Shown one piece after another: positions 1 to 64,000 of a stretch of 64,000 bases of DNA; the stretch's first letter is position 1; every line of letters begins with the position of its first letter. Under the pieces are notes generated by a model. The model did no database searches. It had not been told where the DNA came from and saw only the letters and a program-made list of their open reading frames with translations. The position numbers and the translations under genes were made by a program. The stretch comes from Diacronema lutheri (Eukaryota; Haptophyta; Pavlovophyceae; Pavlovales; Pavlovaceae): contig JAGTXO010000054.1 in the NCBI GenBank assembly GCA_019448385.1, forward strand, positions 124,001-188,000, written 5' to 3'.

Positions 1-1
1 G

Positions 2-1009
2 AACGCGCTCGGCGCGGCGGCGATCGTCAACATACTCACGCTCCTCGGCGTCGTCCTCCTCGGCGTGCCCGCCATCCGCTCCGTCACGCCGGGCAGCGGC
101 AAGCAGACCGTCACGCTCGCGAGTGGCTTTGCGGGTGGCGCGCTGCTCAGCGCGTCCTTCTTCCTGATGGCGCCCGAGAGCTTTGAGCTCGCTTTGCACG
201 AGGACGAGCACGACGCCGACCACGACGAGGGGCACCAGGACGAGGAGCACCACGACGACCACGACGACCACCGCCGCCGCGCGCTCGCGGAGCATGACCA
301 CCACGATGAGGAGGAGCACCACGACGAGGAGAAGCACGGAGAGCACGACGAGCACGGCGAGACGTGGCAGTGGTCGACGCTGCTCCTCGCCGGCTTTTGC
401 ATCACGCCCGTGCTCGACCTGCTCATCGCGCACCTGAAGGTGCCGGCCAAGCAGCTCGACAAGGACGCCGACTACTCAACCGACGCGGAGAAGGCCAAGT
501 CGGCCGACGTCGTCGCGCCGGCGCTGTCCGCCGACGAGCTCGCGTCGATTCGCCGGCTCACTCTCGCGACGCTCGTCGGCGACGCGATGCACAACTTTGC
601 GGACGGCACCTTCATCGGCACGGCGTTCCTCTCGTGCTCGCCGGCGGTCGGCTGGGCCGTCGTCGTTGGCACGGTCGCGCACGAGATCGCGCAGGAGCTC
701 GCCGACTTCCTCGTGCTCACGCAGATGTGCGGCCTGCGCACGCCCGTCGCGCTCATCGCCAACTTTGCGAGCGGCATGCTCGTCTTCATCGGCGTGATCG
801 TCGTGCTCGCCGCCGACCTGTCGAGCCGCTCGGTCGGCTTCATCCTCGCTTTCGGCGCGGGTATTTTCATTTACAACGCGGCGGTCGAGTGCGTGCCGCG
901 GCTGCTGCGCGAGACGGTCGCGAATGTCAAGGCGGCCGGCATGGCGCTTTTCGTCATCGGCGCGGTCGCGATTGGTGTTGTCCTCATCTCGCACGAGCAC
1001 TGCGAGTAG
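2..1009 (+). CDS. ZIP-family metal transporter, 5'-truncated by window edge
   Basis: The frame is open to the left edge (it reads ..NILTLLGVVLLGVPAIRS..), so the gene starts outside the window; the GTG at 65 is only an internal codon. ZIP proteins move Zn, Fe or Mn into the cytosol across the plasma or organelle membrane. Seen here: two hydrophobic segments, then a long cytosolic loop very rich in His, Asp and Glu (about 183-360), then the two family signatures HNFADGTFIG and HEIAQELADF, which are the metal-binding helices IV and V, and two or three more membrane segments ending at TAG 1007-1009. The HEIxQELxDF form fits the LIV-1-like ZIP branch. The His-rich loop is the usual metal-sensing region. 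Substrate cannot be read from sequence. The gene converges on the Pro-rich gene that ends at 1440. Confidence 0.9.
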   Translation, partial: NALGAAAIVNILTLLGVVLLGVPAIRSVTPGSGKQTVTLASGFAGGALLSASFFLMAPESFELALHEDEHDADHDEGHQDEEHHDDHDDHRRRALAEHDHHDEEEHHDEEKHGEHDEHGETWQWSTLLLAGFCITPVLDLLIAHLKVPAKQLDKDADYSTDAEKAKSADVVAPALSADELASIRRLTLATLVGDAMHNFADGTFIGTAFLSCSPAVGWAVVVGTVAHEIAQELADFLVLTQMCGLRTPVALIANFASGMLVFIGVIVVLAADLSSRSVGFILAFGAGIFIYNAAVECVPRLLRETVANVKAAGMALFVIGAVAIGVVLISHEHCE

Positions 1010-1390
1010 GCAGAGGCGGCGGCGGCGGCGCGCTCCACGAAGATTGAGGGCCTCGCACAGTCATTTTTTGCGCGCCTTCATTGTATTCTGCCCCTTGTTC
1101 TCGGTCGATGCGGAGGGACGAGCAACACGCGTGGCTGCCCTCCCCGCCGCGCCGCGCTTGCCGTGCGCACAGCAGCGCGCGGCCGCGTGCGCGCGAGCGG
1201 CCGGCCCACATGCGCGAACGCGCCGGCGTGCGATGGCAACATTGGCTGCCGCCCTGAGCACGCCGGACGTTCCGCCGCGCATGATGCGCACCGCGCGCAA
1301 CTGGTCACGAACTATCCGATTCAAAAATGCGCCCCACTGTCGGCCGCACGCTCACTTGTTTGTAAGTGGCCAAGCCGCAGCCCACCACCA

Positions 1391-1423
<33 letters not shown>

Positions 1424-1439
1424 GCCACCCCCACGGTCG
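1010..1439. other. convergent intergenic spacer with poly-C run
   Basis: This lies between the 3' ends of the ZIP gene and the Pro-rich gene, so it should hold both 3' UTRs. It contains a 29-base C run (1391-1419). I see no gene or RNA in it. Confidence 0.6.
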
Positions 1440-4400
1440 CTAGACGCGCAGCGCGTGCTCGCTCGCCGCGTCGCTCTCGTCCTCGCGCTCATCGGCGTAC
1501 TCGCCGGACGGCGCGTACAGGGTGCGCGCCCGTCGCGCCGCAATGCGAGCCGCTGCGTGCGGCACGCGCATCATGCCGCCCGCTCGGTCGGCGCGCCGCG
1601 CCGAGCCGGGTGGCGACGGCCCGGGCGGCGACGCGGCGAGGTCGTCGTCGTCGTCGTCGCGGCTGCTCGGCGGCTGCGGGCCGGAGACGGCCGAGCCATC
1701 GGACGCGCGGCGCGCGTGCAAGCCGACCGTCGCCTTGTCGAACTCGCGCGCGCGCGCCAGGCGCGCGTCCTCGGCCGCCGCCGCCGAGCCGCTGCCGCCG
1801 TTGACGTCGCCGTCGGCCGGCTCGGGCCACGGCGCAAAGGGCGGCGCAGCCGGCAGCGCGCGCTCACAGCGCGCCGGTTGCTGCGGCGGCTGCCGCAGCG
1901 CGCACGCGCCACTGTCGTAGCCGGCCGCGCCGCCCACATGTGAGAACGGAGGGTAAGGGCCAGCGCGCGCGGGCGCGACGGCGGACGGGGCCAATGCGCT
2001 CGGCCGCCGGCTGGCGTTCGCCGAGGCGCCGAGGCCGAAGAGGCTGCCGACGCCGTCGCCGAGCGACGCGAGCCCGGTGCGCAGCTCGCGCCACAGGTCG
2101 GCCCTGTGCGCCGCCGGCCGGGGCGCGCCGTCAGCGTCTCCGCGGCTGGGCGTGGCGCCGCGCAGCGCCGGGGCCGCGGGCTGCTCGCGCGGCGAGGCGT
2201 CGCGACTGCCCGCCACGTCGACGGGCGCGTGGCGCGCGCGCGCGGCGGGCTCGGCGCCAAAGCCGAAGAGCGAGGCGAGGAAGACGAGCGACTCACCGAC
2301 GAGCGACGAGCGTAGAGCCGCGTCGGCCTCATCGCGCGGCGGGTGCGCTGGCCCGTCGGCAAGGGCCCGCGGCGGGTGCGCTGCGCGCTCCGCCTCGACT
2401 GCGCGCAGCGCGAGCGGCGGCGGCGGGCGCGGCCGACCGCTCGACGCCACGCCGCCCGTCACGAGCGCGACGTCCGTCCAGTCCGCCGCGCTCGACCACT
2501 CGGCCGCGCGCGCGTTCGTGCGAAGGCCACCTAGCCGGCGCGCCGAGCCGGGCGCGCCAGGGCCAGCCGCCGAGGCGCAGCGCGCACTGCCCGCGCGCGA
2601 GCCGAGCGCGCGCCGGCCGCTCGTGGGGCGCGCACCCCGCCCGCCACTCGTCTCGCCTCCGCCGTCGTCCGCGCGGCCGAGCAGCGCGTCGAGCGACGGC
2701 AGCGGCTCGTCGCGCGCGCGGGAACAGCGCCCGGCGCCACCGACGATGCCGGCCGCATAGCCCACGCAGCCCGCGCGCGCGTCCCCCGAGCTACTGTCAG
2801 GCCCGGCACGCAGCGCCAAGTCGACGCGCAGCCGGCGCTGCGCGCGAAACCGCTCGAGGCGCTCGTGCCCGCTCAGTGCGGTGAGCGGGCGCGCGGAGCC
2901 GAGCGGCGCTGCTGCGCCGGGCGCGAATGGCGGCTGGCGGTGCGAGAGGGTGAATGAGCCGCCCGCGTACAGCGCCGGCGCGTCGTTCGGCTGCACCGCC
3001 GCGCGCCGCGCATCGTTGCGCGGGCTGCTCGGCCGAAGGCGTAGCGCAATCGAGATCGCGTCCTCCAACTGGGCGCCGTGCGCCAGCGAGCGGCGCCGCG
3101 CCGCGTGCGCCGGCGCGCGCGCGCCGCGGATGCGCGGCGGGCCGCCGTCGTTGGCGGCGGCGGCGCCGACGTCCGCGGGCTTGCCCGCGACGTCGGACGC
3201 GGCGCGCTGCAGCATCGCGCGGCGCGCGGCGAGGCTGCCGAGGCCCGCGGCCATCGACGCCTGCGCCTCGGCGCTGAGCGGCGGCCGCGCGCACGCGCTC
3301 GATCTTCGGTCGGACGGCGCGCCGCGCGGCGGCGGCTTGTCGCGCGCGCGTGCGCGCGCGCTCGGCTCGGAGAAGCGGCACGCGGGCACGCCGCGCACGC
3401 CGCACATCACGTGCACCGCCGGTAGTGGCTGCGGCGCGCACGCGGCCGTCGAACGGTCCTCGGCGCGCAGCTGCGGCGGCGTGTCGGCCGGGAGCGCGTA
3501 GAGCGGCGGCGGCGCGGCGACGTGTGCGCGCTGCGTGAGCGGCCACGCACCGACGGACGCGGACCGCGCGCCGAGCCCGCCGGCGCCGCGGTGGCCCGCC
3601 GCGGCCGCGGCCGCGGCCGCGCGCGAGCGCGGCGACGGCGCGCTGTCCGACGCGCGCGCCGAGCGCGCGCGCGCGCGAAGCATTCGCCGGAGCGGTGACG
3701 GCGGCGACGGCGATGGCGAGGGCGGGCCGACGGCGGGGCGGTCCGGCGAGCGCTCGGCGCGAACGAGCGCGGCGGCGGGCACGGCGTTCACCCCGCCGCC
3801 GTCGTCACCAGCGGCCACCGCGCCGTCGCGCGCGGCCGGCGCGCCTGTGCGCGGCCTGGCGATTGCCGAATTCGAACGCGACGATGCCGGGCCGGCCGAT
3901 GGCGCCGGGGTTGGCGACGAGACGAGCACGCCAGCGTTGTCCGTCAGCGACACGATGGAGCCGCCGCCGCCGCCACCGCCGCCGCCGCCGCGGCGCGCCG
4001 GCGGCGCGGACGGGCCGAGCGCGAAGGGTTTATGCGCCTCCTGCGCGGGCGCAGCGGCGATATCGGCGGGCGCGGCGGCGGCCGCGTGCGCGGAGGGCGG
4101 CGCGTCGCCGCCAGACGCGCAGCGGTCCGTCGACGACGACGACGCGGTCGAGTTCGCACGACCAGGCGCGCCGTTCGCCGGCAGCGCGCCGTCGTCGCCC
4201 CCGGCCTTGCGCGCGTGAAGCCGTCGCGCGCACAGCCCGAGCCACGCAAGCGCCGCGCACACGCCCACCGCGCCGATCACGACATACAGCCACGCGAGCG
4301 CAGCGCCACCGCCCCGCACGAGCGAGCGGAAGAAGGCGACGAAGTTTGAGCGCGAGTCCGCCGACTGCCCCTCCGCCGTGTCCGCCACTGATTCATCCGG

Positions 4401-7400
4401 CGCATCGCCCGAATCTCTCTCGCCGGCGCCGACGCCGGCGCCGGCACCAGCACCGCCGGGCGGAGGGCTCGGCGGCGGGCTGGGCGGAACAAGGGAGACG
4501 ACGTTGGGCAGCGCCGCGACCGTCACGTTGAGCGCAGCCGAGAGCACGGCGGGCGTGACTGAGCCACCAGAAAGGAGCGTGGACACATCGGTTGGCGCGT
4601 CGTCGGGCTGGAAGATGCGCACCACGACGATCGTTGAGCCGGCCGTAACGGACTCAATCACCACCCACGCTTCGGGTACGCTCAGAAACGCGGCGAGCGC
4701 CGAGGTGAAGGCCGCCCGCTCCCCTGCGCCAAATGACGTCGCCTCGAGATCGAGCGTGAGTGAAGCGCGCACGCGCCTCCCCGGCGGCGAGGGCGGCAAC
4801 GCAGGCGGCGGCGGCGAGGGCGGCGGCGTCGGGCTCGACGGCGGGCTCGGCGGCGGGCTCGGCGGAGGGCTCGGCGGCAGGCTTGGCGGTGAGCTCGGCT
4901 GCGGCGGAGGCGAAGGCGGCGGCGTCAAAGGGGGAGGCGGCGGCAATGACGGCGGCGGCGGGCTAGGCGGCGGGCTGGGCGGCGTTCTGGGCGGCGAGTT
5001 GGGAGGCGGGCTGGGCGGCGGGCTGGGCGGCGAGCCAGGTGGCGGTGGCGGCGGGAATGGCTCGAAACGAGGCGGCGGTGGCGGGCTGGGTGGCGATCCC
5101 GGCGGCGGACTCGGTGGAGGGCTCGGCGGAGGGCTCGGCGGCGGGCTCGGCTGCGGCGGAGGCGAAGGCGGCGGCGAAGGCGGGGGCAGCGGCGGCGATG
5201 ACGGCGGCGGCGGTCTGGGCGGCGTTCTGGGCGGCGAACTGGGTGGCGGGCTCGGCGGCGGGCTTGGCGGCGAGCCAGGTGGCGGTGGCGGCGGGAATGG
5301 CTCGAAACGAGGCGGCGGTGGCGGGCTGGGTGGCGATCCCGGCGGTGGACTCGGCGGAGGGCTCGGCGGCGGGCTCGGCGGTGAGCTCGGCTGCGGCGGA
5401 GGCGAAGGCGGCGGCGTCGGCGGTGGCAGCGGCGGCAATGACGGCGGCGGCGGGCTGGGCGGCGGGCTGGGCGGCGGGCTGGGCGGCGGGCTGGGAGGCG
5501 GGCTGGGCGGCGGGCTCGGCGGCGAGCCAGGTGGCGGTGGCGGCGGGAATGGCTCGAAACGAGGCGGCGGAGGCGGGCTGGGTGGCGATCCCGGCGGCGG
5601 ACTCGGTGGAGGGCTCGGCGGAGGGCTCGGCGGCGGGCTCGGCTGCGGCGGAGGCGAAGGCGGCGGCGAAGGCGGGGGCAGCGGCGGCGATGACGGCGGC
5701 GGCGGTCTGGGCGGCGTTCTGGGCGGCGAACTGGGTGGCGGGCTGGGCGGCGGGCTCGGCGGCGAGCCAGGTGGCGGTGGCGGCGGGAATGGCTCGAAAC
5801 GAGGCGGCGGAGGCGGGCTGGGTGGCGATCCCGGCGGCGGACTCGGTGGAGGGCTCGGCGGAGGGCTCGGCGGCGGGCTCGGCTGCGGCGGAGGCGAAGG
5901 CGGCGGCGAAGGCGGGGGCAGCGGCGGCGATGACGGCGGCGGCGGTCTGGGCGGCGTTCTGGGCGGCGAACTGGGTGGCGGGCTGGGCGGCGGGCTCGGC
6001 GGCGAGCCAGGTGGCGGTGGCGGCGGGAATGGCTCGAAACGAGGCGGCGGAGGCGGGCTGGGTGGCGATCCCGGCGGTGGACTCGGCGGAGGGCTCGGCG
6101 GCGGGCTCGGCGGTGAGCTCGGCTGCGGCGGAGGCGAAGACGGCGGCGTCAAAGGGGGAGGCGGCGGCAATGACGGCGGCGGCGAGCTAGGCGGCGGGCT
6201 GGGCGGCGGGCTGGGCGGCGGGCTGGGAGGCGAAGTGGGAGGCGGGCTCGGCGGCGGGCTGGGCGGCGTTCTGGGCGGCGAGTTGGGAGGCGGGCTGGGC
6301 GGCGGGCTCGGCGGCGAGCCAGGTGGCGGTGGCGGCGGGAATGGCTCGAAACGAGGCGGCGGAGGCGGGCTGGGTGGCGATCCCGGCGGTGGACTCGGCG
6401 GAGGGCTCGGCGGCGGGCTCGGCGGTGAGCTCGGCTGCGGCGGAGGCGAAGGCGGCGGCGTCGGCGGGGGCAGCGGCGGCGATGACGGCGGCGGCGAGCT
6501 AGGCGGCGGGCTGGGCGGCGGGCTGGGCGGCGGGCTGGGAGGCGGGCTGGGCGGTGGGCTCGGCGGCGAGCCAGGTGGCGGTGGCGGCGGGAATGGCTCG
6601 AAACGAGGCGGCGGAGGCGGGCTGGGTGGCGATCCCGGCGGCGGACTCGGTGGAGGGCTCGGCGGAGGGCTCGGCGGTGAGCTCGGCTGCGGCGGAGGCG
6701 AAGGCGGCGGCGTCGGCGGGGGCAGCGGCGGCAATGACGGCGGCGGCGGGCTCGGCGGCGGGCTGGGCGGCGTTCTGGGCGGCGAATTGGGAGGCGGGCT
6801 GGGCGGCGGGCTCGGCGGCGAGCCAGGTGGCGGTGGCGGCGGGAATGGCTCGAAACGAGGCGGCGGAGGCGGGCTGGGTGGCGATCCCGGCGGTGGACTC
6901 GGCGGAGGGCTCGGCGGCGTGCTCGGCGGTGAGCTCGGCTGCGGCGGAGGCGAAGGCGGCGGCGAAGGCGGGGGCAGCGGCGGCGATGACGGCGGCGGCG
7001 GGCTGGGCGGTGAGCTGGGCGGCGGGCTTGGCGGCGGGCTGGGCGGCGGCCCCGGCGGCGAGCTTGGCGGCGGGCTTGGTGGTGGCATTGGGGCCGGCGA
7101 CGGCGGCGGAGCGGGGGACGGCGGCGGAGCGGGTGGCTGCGGTGGCGGCGGGAATGGCTCGAAGCGAGGCGGCGGAGGCGGGCTGGGCGGTGGGCTGGGC
7201 GGTGGCGGGCTGGGTGGCGGCGCCGGCGGGGGCCTGGGCGGGGGAGGACTGGGCGGCGGACTGGGCGGCGGCGGGCTCGGCGGCGGGTTGGGCGGCATCC
7301 CTGGAGGCGGGCTTGGCGGAGGTGATGGCGGTGGGCTCGGCGGTGGGCGCGGTGGCGGCGGGCTTGGCGGCGGAGAGGGCGGCGGGCGCGGTGGCGGCGG

Positions 7401-8363
7401 GCTCGGCGGCGGGCCAGGCGGCGGGCGGGGTGGCGGGCGTGGCGGCGGGCTGGGCGGTGGGCTCGGCGGTGGGCTCGGCGGTGGCGGGCTAGGCGGCGGG
7501 CTAGGCGGCGGGCGGGGTGGCGGGCGGGGCGGCGAGCTGGGCGGCGGAGAGGGCGGCGGGCGCGGCGGCGGCGGGCTAGGCGGCGGGCTCGGCGGCGGGC
7601 GGGGTGGCGAGCGGGGCGGCGGGCTGGGCGGCGGAGAGGGCGGCGGGCTAGGCGGCGACGGGCTCGGCGGCGGGCTTGGCGGCGGGCGGGGTGGCGGGCG
7701 GGACGGCGGGCTAGGTGGCGCGCTCGGCGGCGGCGGGCTAGCGGGCGGTGATAGCGGCGAAGGCGGGCTAGACGGTGGGCTGGGCGGCGGCCTGGGAGGA
7801 GGGCTTGGCGGCGGCGGCGGCCTGGGTGGCGGCGGCGACGGCGGCGGCTCGGGCGGTGATGGCGGCGGCGGCCACGGCGCCGGCGGCGGCGGTGGCGACG
7901 GCGGAGGTGGCGTGCTTGGAGCCGGGGGCGGTGAGCTCGGCGGCAACGGCGGAGGAGGCGACGGCTGTGGCGGGCTGGCGGGCGGCGGCGGCCGGTTTGG
8001 CGGAGGCGGCGGGCGCGGCGGCGGTTTGGGCATCGGTGGGCTCGGTGGTGGCCTTGACGGCGGGTTTGGCGGCATGGGCGGAGGTGGCGAAGGCTGCGGC
8101 GGAGGCGGCGGAAGCGGCGGAGGCGCTTGCGCAAGCCGCCTGCGCGCGCCACCCGCCGTGGCCGGCAGACGCCCGCTCGGGGCGCGCTCGCGCGCGTCGA
8201 GCTCGACGGCGAGCGCGGCAGCGGCGGTGCGAGGGCGTGGCACGTCGGGGCAGACCACGCGTAACAGCGATGCCACTATGAAGCACAGCGCGAGCCGCGC
8301 GGGCGGCCGGCGCGCGCGCGCGTGGGCCGGCCTTCCAGCTCGGCCCACAAACCATGGCGTCAT
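1440..8363 (-). CDS. giant Pro-rich transmembrane surface protein with SEA-like domain
   Basis: One uninterrupted 2307-residue frame starts at a true ATG (8363). In order: a basic N-terminus with a hydrophobic stretch (about 25-40) that can serve as signal peptide or anchor; about 1100 residues of SPPP, PPPR and related Pro motifs (about 83-1195), as in extensins and pherophorins; a compact domain of about 95 residues (about 1196-1290) with a VTAGSTIVVV strand and flanking pattern like SEA-like domains of algal surface proteins; a short Pro and Gly/Ala linker; one membrane helix (about 1356-1378, AWLYVVIGAVGVC); and a long Ala/Arg/Ser-rich tail. The Pro array is probably hydroxylated and glycosylated, making a stiff extracellular rod. 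I infer a type I adhesion or wall-linking protein. The tail has little recognisable structure; unseen introns there are possible, so the C-terminus is the least certain part. Confidence 0.75.
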   Translation of the reverse strand: MTPWFVGRAGRPAHARARRPPARLALCFIVASLLRVVCPDVPRPRTAAAALAVELDARERAPSGRLPATAGGARRRLAQAPPPLPPPPPQPSPPPPMPPNPPSRPPPSPPMPKPPPRPPPPPNRPPPPASPPQPSPPPPLPPSSPPPAPSTPPPPSPPPPPAPWPPPPSPPEPPPSPPPPRPPPPPSPPPRPPPSPPSSPPSPLSPPASPPPPSAPPSPPSRPPPRPPPSPPPSPSPPSPPPSPPPSPPPRSPPRPPPSPPPSPPPPRPPPSPPPSSPPRPPPRPPPSPPPSPPPPSPPPSPPPSPPPRPPPRPPPGPPPSPPPPRPPPSPPPSPPPPRPPPSPPPSPPPSPPPGMPPNPPPSPPPPSPPPSPPPPRPPPAPPPSPPPPSPPPSPPPPPRFEPFPPPPQPPAPPPSPAPPPSPAPMPPPSPPPSSPPGPPPSPPPSPPPSSPPSPPPPSSPPLPPPSPPPSPPPQPSSPPSTPPSPPPSPPPGSPPSPPPPPRFEPFPPPPPPGSPPSPPPSPPPNSPPRTPPSPPPSPPPPSLPPLPPPTPPPSPPPQPSSPPSPPPSPPPSPPPGSPPSPPPPPRFEPFPPPPPPGSPPSPPPSPPPSPPPSPPPSPPPSSPPPSSPPLPPPTPPPSPPPQPSSPPSPPPSPPPSPPPGSPPSPPPPPRFEPFPPPPPPGSPPSPPPSPPPNSPPRTPPSPPPSPPPTSPPSPPPSPPPSPPPSSPPPSLPPPPPLTPPSSPPPQPSSPPSPPPSPPPSPPPGSPPSPPPPPRFEPFPPPPPPGSPPSPPPSPPPSSPPRTPPRPPPPSSPPLPPPSPPPSPPPQPSPPPSPPPSPPPSPPPGSPPSPPPPPRFEPFPPPPPPGSPPSPPPSPPPSSPPRTPPRPPPPSSPPLPPPSPPPSPPPQPSPPPSPPPSPPPSPPPGSPPSPPPPPRFEPFPPPPPPGSPPSPPPSPPPSPPPSPPPSPPPSPPPPSLPPLPPPTPPPSPPPQPSSPPSPPPSPPPSPPPGSPPSPPPPPRFEPFPPPPPPGSPPSPPPSPPPSSPPRTPPRPPPPSSPPLPPPSPPPSPPPQPSPPPSPPPSPPPSPPPGSPPSPPPPPRFEPFPPPPPPGSPPSPPPSPPPNSPPRTPPSPPPSPPPPSLPPPPPLTPPPSPPPQPSSPPSLPPSPPPSPPPSPPSSPTPPPSPPPPALPPSPPGRRVRASLTLDLEATSFGAGERAAFTSALAAFLSVPEAWVVIESVTAGSTIVVVRIFQPDDAPTDVSTLLSGGSVTPAVLSAALNVTVAALPNVVSLVPPSPPPSPPPGGAGAGAGVGAGERDSGDAPDESVADTAEGQSADSRSNFVAFFRSLVRGGGAALAWLYVVIGAVGVCAALAWLGLCARRLHARKAGGDDGALPANGAPGRANSTASSSSTDRCASGGDAPPSAHAAAAAPADIAAAPAQEAHKPFALGPSAPPARRGGGGGGGGGGSIVSLTDNAGVLVSSPTPAPSAGPASSRSNSAIARPRTGAPAARDGAVAAGDDGGGVNAVPAAALVRAERSPDRPAVGPPSPSPSPPSPLRRMLRARARSARASDSAPSPRSRAAAAAAAAGHRGAGGLGARSASVGAWPLTQRAHVAAPPPLYALPADTPPQLRAEDRSTAACAPQPLPAVHVMCGVRGVPACRFSEPSARARARDKPPPRGAPSDRRSSACARPPLSAEAQASMAAGLGSLAARRAMLQRAASDVAGKPADVGAAAANDGGPPRIRGARAPAHAARRRSLAHGAQLEDAISIALRLRPSSPRNDARRAAVQPNDAPALYAGGSFTLSHRQPPFAPGAAAPLGSARPLTALSGHERLERFRAQRRLRVDLALRAGPDSSSGDARAGCVGYAAGIVGGAGRCSRARDEPLPSLDALLGRADDGGGETSGGRGARPTSGRRALGSRAGSARCASAAGPGAPGSARRLGGLRTNARAAEWSSAADWTDVALVTGGVASSGRPRPPPPLALRAVEAERAAHPPRALADGPAHPPRDEADAALRSSLVGESLVFLASLFGFGAEPAARARHAPVDVAGSRDASPREQPAAPALRGATPSRGDADGAPRPAAHRADLWRELRTGLASLGDGVGSLFGLGASANASRRPSALAPSAVAPARAGPYPPFSHVGGAAGYDSGACALRQPPQQPARCERALPAAPPFAPWPEPADGDVNGGSGSAAAAEDARLARAREFDKATVGLHARRASDGSAVSGPQPPSSRDDDDDDLAASPPGPSPPGSARRADRAGGMMRVPHAAARIAARRARTLYAPSGEYADEREDESDAASEHALRV
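5031..7190 (-). repeat. coding tandem repeats marked by an RFEPF motif
   Basis: Inside the Pro-rich gene the sense motif PPPPPRFEPFPPPP recurs nine times. Its anchor on the + strand (gggaatggctcgaa..) begins at 5053, 5293, 5545, 5785, 6025, 6337, 6589, 6841 and 7150, giving spacings of 240, 252, 240, 240, 312, 252, 252 and 309 bp. All spacings are multiples of three, so copy-number change keeps the frame. Confidence 0.9.
5521..6000. repeat. perfect 240-bp tandem duplication
   Basis: Bases 5521-5760 and 5761-6000 are identical by direct line-by-line reading, and the next copy starts out identical too. This points to a very recent duplication or ongoing homogenisation inside the Pro-rich array. 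Confidence 0.9.
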
Positions 8364-9129
8364 GGCCCTCCCCGCGGCTTGAACGAGAACGTTGGAGTGA
8401 AACGTTCGGCCAGGAAGGGAGCCCGAGCCCCGTTAAGTACAACTTAAATATGATGTTACGCAATATGGTGTGGGAAGTTGCAGTCTCCCCTTTAGCTCTC
8501 ATCCCCTTTTTCCTCCGTGGTTCCCATCGGCGCGGTGCGCGCCGGCGCGGCCGCGCCGGCCGAAATCTTCGGAACGCCGACTGCCTCGACGACGCCTACC
8601 TTGATCGTTGAGGTTTGCGCCCTCGCGCTCTGGCGGCCGCGCTCCGCGCGCCCCGCTGCCCCTCTCATGGACACCCAACTTTTCGCCCCGAGGCGAAAAC
8701 CCACCGACCGGTCGGTGGGTTTGGGGGCGGTGAGGCGCGCGCGCGCAGCTGCGCGGGTGGCTTCGTGGCGCTTGACACGCTGGCAGCGGGCCGCGGCGCG
8801 CTCTGTGGCGGCGACGGGCCGCGCGGCGGCGCCTGGCTGAGGAGGGATGGGGGTGGTGCTCGGGGTTGGGGCTGGGTGCGGGGTGGCGGCTGGGACTCAG
8901 GCCGGGGTGAGTGTTCGGGCGACGTGGCAGGTGGCGGCTCGCTGGTGACGGGCGGCGACGCGCTCGTTGGCGGCGTTGGGCTGCACGGCCGCGGGCGGTG
9001 GGCCGACCACCGCAAGGAGAGCGGCGCGCGCGCGGCGCGAGAGCGAAGTGGCAAAGGGCACCTGGATGACGTGCCAATGCTCGTGGGCTGGCCGGGCACC
9101 TGGATGACGTGGCGACACGCGGGCCGCTC
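8364..9129. other. intergenic region: promoter side of Pro-rich gene plus dispersed repeat
   Basis: Upstream flank of the Pro-rich gene (reading left) and 3' flank of the golgin gene. 8364-8520 is less GC-rich than its surroundings. 8597-9040 is copy 1 of a dispersed repeat listed separately. A 14-base direct repeat (cacctggatgacgt) occurs near 9059 and again near 9097. Confidence 0.6.
8597..9040 (+). repeat. dispersed repeat copy 1 with double hairpin
   Basis: This stretch matches the reverse complement of about 56600-57050 in several blocks, such as gcgccctcgcgctct, cgcgctccgcgcgcccc, cttttcgccccg, gtcggtgggtttggggg and gcgacgtggcag. Copy 1 has two adjoining inverted repeats missing from copy 2: 8680-8699 (ttttcgcc / ggcgaaaa around ccga) and a perfect 26-bp palindrome at 8697-8722 (aaacccaccgacc and its reverse complement). 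The extra bases look like a local inverted duplication. Family unknown; no open frame is clearly shared. Confidence 0.7.
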
Positions 9130-11840
9130 CTAGCTCAAGCTGATCGACTTGCCCCACCAGCCCGCGTCGTGCGACTCGATGGCGCGGTTGACGCGCTCGC
9201 GCTCGGCCTGCGTGAAGTGCAGCGCGGTCTGGATCACGCGCACCAGCGCCGCCTGCTCCGACAGCTCCGCGTCCGAGTAGACGAGCTCGAGGTACTTGAC
9301 CGTCACATTGCGCAAATACTCGAGGTTGAGCGTCTCGGCGCACGAGCGCACGGCCTCGAGGCTGGCGAGCTCGGCCTTGAGCGCCGCGTCCTGCTCGGAC
9401 AGCTGCCTGAGCACCGCGTGCGACTCAAAGAGCATCGAGCGCACCTTGCTCAGCTGCGCGCGCAGACGGACCACCTCGTCCTCGCGCGACGCCTGCACCG
9501 CGGCGTACCGCACGACCGCCAGCTCGTCTGCGCCGCGCCGCGCCGCGCCGCGCGCGCGCGCGCGCGCGCGCGCGCCTAAGCCAGCGCGCCACGCGGCGCG
9601 GCACGGCGCGGCGCGGCGCGGCGCGGCGCGGCGCGGCGGCGCGGCGCGGCGCGGCAGCGCTTGGCGTCGCACGCACCGAGGTTGCCCGACGCAACGTCCG
9701 TTTTGAGCTGCGCGAGCTCGGAGCGCAGCTGGCTGAGCTGCGCGGCCGCGGCGTCGGCCGCACGCGCGGCCGCCGCCTTCTCCGCCGCGAGTTCCCCCCG
9801 CAGCGCCGCCACCGCGCGCGCGTTGTCCGCGCCGGCGCCGGCGGGCGCGGGCGGCGCGCCATCGCCATCGCCATCGCCATCGCCGTCGCCGTCGGCGGCG
9901 GTCGCGCCGGCGGCAATCGCGCCGGCGGCGGCGGCGCGCGCGCCACCGCCGCCACGGCGGGGCTGCGTCGCCTGCCGCAGCCGCGCGCGCAGCTGCGACA
10001 CCTCGCGCGCGCGCTCCGACGCGACATCGGCCGTGGCGGACAGCTGCGCGCGCATCTCCTCCGCACCCGCGTCGGCCGCGGCGGCGTCGGCGCGGCGCGC
10101 GTCGCGCTCGGCGGTGAGAGAGGCCTCGGCGGCGGCGAGCGCCGCCTGTGCCGCCTCGCACGCCGCGCGCGCGCGTTCGAGCTCGGCGGTGGCATCCGCG
10201 GCGCGCGCCTCCGCGGCGCGCGCGCCGCGCGCTGCATCGTCCGCCTCGCGCGCGCGCGCGTCGGCGGAGGCGCGCGCCGCGTCAACCTCGGAGCCGAGCG
10301 CCTCGATGCGCGAGTACAAGCGCTGCCGCTCCTTGGCCGCCTCGTTCACCATCTGCGCCGTCGCCGCGTGCACGGCCGCGTCGCGGTCGGCAACGAGCCG
10401 GTCGCGCTCGGCGCGCAGCGCGTCGCGCGCGGCGTCGGCGTCAGCGCGCGCGGCGTCGGCGTCGGCCCGCGCGGCGGAGACGGCGGAGAGCTGCGCGTGG
10501 AAGCGCGCGGCCGCCGCCGCCGCTGCGCCGCGCTCCGCCCTGAGCGTAGCGCCCAGGTCCGCCGCTGCGGCGCGCGCGTCGCGCGCGGCCGCGGCCTCGC
10601 GCGCGAGCGCCTCGTTGGCTGCGCGCTCCGCCTCCGCGAGCCGCGCGTCGTGCAGCGTACGCAACTCGGCGGCCGCCGCCTCGGACGCGGCGAGCTTGCG
10701 CGAGAGCGCCGCCACGTCCGCGCTCGGCGCCGCATCAACGATGGCGGCGCTGTCGACGATGGCGGCGCTGTCGCGCTCGCGCGCGGCCGCGCCGTCCACG
10801 CTTGCACCTGCGCCGTCGGCCGCGTCGCCGGCCGCACCGGCGCCGCGCCGGCCTGCGGGCTGAGGCGAGGCGGCCATGCCCCCGCGCGTGCGCGCGCTCA
10901 CGCGCAGCGTCGCGAGCTCGGCCTGCAGGCCCATCACCCGCTCGAGGAAGCGCGTCTCCTCGCGCGCGCGTGCGGCGTGCGCGTGCGCGAGCGCGTGTGC
11001 CGCGCCGCCGAGCTGCGCGTCCGCGTCGGCGAGCTCGGCGCACAGCGCGCGGCCCTCGACGGCGGCGCGCGCGCCCGCCTCGCGCAGCTGCGCCGCGCGC
11101 GAGACGGCGAGGAGGTGCTGCTCTTCAGACAGCGCGGACGCGTCGCACAGCCGGTCGCGCTCAGCGAGTGCATCGGCGAGCTGCATGCGCGCGCGCTCGA
11201 GCTCGGCGCTCTCGGCCTCGGTGAGCGCGGCGACGCGCCCGCCCGAAGACTTCTTCTCGAACTGCGCGCGTCGCTCGTCGAGCAAGCTCTGTGCACGGCG
11301 CGCGCAGCGCGGCGCGCCGCGTGCCGTCGGCCGCGCGCGCGGCGGCAGCGAGATCATCCGAAGGCGAAGGGTAGTGCGAAGCTACGGCGCGCCAGCCGCA
11401 CCGCGGCGGGCGCGGCGGGTCATTGCCCGAGGGCGCCGCCGAGGCGCGCGGCGCGCGCACACCTGGTGCATCGCCTTGAGCTGCGCGTACTGCATCTCGA
11501 CGGCCTGCAGCCGTCGGCCCGTCTTCACGCAGAGCGCGATCACGTCCGACTTTGGCACGCGGCTCAGGTCGGGCCCGTCCGACGCGCCGCCGCCCTCGGC
11601 GCGCGCGGCCGGCGGCGGCGTGTCGTGCGCGCCCGCGGCGAGCTCGCGGACCTCAGACGGCCTGCGCGTGGGCGTGGGCGGCGCAGAGACGCGATCCACC
11701 TTGTCCACTGCCGCCTCGAGCGCCGCGCTTGCCTTACGCGACAGCCGCTGCACCGCCTGCATCTCCGCGCGCCCGGCCCGCCGGCCGCGCGCCGCGCGAT
11801 GGCGGTGCGCTGCTTTTGAAAAGGCATGGTCGACTGACAT
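9130..11840 (-). CDS. golgin-type coiled-coil protein with C-terminal GRIP domain
   Basis: Three exons, 11840-11463, 11288-9677 and 9527-9130, join in phase to give about 795 residues. Intron 1 has donor CAG|GTGTGC and acceptor CACAG; intron 2 splits a codon (G|GTGCGT..CAG|AC). The N-terminal 126 residues are mixed and basic. Exon 2 is almost entirely Ala/Glu/Arg/Asp coiled coil, with an Asp-Gly repeat coded at about 9862-9898. The last exon ends with a GRIP domain (about residues 730-780): NLEYLRNVTVKYLE followed by VRVIQTALHFTQAERE, with the invariant Tyr of the family. GRIP domains bind Arl1-GTP and place tethering golgins on the trans-Golgi network. The gene ends 766 bp from the Pro-rich gene and starts 47 bp from the ankyrin gene on the same strand. 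The GRIP call is strong; which golgin it is cannot be said. Confidence 0.85.
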
Positions 11841-11887
11841 GACAATTGTTGACTCGGAAGAGGAACTAGAACGGGGCCGCGTGAGGT

Positions 11888-12751
11888 TCACAGCTTCGCG
11901 CTCGCCTCTTCGCCCTCCAGGTCGGCTTCTGTTTCCGCCTCCGCCCCCACGCTCTCCGAGTCCGTCTCCGCCTCCACCTCTGCCTCCATCTCCTCGCCCT
12001 CCGAGTGCGCACCGGCCTCGCCATCCAGCTCGTCGCCCGTGCCCGCCTGTAGCTGCAACCAGGCGAGCGTCTCCGCGTGGCCGTACGCCGCGGCCACGCT
12101 CACGCACAAGCGCAGCGTCCACGGGCAGCCGTGCGCACGCGCCCAGCGCAACAGCTCGACGCGGCCGTGCCGCGCCGCCGCGAAGCTCGTGTTGTCGCTC
12201 CACTCGCAGCCGCGCACGCGCGCCCACTGGAGCACGTGCAGGTGGCCCGCGCGCGCGGCGGCGGTGCACGTGTCCTCGCGCCATGTGCAGCCGTGCTCGC
12301 GCGCCCATCGGAGCACATCCAGATGGCCGCCCGCCGCGGCCACGGCGCACGTGTCGTTGTCCCACTCGCAGCCGTGTGCGCGCGCCCAGCGGAGCGCGTC
12401 GAGGTGGCCGCTTTGGGCCGCAAGCACGCACATTGTGCTGTGCAGCGCGCAACCCCGCTCACGCAGCCATGCGAGCGCGCCCACCAGCCCCTCGCGCGCG
12501 GCGAGCGCGCAGAGCTCCGCCTGCTCGGGCACGCCAAACGCCGCCGAGCGGAAACCGGGCAAGTCCCACGCCCACGCGGCGAGCGCGCGCGTGCGTAGCA
12601 TCGCCGACCGCGGTGTGCACGTCGGCCCGCCCGCCGCGTCGCGGAGCGCGCGACACGTCGCGCGCACGCAAAGCGCGTGCGTCGCGCCCGCGAGCGAGCA
12701 GATGCGCGTGAGCACGTCGACCGGGAGCACGACAAGCGTCGTTGTTGCCAT
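11888..12751 (-). CDS. F-box-like / ankyrin repeat protein
   Basis: The product is about 287 residues from ATG 12751; an in-frame ATG at 12844 would add 31. The first 45 residues (LVVLPVDVLTRICSLAG..CRALRDA) read like an F-box, which would link the protein to Skp1-type ubiquitin ligases. After that come six or so ankyrin-like repeats of the form LRWARAHGCEWDNDTC-AAAGGHLDV, each about 26-33 residues. This WAR-HGCPW-type repeat is common in algal genomes and in giant-virus ankyrin proteins. The C-terminus is a Glu-rich acidic tail ending EEASAKL. No intron is needed. It lies just upstream of the golgin gene on the same strand, with 47 bp between. Confidence 0.8.
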   Translation of the reverse strand: MATTTLVVLPVDVLTRICSLAGATHALCVRATCRALRDAAGGPTCTPRSAMLRTRALAAWAWDLPGFRSAAFGVPEQAELCALAAREGLVGALAWLRERGCALHSTMCVLAAQSGHLDALRWARAHGCEWDNDTCAVAAAGGHLDVLRWAREHGCTWREDTCTAAARAGHLHVLQWARVRGCEWSDNTSFAAARHGRVELLRWARAHGCPWTLRLCVSVAAAYGHAETLAWLQLQAGTGDELDGEAGAHSEGEEMEAEVEAETDSESVGAEAETEADLEGEEASAKL

Positions 12752-13540
12752 GCGCGCGGCGCCTATGCCGACGCTCGAGCGCATCGCCGCACACGCGCGT
12801 CCGAACGTCGGCGAGGGGGCTACGTCCCGCAACGTGCACGGCATCGACGGTTCGAAAAGCGCGGGAAACAGTCAGGAAACCTGCGGATGGCAACCTGCGG
12901 ATTGCCAGCAAACAGAACGGAGAGAAGACGTGTGGCCAGCCACGCTGAATCCGCAGCCGCAGTCACCACCCGCGGCGGCGGCCGGAGCGACGGCAGTAGG
13001 ACATAGGCCACGGGGCCGCACGACCGCAGTGGGAGCGCCTGCGTTCGAAGCCGGCCGATGGCGACGTCCCCGGCGAACGCCTTGTCGCTCACGAGCGCGG
13101 CGAACAGGGCCGGCGGATCTCGCCCGGGCACGCGCCCGCCGTCGCCCAAAGGAGCGTGAGGTCGGCCTCGTACCGCGCTGACATTGATGTGTGACGCGTC
13201 TTCGGGCGTGAGGGTGACACCCTCGAGGCGAAGCGTGTTTCCGAACGCGACCAGCTCGATACCCTTCGCGCCAACGCGCAGCTCCGCACGCGGGTACGCA
13301 CACTACGCGCATCGCTGCACGGACGGCGCGCACGCAAAGAGCTCGCGCCAGGCTCAGGGCCGTGCAGACATGGGGCGCTTGCCTGCGCGCGGCGGCGCAC
13401 CCCACTTTGGCACTACCTCCGGCCGAGCACGCGTGTCGCCCCACAGGAAAAGTCGTTGGCGTGCATGGGTGGCAGCGAGGTCACGCCAACTGTACGTACT
13501 CAGCTCGAATCGGGGCTTAATGGCTTCACCGGCCGCCCTC
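12752..13540. other. intergenic spacer, no gene seen
   Basis: Upstream flank of the ankyrin gene and 3' flank of the PAPS-synthesis gene. Frames on both strands are open in places but have no recognisable protein content, so I treat them as GC-driven shadows. Confidence 0.5.
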
Positions 13541-14734
13541 TCACGGCAGCCAGAAGCCCGTGTAAGGAACGGCCTTTGTTACGGCGAGCTTTTTCCACGC
13601 GTCGTTGCACTGCGTAATGACCGCTTTGGCCTCGTCGGCGCTGTCAGGCACGTCGGATGCGAGCACGTTGACCTCTTTGCCGTCGGTCGTCTTATACATC
13701 TTGAGCCAGTCGACGAGCGCGGGCAGCACGCCGGGCATCTCGCGCTCAAGGTCGGCGACGGAGTTGACTGCGCCCGCCTTCGGGTCGTCGAGCGCAAGCG
13801 CGAGGATCTTGTGGTCAAGCTCGCCCTGGTCGATCAGCTTGAGGTTGCCCAGCACCTTGACGGGCACGACCTCACCAACGCGCCGCTTGGCGCCGCCGAG
13901 CTCGATGATGTCGAGCGGATCGTTGTCGCCCGTGTGGTTGCCGCTGCGGTGCGCCGGGTCCTCCCAAGTCTGCGGGAGCAGCCCGTAATTGAAGAAGGTG
14001 AGGCCGTACGTGTACTCGCGCACCTTGCCCTTCTTCGAGTCGTGCTTGATCGGGTTGCCCGCCACGCCCTTCTGCACCTCGAGCTTGGACGTCGTGCCCT
14101 TGGGGATCTCGACGACCATCTGGTAGCCGTGCCCGCCCGGCGCGCCGAGCGCAACGTGGTGCCACGGCGACACGACCGGCGTGCTCGCCGCCTCGGGCGC
14201 GAGGCCGGGCGTCGAGCGGTCGAACGAGACGGCGAAGGAGAGCGCGTTGAATTTGCCCGAAGCCTTGGCGTACGGCGCGAGCGCGGGCGGCTCGTGCATT
14301 GTCGAGTAGGGCACCTGCGCATCATGGCGGCGGCGGCGGCGATGTGCGCGCGGCGCGGCGCTGTCAGCCCGCACGCGAGCCCGTGCGCGCGCGCGCGCGC
14401 GTGCGCGCGGCGCGGTGGCGACGCACCCACTCCTTGGTCTCCTTGTTCTGGTAATAGTCGACCATCTTGGCCCAGCCGCCCTCGACCATGAAGCCGGGCG
14501 GGATGCACTTTGCCGCGAGCAGGTCCTTCGGGATCTCGGCGGGGCACGGCACGGCGCCCAGCGCGGCAAGCGTGCGCATCTTGGTGCCCGAGATCGAGAT
14601 GAAGTCGTCGGCGCGCGCCTTCTCCTTGGGCTTCATCGTGTGGTCGCGCTTGTCGTAGTAGACCTGCCAAGCAAGGGGTGGCGCGCGCGTGAGGCGCGCA
14701 CGGCGCGCAGGCGCAGGCGCAGGCGCGAGTGCGC

Positions 14735-14770
<36 letters not shown>

Positions 14771-17232
14771 GGTGCGCGGGCGCGGCGCACCTGCTGGAAT
14801 GAGATGAACTCCATCGATCCGACGCCCGGTGAGTAGGAGAGCACGTACCGGCCGTGGTCGCCATTGTACAGGTCCTCACCCTTGAGCGGGCCGGCGGTCG
14901 AGCGCGGCATGCCGGCGGGGTCGCGCCCGACGACGAAGAAGGAGGCGCCGCCAATCCGCCTGCTCTTGGCGTGGAATTGCACCTCCGTCGGCCCCGCGTA
15001 GATCATCGGCGCGGGCCAGATCGCCATGACTGTCGACTCGGCGTCAAGCATCCCCTCGTTGATCACCGCGTCGTGCTGCTGCACGCGCACGTCGAGGGGC
15101 ACGTCCGAGTCCTTGGTCCAGCCGCCGAGCGGCGAGAGCCAGAGCACCGGGTTCTTGTACCCGCGCTTCTTGAGCTGGCGCTGCGCGTCGCGCATCAGGA
15201 AGGCGTGCCCCGCGTGCGTCGGGTTGCGCGTCTGGAAGGCGAAGACGGTGTCCGCCTTGCGCCGCGCAAACTCGGCGCGCAGCTCGTTGACGGTCAGCCG
15301 GAACTGGTCGAGGCCGTCGCCGTACGCGATCTTGCCGAGGAGCTGCACCTCGCCGCCGAGCAGCCAATCGCCCGCCGAAGCGATGAGCCCGATGTACGGG
15401 TGCGCCGGATCGATGGCGCCAAAGCAGCGCGCGATGATCTCCTCCTTGCGGTGCGCGTACACCTCGGGCCGGCGGAGGACGGCGAGCGGCTTGCCCGCGG
15501 ACGAGTAGAGGGTCACGGCCGCGGCACCGGCGATCTGCCGCCTGGTGAATTCGCTGATCGGCAGCGTGATCGGGATCGGCATCGAGACGCGCGTGGGCGG
15601 CTGCACGGCGGTGTGCAACCAGTCAGTCTGTCGCTCGAGGTAGCCCGCCATGCCGGTGAAGTTGTGCGGGTCGACCATCAGCGAGTTGAAGTGGAGCGCC
15701 TGCATGAGCGCGCCCTCGCGCATGAAGCCGCGCAGCGGCGACGCCCAACCCTCGCCGATCACCTGCAGCCAGTTGACGTCAACGTCGCGCAGCGGCACGC
15801 CCGGCAGCGTGCGCGCCTCATCGCGCAGCGCGAGCAGCGCCTCGCCGCGCGCGATCAGGTCGACGACGACGCCGCCGTCAGGCGGCGCGAGCGCCGGGTT
15901 GTCCACGGCCTCGCCCGAGAGCAGGCCGCGCGCCTCGAGCTGCCGGATCACGTGGTCGACGCACTCCTGCACGGACAGCTCGTGCGTGCGCAGCGTCACC
16001 TCCGGGTCGAGGGGCTCCTCGTACGGCGCGTCGACGCCGGTGAAGCCCTTGATCTCGCCGGCGTCGACCTTCTTGTACAGGCCCTTCGGGTCGCGCCTGC
16101 GCAGCACGTCGAGCGGCACGTCCAGGTAGCTGCGCACACGCGCGCGCCGAGAGCCGCCCCGCCCCGCCCCGCGCGCGCGCGCGCGCGTCAGGTGGGGCGG
16201 CGCGAGCGCGGCGGGTGCGTGCGCGCGCGCACGTCTCGAGGAATGGGAGGCCCTTGTCGCGGTGCAGTGAGCGCGCCGCGTTGCGCGCCTCGCGGTACGG
16301 CGAGATCAGCGTCACCATCGTGATCACGCCCGCGTCGGCGAAGAGCGCGGCCGTCTCTGACGCGCGCCGGACGGACTCGCCGCGGTCGGACGGCGAGAAG
16401 CCGAGATCGCGCGTGAGGCCAGTGCGCAGGTTGTCACCGTCGATGCGGTACACCGTCTTGCCGTGCTTGAAGATGAGCTCGCGCTCGAGTGCCTCGGTGA
16501 TCGTCGTCTTGCCCGCACCGGACAGGCCCGTGAACCACAGCGTCACGCCCTGCTGCCCGAGCCGCTTGAAGCGCTGCGCGCGGTCGGCGCGGCAGTCCTT
16601 GCCGGGCGCGCACTCAATAATGTTGGCGCCCACGTGCTGCAGCATCTTGCTCCGGTGCCTGCGCGCGCGCCGCGCGCGCGCCACACGTCGGCGCGCGCCC
16701 CGAGCTGCGCGCGCGCGCGCGCGCCGCGCGCGCGCGCGCACTCGGCGACGAGCTTGGCAACGTCGGGCGAGGGGCAGCCCTTGGTGACCGATTCGGGCAG
16801 CTCCACCTTCGGGCAAAACGGCTCGGGGCAGCGCGGCTCGGGGCAGCGCGGCGTCGGGCACTTGGCCTGCGGGCACTCGGGCGTCGGGCAGCCCTTGAGC
16901 ACCTCGCCGAGCACGCCCTTGATGTTGGGGCAGATGGCCTCCGCGGTGGGGCAGGGCGGCGGCGGCTTGTACATGGCCTGCTGATACGCGATCAGCAGCA
17001 GCGTGGCGGCGACCATGCCGCCGAGGAAGGCGAGCGGTGCGCGCATCGTGCCCGCGGCCTGGACGCGCCGCGAGCGGTCAAAGTCGTCGTCGTCGTCGAT
17101 CGGCGATGCGTACCGTCCCTGCGCGGCGCAGGCGGGCGGGCGGCGGGCTCGGGTCAGCCGCGCCGCGCCGAGCCGCGCGCGCGAGCTCGCGCGCGCGCCA
17201 CGCGCTCCCTCGCGCGCTGAGCGACTTGCCAT
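13541..17232 (-). CDS. membrane-anchored APS kinase - ATP sulfurylase - inorganic pyrophosphatase fusion
   Basis: Five exons (17232-16742, 16658-16233, 16129-14791, 14663-14427, 14314-13541) join in phase to about 1088 residues. Residues 1-62 are basic with a DDDDDFD stretch; about 66-86 is one membrane helix; about 91-156 is a Cys-Pro stalk (CPTPRCPEPRCPEPFCP). APS kinase follows (P-loop GLSGAGKTT, DGDNLRTGL, DPKGLYKK, GEIKGFTG), then ATP sulfurylase (QTRNPTHAGH, GRDPAGM), then a family I pyrophosphatase (NYGLLPQTWED, GDNDPLDIIEL). The chain makes APS from sulfate and ATP, phosphorylates it to PAPS, and hydrolyses the released pyrophosphate, which pulls the unfavourable first step. Such fusions are known in chromist algae. 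The anchor and stalk imply a membrane-bound form; whether the enzymes face cytosol or lumen cannot be told. An ATG at 17046 would start just before the helix. It is divergent from the MYB gene. Confidence 0.92.
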
Positions 17233-17591
17233 ACACGACCCGCACCGCTGCCTGCGTCCGCGCTTTAGAAAACCGCGGCGGTTTCGGTTTGCGGCCGGCG
17301 CCGCAGCGGGCCTGGCCTGTGGGCTGTGTGTGCCGCGCGTTGCGGTGGGCGCTGCGGCGAGACGCACAGAATGCACGGGCGCGCCGCTGCGCCTGCGTGC
17401 GCGCGCGCGCGCAGCCCGCTCCGCCGCACGCGCGCCGCGCCGCGCCGCGCGCACGGCGACCCCGGCTGGACGGTTTGTGTCCGGTAGGAGATTTTCGTTG
17501 ACGTTTTAAAAGACGCGCGCTGGCGCGAGTTCCGACAAAGCTTTCCCCTCATCCAAAAATTCGGGAGCGTTTCATCACGCCCACGCCCGGG
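17233..17591. promoter_or_regulatory. shared divergent promoter, PAPS fusion / MYB
   Basis: 359 bp separate the two start codons on opposite strands, so both promoters must lie here. It contains alternating CG stretches and a less GC-rich patch near 17480-17580. No clear TATA box is seen. Confidence 0.6.
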
Positions 17592-19480
17592 ATGACGACC
17601 ATCCGCCACGCCGAAGACGAACCGACTGACGCGGAGCTCGATGGCATCCGCCTGTCGAGCGCCACGCTTGCGCTCGCCACCGCGCATCCCGCCGCGCCAC
17701 TCCGCGCCGCCGCGCCGCCCGCCTTGGACGCCCCTCACGCGCGCGCGCCTGCCGGGCCCCCGACCGTGCTCTCCGACCTGGATTCGCAGGACACGGACGG
17801 CGAAGGCGCGCGCCCCAAGTGGGTGAAGAACCCGTGGTCGGCGGAGGAAGACAAGCTGTACGATCGCCGCGCGCGAGCGCGCGCGCTCCACGCCGCCGAC
17901 CCGCGCGCGAGCGCGCGAGCGCCCACCCAAGCATTGCCCACACGCTCGCGCGCGCACCGTGCGCTCGCACGCCCGCGCGCGCAGGCTGATGGAGCTGATC
18001 GCGGAGCACGGCGCGCGGAACTGGACCAAAATCTCGGAGGGCATGGACAACCGCGCGGGCAAGCAGTGCCGCGAGCGTTGGGTCCAGCACCTCTGCCCCG
18101 ACGTGAAGAAGGGCGCGTGGTCAGCCGAGGAGGACGCGATCATCGCCGCGGAGGTGCAGCGGCAGGGCACGCGCTGGAACGAGATCGCCAAGCTGCTCAC
18201 TGGGCGCACGGACAACGCGATCAAGAACAGGTGGAACTCCGCGCGGCGCAAGGAGCTCAAGCAACAGCTGCGGTGCGCGCCACGCGCTCGCGGCGCGTGC
18301 GAGGCGTGCGCGCGCCCAACGCCCACCGGACGCGCCGCGCCCCCGCCTCGCCGCCTCGCACTGCGCAGCATGCAGCGCGGCATCGGGCTGCGCGCCAAGG
18401 CACAGAGGCCGCTCTTGCACGCCTTGCCGCCGCCGCGACACACGAGCGACATTACGACCGATGGGTGCGCACGCCTCGCCATCGCGTGCGCGCGCGTGCA
18501 GGGTCCCAGCATGGTGCCCACCCACGAGTGCGCGCCCGCGCCCACGCCGTGACGCACGCTGCGCCCTCTCGCGCGCGCCGCACGCTGCCCCTCTCTTCCC
18601 CCCCCCCCCCCCCCTCCCCGTCCCCCGCCCACGCAAGCGCAGCTCGGAGAGCGCGCCCGCGCCTGCACCGCCCGCGTCGGTCGAGCGGCCGACGGACGGC
18701 ACGCCCGCTCCGCCAAGCAAGCGCACACGCGCCGAGCAGCCGCGCGCAGGCGCGGCAGGCGCGTCAAGCTCTGCGCCGAGCAAGCCGAAGAAGCGCGCGG
18801 GCGCAACCGACACGCGCACGCTCATCTCGCGCGCGAAGGCGATCATCCTCGCCACGCCGCCGCACTCGGCCGAGCGCGCCGAGGCGTGGCGGTACATGGA
18901 CGTTGTCCGGCTGCTCGACTGCGGCACGGCGGGCGTGGCGACGCAGGCGCTCGTAGATGCGCGCGACCTCGAGTTGTACGAGGAGCTCGCGTGCTCCGCG
19001 GCCGACGACGAGTTTGCGCCGGGTGACGGCCCGGCGGCGCACGACGGCTTCCTCTTGTCGCCGCGCGCCGAGGTTGGGGCGGCGTCCAAGCGCGCGCGCA
19101 ACAAGCCGCGCGACGCGCCGGCGAGCGACTCGTCACCTGACGTGTTCGGCACTATGTGGATGCATGCCGAGGCCGTCGACGGCCTGAGCATCGCGCTCGA
19201 CGACCCGAGCGGCATCGCACCATCGCTCATACGGCCGTCGCCGGGCGAGGCACGCACGCTCTTCCCGCTCTCGCCCACCTCGCCAAGCGAGCTCGGGCAA
19301 CAGCGCGGCGATGTGGCGCTGGGGCTGCTTTTGCCCGCCGCGCACGGCGCGCAGCAGCTCGGTGTTGCCGCGGACGGCGGCGCGGCGGGAGCCGGCGGCA
19401 AGGAGCCGCAAGACGAGTTTTGGGCGGGCCTTGGGTTCGGCAGCTTTGGCGCGATGCAGATGCGCGCGTTGGTGGCGTGA
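17592..19480 (+). CDS. R2R3-MYB transcription factor
   Basis: Exons 17592-17857, 17985-18272 and 18643-19480 join in phase to 463 residues. Donors are CT|GTACGA and CG|GTGCGC; the 370-bp second intron ends in a C-rich tract (18598-18614) before acceptor GCAG. The joined frame restores R2 (NPWSAEEDKL-LMELIAEHG-RNWTKISEGM-RAGKQCRERW) and R3 ([36 protein letters not shown]), with the spaced Trp residues and the DNA-contacting third helices. After R3 comes KELKQQL and a long Ser/Ala/Pro tail with basic patches (PSKRTRA, KPKKRAG) likely to act in nuclear import. R2R3 proteins bind MYB recognition sites; animal c-Myb-like or plant-like subgroup is not decided. Head to head with the PAPS fusion. Confidence 0.92.
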
Positions 19481-19941
19481 AGACCAAGAGCGTATTTATG
19501 AAGATGCAATTCACGTTTGCATTGGAGGAAGGTACTCTCCAACACCCAGTTCGACAACGCTCCCAGAAAGCTCGCAAATTTCCTAATTGATGCTGCCGCG
19601 TGTACTCATATGCGACACTGCGCGAGTAAAACGTATTATGTGCGCACGTGTGATGCGCTTGCGTCATCGCTTTGCCGAACGGCTCCTGACAAAAAATACG
19701 CCTAGCGAATTTAGGACAAATGGTGCACGTCGGGTGCGATTCTTACATACGGCGCCTTTAAGCCAAATCTTGCACCTTTCTGTGGCAACCACTGTGTCTT
19801 GTCTTTGCGATGTGCGACGCAAACATATTATTCGTTCAGCACACGCCATGTTTCACTTTCACTTTTCGCTTTTAAGTAGGTTCAGACGGAGTGACCCGAT
19901 CAGTTCCGAGTGGCTGATGATTCACTCTCTGACATGGTACC
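19481..19941. other. 3' flank of MYB, start of AT-richer island
   Basis: Base composition drops from strongly GC-rich to roughly balanced. No gene is recognised. A perfect 20-bp palindrome, ctgacatggtaccatgtcag, covers 19929-19948 and contains the start codon of the next ORF. Confidence 0.6.
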
Positions 19942-21273
19942 ATGTCAGTGGTCATTCCGATGAAGCGGGCACGCGCGCCTGACGAGCCGGGGGTCCACGA
20001 CCCGCATGGCTCGGGCCGCGTCGTTGTCCGTACGCTTGGTGCTCACGACGTTCTCTTGCAACAGGACCCCCCCTCTTCTGCGCTGTCCGACCCCGTCGAC
20101 GCGCGTCCATCGATGCGGCGACGCCTCGCGCGGCCGGAGCGGGGGGCTGACGCGTGCGCGGACTGTCGCCAGCCGCTCCTCCCCGGGCGCGCGTATGCCC
20201 ACGGCGACCCCCTGCGTAGCCTGTGCGCGTGGTGCTACGCATGCCGCAGGTTCCCCCGGAAAGGGCCCCAGCGCACCGTGCGCTCGTTCGCCGAGACGCA
20301 GACGGCTGAATTCCGGGAGCTGTCGCGGGGCACCCTGGAGCGCCTGCTCGCCATGCGCCCGGTGGACCAGCGCGCACTCTGGGCGGACCAGCTCAACTCC
20401 GAGCGCAGCTTGCCACTCTGCAGCTTCCGCGACCGCGCGTCTGACAGCTTATTGTGCAGCCTTCTCGCCTGGGAGGAGAGTGAGCCGCGTGCGCGCTCTC
20501 TCTTCGCTCCCCGCACAAGTGTCCTCCGCGAGATCGTGGTGCCCCTCGCGGAGGAGATGCTTTGGGATGAGCGGGAGCAAGACGATTTCTTCTTCCAGAA
20601 TGAGATCCCGCATGAGTACCTTGTGGCCGCTGCGCGCCATACACGCGAGCTCCGCGCGGCGTCTTGGGTTTGGCTCAAGCGGCGCTCGCCGTTTCGCGGG
20701 ATGATGCACTTTTACACACCGCGGGAGGACCCGGACGGGTGTGATCATGGGAAGGATGTTGCGCACGGGCCCGAGGGTGCACGCTTTACGGGGAAGGATT
20801 GCGAGGGGGCCGCGCGTTGCGCGGACGCGGGGCGTGGGGGTCTGGGCTGGGCGCACGCTACGGACGACACGGGCGGCGCCTCGCTGGACGGTAGCCTCGA
20901 GTACGTGATAGATGAGGACTTCGACTACGCGGAGGGCCACGACTTGCTCGCGTTGGATGCGGCCGCCGACTACTCGGGCGGCCACGACTCGTTCGGGTAC
21001 GCATACTACTGGCCCCTGGGCGGCCACGACTGGCTCCTTTTTCGCACCGGCCCTTCCCTTGGCACGTCATTTGCCTGGGCGGTCGGTGCAGGCTGTGCGA
21101 CTCGCGTGGGCGGCCGCCCCGCGGCGTCTGTCATCCTCGCCCCGGAACGCAGTGCGCGAGCCGGGCTGCGCTGCCATGCGCAAGTGGGAGCGGCGGGCGC
21201 TGCAATTGGGCTTGACGTCGCGTCAGGGGGTTTTCCCCACGGCCGGTGCGCCGTGGGGTTTTTCTCCCCCTGA
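19942..21273 (+). CDS. unrecognised protein with paired cysteines
   Basis: A 443-residue frame begins at ATG 19942. I do not recognise it. Visible features: a basic N-terminus (MKRARAPDEPG, MRRRLARPERG); a compact Cys cluster CADCRQ..CAWCYACRR (about residues 70-102) that could bind zinc; a middle region rich in acidic and aromatic residues (EEMLWDEREQDDFFFQNEIPHEY); and a C-terminal stretch with repeated GGHD or EGHD motifs beside Tyr and Trp. It lies in the AT-richer island and has no nearby partner. A frame this long is unlikely by chance at this composition, but it may belong to a mobile element or be a lineage-specific gene. No intron was needed; the C-terminal end is uncertain. Confidence 0.5.
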   Translation: MSVVIPMKRARAPDEPGVHDPHGSGRVVVRTLGAHDVLLQQDPPSSALSDPVDARPSMRRRLARPERGADACADCRQPLLPGRAYAHGDPLRSLCAWCYACRRFPRKGPQRTVRSFAETQTAEFRELSRGTLERLLAMRPVDQRALWADQLNSERSLPLCSFRDRASDSLLCSLLAWEESEPRARSLFAPRTSVLREIVVPLAEEMLWDEREQDDFFFQNEIPHEYLVAAARHTRELRAASWVWLKRRSPFRGMMHFYTPREDPDGCDHGKDVAHGPEGARFTGKDCEGAARCADAGRGGLGWAHATDDTGGASLDGSLEYVIDEDFDYAEGHDLLALDAAADYSGGHDSFGYAYYWPLGGHDWLLFRTGPSLGTSFAWAVGAGCATRVGGRPAASVILAPERSARAGLRCHAQVGAAGAAIGLDVASGGFPHGRCAVGFFSP

Positions 21274-22426
21274 TGGCCTGCAGTGTTGGTGTGCAGCCAC
21301 CTCCTGGATACTACTTCGGTGTCTACATGCTGCGAGGCGACCGACCTGTCGGGCATCTCGCGCCGGCGCAGCAATCCTACGGCCTTCAGCTCCGGGGTTC
21401 CCCACTGCGGTGGCAGTGGGGTTTAAACACCCGGGTGGCCGGCGCGCCGTGCGTGAGCCGTCGTCGCGCTCATTCGTTCTTCCGCCTCCTGGTTTTCCCG
21501 GCGCGGGCCTGCTGGCGCTCGCCGGCGCGCTGGTGGGCTGGTGCCTTGCCTGGTTCTCCTACCCCGCGACTCGGCTTTGTTTTGGGCTGCGCGGCGCGCC
21601 GGGTGTGGGCGGGTGGTTGGGCGGTGTGACGCCGGGGTGGCGGGGTGTTGTCGGGCGCTGCGAGATTGCATGAGTCGGTGCGGGGGGAGAATTTATTTCC
21701 TTCTCCTTCCTGGCCTTCTCCTCATGTCATTCCTCCACACCGACACACTCCTCCCGCTCTTGCGCTCGCCTTCTGGCTGCCCGTCTACGTCGGATGGGTT
21801 CGCGCACGCGCTTGGCCCGCGTCTCGCGCCCGTCCCTCTCCCTTTCTTGTTGCCTCTCTCTTTCCAGTGATCTCGCCCCGCCAGTTCCCTTATATCTCAG
21901 ACTGCACATCTATATATCGGGGGTTGCATCGCCGTAGTTTATTCAGTGCTCGAAACGCGCCCGAAGGCGCGCGACAAAAAGGCGGCGCGTCTGGCGGAGT
22001 GAGCGGCAAGATAGGCGGCTTCGCACGCACGCGGCGGTCACTGATGGATGCGCCGAAGGTGCGTCTCGTCGGCGACTACGAGCGCCGTTGAGCGAAAAGG
22101 TCTATCACGACGGATACGTTGATATAAGTGGTGCATTCACCATTTTCGGAACCGCGAAATCACAGAAAGCCGAGCAGAAGTCCGTGGCTGAGGTGTGCAA
22201 AGCAGTCCGTGTTCATGTGTGACCCGGGCACGTCCCACTCGCCGCGCAACATTTTATCTGCATGGCGGGTAGTATCTTGGTCAGCATTTTGCCACTCGTG
22301 CATCTGTTCTTTTCCTGGCGAACGTGTTGAAACACATCCTCCTAGACCTGCTGCTTGGCATAAGCACGTCCGTTCTGCGAGTAGGGAAGTGAAGAGATGG
22401 CAGTCAGCGGCCCAACCAACCTCCCC

Positions 22427-22462
<36 letters not shown>

Positions 22463-22796
22463 TTCCCCCCCCTCCCCCCCCCCCCCCTCCCACGGCCCCC
22501 TTCCCCCCTTCCCGGGTAGCCTACGCGCGAACGCACATAGCGCCCGTGCTTTTCTCTTTACAGGCCGAAGACTCTTCTAAAATCGACACCAAGACGACGG
22601 ATTCGGCTCGTTCGTCAATTCCTAAAATCGATGATAGTGGCACAGATCACCCCTGGACAACCCTCCGTTGGTTAAGAAAATTGTGACAGTCAATTTATAA
22701 CGACTGTGCTGTTGAAATGAGAAGACTGGGATTCCAGTCCCCTTGAGAGAAGTGGGTGGCGGGGGGCTGGAGTGTGTAGATGGGGACAACCCCCCT

Positions 22797-22834
<38 letters not shown>

Positions 22835-23659
22835 CTACTCTTTCATATTGGTTCCTTTGGAAGCAGGCTGGCGTCGTGCGCGCCGCGCCACGCATTAGTA
22901 GAGGGGTTTTTTCGTACTTTCCGTTCCGAGCCGCCAGCAAGCGAACGGGAGAACGAAACTAAAGTCGAACGGATGCGCGCCTTGCTCGAGCGCCATCGCG
23001 TCGGATAGACGCCAGTCGGAGCGCGCGATCGTGAACGCCAGCCGGCCTGTGCACCTCCGTGGTATCGACGTCGATCCTTTCCTGTAGCTCGGCGGACGCG
23101 GTGGCCTGGCCGCGTCCGCGCCCAAGCTTTGCCGCCGGTGGGGCCGAGCGGCCTCGGCCGCGGCCGGTGGCGGCCGTTGGCAAAGCCAGGCGGCCGCGGC
23201 CGCGGCCTCGGCCTCAGCCACGACCTCGAACGGCATCACCCGAAGGCTCGTCCACGACGGCACTCGAAGCCGATGATTTGTCATCGGAGCGGTCGGAGCC
23301 GTTATCGTCCAAATTGCGGCCGTTGGCAAGCGCGACGAGCTCTGGGGGTCGGTCGGAGAGCTCGGAGTCGAGGCCGTCGGCGTTGCTGTCGGCAGAGTTG
23401 TCTATGCCAACGCCTTGGCCTCTATCCGACCCACAGCGGGCCGATACGGGCTCAAGGGAGACCCTGCGCTCACGTTTGCCATCGAACTGGCATCCCAGTC
23501 TTCTTCGCCGCCTGCGAAAAGATAGCATACTAACATTCGGAGACGACACGTTGTAAAAAGGTTGTGCAGACGCTTTCGCACACGCTGAGCAACTCAGGTG
23601 CCCCAGAAGTAGCACTGAGCACAGCAGATCACGCGCACGCGCGCGCTGCGTGCAACCGT
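21274..23659. other. gene-poor region with long C and G homopolymers
   Basis: No convincing gene. It holds a C-rich tract (22421-22511, including a 35-base C run at 22428-22462) and a 36-base G run (22799-22834) preceded by cccccctc. A TATA-like string (ctatatatc) lies near 21910. A good acceptor-like site (cttttctctttacag) ends near 22562, so part of an unrecognised spliced gene may be present. Around 23100-23225 alternating ggccgc and cctcgg repeats code Pro-Arg repeats on + and Gly-Arg repeats on -, with an acidic Ser/Asp frame after them; neither is identifiable. Confidence 0.5.
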
Positions 23660-24805
23660 TCACACTCCGGCAAGCTGCCGTACTGGGCCCCATCCTGGGC
23701 TTGCTAAAGCGCTACGAGGCGTCCAATTTAGCCCCCTTGCCATACAGACGAAGAGTATGCTTGCGCAACAGGGGGAGGAAAGCCTGAAATGCCGAGCGCA
23801 AGGCCTACGGCCCAATTTTATATCCGTTTGTGTGGTGCGTGAGACATGCATACCCGCTGCGACGAATAGGCGAAGCTCTGCGATCAAGGGGCTCATTCCC
23901 TGAAACTTGTATGCAAGGCATATCAGGATGAGCGGCACAAACTTTTTTTGTCGATTTTCTCGTCCGGCTGCACGGGCCGCTGATGTTCGCAGGCATTCCG
24001 TGCTGATGGGTTCAACAATGTTTGCGTTGTCAACTGCATTCACGACAGGTAGCGTGGCGATTGGCTTTTGCTTTTGATATGACGCCCGAGATAAGGGAGA
24101 CGTCGAGCCCGACGACGCGCCTTTTGGACTTCCCGACATGACCGAGCGTGATGTCGTGGATTTTTGTATCAAAGTTTGGATCCTTTTTGCCCTACCGCGA
24201 CCGCGGTCTTGAGCGACGTCTTGCACATGCACATTGGATCTGCACGTTTTCGCCGCATTCGCTTTCCTTTTTTGCTGCTTGCCTAGGCACTCCTCCTTGA
24301 CGATCTTGCAATTGATCGTGACGAGATCCTTATCTAACCCCAAAAGCTTGAAGCTCCTGCACGCCTTAGCCGGACTCCAGCGCGCAGCATCAAACCGGAA
24401 CGTGCGAAGACTACCGGCCGCGTGCGCATCTAGATCAGCTTGCGCTTGCGAGATGATGCGAAGCGCGCCGACGCGCACGTGCGCAAGGGTCATCGACTGC
24501 GCACGCCGCAGCACACGATGCGCTCGTCGCCGTTCAGGCCAAACTTGGCGATCTACAAGGACACGTGAACTCGTCCTTCTCGCCGAGATGCCATGGCTTC
24601 CTCCTCGTCCATAGAATGTGACGTACATCAAGCACGAGGATTGTGCGTCAAGAGCCATCCGAAAGAGCCGCTTATGCGTTGCGCGCCCTCGAGCGCGTAT
24701 CGCGCCATCGGGCCGCCGGCTAGCTGAACCCATCCACGCTCCCAATAGACGATTTACAAGGGCGTCCGCGCGCGATTCGCATGTATTTTTCAACGTGCGA
24801 AGCAC
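23660..24805 (-). CDS. unrecognised basic protein ORF
   Basis: A 381-residue frame sits in the AT-richer island. No domain is recognised. It is rich in Arg, Lys, Ser and Ala, with basic clusters such as KQQKRKANAAK and GRGRAKRIQ and a hydrophobic stretch FVPLILICLAYKF toward the C-terminus. The length is hard to get by chance at this composition, which argues for present or past coding. It could be a remnant of a mobile element or an orphan gene. Neither the start nor exon structure can be settled from sequence alone. Confidence 0.3.
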   Translation of the reverse strand: MLRTLKNTCESRADALVNRLLGAWMGSASRRPDGAIRARGRATHKRLFRMALDAQSSCLMYVTFYGRGGSHGISARRTSSRVLVDRQVWPERRRAHRVLRRAQSMTLAHVRVGALRIISQAQADLDAHAAGSLRTFRFDAARWSPAKACRSFKLLGLDKDLVTINCKIVKEECLGKQQKRKANAAKTCRSNVHVQDVAQDRGRGRAKRIQTLIQKSTTSRSVMSGSPKGASSGSTSPLSRASYQKQKPIATLPVVNAVDNANIVEPISTECLRTSAARAAGRENRQKKFVPLILICLAYKFQGMSPLIAELRLFVAAGMHVSRTTQTDIKLGRRPCARHFRLSSPCCASILFVCMARGLNWTPRSALASPGWGPVRQLAGV

Positions 24806-25721
24806 ATACTTTGCTTATGCAAAGCGATCGCAAAATGTCTCAAGCCGATAGTGATGCAGCGAGCGCTCGAGCTGCGCATGCAACGAGCGTCAAGGCCGCA
24901 CATGGGATACATTTACTTGCAGGTGCCTTTGCAATCTGCTTTTCCTCTCGGGTTCAATGCGAACATCTTGCCTGCTGCTGATGATGGCACGCATTCGTCA
25001 GCTCTCCCTCACATGTCTAGCACAGGCTCGCCGACTCAACGCCGGGCAAAGGCGAGAGCATAATGGTGGCGAGCGCAGTGATGATGCGACCAACGGACGT
25101 TCACGGAGATCGATATCATTGTCGCGCGGATTCCTCTGACGACGCGATGCGCTCAGCGTACCTGTACAGTTGGCCGTGCGGCGCGACAGCTGTGCGCACC
25201 ACGCTCGAGCCCATTGCTCGCGAGGAAGCGCGGCAAGCGGCCGACGAGGCGAGCTGATCAGCTCGCAGCGTGCGCGACCATGTCCTCGAACGCAGCGCGA
25301 GGCGAAAGCCATGTTGGCCGAGGACATGTTCGCTGCGTGCGCGCACGCCGCTTCCGAGCACGAGCCGTGGGCTGCTGCGCACCGCCGCGCTGCGGGCGCC
25401 CACGTTGCGGACGAGGCGTACGCCGCCGGATGGCGCGCACTGGCGACGCTCACGACGCCTGTAGCGGCGCGCGTGCGCGCGCGGCATGGGCGAGCGCGTG
25501 CGCGCGTGCGAGCGGCGCGATCGCGCTTATCGAGGCGAGCGCCACACGTTGATGCACGCACGCAGCTCGCGCCGTCACGTTCTACTAACACGTTCGCGTC
25601 GCGTGCTATGATACGCTCTCCATTAAAAAAAAAGCAAAGCAGAACAAAACAAATATAAATAAATACATCAACTGTCCGCTGGCGGTCGACCTGGTTGGTG
25701 CGAGAAGCGCACCGTCCGCGG
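24806..25721. other. intergenic region at the edge of the AT-richer island
   Basis: No recognised gene. Base composition returns to GC-rich from about 25150. 25621-25665 is A-rich (attaaaaaaaaag, then aaataaataca), just beyond the 3' end of the next gene on the minus strand, and could include its polyadenylation region. A short Ala-rich + frame (about 25300-25540) is open but not identifiable. Confidence 0.4.
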
Positions 25722-28119
25722 TCAGGAAGGGCCGGCGCATTGGGCCGCCGAGTCAGCGAGCCCGCGCACGTGACTGATCGCGACGAGCCAGCGCTCCGAC
25801 TCTGCGGGCGGAAGCGCGCGCGCGAGCGCGTCGAGCTGGCGCACCGCCGTGTGCAGCCGCGCGCCGTGCGCCGCGAGCTGCAGGCGGAGCACCTCGGCCA
25901 GTTCAGCATGGCGGCCAAGCTGCTGCTCGTACCACTCGCGCTGCCCATCAAGCGAGAGCGGGGCTCCGCGCCGTGCCGCGCTCGCGGGCGCGCCCGCCGC
26001 CGTCGCCGCCTTATCGCCGCTGCTCGCCGCGCTGCTCGCGCCCCCGACGGGCGCGTCTGCGGTCAGCCGTCCTCCGCACGGTGCGCACCGGTGCGACGGT
26101 GAGACGCGCGGCGACATGGCGCCCGACGGCGGCGGCGACACACGCGCAGCGGCGAGTGCGCCTCGCGCGCCGTCGGGCTCGCCGTCGCCATCGCTCGCGC
26201 CCAGCGCAAGCGGCGCACGCGGCGGCGTGCGGCGCGCGTCTGGCGCGGGCTGCTGCCCCTGCGGCTGCTGCCCCTGCGGCGGCGCCTCGTCTTCGCCACG
26301 GCCGCCAGCACTGCCCCTGCCCGCGCCGTCCGTGTCGGCGGCGGCGTCGGTGCGCGCGCCCGCGCCGGCCGCCGCGCAGCCCGTGCCGCTCGCCGTCGCG
26401 CCGGCGTGCGCGCCGGCGCCGAAAAGCTGCTGCGCGGCCGCGTGCACGTCGCATTTCGAATTCTTGCGTTGGAATGCCGTGCGCGATTGAAAATGCTGCG
26501 TCGTGAGGCTGCCGGGCCGGAGCGCGCGGTTGAGCGCGGCGCGCGGGCCGTGCGGCGTGGGCAGGTGTGTGGGCGCTGCGCCGCCCGCGCCCGCGCCCAC
26601 TACGACCACCGCAGCCAGCCCGGCGCGCGCGGGCGGCGCGGCGGCGGCGGTGTGCGTCGCGTCGCGCATCGTGCCGGCCGCGCGCGCGCGGCGGGCGGTG
26701 AGCGGCGAGGCGGGCGCGCTGTTGCTCTCCGCGGTGCGGTGCACTGGCTGCACGTCAGCCGCGTCGGTCGGCTGTGCGCGCGCCGCCGCCGCGCAGCCGG
26801 CGGGCAGGCACGCGCCGCCGCGCGCACCGCCATCACCATCGGCCGCGCCGTCGCCAGCCGCGCGCGGCAGCGACGAGTCGAGACTCGGCCGCGGTGCGCG
26901 CGCTCTCGACGGCGGCAGATCCGCGCGCGCGTGTGCCGACCGCGCGCGCGCGTGCCCGCCGTCGGCACCGCAGCCACCGCCGCCCCCGCAGACGCCGCCA
27001 TCCCCGCAGCCGCCGCCATCCCCGCAGCCACCACCCTCGCCGTCCGCCATCCTGACTGCGCTCTTGAAGACGGGCGAGGAGGGGGGCGAGGAGGCGAGGC
27101 ATGGCGGCGCACGCTGCCTGTGCGGCACGAATGGAGCGCCCGCGCAGCCACACGAGCTGCCGCCGCTGGCGTGGCCCGAGGCGTGGCCCGAGGCGTGGCC
27201 CGAGGCGTGGCCCGAGGCGTGGCCCGAGGCGTGGCCCGAGGCGTGGCCCGAGGCGTGGCCCGAGGCGTGGCCCGAGGCGTGGCCCGAGGCGTGGCCCGAG
27301 GCGTGGCCCGAGGCGTGGCCCGAGGCGGTAGCCAGCGCGCGCGTCGCAGCGGAGACAGCATGCGCGTGCGCGCCCGCCTCCCACGCGGGCCCCGGTTGGC
27401 AGGGCTGCACCGCGAGGCCAAAGGCCAGCGCGCGAATCGGCGCGACGAGCCCGCGGCGTGCGCCGCCAGCGGCGCACGCCGCGCCCACACCCGCATCGCC
27501 GCGCGCGGTCGTGGGCGTCGGCGGCGGCGTCGGCGGCGGTGGTGGTGGTGGTGCGCGCGTCGGTGACGAGCGAGCCGCGGTGGCGGCCGGCGAGACGCGG
27601 GTGCTGCCGCGTGGCGATTCGATGGCGGTGGCGGCGGGCGGCGGGTCCCACGCCCAGTTGCCGAGGCCCTCGGCGAGCCGTACGCTCAGCTGCGCCGCCA
27701 TCGCCTCGAGCGCGCCGCGCTCGGCCGCAGGGTCGCCGTCCGCTGCGAGGAGGCCACCGACCACGCGCGCGCCGCGCGCGCCCGACGCGTCGCGCGCGGC
27801 CGCGTCCTCGCAGAGCAGCGCGAGGCCCGGTGGCAAGGGTCGGACGGGGTAGGCGGGCTGGCGAGCGACCACGCCCGCGCGGTCCTGCTCGAAGCCGTCC
27901 ACGCCGCCGACGCCGCGCGTGCAGTCACGCTCGCCGCGCGCCGGCGCGCCGGCGCTCGCGGCGTCGGCGCGCGCGCACACGTGGCGCGCGCTCGCGCCCA
28001 AGCTTGGCCGCTCGAGCTGGGCAGTGCCTAGCACAAAGTGCAACGACGCGTTCTCGTGCATCCACTCCGGCTCCGCCTCGTCGTCGGCGCCATTTGGCAC
28101 TTGGCGCGGCCCCGACATG
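25722..28119 (-). CDS. low-complexity protein with SGHA repeat and C-terminal helix
   Basis: A 799-residue frame from ATG 28119 (MSGPRQVPNGADDE). I do not recognise the family. The N-terminus has an ordered-looking stretch EWMHENASLHFVLGTAQLERPS. The middle is low complexity: Pro run, 13 SGHA units coded by the minisatellite at 27169-27324, GGGCGDGG repeats and acidic/Arg patches. The C-terminal 75 residues (REWYEQQLGRHAELAEVLRLQLAAHG..) form a regular amphipathic helix or coiled coil. It is divergent from NAF1 with 178 bp between start codons. Unseen introns in the low-complexity middle are possible; the ends are the best supported parts. Confidence 0.5.
27169..27324. repeat. 12-bp minisatellite, 13 units
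   Basis: Thirteen perfect copies of gcgtggcccgag stand head to tail. In the minus-strand gene they code Ser-Gly-His-Ala units. The unit is a multiple of three, so length change keeps the frame. Perfect identity suggests active slippage. Confidence 0.95.
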
Positions 28120-28297
28120 CGCCGGCGCCGCCCCTTGCTCGCCCTCGCCCGCCCTTGATGGCCGCCGCTCTTCTCAAGTTCAAAAAGGGGCCGCGCGAAC
28201 TTCGTTGGGCCTCGCGCCGCCGCACGTGGACGCGCACGGTCCAGCGGGCCTGCGCGCACGTCGCGCACGCTGAGCGGCGCGCGCGGCAGGCGTGGCG
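28120..28297. promoter_or_regulatory. short divergent promoter, SGHA gene / NAF1
   Basis: Only 178 bp lie between the start codons on opposite strands. It includes both 5' leaders and any shared control sites. No TATA box is seen. Confidence 0.6.
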
Positions 28298-30824
28298 ATG
28301 GCGGATCTGGCGCACATCGCCGAGCTCGTGCGCGCGCAGGCGCTCGAGTCGAGCGCGAGCGGCGCGGAGGAGAGCGACGGCTCGGACGCGAGCGGCAGCG
28401 ATGACAGCGCCGCGCCCGGCACGGGCGGCGCGCCCGGCGCGCGAGTGCGCGCGGACGAGAGCGACGACGCGTCTTCAGACGCGCCGCCTCCCGCGCCGGC
28501 GCGCGAGTCGCCGTCGCGCTCGCGCGCCGCGGACGAGCGCGCGGCGGAGGACGCGGCCGGCGAAGCGCCGTGCGCGGACGCGGAGATGGCGGACGCGCCC
28601 ATGCGCGGCGGCTCGCACGCGGCTGACGCCGCCGAGTGGCGCGCGCACGCGCCCGCCGCGCTCGACGCGGCCGACGTCGTCGCGCGCGCGCGCGCGCGCG
28701 CCGGCGGCGCGGCCGACGAGGGCGAGGAGGGCGAGGGCGACGGCGAGGAGGGGGGCACAGACCGGCCGCTCACCATCGCGCCCGAGCTGCGTGGCCTCTT
28801 CGCGCCCGCGGACACGCGCACCAAGAACGAGCTGCCGCTCACGGCCGAGCCGCCGCCCGCGCGCGACGTGCACCTCGCCGCCGACGAGCCCGTCAGCCCG
28901 ATCGGCACCGTGCACTCCATCGTCGGGCTGCTCGTCGTCGTGCGCGCGGCGGCCGGCGCGCCCGTCGTCGACGTCGGCTCGGCGCTCGCCATCTACCGCC
29001 CGCCGCCGCCGCCGCCGCCGCCACCGCCGTCGGCGCCACCGCGGTCAACGCCGCCGCCGATGCCGCCGCCGCGCGACGGCGCGGGCGCGCCGGCGGGCGC
29101 GGCGGCGGCGGTCGTCGCCGACGTCGCCTCCGCCGCCGCGCCCGCCGCCGCCTTCGCGCCCTCCGCCGCCGCGCCCACCGAGGCGGCGCCCGCCGCCGCC
29201 GTCGCGCCCGCGCCTGCCGTGCCGACGCTCTTCGGCCGCGTTGCCGAGGTGTTCGGGCCGGTCACGCAGCCGCTCTACATGTTGCGCTTCCACAGCGCGG
29301 ACGAGCTGCTCGCGCTTCGCCCTGCCATCGGCGAGCTGGTCGTGTTCGCGCAGCTCCATGCCTCCATCGTCTACGCGGCCGCTCTCGACGAGATTCAGGG
29401 GCAGCGCGGCACGGACGCGTCAGGACTCGTGCGCGCACGCGCGCCGCGCGCACGCGCGCCGCCGCGCGCCACCGCCGCCGCGCGCCGCTCACGCCGCGCA
29501 CCGCCCCGCCTCTCGCACGATGGCCGCGCCGCCTCTCTCACGATGGCCGCGCCGCCTGTTGCGATGGCCGCGCCTGCGCGCCTGCTGCCAGCACGACGAG
29601 GAGGTGGCGGCGGACGAGGCGGAATTCTCCGACGACGAGGCGGAGGCGGCCGCGCGGCTGTCGGCACGGGCGGCCAAGCGGCCTCTGCGCGCCGCGCCGG
29701 CCGGAGGCGCACAGCTCGTCGCCGGAGCGGAAGGCGACACGGCCGGCGCGGCCAAGTGGGGCGCGGCCGACGGCGGCGGCGACGTGCGCCAGGGCGGCGT
29801 TGGCGACGGCGGCCAGCGTGCCTCGCGCGGGCGCGGTGACGGCGGCGGCGGCGGCGGCGGCGCGCATCGCGGCGGTGGCGGTGCCGGCGCCGGCGGCTGG
29901 CGCGGGCGCGGCGCGCGCGGCGCGCGCGGCGGGCGCGGCGGCGGCGGCGGCGGCTGGCCACCGTCGGCGCAGCCACCGCGCGCGCCCGGCGCGGGCGGCG
30001 CGGGCGGCGCGGGCGGCTCGTACGCGCCGCCGACAGGCGGCTTTGGCGGCGCGGCGTGCGCGCAGCCGCAGTGGCTTTCGCCCGGCGGCTGCGGCGGCGC
30101 GGGCACGCATTGCAACCCGCAGCACCCGTACTTTCCGATCCCCTACCCGCCGCCCATGATGCCCGCGCACGGCGCCTGCTACGGGCCGCCGCCATCGTGG
30201 GCGGCCGCTCGCCAACCTGCCGCATGCGCCGGTGGGTGTGGTGGGGGCTGTGGGCCGGCGGCGGCGGCGCAGTGTGGTGCGCACAGCGCGCCGTGCGCGC
30301 AGCCGGTGCACCCGCAGTATACCGGGCCAGCCGTTGGCTACCCGCCTCGGCCGTGCGCGCCGGCCGCCGGCGCGGGCCCGGGCGGCTACGGCGCGCCGCC
30401 GCACGCGGCGCCGCCGTGCGCGCCGCTGGCTCCGCCGGGCCCTGCGCCGTACGCGCAGGGCGCGCCGGCGCACCCTGGCGGCGGCTTGCCCGCCGCGCCG
30501 CCGCCGCCCGGCCACGCGGGCGGCGGCCATCATGGCCGTTACGGCTGCTGGTGCGCCGGGAGCGCACCGTACGCCGGCCCGCCGCCGCCATCGTGCAGCA
30601 TGGGGTACGCGGGCGCGGGCGCGGGCGCGGGTGCGTACGGCGCGCCACCGCCATCGTGCTGCTACGGCCATGGCTGCGTCGCGCCGCAGCACGGCGCGAT
30701 GTCGATGGGGCACGCGGCAAGCTGTGGAGGCCATCCCGTACAGCAGCAGCAGCAGCAGCAATGGCAGCAATGGCAGCAACAGCAATGCCAGCAGCAATGG
30801 CCGCCCGCCCCGCCCGCGCCCTAG
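28298..30824 (+). CDS. NAF1: H/ACA snoRNP assembly factor Naf1
   Basis: Exons 28298-29428 and 29592-30824 join in phase (donor GGACTC|GTGCGC, acceptor TGCCAG) to 787 residues. The first ~180 residues are acidic and Ala/Ser-rich. The Naf1 core is clear: DEPVSPIGTVHSIVGLLVVV, then after a Pro/Ala insertion LFGRVAEVFGPVTQPLYMLRF and GELVVFAQLHASIVYAA, closing with GTDAS across the splice into HDEEVAADE. This is a Gar1-like barrel that binds the Cbf5/dyskerin core in the nucleus during H/ACA RNP assembly and is later replaced by Gar1. Exon 2 codes a Gly/Arg-rich stretch with RGRG motifs, then Pro/Gly/Cys-rich sequence and a Gln/Trp tail (coded by cag repeats at 30743-30800), longer than in yeast or animals. 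The Pro/Ala insertion inside the core is unusual. Confidence 0.88.
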
Positions 30825-31485
30825 CCTCTCCGCGTTTCAAAAAACAGATTGAGCAGGCCGGGCGTCAGGCGATGGCCGCACGCCGAGGCGTGCGGCCACA
30901 ACCGCGAGCGAAAGTCGGCCGAGTCGCCGTCCCACAGCGAACGTGGGCCGACTCGCTGCTTGAGTCGGTCACTTGACCAACGCTCATCAGACAGCTCGTG
31001 CGCGTCACACAATCTGTATGTGCCCAGCACTCCGTCAGCGGCCTGTCAGAATCGGGTCGCACACTCAGAGACCGGAGGCGACTGGCGCTGTGGCGCCGCG
31101 CCCATCTTACTCACACTGTCGGCGCGTGCGCTGCGAATCTTCGTCCGCACACGCGGCGGCGCTAGGGCCCGCCGCTACACGCGCGCATCCAATCGCCGCG
31201 AGCAGCGAGCGGCGCGCGGTCTGGCGGCGACGGCGGTGGATCGCGCGCACGCGGGCAGCATGGCGGCCATGGCGGCCATGGCGGCCATGGCGGCCATGGC
31301 CGCTCGGGCAGGTCCCGGCGGGGCCGCGGGGCGCAGCCGCGGCGCGGCGCCCGCCTGCGCGGCTCGTCTGCCGCACGGAAGGAGCACCGGACAGCCGCGG
31401 CGGCCCCGGACGTCCGGGGCCCTTCCCGGACATCCGATGGGGGTTGCACGCGTTGCCCGTGCGCGCGTCGCCGCCGCTGCGTGGC
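30825..31485. other. convergent spacer with hairpin and palindromes
   Basis: This lies between the 3' ends of NAF1 and the PPDK-like gene. It holds a 12-bp-arm hairpin at 30873-30898 (tggccgcacgcc / ggcgtgcggcca, loop ga), a tandem atggcggcc repeat at 31260-31301 and a perfect 20-bp palindrome at 31402-31421 (ggccccggacgtccggggcc). No gene seen. Confidence 0.6.
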
Positions 31486-32303
31486 TCAGTGCCCGCCCGC
31501 CTCGGCGGTGATTGCCATCATCGCGTCGGGCTGCGCGACGTACACGTCAAAGGGCTTGCCCGGCTTCATCACCACGCCGCGGCGCGAGAGGCCGTCGCAC
31601 ACGACCTCGAGCTCGGTGGCCAGCCGCACGTGCCGCACGTGGGTCAACGCCATGCCGTCAACGTTGCACTGCGTGGTCAGGAAGAGGGTGGGGGGTGGGG
31701 TGGGGGCGGGATGGGTCGGGGGGGGGGGGGGACACGTGCGGCCGTGACCTCGCGCGGCAGCGAATGCGGGGCACATGCGAGCGGGTGGCCATGCACGCGA
31801 GCCGGCCGTGCGCGCAGCGGACGGCGCAGTGCCATCGACACTGCTCGACGAGAGCCCCCCCCCCCCCCCCCCCCCCCTTGCCCTCCTTGCCCTCACAAAG
31901 AAGAGGGAAGGAAAGGGAAGGAAAGGGAAGGAAAGGGAAAGGGGCGGAAGGGAGGGGGGCGGGGGTAAGGAAAGGCCCAGTGCCCAGCGCATGGCGCCCA
32001 CCTGCGGCTGCTGCTCGAGCCACTCGAAATCGACGGCCTCCGCCGACTCGCCGTCCCCTGCGCGCGTGTCGACGGTCATGTAGCTGCGGGGGGGGGAGGG
32101 GAGGGAAGGGGGGGGGGGGGGGGAGAGGGGAAGGGGAGGGGAGGGGGAGAAGGTGGGGGAAGAGAGGGCAGATCGTGAGGTTGGAAGATGCCGCCAACCA
32201 CGCCACGCCGCGCCAAGGCTCCGTCCCCGCCCACACACCCTTATCGTCCCCCCCCCCCCCCCCCCCCCCTCCATGACGTACCCCAAGCCAAAGGACATGA
32301 TGT

Positions 32304-32338
<35 letters not shown>

Positions 32339-35300
32339 TTCCTTGACGTACCCCAAGCCAAAGGACATGATGTTCCCACCCCCCCCCTCCCCCCCCCCCC
32401 CCCCCCCCCTTTTCCTTGACGTACCCCAAGCCAAAGGACATGATGTTCTGGAAGAAGTGCGCGCCCTGCGACGGCGGCACCGCCACGGCCGCCGACGGGA
32501 TCGACGACTCGACGATGAACTGCGCGCTGTCAATCTGCGCGCACAACGCATGGCGGCGCGGGGGGGGGGGGGGGGGGGGGGTGGGCGATGGCAGCAGGGG
32601 GCCATTTGGGCGATGGCAGCAGGGGGGATGGGCGATGGCGGCGGGGGGGATGGGCGATGGCAGCAGGGGGGGGGGATGGGCGATGGCAGCAGGGGGGATG
32701 GGCGATGGCAGCGGGGGGGATGGGCGATGGCAGCAGGGGGGGGGGATGGGCGATGGCGGCGGGGGGGATGGGCGATGGCAGCGGGGGGGATGGGCGATGG
32801 CAGCAGGGGGGGGGGGATGGGCGATGGCAGCGGGGGGGATGGGCGATGGCAGCGGGGGGGATGGGGGTGCACGCGCGCCATCGCCCGTCGACGGGCGGCT
32901 CGACGCGTCGCGCCGCCAACGGCGGGCGAAGGGGCGGGCGAAGGGGCGGGCGAAGGGGCGGGCGAAGCGGCAGGCGAAGCGGCAGGCGAAGCGGCAGGCG
33001 AAGCGGCAGGCGAAGCGGCAGGCGAAGCGGCAGGCGAAGCGGCAGGCGGGCCAAAGGGCAGGCGACGGGAGCGAAGGGGCAGACGGGCGGGCGAAGGGGC
33101 AGGCGGGCGACGCGTGGCGCGCACACACCTGGCTCCAGCTGACGGGGATGCCGCGCGCGGGGTCGGCGGTGCCCCAACGGCCAGGCCCGATGAGCAGATA
33201 CTTCTTCCCCGCCTTGCGCAACGCCGCGTTGACCGTACCGATCTCGCGCGCGATCTGCGCCGACGCGTCGGTCGAGAAGGCGCCGGGCGGCACGTAGACG
33301 ACGTCGGTGATACCGTTGAAACGGCCGTGGCCGAGCGCGTGCTTGGAGGTGACGGCCGCGTGCTGCGTCGACGGCAGGTACGAGAAGCGCAGGGCCTTGG
33401 TCGACTTCGAGTCCGGGATGAGCTGCGGCATCGGCCGGATCTGCAGCATGACGAGCTCGTGGTTCTCGGACGCATTCTTGCGCAGGTTGAGCGCAAACTC
33501 GAGCTCGACGGGGCACGCGAGCGCCGCCGAGCCGAGCTGCAGCCAGAAGGAGAGCGCCTGCGAGAGCGGCAGCAGGTCGCCCCGGACCACCTGCTCGATG
33601 CTCAACTCCACCGGACTCGGCGCAGGCCCCACCGGACTCGGCGCGCGCGCGGGCGCTGCGCGGCTCGTGAAGACGACCTGCGCGGCGGGCGGCGCGGCGG
33701 GCGGCGCGGCGGGCGGCGCGGCGCGCGGCGCGGCGCGCGGCGCGGCTGAGCGCGCGCAGAGCGGGCGGCTTGGCCTGGCGTGGCATGGCGTGGCATGGCT
33801 TGGCATGGCATGGCGTGGCGCGGTGCGGTGCAGTGCGGTCCGGTGCAGTCCAGTGCGGTCCGATGAGGTGCGGTGCGCGCACCTTCTGCCCGTGCGCGTC
33901 GCGCGTCTGCAACTCGACGACGGGCGTAGCGGAGCGGCCAAGCAACGTCTTGAGCAGCCCGGCCTCGCCCAGCTTGCCGATCGGCAGCTGCTCGAGCGAC
34001 GCGTCGCCCACAATCTCCGCCGCGCCCGTGCCCAGCCGAAGGATTTTAAAGTTGGTCGGCTTGCCCACGGCAAAGGCCGGGTCCCCGAGCGACCACGTGA
34101 GCGCCGAGAGGCCGTCGACGACGGACGCGCCAAAGCCGGCGGCGATCGTCGCCGAGCCGTCGTCCGTCGTCGTCGTCGGCCGCGGGTAAAAGTCGATCGC
34201 GTTCGCCACGCCCGCGAGCGAGGGCGCGTAGACGCCGGGCGCGTGCTCCTTGCCAGCGATCTGCTGCACGATCACGGCCATCTTCTCGTTGGCGACGGTG
34301 AGGCGCGACGCCTCGGCGTACCGCCGCGCCTCGCTCGAGAAGACGGAGGCATACACCTTCTTCACCGCCGACGCGAGCGTCGCGACGCGCTCGTCGAGGC
34401 CGGGCGCGGCGTTGTGCAGCATGTACGACTGGAAGGGGGGGGGGGGGGAGGGGGGGGGCGGGCGGGCGGGGGCGGTTTGAAAGTCAACAAGGTGGGCACG
34501 CAGACCGCCGAGGCGGGGGAAAAGGGCGGGTGGGTGGGTGGGCGGTGGCGGTGAAAGGGGTGTAACGCACGGCAACGCCGCATTCGGCCTCCGCGCTACC
34601 CGACGGCTGCCAAGTGCTGCCCCCCCCCCCCCCCCCCCCCCCCAACCCCCAACCCCCCCCCCCCCCCCCCCGAACGCTTTTCTTGCGCACCTGGTAGACG
34701 CCGGCAAAAGGTTGTTGGAACGCGTCCTCGAAGAGGGACGACGAGCGCACAGCGACGGGCTTGCGCACGCGCTCGGCGTAGACGCGCAGCGCGTCCAGCG
34801 CATCGGCGGGCAGGGCGGCGCGCTCGAAGAGGCGCTCAACCTGTGCGTCGTCCTCCGCCGCCATCGACGGCGTGAGCAGGCCGTTCGACTCGACGAACCT
34901 GTCGAAGACGTCGGTGGCGAGGATGAGGCATTGGGGCACCTTGATCTCGACGCCGGGCAGCGCGTGGCGCACGTCGTAGTTGTCCATCAGGTTGTGCAGC
35001 AGGCGGAAGCCACGCCCCTTGCCGCCGAGCGAGCCCTTCCCCACGCGCACGATGGGCGTCATGTCGTCCGACACCTTCGAGTCCGTCACCGAGCCCGTCA
35101 GACGGTTACGTAACGAGAACATGGACGTGACGACCCAGTGACGCAGCCACTCGCGCTCCGACGAGAAGCCGTGCGCAGCGTACTCGGCAAAGTCGTCGGG
35201 GTAGCGGCTCTCCTTGAAGTGCTTGGCGAGCGCCGGCTCGGCGCGCGCGCGGAACCACTTGGAGAGCAGGTCCGTCCGCGCCACCGAGTCGATCACGTCG

Positions 35301-36197
35301 TCGGGCAGCGTCGCGTACGTGCGCATCAGCGAGGTGATGTTGGTCGCCGTCCCGTGGTCCGCGCCGCGCGCGTCGGCGAAGGTGAGCGGGCCGAAGAGCA
35401 GCGTGCGACGGAAGAAATCGTTGAGCTCAAGCGCGAGCGATGGGGAGTGCTTGTACAAAAACTTGCACCCGAGCGACGCCGCCTGCGCGGCACGGCGCGG
35501 CGCGGTGCGGTGCGGCGCGGCGCGGCGGGCACGCTCGGCGCGGTGCGGCGCGGCGCGGCGCGCAGGCGGCGCGGCGTCCCATGATCCGCGCCGCGCGCGC
35601 CGAGCGTGCCCGACCGGCGCGGCGCACCCGGTCGGCCATGCTCGGCTCGGAGGACTGGACGACAATGTCAAGCTGCGGTTTCGTCGCCTGCACGTGCTTG
35701 ACGAAGTCGAGCCCCGCCTCCGCCTCCCACTGCCCGTTGCGCGAGAAGGCCACGTCGGTGATGATCGCCATCGTCGCGTCCTTGTACCGGTTGTAGATGT
35801 CCGTCGCCTCCTCAAAGTTTGTGCAGAGCAGCACCTGCGGCACAGGCCGCCACCGCCGAGGGCCGCCGGCGCGGCGCGGCGCGGGGCATCGGCGGCGGCG
35901 CGCGGCGCGCGCCACCGCATCCCCCGCCACCGCATCCCCCGCCACCGCATCCCCGGCCACCGCATCCCCCGCCACCGCATCCCCCGCCCTCCGCATCCCC
36001 CGCCCTCCGCCCCCGCGCGCGCGCCTGCCCGAGCCACCCGGCCTGTGCGCGTGTGCGCGCGCGTGACGCGCGTGACGCGCGTGACGCGCGTGACGCACCT
36101 TCGGGCGGCTCATCATCCGGTTGAGCCGCTCGGCCTGCGTCATGCTCTCGTCCTCGAGCGCCGCCGACTGCTTGATCAACTCGGCGTACACCTGACC

Positions 36198-36243
<46 letters not shown>

Positions 36244-37554
36244 GGGCGGCGCCGGCGCCGGGGCGGGGAGCAGGCGCGCGCGTCGCGCGCGTGGTCGGCC
36301 AGCGGCTCCGCCGCCTTCGCCTCCGCGCGCAGCCCCCCCCCCCCCCCCCCCCCCCGCCCAGCCGTACCCCCGCCTTCCCGCCCCGCCCTGCCCCTTCCCC
36401 CCTACTGCCCCTCCCCCTGCCCCTTCCCCCCCTACTGCCCCTCCCCCTGCCCCCCTTCCCCCCGCCCTGCCCGCACCATCGGCAGGTACATGGAGTAAAA
36501 ATTGACGTTGTCCTCGACGAGCAGGATGACGGGCGAGCCCGTCGCCGTGTCGGCCGAGGCGTTCAGCCGGTCCTCGACGGCCTTGAACATGGCGGTGAAG
36601 AGGGAGAGGTTGCCCTGCCAGAGGAAGGGCCACAGCCACGTGCTGCGCAGCGCGTCCTGCCCCTCCGCGCGTGCGACGCCCCCCTTCTCCCACGTGAGGC
36701 GCTTGTCGACGTTGAAGCGCAAGGACTCGTCGACGCGCGAGTCGAGGGAGAGGAGCTCGGACGGGTTGAGCGCGAGGAGGAGGATGGGGATCTTGCCCGT
36801 CGCGTCGTACTTCTTCACCTGCTCGACGAACGACTCGAGGTTGAGCGACTCGCCCTGCGCGCGCAGCAGCGAGATGAGCATGTCGTACTTGGTCGTGCGC
36901 AACGCCTCCATCGCCGCCTCGACCGACGTCACGCGGTCGATCGTCGGCGGCTTGCGCAGGTTCTGCGTGGCGTACTCGGCGTGCATGAGCTCCTGCAGCA
37001 TCCCGTCCTCCTCGAACGTGTACGAGTCGTAGTCCGAGCACAGCAGCAGCACCTTGCTCACGCGCACTTGCTGCGCGCGCGCCGTGAGAGAGCGCGCCGC
37101 GCGCACGGTGAGGTCGCGACGCGCGCGCGGCGACGGCCGGGCCGAGCGGAGCTTGGGCCGGTCGGCACGGCCACGGCGCACGGCCGCGCCCGTGCGCTCG
37201 GCCGCGCCCGCGCGCCGCGCGCCACGCGCCAGCGCCGAAGCGCGCGGCGCGCACGCGCGAGCGCAGGCGCGCCGGCGCGGCGGCGCGCGCGCGGGCCAAG
37301 GCGCGAGGCGCACGCGCGCGCACCATGCGCTCGGGCGCGCTCTTCGACGTGCGCGAGAGCGTCTTCGACTTTTGGAAGTCGTTGAGGATCGACTGGAGCG
37401 AGGGCGGCAGCTTGACCGTGCGCACGGCCGTGCTCGAGAGCGCGCGCGCGAGCGGCGCGGCGGCGGTGCGCGCGAGCGGCGCGAGGGCGAGTGGCGGCCG
37501 TCGCGACGGCGCGACGGCGCCGCGCTGAGCGCCGCGCCACAGCTGGGCCCACAT
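31486..37554 (-). CDS. PEP synthase / PPDK-N-like protein with receiver-like domains, mitochondrial-type N-terminus
   Basis: Ten exons join in phase to about 1128 residues: 37554-37324, 37070-36477, 36191-36099, 35834-35628, 35482-34691, 34428-33883, 33677-33129, 32534-32425, 32083-32002, 31668-31486. Residues 1-45 are Arg/Ala-rich without acids, like a mitochondrial presequence. Next comes a receiver-like fold (KVLLLCSDYDSYTF) and then a second (ILLVEDN; ITD acceptor; QSSE; LYKHS). The rest matches the ATP-grasp half of PEP synthase and PPDK: GGKGRGFRLL, VAVRSSSLFED, FAGVYQ, ELEFALN, VMLQIRPMP, then LLIGPGRWGT, PVSWSQ, PSQGAHFFQN. The phosphohistidine and PEP-binding barrel domains are absent. 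Similar proteins are familiar from Bacteroidetes, so transfer from bacteria is possible. Substrate unknown. Divergent from RRP46. Confidence 0.85.
32274..32449 (-). repeat. tandem triplication of an exon end with its splice donor
   Basis: The sense string gaacatcatgtcctttggc-ttggggtacgtca occurs three times, with its gacgtacccc anchor on + at 32275, 32345 and 32418 (spacing 70 and 73 bp), each followed in sense by a G run. The copy at 32418-32449 is the true 3' end of exon 8 of the PPDK-like gene; the other two lie in intron 8 and each keeps a GTACGT donor. Confidence 0.9.
32560..32870. repeat. intronic minisatellite (gggatgggcgatggcagc)
   Basis: Intron 7 of the PPDK-like gene contains a 22-base G run (32560-32581) and over ten imperfect units of gggatgggcgatggcagc/ggc with short variable G runs. 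It lies on the acceptor side, so in sense it reads as a C-rich pyrimidine tract. Confidence 0.85.
32924..33047. repeat. intronic 12-bp repeat (ggcgaagcggca)
   Basis: About ten 12-bp units of ggcgaaggggcg or ggcgaagcggca stand in tandem in the same 594-bp intron 7, on its donor side. Confidence 0.85.
36198..36243. repeat. CGG/CCG trinucleotide repeat next to a splice acceptor
   Basis: About 15 uninterrupted gcg/cgg triplets lie a few bases inside intron 2 of the PPDK-like gene, right before its acceptor. In sense it reads (CCG)n. A 23-base C run on + (36333-36355) lies further inside the same intron. Confidence 0.9.
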
Positions 37555-37915
37555 GGCTGCGTGCAGCGCAATCGCCAACCGCGGCTCGGCTGTTGGGGTC
37601 GCGCCCCGAACCGGCCTTTGTATGCTTCAGTTTTGCCGAAATCATCAGGGACGCGCTGAGTTTGGAGCGGTGGAGTGTGGAGCGCCGACCGACCCGCCCA
37701 AGCGCGGCGCGCAGGTTCCGGTGCGTCGCGCGCCGGCCCCTGCAGGCCTCGGTAGAGCGCGGCCGGCATCCCACTGTACACACTCGGGCCTCGCCCACGA
37801 TCCGCGCGCCACGCCGCGCCGTTGCCGGCTGCGCGCATTCGGGCTGCGCCAGACTGGCCAGCGCGAGAAAAGATCGCGGTTCGAGAGCGGAACCTCTCAG
37901 CACGTGCTTGTCAGG
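37555..37915. promoter_or_regulatory. shared divergent promoter, PPDK-like / RRP46
   Basis: 361 bp lie between start codons on opposite strands. Composition is a little less GC-rich at 37600-37650 (tgtatgcttcagttttgcc). No TATA box identified. Confidence 0.55.
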
Positions 37916-38611
37916 ATGGCGGCCGACATGCGCCGCGACGGGCGAAGCGCGGCGATGCTCCGGCCGATGGCGTGCGAGCGCGGCGTGCTGCGCCGCGCCG
38001 ACGGATCGGCGCGGTATTCGCACGACCTCACCTCCGTCCTCGTCGCCGTCTACGGCCCGTGCGAGGTCAAGAAGCGTCGCGAGGAGCTCGAGCGCGCGAC
38101 GGTCGAGGTCATCGTCCGCCCGCCCGCCGGCCCGCCGCGCGCGCGCGAGCGCGAGATGGAGGCGCAGCTGCACGGCCTCTTCGCGCCACTGATTGTCGGC
38201 GCGCTCCACCCGCGCACCGCGATCAGCATCGTCGTGCAGCTCGTCGACGACGACGGCTCGGCGTGTGCGGCGGCGATCAACGCGACCGCCGTCGCGCTCA
38301 TGGATGCCGGCGTCGCGCTGCGCGCGATGCCCAGCGCAGTGGCGCTGGCGCTCGGAGCGGACGGCGACGCAGCGTCTGCCCTCCTCGATCCGTGCCGCAG
38401 CGAGGAGGAGCGCGCCGCTGGCGCGCTCACCATTGCGTGCGCGCGCGCGCCGTCGGCGGCGGACGCGCCGCCGGCGATCGCGCTGCTTGCGTGCGCCGGC
38501 GCGGCGCTCGAGCCGGAGCAGTTGGACGCGCACGTGCGCCTGGCGCAGGGCTCGCACGACCTGATTTGCGAGCTCGCCAGGCGAGCGCTCGCCGAAGGGA
38601 TGGTCGTGTGA
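37916..38611 (+). CDS. RRP46: exosome core subunit RRP46 (RNase PH-like)
   Basis: 231 residues from ATG 37916 in one exon, close to the usual size of RRP46/EXOSC5. The start of the RNase PH fold is clear: RRDGRSAAMLRPMACERGVLRRADGSARYSHDLTSVLVAVYGPCEV, followed by VEVIVRPP and the second half (HPRTAISIVVQLVDDDGSACAAAINATAVALMDAG). RRP46 is one of the six ring subunits of the eukaryotic RNA exosome, which degrades and trims RNA 3' to 5' in nucleus and cytoplasm; the ring subunits are mostly catalytically inactive. The lack of the C-terminal extension of RRP41 and the short N-terminus support RRP46 over RRP41 or MTR3. Divergent from the PPDK-like gene. Confidence 0.85.
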   Translation: MAADMRRDGRSAAMLRPMACERGVLRRADGSARYSHDLTSVLVAVYGPCEVKKRREELERATVEVIVRPPAGPPRAREREMEAQLHGLFAPLIVGALHPRTAISIVVQLVDDDGSACAAAINATAVALMDAGVALRAMPSAVALALGADGDAASALLDPCRSEEERAAGALTIACARAPSAADAPPAIALLACAGAALEPEQLDAHVRLAQGSHDLICELARRALAEGMVV

Positions 38612-38777
38612 CTGGCCGCCCTCAAAAATACTGCATACGCTCGCCAGCGCCAGGCTCGCCGAGTTTTGATGCGCGCAGGCAATCTCTGTCTATAAGCGCG
38701 CGCATCAGTATCTAAACGCACGCATCATGCGTGCGTCCCATCCATGGATGCAAGGTGAGCAGGGCCGCCGCCGCCGC

Positions 38778-39827
38778 CTACCCTCCGCGCGGCGGCGCCG
38801 GCGCGCGCGGCGCGCGGGCGCTCTCGCCGGCGGGCGGCTCGGGCGAATCGCTCAGCACCTTGACGTCGACAACAGCACCGCGCGCCAACCCGCCCGCCGG
38901 CGGCGGCGGCGCTTCGGCGTACGCCGAGCCGCGCCGGTGGCCGGTCGTGCACGCGAGCGCGACGAGCGCGTGCGCGCCCAGCCGCGCGCCGAGCGTGGGC
39001 AGCGGCGCGGCGTGGGCGGCGGGCGCGAGGGCGGCGAGCTGCGCGACCGCGCCCGCGAGCGCGCACGTGCGCACCGCTCGGTTGAGCTGCAGCGAGCTCG
39101 CGGCGGCGAGCCGCTTCGGGCCGGCGAGCGCAGCGCCGCGCAGCGCGAGGAGCGCCGCGGCGGGCACGAGCTCGAGGCTCGAGACGGGCGGAGAGAGCGC
39201 GCCGACGAGCGACGCGGCGACCGCGAGCGCGCCGGCCGTCGCGAGGAGCGCGTACGCGCCCGCGAGCGGCGCGAGCGCGCCGGGCGCGCTCGGCAGCAGC
39301 AGCGCGCGGCCGACGGGCGCGAGGAACGCGGCGCGCGGCCAACCGTAGCGGCGGAGGGCGCGAAGCGACGGCCAGCTGAGCAGCGCGTGCGAGACGAGGA
39401 GCCTGAGAGCGGCCGCGCGCGACGGGCGCACCGCCGCCGCCGCCACGTCGCCGGCGAGCGCGCCGACGATCCCAGCGTTGAGCAGCGTGCACGTCGGCGC
39501 GCCGAGCTGGCCGCGGCGCGCGGCGGCGGTGAGCACTGCGGCAACGCGCGAGAGGAGCCACCAGTGCGCCGCGGTGTGCGCCCACGCCGCGCCGCCGCCG
39601 TCGAGCACCTGCAGCACGCTGCCGCACGCGAGGCCAGCCGACGCCGCGCGCAGCTGCCCGAAGAAGCGCGCGTCGCGCAACTCGACCTTCACGTTCTGCT
39701 CGACCTGGTAGCCCTCACCGCGCGGCACGTCCGCGCAGCGCGGCGCGGCGCGCGTCACGCCGCGCGCGAGCGCCCGTGGCCTGGCCAGCGCCCCTCTCAG
39801 TAGGAGGAGCGCCAATGCGCCCCGCAT
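38778..39827 (-). CDS. predicted multi-pass membrane protein, unrecognised
   Basis: 349 residues from ATG 39827. The start MRGALALLLLRGALARPR looks like a signal peptide or organelle leader. After a short soluble part (GEGYQVEQNVKVELRDARFFGQLR) there are about six Ala/Leu-rich hydrophobic stretches separated by Arg-rich turns, then an Ala/Pro tail (EAPPPPAGGLARGAVVDVKVLSDSPE). No family recognised. The high Ala and Leu content may partly reflect base composition, so the number of membrane spans is uncertain. Its start codon lies 48 bp from that of the divergent gene at 39876. Confidence 0.55.
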   Translation of the reverse strand: MRGALALLLLRGALARPRALARGVTRAAPRCADVPRGEGYQVEQNVKVELRDARFFGQLRAASAGLACGSVLQVLDGGGAAWAHTAAHWWLLSRVAAVLTAAARRGQLGAPTCTLLNAGIVGALAGDVAAAAVRPSRAAALRLLVSHALLSWPSLRALRRYGWPRAAFLAPVGRALLLPSAPGALAPLAGAYALLATAGALAVAASLVGALSPPVSSLELVPAAALLALRGAALAGPKRLAAASSLQLNRAVRTCALAGAVAQLAALAPAAHAAPLPTLGARLGAHALVALACTTGHRRGSAYAEAPPPPAGGLARGAVVDVKVLSDSPEPPAGESARAPRAPAPPRGG

Positions 39828-39875
39828 GGTGGCCTTTGAAAAAGGGCCGTTCGCTTCGGGTTCCAACTTGCACCT
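39828..39875. promoter_or_regulatory. 48-bp divergent gap between two start codons
   Basis: The ATGs of the membrane protein (minus) and the uncharacterised paralog gene (plus) are only 48 bp apart, so each core promoter must overlap the other gene's 5' leader or coding start. Confidence 0.6.
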
Positions 39876-41069
39876 ATGGAGGGCCCGCAGCCTGTCGCAG
39901 CAGTCGACATCCCTGCCGGCGCGGTGCCGCCGGCGCTCCGCGCGTCCAACAGCGTGCAGCTCGGCATCGACCTCTCCGGCGTCTCAGACGAGCAGCTGCA
40001 TGAGCTCTTCGTCGAGTTCATTCCCGGCGCTGCGATCCCGTCGCAGCGCGACGACATGCTATGGCAGGTCGAGCGCGAGATGAGCGACCAGGGGATCAAC
40101 AACCTGGCCGAGTACGACGAGCTGATTGACGACAACGTGGGCGCGGACGACGAGTTGACGCACAGCGCCGCGCCCGCGCCCGACCGCTCCGCCGCACTCG
40201 CGCGGTGCGACCATGCGATCGACTACTCGCGCGTGCGTCTCGAGGCGAACTTTGTCAACGTGCACGGGCGCGACAATGGCGACGACGTGATCATCACGAA
40301 GCGCAAGGTTGAGGTATGTGTGCTCGCCACTACCGACGACGGCCGCCTCGCCGCCGGCCAACAGCTGCAGCTCGACATTGGCATCGCGTACGAGAACCTT
40401 CTCCCCGTCGACGAGATGGCCAACACCGCAAACGAGCCGCTCTTCCAGGTGATCGGCGGCGCGCGGCAGCCGTGGCTCGTCGACGGCAAGGCCAAGATTG
40501 AGGTGAAGCTCAATGTTCTCACCTCGATGCGCCACGCCCAAAAGTTTTGCGTCGTCGTCCACCCCGCCGACGCGGGCGTCCGCGCCGCGCACGCGCACCT
40601 GACGTGCCACACGGCCGCCATCAAGACCATGTCCAAGCTGCCCAGGCGCAAGGCGCTCGGCACGGATGCGGCGTCGCGCGCGGCGCGGCGGGAGCAGGAG
40701 CAGCGCGCCGCGCAGCAGCGCTCGCTCGACGACCTCCTCCGCTCGCAGCACGGCGCGGGCACGCCGCTCGGCGGCAATGCCGTCGGCGCCGCCGCGCCGC
40801 GCCCATCGGCCGAGCCGCACGGCGCGCCGGCGGGCGCGGCCGAGCTCGAGTCGCTGGCGAGCGGCTCGCCCGCCGCCGCCACGCCGCTCGCCGCCGCCAC
40901 CACCGCCGCCGAGAAGGCCGAGCTCGACAGGGCGGAGCTCGCGAGGCGCGTCGCGGCGCAGGACGAACAGATCCGCAGCCTCACGGAGTCGAACCGCGCG
41001 ATCATGGCGGAGCTCGGCGCGCTGCGTAGACAGCAGCAGCAGCAGCAGCCGCCGCCACTGCACGGCTGA
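39876..41069 (+). CDS. uncharacterised protein, family copy A
   Basis: 397 residues in one exon. I do not recognise the family, but the central part (about residues 110-270) has a relative in this window at 44285-45324. Shared pattern: VEVCVLATTDD ... LVDGKAKIEVKLNVLTSMRHAQKFCVVVHPAD ... KTMSKLPRRKAL here against LDVFVLCADTHEY ... LVDGEIVGRLVIKFNILSSSHKKGSFRLLVCPAN ... TVKKLRTKAAK there. It looks like a beta-rich fold with a basic C-terminal strand. The N-terminus (GVSDEQLHELFVEFIPGAAIPSQRDDML) is helical and acidic. The C-terminus is coiled coil (EKAELDRAELARRVAAQDEQIRSL) ending in Gln repeats. A gtatgt at 40314 resembles a donor, but the paralog shows that part is coding. Confidence 0.7.
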   Translation: MEGPQPVAAVDIPAGAVPPALRASNSVQLGIDLSGVSDEQLHELFVEFIPGAAIPSQRDDMLWQVEREMSDQGINNLAEYDELIDDNVGADDELTHSAAPAPDRSAALARCDHAIDYSRVRLEANFVNVHGRDNGDDVIITKRKVEVCVLATTDDGRLAAGQQLQLDIGIAYENLLPVDEMANTANEPLFQVIGGARQPWLVDGKAKIEVKLNVLTSMRHAQKFCVVVHPADAGVRAAHAHLTCHTAAIKTMSKLPRRKALGTDAASRAARREQEQRAAQQRSLDDLLRSQHGAGTPLGGNAVGAAAPRPSAEPHGAPAGAAELESLASGSPAAATPLAAATTAAEKAELDRAELARRVAAQDEQIRSLTESNRAIMAELGALRRQQQQQQPPPLHG

Positions 41070-41342
41070 GCGCAGCCGCCACCGCCGCCGGGCAGGTCGG
41101 CCGCACGCCGCGCGGCGGCGCCGCGCTCGTCGTCGCGGGCGCTTGGCCGACGGCTCGCGCCGCCGCCGCGCGCGCAGCGCGCACGGCCGCGCTCGGCCGG
41201 CCGCGGCAAAGGTAAGACGTGCTTCCTTCTCTTGGCTTTTCGATCAAGGCCGCGCGCGACTGGCTTGGCGGGGCGTTGTACGGCCGGACTTGTGCGTCGT
41301 GCATGCAGCCATGGCCAAACACTCACTCACTGACGCACACAC

Positions 41343-43395
41343 TCACAGCTTGAGCTCGCGGCGCGCCTCCGATTCGCCCATGCGCTTGTACTCGTACTTG
41401 AAGCCGTCGACGCGGCAGAGCAGGTAGCTCGGCTCGGTGCTCGCGCCGGCGAGCGCGAGCTTGGCCTTGACAAACCAGCCGCCAAAGTCGCCGCCGCCGA
41501 TGAGCACGTCGTTCTGCTCGAGCTCGGCGCGCGAGGCGTCGTCGCCGCTGAAGACCGTGTACGCGATCGGCGTGCCGTCCTCGAGCTGGCCGACGACCGA
41601 CGCGCGCGTGCCCTGGATCTCGATCGTCTGCCGCGGCGGGTGCGGCGTCGCGCGCGCCGCGCACGCCAGCGGGCGGGCGGCGCGCTGAGCGCGCGCGCGC
41701 GCGTTGTGCGGCGCGCGCGCGGCGCGCGGCGCACCGCCGCGGCATTGCCTCGGTTGTCCGGGGCCTTCATGTCCGAGTAGGAGGTGTCGGCCATGATCAG
41801 CTGCACGGCGCCGGGGACGACGGTTGGGCAGTTGCCGTGTGGCGTGTGGCCGATGACGAGGCGCGTGAAGCCCGACGCGAGCAACGCGCGCGACACGGAC
41901 GGCGGGAGCGGCACGGGCTGCGACCTATCGTTGAGGTGGCGACCAATGATAACGCTCGGCCAAGTGCCTGCGCGGCCGCGAGGGGCGCGCCGCGCCGCTC
42001 GTCGGCGGCGCGGCGGCCGGCGCGCGCGCGCGCGCGCGCGCGCGCGCGCCGACGGTGGTGGCGGTGGTGGTGGTGGCGGCAGCGGCGGCGGCGGCAGCGG
42101 CGGCGCGCGCGCACCGTAGGTCGCGTACTGCTGCGCGATCACCGCGTTCACGTCGAGCGCGGCGCCCGGCGGCGCGAGCGAGCCGGCCACCGCGGCGGCG
42201 AGCCACTTGTTGAGCTTCTCCGTCCAGACGCGAACGTCGCCGATGCGCTCGGCGTGCCCCGGCACGAAGCCGAGCGCGACTTCAAAGCCGCCGTCCTCCA
42301 CCGCCGCGCCGCCGTACGAGTGCGGCGAGTCGGTGACGAACTTGACGGCGTTCTTCGCGTACGCGACGGAGACAAGGCCGCCGTGGACGTAGAGCGTCTC
42401 GTCGATGCCGACGGCGAGGTGTGCCGCCTTGAGCACCTCGGTGAGCACGCCCGTGTCCGCGACCGACTCGACGAACGACGCGACGACGTCGTCGTCGCCG
42501 ACGCGCTCGACGCGGCGCGTGAGACGCAGCTCGTCGCGCCTGCGCTCAAAGTCGCCCGCCGCGCCCATTGTGTGGTCGAGGATCCAGCGCAGCCGGTTGG
42601 GCTTGGTGTTGAAGCGCGCGTACAGCGCCGCCGGCAGCGGCCCGTCGTCCGGCGCGTGCAGCTTCGCCTCGGCCGCGAGCTTGGCGAGGAAAGCGGCATA
42701 GGCGAGGGTGCTCTTCGGCGCGCCGTACGGCACGGCGGGCTCCGACGCCATCGCGCCGTCCGAGAGCTCGGTGCGTAGCCGCAGCTTGTTCAGGTCGCGG
42801 TTGCCGGCGATGATGAACACGCGGTCCGGGTAGCTGCATGCGCGCCGCGTGCCGGGCGAGGCGGGGCATGGCTCCGCGGCGCGGCATCTCACGAAGCGCG
42901 CGCGCGCTGGCCTCGTCCGCGGCGCGCGGCCAGATGCACCGAGACGCGCGCGCGCCGCCGCCGTGCGCACACCGCCTCTTGGCGGCGATGATCATCTGCG
43001 CAATGCGCAACGAGCCGTCCGCCTTGTCGCACAGGTCGCCACCAAACTGTGACGTCAGGCCGCGCGCGCAGCGCGCGGCGGTGGGGCGCGCGAGGGCAGG
43101 GCGGCGTCGGGTGACGAACGCGCGCGCGCGCGATCGGCCGTCTCCGCCACGCGCCGTGCCCACGCCGCCAAGCACCGCCCCGCTTGCGCGCACGCCGCGC
43201 GTGCCACGCGGCCGCACGCGAGCGGCCGCCCGTGCGCGTGCGCGCGCGCGCGAGCGCGCGCACGACGAAGAGCCAGCCTTTGCGGAGAAGAAGTTCGCCG
43301 TCCTCGAGGTAGGCGCCATTGGACTGGGTAATGCAGCGGGCAAAGTAAGCGAGGTTGCCCTCCGGGTCGGTGACGTACACGACGCTCTTCCCCAT
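41343..43395 (-). CDS. calcineurin-like metallophosphoesterase
   Basis: Exons 43395-43264, 43046-42973, 42833-42115, 41967-41735 and 41627-41343 join in phase to about 480 residues. The joined frame restores the family landmarks in order: YVTDPEGNL; FGGDLCDK (second metal ligands); YPDRVFIIAGNRDLNK (GNHD-type motif); YVHGG; VIGHTPHGNCP (GHxP motif), and then a C-terminal beta domain (TIEIQGTRASVVGQLEDGTPIAYTVF). These enzymes use two metal ions to hydrolyse phosphoesters; this long form with an insert between GNRD and VHGG is one I associate with algae and oomycetes, substrate unknown. All introns are rich in CG; donors are GTC|GTGCGC, CG|GTGTGC, G|GTGCGC and GCG|GTGCGC. In-frame ATGs at 43428 and 43494 are possible earlier starts. 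Confidence 0.85.
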
Positions 43396-43673
43396 CCGTC
43401 GCGCCGAGCGTGGGAAGCCGCACAGCATCCACGATGGGGCCTGTGGACGTTTCTTTTCGATCAGAGCTGCGGAGGACCGGTGCGGGAAAATCACTAAACT
43501 CAGAAAAAGAAAAGGGGAAAGGGGGAGTGGATGCTGTGCGGCTTCCCACGCTCGCCGGGTCGCGTAATATGGGGAATGCCAAAGGGGAATGGTGCCAGGG
43601 AGGCGAAATCCTGGGAGACCCCTCCCGAAGCGAAAATTAATGCCGGTTTTGGGCGTCGTTTCGGGGCGAAAGT

Positions 43674-43718
<45 letters not shown>

Positions 43719-44284
43719 AGGCGGGGGGGCAAATTTTCGCTTCGCCCCCAAAATCTCATTCCCTGTGCGTGCCGTGCCACGCAAGAGGCGCGTGTCGGCG
43801 CGAGCAAGCTTTCGAGGCCACGCAATTGCCGCGCATCTCCCGCCAAAGCGTGCTCTCGCCAACAGCCGCGCCAACGGTCCGTTGCGGCCTTGCGAGTTGC
43901 GGGGTGTTGGCGGCTTGGCCGTGATGGTGAATGCGGTGCTCGACGATCAGGCAGCCTTCGTGGCGTTGTCCGTTCGCCCCTCTTTAGCTCGCTTATCGAA
44001 AGGCGGGGCAGATCCACATGCGCCCCAGCGAGGGGGGCGCGTCCTCGTCACGACGAGTCGGCGGAGTCGCTCTCGTCGGACAGAAATAGATTTGGCCAAA
44101 GCAAATCTTAATCTTTGCCTGCGTAAATGTCCGGCGACCAAAGCAAGACTTCGGCCGGACATTCGCGTTCGGACATGTCCCTTGAGCAAAACAATACTCG
44201 CGGGGTATTCACGGGAATGAATAAAATAAAATCTCTTCCGCTCGATCGACGGACGGCAACACGAGCAACGCGGCGAACCCGACG
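43396..44284. other. divergent spacer with inverted duplication and 43-base G run
   Basis: Upstream regions of the metallophosphoesterase (minus) and copy B of the uncharacterised family (plus). It holds the 28-bp inverted repeat listed separately, and a 43-base G run (43675-43717) flanked by a 13-bp inverted repeat, cgaagcgaaaatt (43626-43638) and its reverse complement (43732-43744). 44080-44240 is AT-richer. A long + frame through the region (43531-44220) has no protein-like content and I do not call it. Confidence 0.6.
43405..43554. repeat. 28-bp perfect inverted repeat at a gene start
   Basis: 43405-43432 (cgagcgtgggaagccgcaca..) and 43527-43554 are exact reverse complements, 94 bp apart. 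The left arm covers the first in-frame codons (MLCGFPRS) upstream of the metallophosphoesterase ATG. It looks like an inverted duplication of that 5' end. Confidence 0.9.
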
Positions 44285-45324
44285 ATGTGCGCGGCGATGC
44301 TGAAGGACGAGCCGATGCACGGAACATCACCCTCATCGGCGAACGATGCGAGCGCCGCCGGACTTGTCGACGGATCGTCTTCGCGCCACATCCCAGTCGG
44401 CGGTCATTCCTCGCCGAGCGACACGACGCACCTCGCCGGCCGGCCTGACCCTGACACGAAAGACGTCGCGCCGGACCGCGTCATGGACTCGGGCGACGAC
44501 TTTATGAAGACTGGACGCGCCGCGACGCGCACGCTCGCGCACGATGCGGGCGAGCCGGCGCTCCGAGTCCAACTCAGCCCCGGCCAAAACGGAGCGCCCG
44601 ACCATTACCTGACGACCCGCTCGTATCTCGCGGAAGTGTGTGCGGCCAAGGGCGCGCAGTTCCCCAACGAGAGCATCGAGCTCGACGTGTTCGTCCTGTG
44701 CGCCGACACCCACGAGTACCCATATGCGCGACCCGGCGATGCGCGCACGTCAAGGTCGTGAAGGGCAGCCTGAAGCTCGTGGACGGCGAGATCGTCGGCC
44801 GACTCGTGATCAAGTTCAACATCCTCTCGTCGTCGCACAAGAAGGGTTCCTTCCGACTGCTCGTGTGCCCCGCCAATCCGGTCATTCGGAGCAAGTACCC
44901 CTTCTTCTACGGCGTCACGCCGCCCTTCTCGACGACGGTCAAGAAGCTGCGCACGAAGGCCGCGAAACGCGAAGCGCTGCTGGAAGAGCTGAGTTCGGTG
45001 GATGCGGAGGGGCTCGCCGCAACGAACCCGCGCGCGCAGAAGCGTGCGCGCCACGCCAGCGGCTGCACGCACAAGGGCGATGCTGCGTACGCGCTTCTCC
45101 AGCAGCGCTGCGTCGCCCTGCACATTGTGAGTAAGCCCCAGTGGCTCCTCTTACCCTTTCCTGCTTCTTTGGGGGGTCCCTTTCGGCGCACGCACGTTTC
45201 CCGGGATGGGTTGAGGTGCACCACACTGCTGGCGCGACGGCTGTCTGCGATCGCCGATGGCTGTCCGGACGCGCAGTGTGAGCCCGGCCGCAGAAGCACA
45301 TCGGGCTCCGGCACTGACCGGTGA
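44285..45324 (+). pseudogene. uncharacterised family copy B, frame broken
   Basis: Relative of the 39876-41069 protein. The first frame runs from ATG 44285 (MCAAMLKDEPMHG) through IELDVFVLCADTHEYPYARPGDAR and ends at TGA near 44760; the matching continuation (AHVKVVKGSLKLVDGEIVGR, LVIKFNILSSSHKKGSFRLLVCPAN) is in another frame starting around 44735. Compared with copy A about 25-30 residues are missing at the join, so a small deletion or indel is likely. No GT..AG intron fits there. Downstream, donor CACATT|GTGAGTAAG at 45127 and acceptor GCGCAG at 45275-45276 join in phase to a short last exon ending 45324. Either a decaying paralog or an assembly error in a live gene. Function unknown. Confidence 0.5.
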
Positions 45325-45435
45325 ATGTTGGTGATCCTGCGGCAACTCTGCACGCCCCACGCGCCACGACCGCGCCGCGCCGCGGGGCGTGCCGCCGGCC
45401 GCCGACGCGCGCGCCGGCCGTCAATGCGCGGCGCG

Positions 45436-46410
45436 TCAGCTGCGCGCGTCGAGCTGCGCGCAGAGCAGCTCGAAGATGCCCCAGCCCAGCGCGGCGGACG
45501 GCGCGCCCTTGAGCAGCGTCGCGTGCAGCCCGCGGTAGAAGCCCGCCGGACTTTCCGCCATGAATGTCCGGCGCGCGCACTGCCACGCGTTCGCGTACTC
45601 GGGCAAGCCCGCGACGCCGCTCGCCTGCACGCGCATTCGCACGAGGTGGAGCGGGTAGGTGGCCGCGGTGGCGACCGACGACGCAACCGCGCCGAACGTG
45701 AGCAGCTCGACGATCGACGGCTCGGCGCGCGCGCGCGCACGCGCGCGCGCGCGCAGCGCGTCTTTCAAAAACGAGCTGAGGCCCTGCTCGAGGGCGGCGA
45801 AGGGGAAGACGCCGACGAGTGAGGGCGCGAGGCCGCGAAAGAGCGCGCTCGCACCCTTGCGCCGTAGCACGCGCGCCGCGCAGTCGACAACGCCCGCGTA
45901 CGTGCCAACGGGCGCGAGCGTGTCAAACGGCTGCACGGCGAGCTGCGCGACGGCGCCGGCGCAGCCGCCTGCGAAAAGGCGCTCGCTGAGCATCGGCGCC
46001 GCCGGGTTGGTCGCGAGGCCATCACGGAGCGCGTCGAAGGCGTCGGACAAGCGAAGCGCGTACTCGAGCACCGACTTGGCCATCGCCGCGCGCGTCCCCT
46101 TGAGCAGTGCGCGCCAGCCCTCGTCGGCGAGGAGCTGACGGCCAACGGCGAGCATCGGCGCGGGCGACTGCGTGGGCGATGCCGCCTGCTGCACCGTCCG
46201 GATCCGCCTCTGCACCGTCCGGATCCGCCTCTGTACCGTCCGGATCACCTCGAGCGGCGCGAGCAGCAGCCGCGATGCGGCTGGTGACATGCCGCTCGCG
46301 AGGAGATTGTACGGGGCGGCGCTCTTGGGCGCGATGCGGGCGTGTTGCGGCTCGAGCACAATGGACGCGAGCCAGTGCAGCGATGTCAGCGCACCAAGCC
46401 GCCGCACCAT
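45436..46410 (-). CDS. mitochondrial carrier family protein
   Basis: 324 residues from ATG 46410, the usual carrier size, in one exon. Three repeats are visible, each with the carrier signature after its first helix: PLEVIRTVQ, PFDTLAPVG and PLHLVRMRVQ. Typical linkers follow (ADEGWRALLKGTRAAMAKS, RRKGASALFRGLAPSLVGVFPFAALE, SPAGFYRGLHATLLKGAPSAALGW). These proteins exchange metabolites across the inner mitochondrial membrane or other organelle membranes. The first signature is followed by two extra RRIRTVQ copies coded by a 21-bp repeat at about 46186-46243, not a normal part of the fold. The second signature is weak (Ala-Pro in place of a basic residue). Substrate cannot be told; the overall shape recalls S-adenosylmethionine or phosphate/other carriers only loosely. 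Confidence 0.85.
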   Translation of the reverse strand: MVRRLGALTSLHWLASIVLEPQHARIAPKSAAPYNLLASGMSPAASRLLLAPLEVIRTVQRRIRTVQRRIRTVQQAASPTQSPAPMLAVGRQLLADEGWRALLKGTRAAMAKSVLEYALRLSDAFDALRDGLATNPAAPMLSERLFAGGCAGAVAQLAVQPFDTLAPVGTYAGVVDCAARVLRRKGASALFRGLAPSLVGVFPFAALEQGLSSFLKDALRARARARARAEPSIVELLTFGAVASSVATAATYPLHLVRMRVQASGVAGLPEYANAWQCARRTFMAESPAGFYRGLHATLLKGAPSAALGWGIFELLCAQLDARS

Positions 46411-46891
46411 CGGCCACAGCGGCGAGCGCCCGGGTCGAGCAGAGCGCCCTGCAGCACCGGCCGCGCCATCTCCGCCACGGCGCCGCACAGCGACGTGGCC
46501 GTGGCGGGCAATACGAGTCGCGCAGACGCAAGCGCGAGCTCGCGCCGAAGCCGCAAGCAGCCGCCACGCCACGCGCCACAGACGCCGTCGAGGCCACCGT
46601 CACCGTCCGGCGCGCCAGCAGCGTCGCCGCCCCCGCTCTCGAGCGCGCGCGCGCGCGCTCGGGCGCGAGGAGCCGCGCGTGCTCGTCAAAAGTAGCCACC
46701 AAGCCGGCCGCTTGGCCACGCGTGTGCCAGGCCCTGCGCGAGCGAGAGGCACGTGGCGCACAGCGCGCACGCCTCGGCCGTCCTCCCGCCGCCAATTGCC
46801 CGCCGGCGCGTCAAAAAGCGAAAAGTCTCCCGCGAAAAAAAAAAGAGGCGGACCCGTTTGGACGTCCTCTCCCTCTCCTCTCCCTCTTGCG
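46411..46891. promoter_or_regulatory. divergent promoter region, carrier / plastid-type protein
   Basis: 481 bp lie between the two start codons. The side next to 46892 has an A run (46828-46840) and then a pyrimidine-rich leader (cctctccctctcctctccctctt) ending just before the ATG. Confidence 0.5.
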
Positions 46892-47254
46892 ATGCGCCTG
46901 ACGCTCGTCCTCGCGCTCAGCGCCACTGCGATCACCTCGGCGTTCCACGCGCCAAGCCTAGCCAGCCGGATCCATCGCGTACCAGCCAAGCGCTTCGCCA
47001 CCGCTTGCCGCCTCGGCGACCTGTCGGGCGAGCGCTCGCGCCGAATCGACCGGCGCGGCCGGATCAGCGAGACGACGCCCGCGGGCAAGCACGTGACACG
47101 CGACTTCTCGACGAGCGCGCTCGGCAAATACGACGACCTCGACCTGGACCTCGCCGACGTGCAGGAGCTCCCCTCGTGGTGGATCATCCGCGCCGAGGAG
47201 GCCTACCGCGCCGAGCAGATCGCAGCGCGCGAGCCGGACGTCCCGTCCTACTAG
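46892..47254 (+). CDS. small protein with signal peptide and SAF-type plastid motif
   Basis: 120 residues from ATG 46892. The first 18 residues (MRLTLVLALSATAITSAF) form a signal peptide ending at S-A-F, then HAPSLASRIHRVPAKRFA, which is basic and hydroxylated like a transit peptide. The pattern matches the ASAF-type bipartite leader known for proteins sent through the ER into red-derived secondary plastids. The mature part is short and acidic at the end (DFSTSALGKYDDLDLDLADVQELPSWWIIRAEEAYRAEQIAAREPD); I do not recognise it. It is a predicted plastid stroma or thylakoid accessory protein. Confidence 0.65.
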   Translation: MRLTLVLALSATAITSAFHAPSLASRIHRVPAKRFATACRLGDLSGERSRRIDRRGRISETTPAGKHVTRDFSTSALGKYDDLDLDLADVQELPSWWIIRAEEAYRAEQIAAREPDVPSY

Positions 47255-47562
47255 GCGGCCCGCGCCTACGGTGGTCAGATTCCAAGGTGGCTTGCCGCCT
47301 GCGAGCAATCACCGTACGGCTTTGTCGAATGACCTGTGAGCATCTCCCAAACGTTCCTTCCGCCCTGGCCACCGCCCAGTGTGAATCAAACCTGCAGTCG
47401 CAGCTTCGCCTGGGCCAGCACCTCCAGTGAGGGCCGAGGTGCACGGCGCGGCGCGCGCGCGGTGGTGCGCGCGAGCGTCCCGCACCACCGCAGTGCGCGA
47501 GCCTGGCCCCGTGCCGCGGCTGCGCGCGGCGAGCGCCGGAGCGGCGCCCGCCATGCTGCGTG
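47255..47562. other. convergent spacer
   Basis: 308 bp between the 3' ends of the plastid-type protein gene and the PP2C gene. No gene or obvious structure seen. Confidence 0.5.
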
Positions 47563-49769
47563 CTAGCGGTGGGCTGCGCTCGTCGAGGGCCGGCCGTCGG
47601 CCGCGCCGGGCGTCGCCGCGCCGGTCGGCACGCTCGGCTCGATGCGCATCACGACGGCGGTGATGTCGTCGCGTATCGGCCCTGACAGCTCCCACCGCCG
47701 CTTCGCCTCGCGCGCGATCGCTGCGGACGCCGCCTTGAGGTCGGCGCCATGCTTGGCGGCCATCGTGACGGCCTCATGCGAGCTGAGCTGGTCCCACACG
47801 CCGTCAGTGCCAAGGATGACGTACCGGTCGTGTTTCGTCAGCCTGTGCACGGTCACGTCAGGCTCGGCGATCACCTGCCCGCCGTTCGCGACGGAGTGCG
47901 TCGTGTCGCCGAACGCGCGGCTCGTCGCGAGGCCAAAGCGCTGCGAACGGTCCCACACGCGCGCGGGCCCGACGAAGCCGTGGCCTGCAGGAGGCGGGGC
48001 GCACGCGGTGCGCCAGTGCGGGAGGAATGGAAGGCGAGAGAGTGAGAGCGTGAGCAGGGGGAGTGGGGTGGGTGGAAGGGGAGGCGGCGGATCCCGTGCC
48101 CTGAGCTGCAGCCATCGCCCAACACGAGCGACCGGCCGTGACGCGCTGCGCGTGTGCCCAGCCGCGCCGCTCGCCATCGCCCCGCCCGCGCGGCGCCCGC
48201 GGGCGCGAGCGAGCGGCCGCCGGCACGCCGCGCGCACTCGCGCGCGCGCGCACCAGGCACGTGCATCGGCGCGACGCGACCGCCGGAGCGCGTGATCCGG
48301 CGGTGCTCGCCCTCCGAGTCCGGCTTGTGGTCGCACGAGAGGTCGCGCGCGATCAGCGCGCCGCCCGGCGCCGCCGGGTCGACGCGGCCGATGACGGCGC
48401 GAGAGTCGCCGACGTTGGCGACGATCAGCTCGTCGCCCGCGAGCTGCGCGGTGCACGCGGTTGTGCCCGAGTGCCGCACGTCGATGCCCGACGCGGAGAG
48501 TGCGCGGTTGGTTCGCTCGAACGAGCCGGCGAGCCGGCGCGCGAGGTTCGCGCCGGACGCGGACGCGGGCGCGGCGCTCAACGTCGCGGCGCGCGCGCCA
48601 GCAGAAGCGAGCGTCGGCGGCACGCCGCCGCTGCAGGCCGCCGCCGTGGTGGCGACGGCGGCCGCGGCGGCGTCGTCGGCGCTGCCGACCAGCTCGGCGC
48701 GCAGCTTGTCAGTCACAAACGCCGAGACCCGATGGCCGAGTTCGCCGTGGCCGTCAAAGACGCCCGCGACCGCGACGGGCGCGCGCCGGCCGACTGCGCC
48801 GGCGGGCGCGTCGGCCAGCTCGATGAGGAAACGGTCTTGGTTTGCCGCCTTGCCCGGGTGTGAGCCCTGAATCGTCGACGCGGCCGCGTCGACCTTGAAG
48901 CGCCGTGCGCCGGCCGGGCTCGCCGCCGCGTCGGCGGTCGGAGCCGCCGCGCTCGCGCAGCCGGGCGCGCCCGTCTCACCACCACCGAACGTTAGCGCCG
49001 GCCGCGCGCCGGCCGTGCCGGCCGCACCCGCACCCGCGTAGCGCGGCGGCGGCGCGGCGGCGCGAGCGGCGGCGTCGGCGACGGCCACGGCGGCCGCGCC
49101 GGGCATGCTGAGGCGCCCGCCCCAAGGCGCGGGTGCGACGCCATCGGTCGGCGGCACGACGGCGACGCCTCGGCCCACCTGCGCGGGCGCCACGCCGTGC
49201 GCAAGCGTCTTGTTGGGGCGCTCGCTCGCTGGCCCCGTGCCCACGCCCACGCCCGCGCCCGTGCTCGCGCCCGCACCGCCAGAGAAGGCGGCGCAAAACG
49301 GCCCGCGGCCGTTCGCGGCGCTGCCGGTGCCCGCGCACGAGCTGGTTGGTCGGCCGTCGCCCGTGCTGCACCGCCGCGCGCTCTGCGCGAACGCGCCCGG
49401 CGAGCTTGGCGGCGCGTGATTGGACGGCAGCGGCCGATTCGCGAGCGGCCCGAGGCCACGGCCGGACGCGCCGTGCTCGGCCGCGTCGCGCGGCGCGCCG
49501 GGGCCGGAAGTGCGCGGACGGAGGTGGTTTGGCAACGTCGGTAGCGAGCCCACGCGCGCGAGCCCGCCAAAGCGGCTCGCCACATGCGTCGAGTCCATCC
49601 GCTGTAGCCCGCGGTGCGCGCCGAGCCCGCGCGCGGCCGCGCTCGCGCCGCCGACGCCGCCACGCGGGGCGGGCATGGTCTGCGAGAGCGAGGCCGGGCG
49701 GCAGGCGCTGATCGATCCCTGCGCGAAGCTGCCGTACGCCGCGCTGCTGCGCGACCACGGCTCGTTCAT
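47563..49769 (-). CDS. PP2C-type Ser/Thr protein phosphatase
   Basis: Exons 49769-48254 and 47984-47563 join in phase (G|GTGCGC .. CTGCAG|GC) to 645 residues. The first ~270 residues are low complexity (Gly, Ala, Pro, Ser). The phosphatase domain then shows the PP2C motifs: NQDRFLIEL, FDGHGELGHRVSAFV, HSGTTACTAQLAGDELIVANVGDSRAV, SCDHKPDSEGEHRRI, GRV, then after the splice LATSRAFGDTTH, VIAEPDVTV, FILGTDGVWD-type VILGTDGVWDQLS and RDDITAVVM. The metal-binding Asp residues (DGHG, TDG, DDIT) are present, so an active Mn/Mg-dependent phosphatase is expected. DGHGE replaces the common DGHGG. Cellular target unknown. Divergent from the methyltransferase gene, 207 bp apart. Confidence 0.92.
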
Positions 49770-49976
49770 CGCGCGCGCGCGCGCGCTCTCAGGCCGAGGG
49801 GGGGGGGGGGGAGGGGGGCGTGGGGTCGAAACAGCCCTGTCGAAAAAGGGTAATAGTCATTTGTAAAAGATTCTGCGGTGGTTGAAATACGTACGAGCCC
49901 GTAATGAGGATTGAAGCAATAGTTTTAGAAAAAGACTTAGTACTTCAAAAGACAGGACGTACCCTCTTTGTGTAAC
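49770..49976. promoter_or_regulatory. divergent promoter, PP2C / FkbM
   Basis: 207 bp between start codons. It holds a 14-base G run (49798-49811) and a distinctly AT-rich half (49850-49970) next to the methyltransferase start. Confidence 0.55.
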
Positions 49977-51029
49977 ATGATCCCGGGCGGTGCGCTCGCG
50001 CTCGCGCTCGCGGCCGCGGCGCCGTGCGCGGATCCCGTTCGAGGCGGGCGCCCTCCGCTTGCCGAGGGATGCCTCGTCGTGTACGTGGACGTTGGCACAA
50101 ACATTGGCGTGCAGCTGCGCAAGTTCTTCCAGCCGGAGCACTACCCAGGGAGCAAAGCGATGCCCGTGTTTGCGAGCAGCTTCCCAACCGATGAGAGCGT
50201 GCGGAGGGGGTCGCGCCCGTGCGCCTTTGGCTTCGAGGCAAACCCGATGCACACCGAGCGGCTGCGCCAGCTCGAGGCAGCGTACACCGCGGCGGGCCAT
50301 AGGCTGTCGATCGCGACCGAGACTGCGGTTGGGACGGCCGAGGGGAACACGACCTTTTTCTTCACCGGCTCGCTAAAGAACGACAGGTCCGCCTCGGTCG
50401 CGCAGAACGCCTGGTTGCGCAGAGGCCACGCCCGTGTGCTGCAAGCCACGGTGCGCACGATCGACCTGGCGCGCTGGTTGCGCGCCGAGGTGTTCGCGCG
50501 CTCGGAGGCCACGCGCCCGGGCGCGGTCGTGGTCATGAAGCTGGACATCGAGGGCTCGGAGGAGAGCGTGCTGCCCTGGCTCGCGCAGTGCGGCGCCCTG
50601 TGCGGCCTCGGCCCCACCATGATCGAGGAGCACGCGCGCATGGCCAAGGACAGGGCCGCGTACGCGCGTGCAGTTCGGCCGTTCATTCGCGCGGCGCGCA
50701 CGCGCAGCCTGCGGGCGCTCGCGGGCGTGATGCGCGCTGCGCCAGGCGAGCGGTGCACCTTCCAGCCGCTCCTGGTCGACGACAATTCCTACTCCGCTGA
50801 CGATGGTTCGACGGGCAATGCCAACCTCGACCGGGCGTTTGGCATCACGCAGCGTGCACCCTTCCCCGAGCCGCTGCCGCTCAGCGCCGACGGGCGAGCG
50901 GAGGGAGCCGTGGCGCCATGGCCGTATTGGGCGCGCGCGCAGAGGGATGCCGTGGCGATGCTTGCGCGGCGCGGTAGGCGCCCGGAGGAAGGGCTGGGGA
51001 AAAAGGAGGGGAATCAGCCGAATGCGTAA
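49977..51029 (+). CDS. FkbM-type SAM-dependent methyltransferase, secretory
   Basis: 350 residues from ATG 49977. A signal peptide-like start (MIPGGALALALAAAAPCADP) is followed by motif I, CLVVYVDVGTNIG, then CAFGFEANPMH (acidic loop), ETAVGTAEGNTTFFF, and the FkbM signature VVVMKLDIEGSEESVLPWL. FkbM enzymes usually methylate hydroxyl groups of sugars or polyketides; with a signal peptide the likely place is ER or Golgi and the likely substrate a glycan. The middle (TMIEEHARMAKDRAAYARAV..) and C-terminal part after about residue 270 are not recognisable. It converges with the histidine phosphatase gene, 26 bp between stop codons. Confidence 0.85.
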   Translation: MIPGGALALALAAAAPCADPVRGGRPPLAEGCLVVYVDVGTNIGVQLRKFFQPEHYPGSKAMPVFASSFPTDESVRRGSRPCAFGFEANPMHTERLRQLEAAYTAAGHRLSIATETAVGTAEGNTTFFFTGSLKNDRSASVAQNAWLRRGHARVLQATVRTIDLARWLRAEVFARSEATRPGAVVVMKLDIEGSEESVLPWLAQCGALCGLGPTMIEEHARMAKDRAAYARAVRPFIRAARTRSLRALAGVMRAAPGERCTFQPLLVDDNSYSADDGSTGNANLDRAFGITQRAPFPEPLPLSADGRAEGAVAPWPYWARAQRDAVAMLARRGRRPEEGLGKKEGNQPNA

Positions 51030-51055
51030 TTGGCCGGCCATGCACAGAGCGAGCC

Positions 51056-51841
51056 TCATGCGCCGGTGCGCGCGAGCTCGCCAAGCACTGTCGCCCAGTG
51101 CTCCTCGATCGGCCAGCGGCTCTCCGCGAAGCCCCAGGCATGCGTCGTCGGCGAGTTGGCCGACACGTGGCCGCTGTTGTCCCCGCCGTGCAGCTCGACG
51201 CGCCACGGCCCCCCGCCCGCGCGGCCGACGAGCTTGAAGATGCCGCACGGCGCGAACTTGCCGACTTCGCGCACGCCGCGTGCCGAGAGCAGCGCGACGA
51301 GCGCGACGGACGCCGCGTGCGAGAAGCACACGACCGTCCTGCCCGCGTACGCGCGCGGCAAAAAGTCGGCAAGCCGCACGGTCCGGCGGAAGTAGTCGAT
51401 GGGGTAGAGCTCGCTCGGCAGGCATGTGCGCGCGTCGGTCGTGGTCGCGACGACGGGCACGCCGAACGGCCGGCCGAGCGCGACCTCGGGCAGGTACGGG
51501 AAGCGCTGCGCGGCGGTCGGGATGGAGCCCGGCGCGTGCGAGACCTCAGCAAGCCCCTCCTCCAGCTCGATCGGCAGCCCAACGAGGTGCGCGAATGGCT
51601 GCGCGGTCTGGATGACTCGGAGGTAGGGCGACGCGAGCACCGCCGCGGCGCGCCCGCCCGTCAGCTCGAGCAGCTTGGCCGCGAGCTCGCGGCTCTGCGC
51701 GTGGCCGAGCGCGGACAGCGGCGGGTCGCGCGCATCAAAGCCGAGCTCTTCGGCGCGCGCCGCCCACACGTCCTCGTGCGCGTAGTCGTAGCGGTCCCCG
51801 TGGCGGGCGAGGTAGATGGTCGTGTCGTCCTCGGCCGCCAT
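51056..51841 (-). CDS. histidine phosphatase superfamily (phosphoglycerate-mutase-like) protein
   Basis: 261 residues from ATG 51841 (MAAEDDTTIYLARHGDRYDYA). The catalytic RHG motif is in LARHGDRYD; DPPLSALGHAQSRELAAKL and VLASPYLRVIQTA follow as in the family, and the second catalytic His is in VCFSHAASVALV. The family transfers phosphate through a phospho-His intermediate; members act on sugars, inositol phosphates or proteins. This form, with long spacing between the two His motifs and ELYPIDYFRRTVRLADFLP, resembles UBASH3/ecdysteroid-phosphatase-like members. The frame is open upstream to 52141, but that overlaps the divergent gene; I use the Met right before the domain. Its start is 16 bp from that gene's start. 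Confidence 0.85.
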   Translation of the reverse strand: MAAEDDTTIYLARHGDRYDYAHEDVWAARAEELGFDARDPPLSALGHAQSRELAAKLLELTGGRAAAVLASPYLRVIQTAQPFAHLVGLPIELEEGLAEVSHAPGSIPTAAQRFPYLPEVALGRPFGVPVVATTTDARTCLPSELYPIDYFRRTVRLADFLPRAYAGRTVVCFSHAASVALVALLSARGVREVGKFAPCGIFKLVGRAGGGPWRVELHGGDNSGHVSANSPTTHAWGFAESRWPIEEHWATVLGELARTGA

Positions 51842-51857
51842 CGCGGAGCGCGAAAGG
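51842..51857. promoter_or_regulatory. 16-bp gap between divergent start codons
   Basis: The chosen ATGs of the histidine phosphatase (51841, minus) and the exported protein (51858, plus) are 16 bp apart. Transcripts must overlap or one start is further downstream. Confidence 0.5.
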
Positions 51858-52424
51858 ATGGCGGCGGTGGCCAGCACAGGGAGGGTGCGGTTGGCGCGAC
51901 TGGTGGTCGTCGCCGCGTGCGCGCTGCCGCGTGCCGTGTGCGCGCGGGTCTTCACGCGCTCGTCTAGCCTGGTGGGCGGCCCGCCGTGGCTGCGGCTGCA
52001 CCAGGCCGTCGTCGTCGCGCTGCCGACCGACGTCGATGGGCGCCCGGTTTTGTTCGACTTCCTGCCTGACGACCCCACGTCCGCCGCGACCGCCGTCGCG
52101 CTGCTGCGTGGGCGCGCCGTGCTCGGCCGCGTGCGGCGCATCGTGCTGCCTGCGGCGACACTCGGCGCGTCCGACCTTGTGCTCCGCGCGGAGACGGCGC
52201 GATCTCTCGGCGAGCTCGAGCGATGGGCGGAGCGTTACCCGCGCGAGCTCGTGCTCTTCGGCGCGGCACAGAACCACTGCCGCACGTTTGCCGAGCGCTT
52301 CGTCGCGTTCGCCGCGGGGGGCGATGCCCTTCTGTCGGCTGCGCCGGCCTCCCGCACGCCCTCGGGGGGGGCCTTAGGCGCGGACGATGTCGATGTCGAT
52401 CTGACGAGTGACGACAGGCGATGA
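51858..52424 (+). CDS. conserved exported or plastid-type protein
   Basis: 188 residues from ATG 51858. The N-terminus (MAAVASTGRVRLARLVVVAACALPRAVCARVF) is a signal peptide or organelle leader. The body, HQAVVVALPTDVDGRPVLFDFLPDDPTSAATAVALLRGRAVLGRVRRIVL...LVLFGAAQNHCRTFAERFV, resembles an uncharacterised plant plastid protein family with the pattern DFxPxDP, then NxCxxY/F. Function not known. The last 30 residues are low complexity and acidic (ADDVDVDLTSDD). An upstream in-frame ATG at 51816 would overlap the histidine phosphatase coding region. Confidence 0.6.
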   Translation: MAAVASTGRVRLARLVVVAACALPRAVCARVFTRSSSLVGGPPWLRLHQAVVVALPTDVDGRPVLFDFLPDDPTSAATAVALLRGRAVLGRVRRIVLPAATLGASDLVLRAETARSLGELERWAERYPRELVLFGAAQNHCRTFAERFVAFAAGGDALLSAAPASRTPSGGALGADDVDVDLTSDDRR

Positions 52425-52657
52425 TGCAGCGATAATGACGGTGGCCACCTGCGCCGCGGCCGATGCACGCGGCCGCCGCGCCTGACCTCAGCGCAGTGGC
52501 GAGCCGAGCCGTGCGCCGCATCGCGTGTCTCGCGTGAGGGGGGCGACCGAATGTTGCACAACCTGCGCTGTTTCCTCCTTTTCACCTTTTTCATCGTTCT
52601 ACCTTTTCAGGTTTTCATCCGCCGGCATCTTTTTGGCGCCCTTGACGCAAAACAAAG

Positions 52658-54868
52658 ATGTCCGAGGCGCACGCGGGCAGCACAGCGGACACCAGGCTCG
52701 ACGAGGCGCTTGAGGCGATCGGCGTGCCGCAGGGCCTCACGCTCCCGTCATCCGTGCGTGACGACTCAGACGACTGGTTCGAGCACGCCGCTATGCTGCG
52801 AGACGCCGAGGCGAACGCGTGCGCGTCGGACACCGAGTCGGCCGGCGCGCTCGCGTCGCCGTCCGAGCCGCCGTCGAGGCTGGCGTGGCCCGGCTTCTCG
52901 CCGGGTGGTGCGGGCGCGGGCAAGCCTACACACGCATCGACCGACGCGCCACGCGCGCCGCCTACCGCCCTGCCGCGCGTCGCGCTCCGCACGAGCGGCT
53001 CGCTTGGCGAGGGTCCCAGCCGCTCGCCGACCGGCGGCGCGTCGATCGCGCCGCCGTGCGCGTCGCGCGGCTTCTCGAACGAGGCGGCGGAGCCGCTGCT
53101 CGCGTTGACGCGGCACGAGGCGCGTGTCGACGCCTCTGCGCTCGGCGCGCTCGGCGCGCGGCGCAGCACGTGGGGCAGCGCCGGCCATCGCGAAGCGTGC
53201 GGTGTGGGCGCGCGCGCGCCCGCCGAGCTGAGCGAGGGGCTGCGCGCGCTGCTTGTGCTGAACAACATCCAGCTCGTGCAGGGGCTGCGCGAGGCGCACG
53301 CGGCGAGCCCGCGCTCAGACCGCGCCTCCTCGCACCAGCCGTCGCCGCCGCCGTCTACGGTCGGCGGCGCCGGCTTCGCGCGCGCGCACGCGCCGACCGG
53401 CGTGGACGACGGCGGCGGCAGCGGCGGCGGCGGCGAGGAGGGCGACGCGCTGCTCTGGCTCTGCGCGACGCTGCTCTTCACGTACGACATCTTTGCGCGC
53501 CTCCAGCTCAACGTCCTCGTCCCCGCGCTCTTGGCCGACTTTCGCACCGACGCTGCGACAGTGGGGAGTGCCTTTGGATCAGCATGGCTGCTCGCGTACG
53601 CTTGCGTCCAGGTGCCCACGGGTCTGCTCTTTGATCGGGCGGGCGCGCACCGCGTGCTCGCGCTGCTCGCCGCGCTGTGCGCCGCGGGCGCGCTCCTCTT
53701 CGCCGCCGCGCCCGCCGTGCCGCTCGCGTGCGCCGGCCGCGTGCTCACCGGCGTCGGCTGCGGCGGCGGGTTTCTCGGCATCGTCGTCGCGAGCTCGACG
53801 TTCCGCGCGGAGCGGGTGGGCGTGATGCTTGGCGTCGCGTCGGTGCTCGGCTTTGGCCTCGGCGCGTTTGGCGCCGCCGCGCCGCTGCAGCTCGCCGCAC
53901 GCCGCGTCGGCTGGCGCGCGGCAACCGCGCTCTCCGCCGCGCTGCCGGCGGCCGTGTGCGTCGCGCTGCTGCCGGCCGCGTGCGGCCGGCCGCGGGCGAC
54001 GGCGGCGTCGGCGGCGGCGGCGGCTTCGCGATACGCGTCGCCGCGCATTGGCGCGCCACCGTCGCGTGCGCCACCGCCACCGCCACCGTCGTCGCCGTCG
54101 CCGCCGCCGCCGTCGTCGTCGTCGTCGATGCCGTCGATGCTCGAGCTCGTGTGCGCGGCGGCGTCGCAGCCGGCGGTGTGGCTGTGGGGCATGCTCGGCG
54201 GCGCGCTCGACGCGCAGAGCAACGTGCTCTTCGGGCTGCTGGGGTACACGCTGCTGACGGACGGCGAGCGCTGGCCCGCGCAGCGCGCCGCCATCGCCAT
54301 GTCGCTCGTCTCCGTCCCCGTGGGCCTCGCGTGCTTCGCGGGCAGCGCGGCGTGCGCGCGCGTGCGCACGCCGCGCGCGCGCTGCGCGCTGATCGTCGCG
54401 CTCGCGCTCGTCGGGTTGTGCGGGCTCGCGCTGCTCGCGCTCGCGAGCGGCGCGCCCGCCGCCGCGTGGGCGGGGCTCGCCCTCGTCGCCGTCTCGATCG
54501 GCGGCGAGGGCACGCTGTGGGTGATGATTGCAGAGGGCGTTGCGGACGGCGGAACAGGCGGCGGTGCGGTCGGCGGGCTGGTGAACACACTCATCGTCCT
54601 CGTCGATGCGCTCGCGCAGCCCGTGTGCGCTGCGGCCGTGAGCGCACACCATGCCGCGTTCGCGCGCCGAGCCGCGGCGGCGGCGGGCGGCGCCGAGGCG
54701 GACGCCGACGCCGACGCCGCCGGCGCGCCGGCGCCGCGCTACGGCGCCGCCGACTTCCGCGCGGGCCTCGCGCCGCTCGCGCTGCTCTACCTCGTCGCGA
54801 TCGCGTGCGCCGTCGCCGTGCGCGATGGCGGCGTGCGGCGCGCGCGCGCGCTTAGTGCGAAGGGCTGA
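52658..54868 (+). CDS. major facilitator superfamily transporter with long N-terminal tail
   Basis: 736 residues in one exon from ATG 52658. The first ~260 residues are a soluble, low-complexity Ser/Ala/Pro tail. Twelve membrane stretches follow, with MFS hallmarks in the first half: helix 1 LLWLCATLLFTYDIFARLQLNVLVPALL, loop 2-3 VPTGLLFDRAGAHRVLAL (GxLxDRxGxR type) and GRVLTGVGCGGGFLGIVVASSTF on helix 4-5. A Pro/Ser loop separates the halves, and the second half has GEGTLWVMIAEGVADG. The arrangement recalls bacterial and protist organic anion or nitrate/NarK-like MFS members, but substrate cannot be told. An acceptor-like pyrimidine tract (ttctaccttttcag at about 52609) lies upstream, so a 5' UTR intron is possible. 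Confidence 0.85.
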   Translation: MSEAHAGSTADTRLDEALEAIGVPQGLTLPSSVRDDSDDWFEHAAMLRDAEANACASDTESAGALASPSEPPSRLAWPGFSPGGAGAGKPTHASTDAPRAPPTALPRVALRTSGSLGEGPSRSPTGGASIAPPCASRGFSNEAAEPLLALTRHEARVDASALGALGARRSTWGSAGHREACGVGARAPAELSEGLRALLVLNNIQLVQGLREAHAASPRSDRASSHQPSPPPSTVGGAGFARAHAPTGVDDGGGSGGGGEEGDALLWLCATLLFTYDIFARLQLNVLVPALLADFRTDAATVGSAFGSAWLLAYACVQVPTGLLFDRAGAHRVLALLAALCAAGALLFAAAPAVPLACAGRVLTGVGCGGGFLGIVVASSTFRAERVGVMLGVASVLGFGLGAFGAAAPLQLAARRVGWRAATALSAALPAAVCVALLPAACGRPRATAASAAAAASRYASPRIGAPPSRAPPPPPPSSPSPPPPSSSSSMPSMLELVCAAASQPAVWLWGMLGGALDAQSNVLFGLLGYTLLTDGERWPAQRAAIAMSLVSVPVGLACFAGSAACARVRTPRARCALIVALALVGLCGLALLALASGAPAAAWAGLALVAVSIGGEGTLWVMIAEGVADGGTGGGAVGGLVNTLIVLVDALAQPVCAAAVSAHHAAFARRAAAAAGGAEADADADAAGAPAPRYGAADFRAGLAPLALLYLVAIACAVAVRDGGVRRARALSAKG

Positions 54869-54988
54869 CGGGCGCGGGTCCGGAAGCGCCCGTCCGGACG
54901 CGCCGGTCCGAACGCACCGGTCCGGGCGCCGGTCCGGTGGTCGCTCGGCAATCCAATCCTGTGCGACACGGCGCGGAATGCCGCCTCG

Positions 54989-55013
54989 TTTTTTTTTTTT
55001 TTTTTTTTTTTTT
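54989..55013. repeat. 25-base T run (poly-A in sense of the next gene)
   Basis: On the minus strand this is 25 A beginning 7 bases after the stop codon of the Popeye-like gene. It lies between the convergent MFS and Popeye-like genes. Confidence 0.95.
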
Positions 55014-55020
55014 GGGGTGT

Positions 55021-56452
55021 CTACTCGCTCTGCACTGCGCCCCCGCTCGGCTCCACGCCCCAGCGGTGGTACCACAGGCAGGCGCGCATGTACCACGGCA
55101 GCCGCTCGGCGCTCTCGGAAGCCGCGACGGCCAGCGCGCGCGCAAATTCGCCCGGCAGCGCCGCCGGCGCACCGCCAACGGCAGCGCCGGCCGCGCGCAC
55201 GCCGTTGGCCGGCGGCGCGTCGAGCGGCGCCAGCTCGCGCGCGAGCTCGCTGTACGCGTGCTCGGCCGCGGCGGCCTGCGCGCGCAGCTCGAGCAGCTCA
55301 AGCTCGGCGCCCAGCACCGTTTCGCGGCGCGCGAGGAGCGCACGCGCGCCGTCGGCTCCGCCGCGGCGTGCGTCGCCGGCGCGGCCGTCGTCGTCGTCGT
55401 CGGCGGCTGTTGAGGAGAGGTGCGCGCGCAGCCGGACTCGCTCGTCCATCCGACCGAGGCGTCGGACCAGCTGCTGCGTCCAGATCGCGTGCAGCGCGTG
55501 CTCCACCTCGCGCTCGCGCGCGCACAGCGCGCGCAGCGCGCGCGCGTCCCACCGCACGTACGAGACGGGCTCGAGGGCGACGACGTGGGCATGGGAGGGC
55601 AGCGTCTCATCAAGGAAGGACATCTCGCCGACAAAGTCGGCGCGGCCGAGCGTCGCGACGTGGCGCGACGCGACGAGCACCGACGCGAAACCGTCGACGA
55701 GAAGAGAAATGGCGTTCTCGCCGTCGGCGCCGCGGCCGTGCGGCAGCGCGTCGCCCTCGCGCGCGCACTCGAGCGTGCCGGCGGCGAGCAGCTCGCGCGT
55801 CAGGCGCTGCGAGAGGAACTTGTGAAAGAGCGCGTCCCACAGCTGCGCCTCGTGCGGCTCCAGCTCGAGCTCCGAGCGCGCGAGCAGCAGGCGCGCGACC
55901 TGGCGCAATGCGCGCCGCGCGCCGCGTCGCGCGCGTGTCGACGCGCCGCGCTCGCCGCGCGTGCGTCGGCGAATCGCAGCGGTCCGCCAAGCGACGCGCG
56001 CGCGCGCGCACCTGCACGAGGTTGATCACGATGAAGAGCACGTTCGCCTGGACGGGCAGCCAGAGCGGTGGGTGGACGGCCTTCAAATTGTACACGATGA
56101 ACGAGAGGGACGAGAAGACGGCGACGACGCGCAGCGAGATGAGGTCGTCGAGGCTCCACTGCAGCGCGACGAGACCAAAGCCCGCCGCGCCGACGAGCTT
56201 GTACCACGGCGGCAGCGCGTGCAACCGCGCGCGCTGCCACAGCCCGCCGCCGCTCTCCGGCACGCGCGGCGGCGGCGGCGGCGGCGGCGTCGCCGTCGCG
56301 CACAGCGCGCGGAGCGCGCGCGGCGCGCGCGGTGCCGAGCACGCGCGCATGGTCGCGCGCGGCAGCACGCACGGTGCGGCCAACACACGCGCTGCCGGCG
56401 CGAGGGCGACGCGCAACAAGCGCGGTCGAGCGATCGAGCACAGGAGGGCCAT
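55021..56452 (-). CDS. Popeye/cyclic-nucleotide-binding-like membrane protein
   Basis: Exons 56452-56012 and 55899-55021 join in phase (CAG|GTGCGC .. CCAG|GTC) to 439 residues. The Arg/Ala-rich start (MALLCSIARPRLLRVALAPA) resembles a mitochondrial presequence. Two or three membrane segments follow (YKLVGAAGFGLVALQW; LRVVAVFSSLSFIVYNL; ANVLFIVINLV), then a cNMP-binding-like beta-barrel: LLVDGFASVLVASRHVATLGRADFVGEMSFLDE and HVVALEPVSYVRWDARALRAL. The order short membrane part plus barrel is that of Popeye domain proteins, which bind cAMP in animals. The phosphate-cassette (GEMSFLDE region) is present, but Arg is not obvious, so binding is uncertain. The C-terminus has Ala-rich coiled coil (LGAELELLELRAQAAAAEHAY). 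A poly-A tract follows the stop. Confidence 0.75.
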
Positions 56453-56559
56453 TCCTGCCGTTTCGCGTGACCTTTGATGAAAGGTTTAAAGGCGTGTGGA
56501 TCACTTATAATGAGTATACTAACGACGCTTTCCGACGGGTCAACAGATGGGGTCAGGAA

Positions 56560-57060
56560 GTGCGCAGCGAGGCGCCAGGCGGAGCAGGCCCAAAGGCCCA
56601 CACGCGCCTAGCCACCGCGCGCCGCCGCCCGCGCGCCGCCGCACCGGTGGCTGCCGTCAATCACACCACCGGCCGACGCGCACGCGCACGCCGAGGCCCG
56701 AAGATCGTCGGCGACGACCGCCACCCCCGAGCCGCCGCCTGCCACGTCGCCAAGCCGCCCGCCGCCGCTGCAGAGCGCGACGCCCGCCGCCAGCGAGCCG
56801 CCGCCCTCCCCGCCGCGTCGCAGCCCCCTGTCGCCGCGGCGAAGCGCACCGCCACCCGCCGCCAGCGTGGCAAGCGCCGCGATGCTGGCCGCGTGGCCGC
56901 GCACGCGCGCCCCGCCACCCCCAAACCCACCGACCGGGGCGAAAAGTACGTTGTTCGCGGTGCCGGCGCAGTCGATGGGCAGGGGCGGCGGGGCGCGCGG
57001 AGCGCGGCCAGCAGAGCGCGAGGGCGCAGCCGTCGCAAGCGAAGGTTTCGTCGTAGAGAA
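56560..57060 (-). repeat. dispersed repeat copy 2, no gene
   Basis: Reverse complement of this stretch matches 8597-9040 in ordered blocks (see copy 1). It lacks the two hairpins of copy 1. The whole interval 56453-57109 lies between two minus-strand genes and holds no other recognisable gene; 56465-56545 next to the Popeye-like gene start is AT-richer and probably includes its promoter. Confidence 0.7.
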
Positions 57061-57109
57061 GGCCACGCCTATACAACTTTTACAAGGTGAAAAGGCAGGA
57101 CCCGTCCAC

Positions 57110-59041
57110 CTAGGTGTACACGGTGGCGAGGAAAAGCGTCATCCAGCCGACGAGCGTGAGCGGCAGCAGTACGACCTGCGCGGCCATCAGCATGGCGGCG
57201 AGCTGGCTCAAACGCTCGTCGTGCGCGATCGTGACCATCATCACCTTTTCGAGTTTGCGAAAGCCGTCACACCCGCGGCGGTCGGCGCCGCAAAAACGGG
57301 CGTGCGGGCTTAGGTGAGGCGCGCACAAAGAGGCGCGCACGAAGAGATGGCGCGCGCGCGGCGAGCAAACGCGCGCGCGGCGAGCTGGCGCGCGCGCACG
57401 AGCGCGCACCACGTTGTTGGCCGTGGGCATCGCGCCTTCGAGAAGGACGACGAAACCGATGAGCGGGTCAACGAGCGGCGCGCCCGCGCTGGCGGGCGCG
57501 TCGGCCGCGCGCGGGAAGAGGCCAAGGTGCCGGCGCGCGCCGACAAAGAGAAGCCAGCTGCACAGCGGCACGATGCACAGCCGCACGCCGATGACGCCGA
57601 GCAGCTCGGCGCGGCAGAGCGCGGCCGAGACGCGCGCCGCGCACGCCGACGCCTTGCCGTCCGTGCTGGCGTGCGCCCCGCCGCCATCGCTGGAAACGCC
57701 GCCACCACGCCCCCCGCCGCCATCGCTGGGAACGCCGGCGGCAACGAGCGATGCGCCCGAGAGCAATGTCGAGAGGGGGACGACCGAATCGCCGAGGAGC
57801 AGCGCGGCGCGGTGGAGCAAATGGAGGGGCGCGCCGGGCCCGACGAAGATGGCACGGAGCGGGGGCGCCATGCCCACGACCAGGCCGCACAGCACCGCCA
57901 CCACCGGCGGGCTCAGCGCCTGCGACGCGAGCGCGGCGCGCGCGCGCGTGCCGCACGCGACCGCCGCGCGCGCGCCCCAGCCCGCGCGCGGGGTGGCCGG
58001 ATGCGCGCCGACGCTTGGCAGGGCGCCGGCGCGCGCCGTGCAGCCGCCGAGCCACGCGCGCGCGCCGCTCGGCCGAAGCTCGCGCAGGTCGGCGTCGTCG
58101 TCGGCTGCGCCGCCGTCGTCCGCGCCGTCGTCCGTGCGCGCGCCGAACTCGGCGGGCGCCGACTCGGGCGCGTCGCGCGCGGCGCACAGCTCGATGTCGC
58201 GCGCGCGCCTGCCCGCCGGACTGCCGCCAAACTGCCGCCGGACTGCCGCCGGACTGCCGCCGGACTCTGCCCGGGGTGCATGCGCGCGCGCGGCGCCCGC
58301 GCCGTCCACGTCCGAGGCGCGCGCGCGCGCCTTCGCGCGCGCGCCTTCTTCGGCGTCAGCGCCGTCGCGGCGCGTGCGCGCGTGTGACGCGCCACCCTTC
58401 GCCTCGTCGCCATCGTCTGGAGGCAGCGGCGCGGAGATGAAGGCCCAGCCCGCGCTCCAGCAGACGATGCTCCAGCAGACGAGGTAGTACGCGACGTACG
58501 CCATCGCGCGGTCGGACGCGCCGTCGTCGTCGGCGAGGAGGTCCTCGGCGACGAGCTTGAGCACGACCATCGGGAACGCCTGCGAGTTGCCGAACGTGCC
58601 CGCCATGCGGAAGACGCGCGCGCGCCCCGGCGGCAGGCGTGCCGCGCGCGCGTACGCCGTCGAGGCGGCAAAGCCGAGGGCGAGCTGCACGATGGCGGCC
58701 GCGGGCAGCACCCAGCACGCAGACCACGCACGGAGCGAGGCGGACTGCGAGACGCGCGTGAAGAGCATGCCTGGCGCGCGCGCGCCCGAACGGCGCGCAC
58801 GGCGGCGCGTGAGCGCGCGCGCGCGCGCGCGCGCGCGCGCGCGCGCGCGTGCACCGAATCGCGGCGGCGCGCGGCGCGTACACGGGAGGAGGAGCTGCAG
58901 GTTGAGGCGGTTCATCTGCTTGATGGCATCGGCGGGCAAGAAGCCGCGGTACGCGACGAGCGCGCCGCCCGACATCATGAGCAGCACCGTGAGTACCGCG
59001 CCGGCCGACGTGGTGAGCAGCTCGAGCGCGACGCCCGGCAT
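57110..59041 (-). CDS. PIN/PILS-like auxin-efflux-carrier-family membrane protein
   Basis: Exons 59041-58879, 58770-57410 and 57244-57110 join in phase to 552 residues. Joins: T|GTACGC..CCAG|GC restores LLLPCMLFTRVS, and GTG|GTGCGC..GAAAAG|GTG restores AMPTANNV-VMMVTIAH. The first half has five membrane segments (LTVLLMMSGGALVAYRGF; LLLPCMLFTRVSQS; FRMAGTFGNSQAFPMVV; AYVAYYLVCWSIVCW), the second five more (PPVVAVLCGLVVGMAPPLRAIF; SVVPLSTLLSGASLVAAG; VIGVRLCIVPLCSWLLF; AMPTANNVVMM; VVLLPLTLVGWMTLF). A long acidic/Arg cytosolic loop lies between. GNSQAFP and PTANN are the crossed helix-break motifs of the family. In plants PILS carriers sit in the ER; here substrate is unknown. Start is 60 bp from the GAF-like gene. 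Confidence 0.88.
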   Translation of the reverse strand: MPGVALELLTTSAGAVLTVLLMMSGGALVAYRGFLPADAIKQMNRLNLQLLLPCTRRAPPRFGARARARARARARALTRRRARRSGARAPGMLFTRVSQSASLRAWSACWVLPAAAIVQLALGFAASTAYARAARLPPGRARVFRMAGTFGNSQAFPMVVLKLVAEDLLADDDGASDRAMAYVAYYLVCWSIVCWSAGWAFISAPLPPDDGDEAKGGASHARTRRDGADAEEGARAKARARASDVDGAGAARAHAPRAESGGSPAAVRRQFGGSPAGRRARDIELCAARDAPESAPAEFGARTDDGADDGGAADDDADLRELRPSGARAWLGGCTARAGALPSVGAHPATPRAGWGARAAVACGTRARAALASQALSPPVVAVLCGLVVGMAPPLRAIFVGPGAPLHLLHRAALLLGDSVVPLSTLLSGASLVAAGVPSDGGGGRGGGVSSDGGGAHASTDGKASACAARVSAALCRAELLGVIGVRLCIVPLCSWLLFVGARRHLGLFPRAADAPASAGAPLVDPLIGFVVLLEGAMPTANNVVRARARAPARRARVCSPRARHLFVRASLCAPHLSPHARFCGADRRGCDGFRKLEKVMMVTIAHDERLSQLAAMLMAAQVVLLPLTLVGWMTLFLATVYT

Positions 59042-59101
59042 CGCGGATTCCGTCCGCGCGCCCTTTCAACTCGCTCGTTGCAGGCCGTTACGCGCGTGAG
59101 C
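59042..59101. promoter_or_regulatory. 60-bp divergent gap between start codons
   Basis: The PILS-like ATG (59041, minus) and GAF-like ATG (59102, plus) are 60 bp apart. Both promoters must fit here or overlap coding sequence. Confidence 0.6.
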
Positions 59102-60937
59102 ATGGGGACGTGGTTCTACACGGGCGAGAGCGCGTCGCCGGGCGAGTCGGCGCTGGCGCGGCTGGAGCGGTTCGACGAGGCGGACGCGCTGACGAGCGAT
59201 TTGGAGCGTCACCTCCGCCTGCTCCACGCCGGCACGCCGCCCGACGCCGAGCAGCTCAGCGACGCGCCGCGCGCGCCGCGCGCACACGCCGACGACCGCG
59301 CCGACGACCGCGCCGGCGCCGCGCCGCGCGTGCGCGCGCGCGACGCAGCGCTGGCGCCGCGCACGCCGCGGCGCGGCGCGCGCTCCCTGCACTCTCGCGC
59401 GGGCAGCCCGCCGCACGCCTACTTTGCCGACGAGGCGCACGCTGACGAGCGCGACGCGCGCGCGCTCGCGCGCGTCGCGTCGCTCGACGCGCTCGATGAC
59501 CCCCGCTCGGAGGCGCGCACATACGAGCAGGTGGTTCGCACGTTGGGCGAGCTGGGCGAGTGGACGGCGATCAAGCCGCCCGACGCCTCCGACTCGCGCC
59601 GCGCCCTCGCCCTACTCGTCCACGCCGGCACGCGCCTCTTGCGGCTTCAGCGCGGCGCGCTCCACCTCCTCGCCGCGCCGCGCGCGCGCGCGGACCGCCG
59701 CGGCGGCGGCGGCGTCGGCGCGCTTGAACTCACGCGCGTCGCGACGACGTACGACCCGATTGGCGCGGGCATCTCCGACGCGGGCGTGCGCGCCGTCGCG
59801 CGGCGCGTCGTCGCCGACGGGCGCGCGCTCGCGCTCAACACGGCGGGCGGGCTCGTGCTCGCGCTGCCGCTGCTCGGCGCGGACGGCGCGCGCTTCGGCT
59901 GCGTGCAGCTCTTCTCGCCGCCGTCGCGCCGCGTGCTCAGCGCCGAGGACATCGAGCTCGCCCGCCTGCTCGCGCACGCGCTCGCGCTCTGCGCGCGCGC
60001 GGCGCGCGCGCGCGCGCCGCCGCCGGCGGGCGGCGACGGCGCGGCGCGCGCGACGCGCGCCACTGCGCCGGCCGCCGTCTCGCGCGCCTCGTCGCTCGCC
60101 GCCGTCGACGTGCTGCGCGCGCAGCACGCGCTCGCCATCCGCGAGGAGCGGCTGCGCCACGCAAGCCAACTCGCCGATTTTGTGTGGACCGCCGCGAGCG
60201 GTGGCCACGATGGCGACGGCGGCGACGCGGGCGGTGGGAGCAGCGATGGCGGCGGTGGCGGCGGTGGGCTGGGCGTCGGCAGGAGCCTCGCGACGGTAGC
60301 CGGCACAACCGACAGGGCGGCGCGCGTGGACAAAGGGGAGGCGGAGGCGGAGGCGGAGGCGGCGGCGGCGCGGGCCGAGCCGAACGAGCGCCACGCGCGC
60401 GAGCTCGCAGCGCTGCACGACCAGCTGCGCGACGCGCGCGAGGCGGCGGGCGCCGCGGCCGGCGAGGCGGCGGGCGCGCACCGCGCGCTGCACGCGCAGC
60501 GGTCGGAGCTCGAACGGTGCAAGGCCGAGCTGGGCGCGCGGCGCGTCGAGGTGGACATGCTGCGCAAGCAGGTGGCGAGCTTGATGTTCGCGGCCGCGGC
60601 CAAGGCGGGCGCGGCCGAGCGCGCGGCAGCCGCCGAGGCGGCGGCGATCGCCGCGCCGCCCGTCGCGCCGCCCACCGCGCTGCAGGCCGCACCGTTGGCC
60701 ACGCCGGCAGCCGTGCCGTCGGCCCCGCCGCCAACGGCACCTTTGGCGCCAGCCGCGCCGCCCGTCGTGCCTGTGCGGCCGTCTCGGCCTCCGCTCGGCG
60801 AGTCGACGGGCTTGGCCGACCCGCACCTGGCGCTCATGCGTGTCGGGCTTGTGCACGACGGCGTTGCGCTTGACGACGAGTCAGACGAGATCGCAGACGA
60901 GGCAGACGAGATCGCAGACGACGGGGATGCCTTTTAA
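59102..60937 (+). CDS. GAF-like domain and coiled-coil protein
   Basis: 611 residues from ATG 59102 in one exon. After an acidic/Ala-rich N-terminus, about residues 155-310 read like a GAF domain: LLVHAGTRLLRLQRGALHLLAAP, TRVATTYDPIGAGISDAGVRAVARRVVADGRALALNTAGGLVLALPLLGADGARFGCVQLFSPPSRRVLSAEDIELARLLAHALALCA. The repeated VLALPLLG...GCVQLFS and EDIELARLLA pattern is typical of the family, whose members bind cyclic nucleotides or other small molecules. The next region is low complexity with Gly/Asp, then Glu/Ala coiled coil (EPNERHARELAALHDQLRDAREAAG; LERCKAELGARRVEVDMLRKQV), and Pro/Ala sequence. The last residues repeat DEIADEADEIADDG. No enzyme domain seen. Confidence 0.65.
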   Translation: MGTWFYTGESASPGESALARLERFDEADALTSDLERHLRLLHAGTPPDAEQLSDAPRAPRAHADDRADDRAGAAPRVRARDAALAPRTPRRGARSLHSRAGSPPHAYFADEAHADERDARALARVASLDALDDPRSEARTYEQVVRTLGELGEWTAIKPPDASDSRRALALLVHAGTRLLRLQRGALHLLAAPRARADRRGGGGVGALELTRVATTYDPIGAGISDAGVRAVARRVVADGRALALNTAGGLVLALPLLGADGARFGCVQLFSPPSRRVLSAEDIELARLLAHALALCARAARARAPPPAGGDGAARATRATAPAAVSRASSLAAVDVLRAQHALAIREERLRHASQLADFVWTAASGGHDGDGGDAGGGSSDGGGGGGGLGVGRSLATVAGTTDRAARVDKGEAEAEAEAAAARAEPNERHARELAALHDQLRDAREAAGAAAGEAAGAHRALHAQRSELERCKAELGARRVEVDMLRKQVASLMFAAAAKAGAAERAAAAEAAAIAAPPVAPPTALQAAPLATPAAVPSAPPPTAPLAPAAPPVVPVRPSRPPLGESTGLADPHLALMRVGLVHDGVALDDESDEIADEADEIADDGDAF

Positions 60938-61158
60938 TTCGAATTCCAGCGGGGGGTCCGCCGCCTTGCTGTCGTGATGCTGACTGAAGCAGAACAGTGC
61001 GATGGCGACGGGAATGCAGCGCCACTTCTGCTCGTGCGACGCCGGCCGTGCCGTGCCCCATGCGCGCATGCGTGCCCACTGGTCAGGGCGTTGCTGCGTG
61101 CCCACTTCCTGCGTGCCCACTGCCCAGGCGACAACGCCAGACGGCGACGCGCCGCAAA

Positions 61159-61301
61159 GACAAAGTCGAAGACTCGGCCGCAGCAACTTTAGAGCACCCA
61201 CAGCCCACAGCCCGCCCTCGACAAGAGCGCAAGGACAAAGTCGAAGACTCGGCCGCAGCAACTTTAGAGCACCCACAGCCCGCCCTCGACAAGAGCGTCT
61301 C
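61159..61301. repeat. tandem duplication at the 3' end of the zinc-ribbon gene
   Basis: A 75-bp unit starting gacaaagtcgaagactcgg at 61159 is repeated at 61234, the second copy lacking about 7 bases (an extra cccacag in the first). It includes the stop codon region and last codons of the minus-strand gene, so a second, non-coding copy of the gene's tail lies just past its stop. Confidence 0.85.
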
Positions 61302-64000
61302 GCAGCCTCCGCTCAATGCGCGCCACCTCGTCCGCAGCAAGTGGCCGCGCCGCCTGCGCGAAGATGGCGGCGGAAAGCCGCGGCGCGCGCGTCTCACCTC
61401 GCCCGCCGGCGCGCCTGTTGTGCGCCCCGAGCGCGCCGGGCCAGCGCGTCTCGGGCGGCACGTCCGGGGGGCCGCCGTCCTGCCCGCGATCGCCCCAGTC
61501 CGAGCGCAGCGAAGCAGCGGGCGCGTCCACGCCACGCTCGCGCTCCGTAAGGAGCGCGCGCGCGGCGTGGATGTCCGCCTCGCGGCAGCGGAGGAGGAGG
61601 AGGTTTGCCACGTTGATCGGGTCGCAGCGCCGCCATACTGCGAGCGTGAACTGGAGAAAAAAAAATGGCGCGAGGAGCGGCGGCGGCGCGGACGACGGCG
61701 CGTGCGGTGCGAGGCACGCGCGTGGCGGAGGGCGCGCGGTTGACGAGGCGTTAAGGGATAAGAGGTGACAGGGGCGTCACAACGTGCGATGGCGACGCAC
61801 GGAAGCGGCACTCGGCGACCCCATGCAGCGGCGGGTGCGCGGCGATACCTGCTGCGCCTCGGAGCCGATGCGCTCGCCGCACAGGGCGCACCGGCCGTGC
61901 CAAACGTGCGACGCCACGTACTCGACCTGGAAAGGCGAACGGGCGCGCGGACGGGGCGGGCGTGCGGGCGTACCGCACGTGCGCCAGTGGGCCCGCCAGT
62001 GGGTTCGCCAGTGGGTGTGCCCGCGTGTCCGGAGACGCCGTGTCCGGAGGCCAGCACTTGGCGCCTCCGGACACGCACGTTGTGACAATTCTCATGCCCG
62101 AGGCAAGGTTGGACGAGCGGGGCGGGCCCGTGGAGGGCTGGCGTGGCGTGGCTTTGGCGGCAAGCGCGCGGGGCACACGGGCGGAGGGCAGAGCGCGCGC
62201 GCCTGGCGCGCAGCGCCCCGCCGCCGCGCACGCCGGGCACGCCGCGGTCGCGCGACGCCGCCCGCCCTCGTCGCGCGCGTGCGGCCCGCTGCCCCCGCCG
62301 CGCCGCCACGCGTGGCGCCCGCGAACCCGCTTCCCAGAGAAGAGGCCGCAGGAGGGGCAGACGCGGTAGATGGGGCGGCGGGGCCTTTCAAAATGCGCGC
62401 GACGTCGGCTGCGCGCACCTCCTCCAAGCTGAGCTTGGCCTCCTCGCAGCAGCTGTTGCCGAAGAGCAGCGCCTCGCGCGCGTACAGTCTGTTGCGCGGC
62501 GCGGCGCAGTGGTACGATGCGCGGCGTTGCGCGTGCGGCCGACCGCAGCGGGTGAGCGCAGTGAGCGCAGCGGGTGGGCGCGGGCCCGGGCGGGGCCGTT
62601 GGGGCCGCTCGCAGCGGGTGGGTGCGGCCCCGGGCGGGGCCGTTGGGGCCGCTCGTCGCCGAGACGAGGGCGAGCCAGCGCCGCGCCCCTCGACTGAAGG
62701 TCCCAGTCAGTGGGACGAGGACCCTCACTGAGGGCCCTCTTGAGTGAGCACGACCCTCAGTGAAGGTCGTCGCAAGTGACGATGGCGGGCGGCCGCCGCG
62801 AGCGCGCGCAAAGGCGCGCACGCGGATCGCGGGCACGGGGCGCGCGTGCGCGTCGCGGCGATGGACGGCGGCGCGCGTACCGCTCGCGCAGCGCAGCCTT
62901 GAGCGCCGCGGACAGCCGCGGCCGCGCGACGGGCGGGAAACGGCGCGGCCGTGGCCAGCAGGCGGGAAGCGGCGCGCGTGCGACCACAATGGCGCCGGGG
63001 GCTGCGGGCGCATTGCCAGGCGCGTAGTGCGCGTGCGCGGCGAGTGCGGCGCTCGCACCGCCGGCGGCAGGCGCGGCGGGTCCGGCAGGCGCGGCGAGTC
63101 CGGGGCCGAGCACGGCTGCATCCGCGGCCGTGCACGCCGCGCCAAAGGTCAGCCCGTCGGCTCCGTCGGCTCCGGCCGCGTCGGCGCTCACAGCGTCCTC
63201 CCACAAGCCCATTTCGAGCCACGCGTCCTCTGTGCGCCGCTCGCCGCCGCAGCGGCGGTCCGCGTCCGGAGGAGAGCGCGCGCGCGCGGGTCCCCCGCTA
63301 CCGCCGCCACCGCTACCGCCGCCATCGCTTCCGCTTCCGCCGGGGCCGGGCGAAAACGATGGCGGCGCCCCCGCGCCGGCGGCGAGCGCGGCGGCGGCAG
63401 TCACCTCGTGCAGCGCAGCGCAAACATCTGAGTGCGTGGCAGGCCCAACGCCACCGCCATCGCTGCCGTCACCACCGCGCGCGCCGCCGCCGCCACCGCC
63501 ATCGCCGCCATCGCCGGCGCCGCGCGCGTCGGCGCCGGCGCCGGCCGCTTCGAGCATCGCGAGCGCCTCCGACGCGAGCACCGCGCCGAAGAGCGCGGGC
63601 ATCGGGCCCATCACCGGCACGACACGCACACGCATACCCGCCACCGCGCCGCGCGCCGCGCCGCCGTCGCTGCCGACGTCGGCGCCACGCCGCCGCCGCG
63701 CCGCACCGCCGCCTCGTCCGCCGCCGTCCGTGCCCGCCACCGCCGCCGCCTCCGCCGCCGCGGCGGCGCGCGCGGCGGCGCGCGTCGCGGCGCGGCGCGC
63801 GCGCGGCGCGGCGCGCGCGTCGTCGCCACCGCCACCGCCACCGATCAGCATGGCTGCCTCCGCGCCCGAGGGGCCCGCGGCACGCGCGCCGGGCGCACGC
63901 GCGACGTCAACTTCGGCCGCCACCGCGGGCGCGCCCTGCCGCGCGACGGCCGCCGCCTCCGACGCCGCCGCGGCGTCGAGCGCCGCGCGCGCGGCGGCGC
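61264..64000 (-). CDS. zinc-ribbon protein, 5'-truncated by window edge
   Basis: Proposed exons: 64000(partial)-62881, 62488-62327, 62151-62079, 61926-61849, 61650-61264. The joins at intron 1 (GAGCG|GTACGC..CAACAG|A, giving ALRERLYAREALLFGNSCC) and the last two introns (CACAAC|GTGCGT..TTTCCAG|GTC and CAGCAG|GTATCG..TTCTCCAG|TTC) are well supported by splice signals and phase; intron 2 (GG|GTTCGC..CAAAG|C) is tentative. The N-terminal part is low complexity (Gly, Ala, Asp). The C-terminal part has CLGHENCHN-VEYVASHVWHGRCALCGERIG, a Cys/His cluster like a zinc ribbon, followed by FTLAVWRRCDPINVANLLLLRCREADIHAA. I do not recognise the family. An alternative frame at 62345-62385 reads VCPSCGLFSGKR, so the zinc region could be spliced otherwise. 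Confidence 0.5.
62566..62653. repeat. 44-bp tandem duplication
   Basis: 62566-62609 (cgcagcgggtgggcgcgg..) is repeated with few changes at 62610-62653. It lies in proposed intron 1 of the zinc-ribbon gene. Confidence 0.8.
62690..62775. repeat. cluster of short hairpins built from one motif
   Basis: Several copies of a cactgaggg-like motif in both directions: gactgaagg, gtccca..tgggac (62699-62715), ctcactgaggg, ccctcagtg, and acgacc..ggtcgt. They can pair in alternative stems. They lie inside proposed intron 1 of the zinc-ribbon gene. Confidence 0.7.

Follow-up and report, generated by a model that had tools for sequence, protein, structure and literature searches.

Fusions of ATP sulfurylase to pyrophosphatase are described in the available text of Patron et al. 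(2008) from species including Pavlova lutheri and Emiliania huxleyi; the E. huxleyi fusion is placed there in the cytosol, and the Thalassiosira pseudonana fusion is given a signal peptide that was interpreted as an unusual plastid retargeting. Pavlova lutheri is the older name of Diacronema lutheri. A longer fusion, in which APS kinase (APK), ATP sulfurylase (ATPS) and pyrophosphatase are combined, is drawn as cytosolic for diatoms and haptophytes in the accessible part of Prioretti (2014, Fig. 3C, citing Bradley 2009). As far as these sources go, the kinase-sulfurylase-pyrophosphatase fusion is thus known, and its sulfurylase-pyrophosphatase half is known from P. lutheri itself. Both the fusion and the forward pull exerted by pyrophosphate removal, which an earlier sequence-only reading of this DNA had treated as established, are indeed in print. 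Outside the cytosol, sulfate activation is placed in Entamoeba mitosomes (PMC3149026, as available in part) and, in the passages available, in Euglena mitochondria.

Within the window, the whole 64,000-nt stretch of D. lutheri DNA that was analysed and from whose first letter all positions are counted, we found on the minus strand a single open frame made of five blocks joined via GT-AG introns of 83, 103, 127 and 112 nt, all four of which start with GTGCG and end with CAG (Table 1). Along the encoded protein the Pfam domains follow each other in the order APS_kinase, PUA_2, ATP-sulfurylase and Pyrophosphatase. A weaker AAA_33 match overlaps the APS_kinase match in the same search. The motifs GLSGAGKTT (P-loop), HAGH, GRDPAG and GDNDPLD, to which we attribute catalytic roles in their respective enzymes, are kept in the translation for all three domains. 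The best PDB match of the protein was PAPS synthetase 1 (1x6v, E 1e-167), with 49% identity across the aligned ATP sulfurylase stretch; HAGH aligns with the HNGH histidine motif of that enzyme, and GRDPAGMP and the kinase P-loop likewise align. The joined blocks and the Pfam order bear out the earlier claim that one frame encodes APS kinase, ATP sulfurylase and family I pyrophosphatase with their key motifs. The APS kinase-ATP sulfurylase-pyrophosphatase gene of D. lutheri is real, and by motif retention its product would fit a functional PAPS synthase. For the ATP sulfurylase part, the best PDB matches were PAPS synthetase 1 and ATP sulfurylase 4maf, presumably the soybean enzyme. These matches, together with the presence of a plastid-type leader on a different ATP sulfurylase gene, indicate that the sulfurylase of the fusion is probably of the eukaryotic PAPS-synthase type and not of the plastid type.

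Table 1. Features of the fusion gene, in positions of the window.
Feature	Position	Strand	Basis
Probable 5' leader intron, GTGCGG...CAG, 127 nt	17119..17245	(-)	No coding signal; composition; consensus ends
5' leader; coding tail GRYASPIDDDDDFDRSRRVQAAGT in case the start lies in an upstream exon	17047..17118	(-)	Weak coding signal
Coding blocks	17046 (or 17118)-16742, 16658-16233, 16129-14791, 14663-14427, 14314-13541	(-)	Open-frame joining
First coding exon from the likeliest start ATG	16742..17046	(-)	Coding score; ATG positions and context
Hydrophobic segment PLAFLGGMVAATLLLIAY, signal anchor or signal peptide	16984..17037	(-)	Hydropathy
Cys-Pro stalk	16774..16953	(-)	Nine Cys-Pro pairs; DNA with tandem 15-bp repeats within 16819-16892
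Intron between stalk exon and kinase exon, 83 nt, in frame	16659..16741	(-)	
APS kinase domain, split by intron 16232-16130	15991..16552	(-)	PF01583, E 5e-57
PUA-like N-terminal domain of ATP sulfurylase (PUA_2)	15337..15885	(-)	PF14306, E 5e-35
ATP sulfurylase catalytic domain with HAGH and GRDPAG, split by intron 14790-14664	14544..15306	(-)	PF01747, E 3e-51
Family I inorganic pyrophosphatase domain with GDNDPLD	13592..14119	(-)	PF00719, E 9e-33
Last exon; stop codon ends at 13541	13541..14314	(-)	

The beginning of the protein was examined using a codon model of 2347 codons, drawn from exons 2-5 of the fusion gene and four other D. lutheri genes with exon 1 left out. The segment carrying the helix and the stalk (17046-16744) scored +0.36 per codon versus a shuffle mean of -0.49, and none of 2000 shuffles scored as high. 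The next segment upstream (17118-17047) scored +0.16, a value reached in 24 of 2000 shuffles, and 17232-17119 scored -0.51, equal to the shuffle mean (1031/2000 shuffles as high). The composition of 17232-17119 is close to that of introns, with a GC of 0.84 and CG+GC steps of 0.54; on these two measures the four introns range over 0.84-0.92 and 0.55-0.74, and exons 2 and 3 over 0.69-0.70 and 0.31-0.32. The GTGCGG at 17245 as donor and the CAG at 17119 as acceptor would delimit a 127-nt intron, and CG and 14-bp repeats occur at 17156-17217. The minus strand has no ATG between 17552 and 17232; past the acceptor at 17119, an ATG is first met at 17046, with an A at -3. A start at 17232, on which the sequence-only reading had relied, was rejected as the likeliest one since coding signal is absent upstream of 17119 and the composition and splice ends make the 127-nt intron probable; its residues 1-62 are probably untranslated, residues 1-38 falling within that probable intron. 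The likeliest translation start is 17046; the product is then most likely a protein of 1026 residues with the N-terminus MRAPLAFLGGMVAATLLLIAYQQAMYKPPPPC, and the helix lies at its extreme N-terminus. The stalk, formerly put at about residues 91-156 of 1088, then has its cysteines within residues 32-91. The weak signal in 17118-17047 would allow for a coding exon further upstream, a possible one running from an ATG at 17552 to a GTGCGG donor at 17429 with an in-phase splice to 17118. The sequence around that exon gave negative coding scores in every frame, and the helix and stalk stand either way.

The hydrophobic segment reaches a 19-residue Kyte-Doolittle mean of 1.95, the maximum of the protein, which was matched by one of 2000 dinucleotide shuffles. 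Pro follows every one of the nine stalk cysteines (residues 32, 39, 53, 58, 63, 68, 73, 78 and 91), and six of the cysteines are set at exact five-residue spacing. The stalk probably grew by slippage, given the tandem repeats of its underlying DNA. A PDB search with the stalk returned no significant match (best E 0.089). The exon encoding helix and stalk is coding and joined in frame to the kinase exon; on this point hydropathy, the Cys-Pro series, the coding score and the in-frame join all agree with what had been read from the letters.

When the stalk was used as a protein query against the genome, it recovered itself and three weak partial matches (L004-L006). None was retained as a relative: L004 is an out-of-frame reading of an AELPS repeat, and open-frame lists place a stop inside the match in both L005 and L006. 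A DNA pattern for C-P-x-P-x-C-P-x-P, covering one Cys-Pro spacing, matched the genome 98 times (65 forward, 33 reverse), including two matches within the stalk of the fusion, and the reversed pattern used as a control gave 7 forward and 14 reverse matches. Neighbouring matches were merged and the first match per stretch was kept, leaving 40 sites outside the fusion (24 + 16) to be scored. At none of these 40 sites was the coding score in the Cys-Pro frame positive, compared to +0.36 for the stalk itself; this frame was the best of six at four sites, yet with negative scores (-0.23, -0.25, -0.44 and -0.11), and tied for best at one (-0.35). Protein scans of viral_contigs and genome_contigs returned no relatives of the fusion protein. 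A three-row alignment search returned no viral relative and six bacterial ATP sulfurylases, five from Poribacteria and one from Latescibacterota; three forward frames at the six loci contained neither the kinase nor the pyrophosphatase motif that was looked for, and no helix was seen by eye at the printed N-termini. In a literature search we found neither a membrane-anchored or luminal PAPS synthase nor a Cys-Pro stalk on one. On the proposal that the stalk is undescribed, the 40 sites gave no further copy in a coding frame and the literature search gave no description, the latter being a weak test.

In a six-frame genome search, APS kinase was not found outside the fusion gene, the two matches both being fusion exons. 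One further ATP sulfurylase match was obtained, in an open frame with MMKLPVVVLVLLVDCALGFGGPLAARRG, a bipartite plastid-type leader. A protein of the APS/PAPS-reductase family carries a thioredoxin domain and a leader akin to that of this second ATP sulfurylase, and one separate pyrophosphatase also has a plastid-type leader. The genome holds in addition a second PAPS_reduct match (L014) and a third pyrophosphatase gene (C69), with an EF-hand domain upstream of the pyrophosphatase. Given the thioredoxin domain of the reductase, sulfur reduction in the plastid seems to be served by a separate ATP sulfurylase, which would leave the fusion gene for sulfation. Exon-wise matches, which are not gene counts, numbered 15 for Sulfotransfer_1 and six for Sulfotransfer_2. 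Inspected by eye, the best Sulfotransfer_1 frame (L027) starts with neither a signal nor a helix, and this sulfotransferase is thus probably cytosolic. The UAA family of transporters gave 14 matches, 10 of them above the cut-off, among which L016 aligns to SLC35B1 and, we presume, resembles the PAPS transporter PAPST1.

The leader of the fusion was compared with those of three D. lutheri proteins of plastid type (L001, L009 and L013). In each of the three, a hydrophobic start gives way to an Arg/Ser/Ala leader, a pattern that the fusion does not share. Past its own hydrophobic core, the fusion has within 30 residues 2 Cys, 6 Pro, 3 Lys/Arg, 2 acidic residues and 1 Ser/Thr; the comparable region contains 4-5 Lys/Arg, no acidic residue and 5-6 Ser/Thr in L001 and L013, and 5 Lys/Arg and 2 acidic residues in L009. 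The fusion does not follow the pattern of secondary red plastid targeting, a signal peptide and then a basic, acid-poor transit peptide. As read from its sequence, it also departs from the published haptophyte form, for which no N-terminal targeting sequence is given, by its coding hydrophobic N-terminus. Type II signal-anchored Golgi enzymes consist of an N-terminal helix, a stalk and then a luminal catalytic domain; a helix and a stalk are seen in the fusion, whose head may or may not lie in the lumen. Four exostosin N-termini served as a yardstick, too few to calibrate: a plausible helix is present in L095 and L096, the sole hydrophobic stretch of L097 adjoins stop codons and L098 has no such stretch, while the printed N-terminal residues of all four are devoid of a repeated Cys-Pro stalk.

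We lean towards viewing the fusion as a PAPS synthase of the sulfation branch, signal-anchored in the ER or Golgi with its catalytic head either luminal or cytosolic. One N-terminal signal-anchor helix would hold the enzyme on a secretory-pathway membrane, and the Cys-Pro hinge would space the head away from it. ATP sulfurylase would yield APS and pyrophosphate, the C-terminal pyrophosphatase would remove the latter and render the sulfurylase step one-way, and APS kinase would convert APS to PAPS next to the site at which glycans and proteins for secretion receive their sulfate. We infer that the helix is uncleaved, that the membrane is that of the ER or Golgi and that the stalk is a spacer or a disulfide hinge for a dimer. 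The ER/Golgi anchor is favoured by the three enzymes lying in one frame whose helix and stalk carry a strong coding signal, by the position of the helix when translation starts at ATG 17046, by the absence of a plastid-type leader that three other proteins of the genome possess, and by the sulfotransferase families and UAA-type nucleotide transporters of the genome; the absence, by eye, of a small-X-small cleavage site after the helix favours an uncleaved anchor, and no APS kinase was found in the genome outside this gene. The anchor is weakened by the cytosolic placement of the haptophyte fusion in the available published accounts, and by the fact that the leader could also be a mitochondrial outer-membrane anchor or a P450-like anchor facing the cytosol. 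The sequence-only proposal of PAPS synthesis at a membrane stands as the simplest reading of the N-terminus, in which a plastid leader is absent, and loses the N-terminal 62 residues, which are probably not protein. The gene suggests that D. lutheri may make PAPS, the universal donor of sulfate, at, or even inside, secretory membranes. PAPS may be delivered beside sulfotransferases or a transporter, as also proposed, and which of the two receives it would depend on the orientation of the head.

Charge and signal-peptide rules, applied here in place of a predictor, bear on both cleavage and topology. The helix is preceded by the Met amine and an Arg and followed by one Lys and then Glu; this slightly more positive charge before it, together with the lack of a small-X-small site, predicts a type II anchor that stays uncleaved and leaves the head in the lumen, and a Cys-rich stalk would suit the oxidising lumen. 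An NHT glycosylation sequon begins three residues ahead of the pyrophosphatase active-site GDNDP, which weakens this orientation. Animals produce their PAPS in the cytosol or nucleus, and transporters bring it into the Golgi. With a luminal head, which we put forward tentatively, the sole PAPS synthase found would face the ER/Golgi lumen and work with imported ATP and sulfate, a luminal pyrophosphatase pull and a disulfide-linked hinge; PAPS would be made inside the compartment of its use and its import into the Golgi would be unneeded. To our knowledge, such a luminal PAPS factory would be the first.

Microsomal P450s have an N-terminal helix with the N-terminus in the lumen. The fusion might be held likewise, or be inserted in the mitochondrial outer membrane, with its head in the cytosol where PAPS would be made, some of it for a Golgi transporter. 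The metabolic context favours this arrangement: APS kinase was found in this gene and nowhere else, and a sulfotransferase starts without a signal or membrane segment, so that cytosolic PAPS is probably needed; the UAA-family protein L016 resembles SLC35B1 and presumably PAPST1; and human PAPS synthases reach nucleus and cytoplasm (PMC3252339, available in part). Against it stand the charge balance around the helix, which favours an N-in, C-luminal topology, and nine cysteines in a short stalk, which suit an oxidising lumen better. We regard a luminal and a cytosol-facing head as about equally likely, each a possibility short of probable; within the ER/Golgi anchor we prefer, the luminal head takes about the same place and the cytosolic head a slightly lower one, the remainder of the cytosol-facing arrangement lying outside it.

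It is unlikely that the anchor exon lies outside the main product. Transcription or translation would then normally begin within the kinase exon, with the Met of KMLQHVGANII directly upstream of the kinase domain as one candidate start, and give an ordinary cytosolic fusion such as the available accounts describe for haptophytes; however, shuffles never equalled the coding signal of the stalk exon (0/2000), the intron that follows is in frame and of the gene's own GTGCG...CAG type, and its 83 nt offer scant room for a promoter. More doubtful still is a cleaved signal peptide, releasing a soluble luminal or secreted enzyme whose mature chain would start with a Cys-Pro tail. A helix at the extreme N-terminus after a short basic n-region would agree with cleavage, but no small-X-small site follows it and, as a weak point, its hydropathy of 1.95 exceeds that of two of the three plastid-type leaders (1.26 and 1.48; 2.24 for the third). 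Plastid delivery through an unusual bipartite leader, modelled on the signal peptide and transit-like region of the T. pseudonana fusion in the available text of Patron et al. (2008), is the least probable alternative and is disfavoured by a leader unlike those of the three plastid-type proteins, its 30 post-core residues being poor in Ser/Thr with two acidic residues, unlike L001 and L013, and by the separate ATP sulfurylase with its own plastid-type leader.

A PAPS synthase that carries its own pyrophosphatase and is held on a membrane, possibly in the lumen, would show that the donor factory can be placed where sulfation occurs; it would also be relevant to the synthesis of sulfated polysaccharides in haptophytes. 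It would also offer another view of the signal peptide of the T. pseudonana fusion, taken as plastid retargeting in the published text available. The mitosomes of Entamoeba and mitochondria of Euglena are precedents for sulfate activation outside the cytosol, yet they are mitochondrial or related, whereas secretory membranes are proposed for D. lutheri; our literature search found no precedent on or in the latter. Animal PAPSS1/2 resemble the D. lutheri fusion in having APS kinase N-terminal to ATP sulfurylase, and differ from it, in the descriptions available, in lacking a pyrophosphatase, anchor or stalk and in residing in nucleus and cytoplasm. Soluble family I pyrophosphatases, which gave many PDB matches with GDNDP kept, correspond here to the C-terminal domain of the fusion, besides the two separate copies of the genome described above. 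The IgG-type hinge is a Cys-Pro repeat segment between domains, and the stalk is like it in its short extended Cys-Pro repeats, a likeness that does not imply homology. The closest relative remains the APK-ATPS-pyrophosphatase fusion of haptophytes and diatoms, with which the D. lutheri gene shares the three enzymes, their order and the species group. The haptophyte fusion is described as cytosolic and, in the accounts available, without mention of a membrane helix or Cys-Pro stalk, whereas the D. lutheri gene has both; we conclude that anchor and stalk constitute a well-supported, possibly undescribed variant of a known fusion.

The introns of the fusion gene at 16741-16659 and 16232-16130 are very abundant in CG and GC steps, their donors being GTGCG, and these runs read as Ala/Arg-rich frames when translated. 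Such runs can mislead gene models, and the start called at 17232 in the sequence-only reading was probably produced by a misreading of this kind.

The ATG of the open stretch carrying Myb repeats, placed by eye at 17592, lies about 550 bases from the fusion ATG at 17046, a spacing from which a short bidirectional promoter common to both genes may be proposed. Downstream of the fusion gene is situated an open frame whose ankyrin-like repeats take the form AAxxGHLDxLRWARxHGC.

Features in the neighbourhood of the fusion gene and at a second locus of the same assembly
Feature	Position	Strand	Remark
Open stretch, two Myb DNA-binding repeats	about 17592-18275	+	divergent from fusion gene
Open frame, ankyrin-like repeats	about 11888-12752	-	Ank_4, E 6e-8
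Pyrophosphatase gene, EF-hand pair upstream	L088 (G000:C69:1458200-1461500)		

Stand-alone ATP sulfurylases are encoded on six contigs (L099-L104), five of them from Poribacteria and the sixth from Latescibacterota; over the compared stretch these enzymes share 49-53% identity with that of the fusion. The EF-hand and pyrophosphatase arrangement of L088 is similar to that of the trypanosomatid vacuolar soluble pyrophosphatases.
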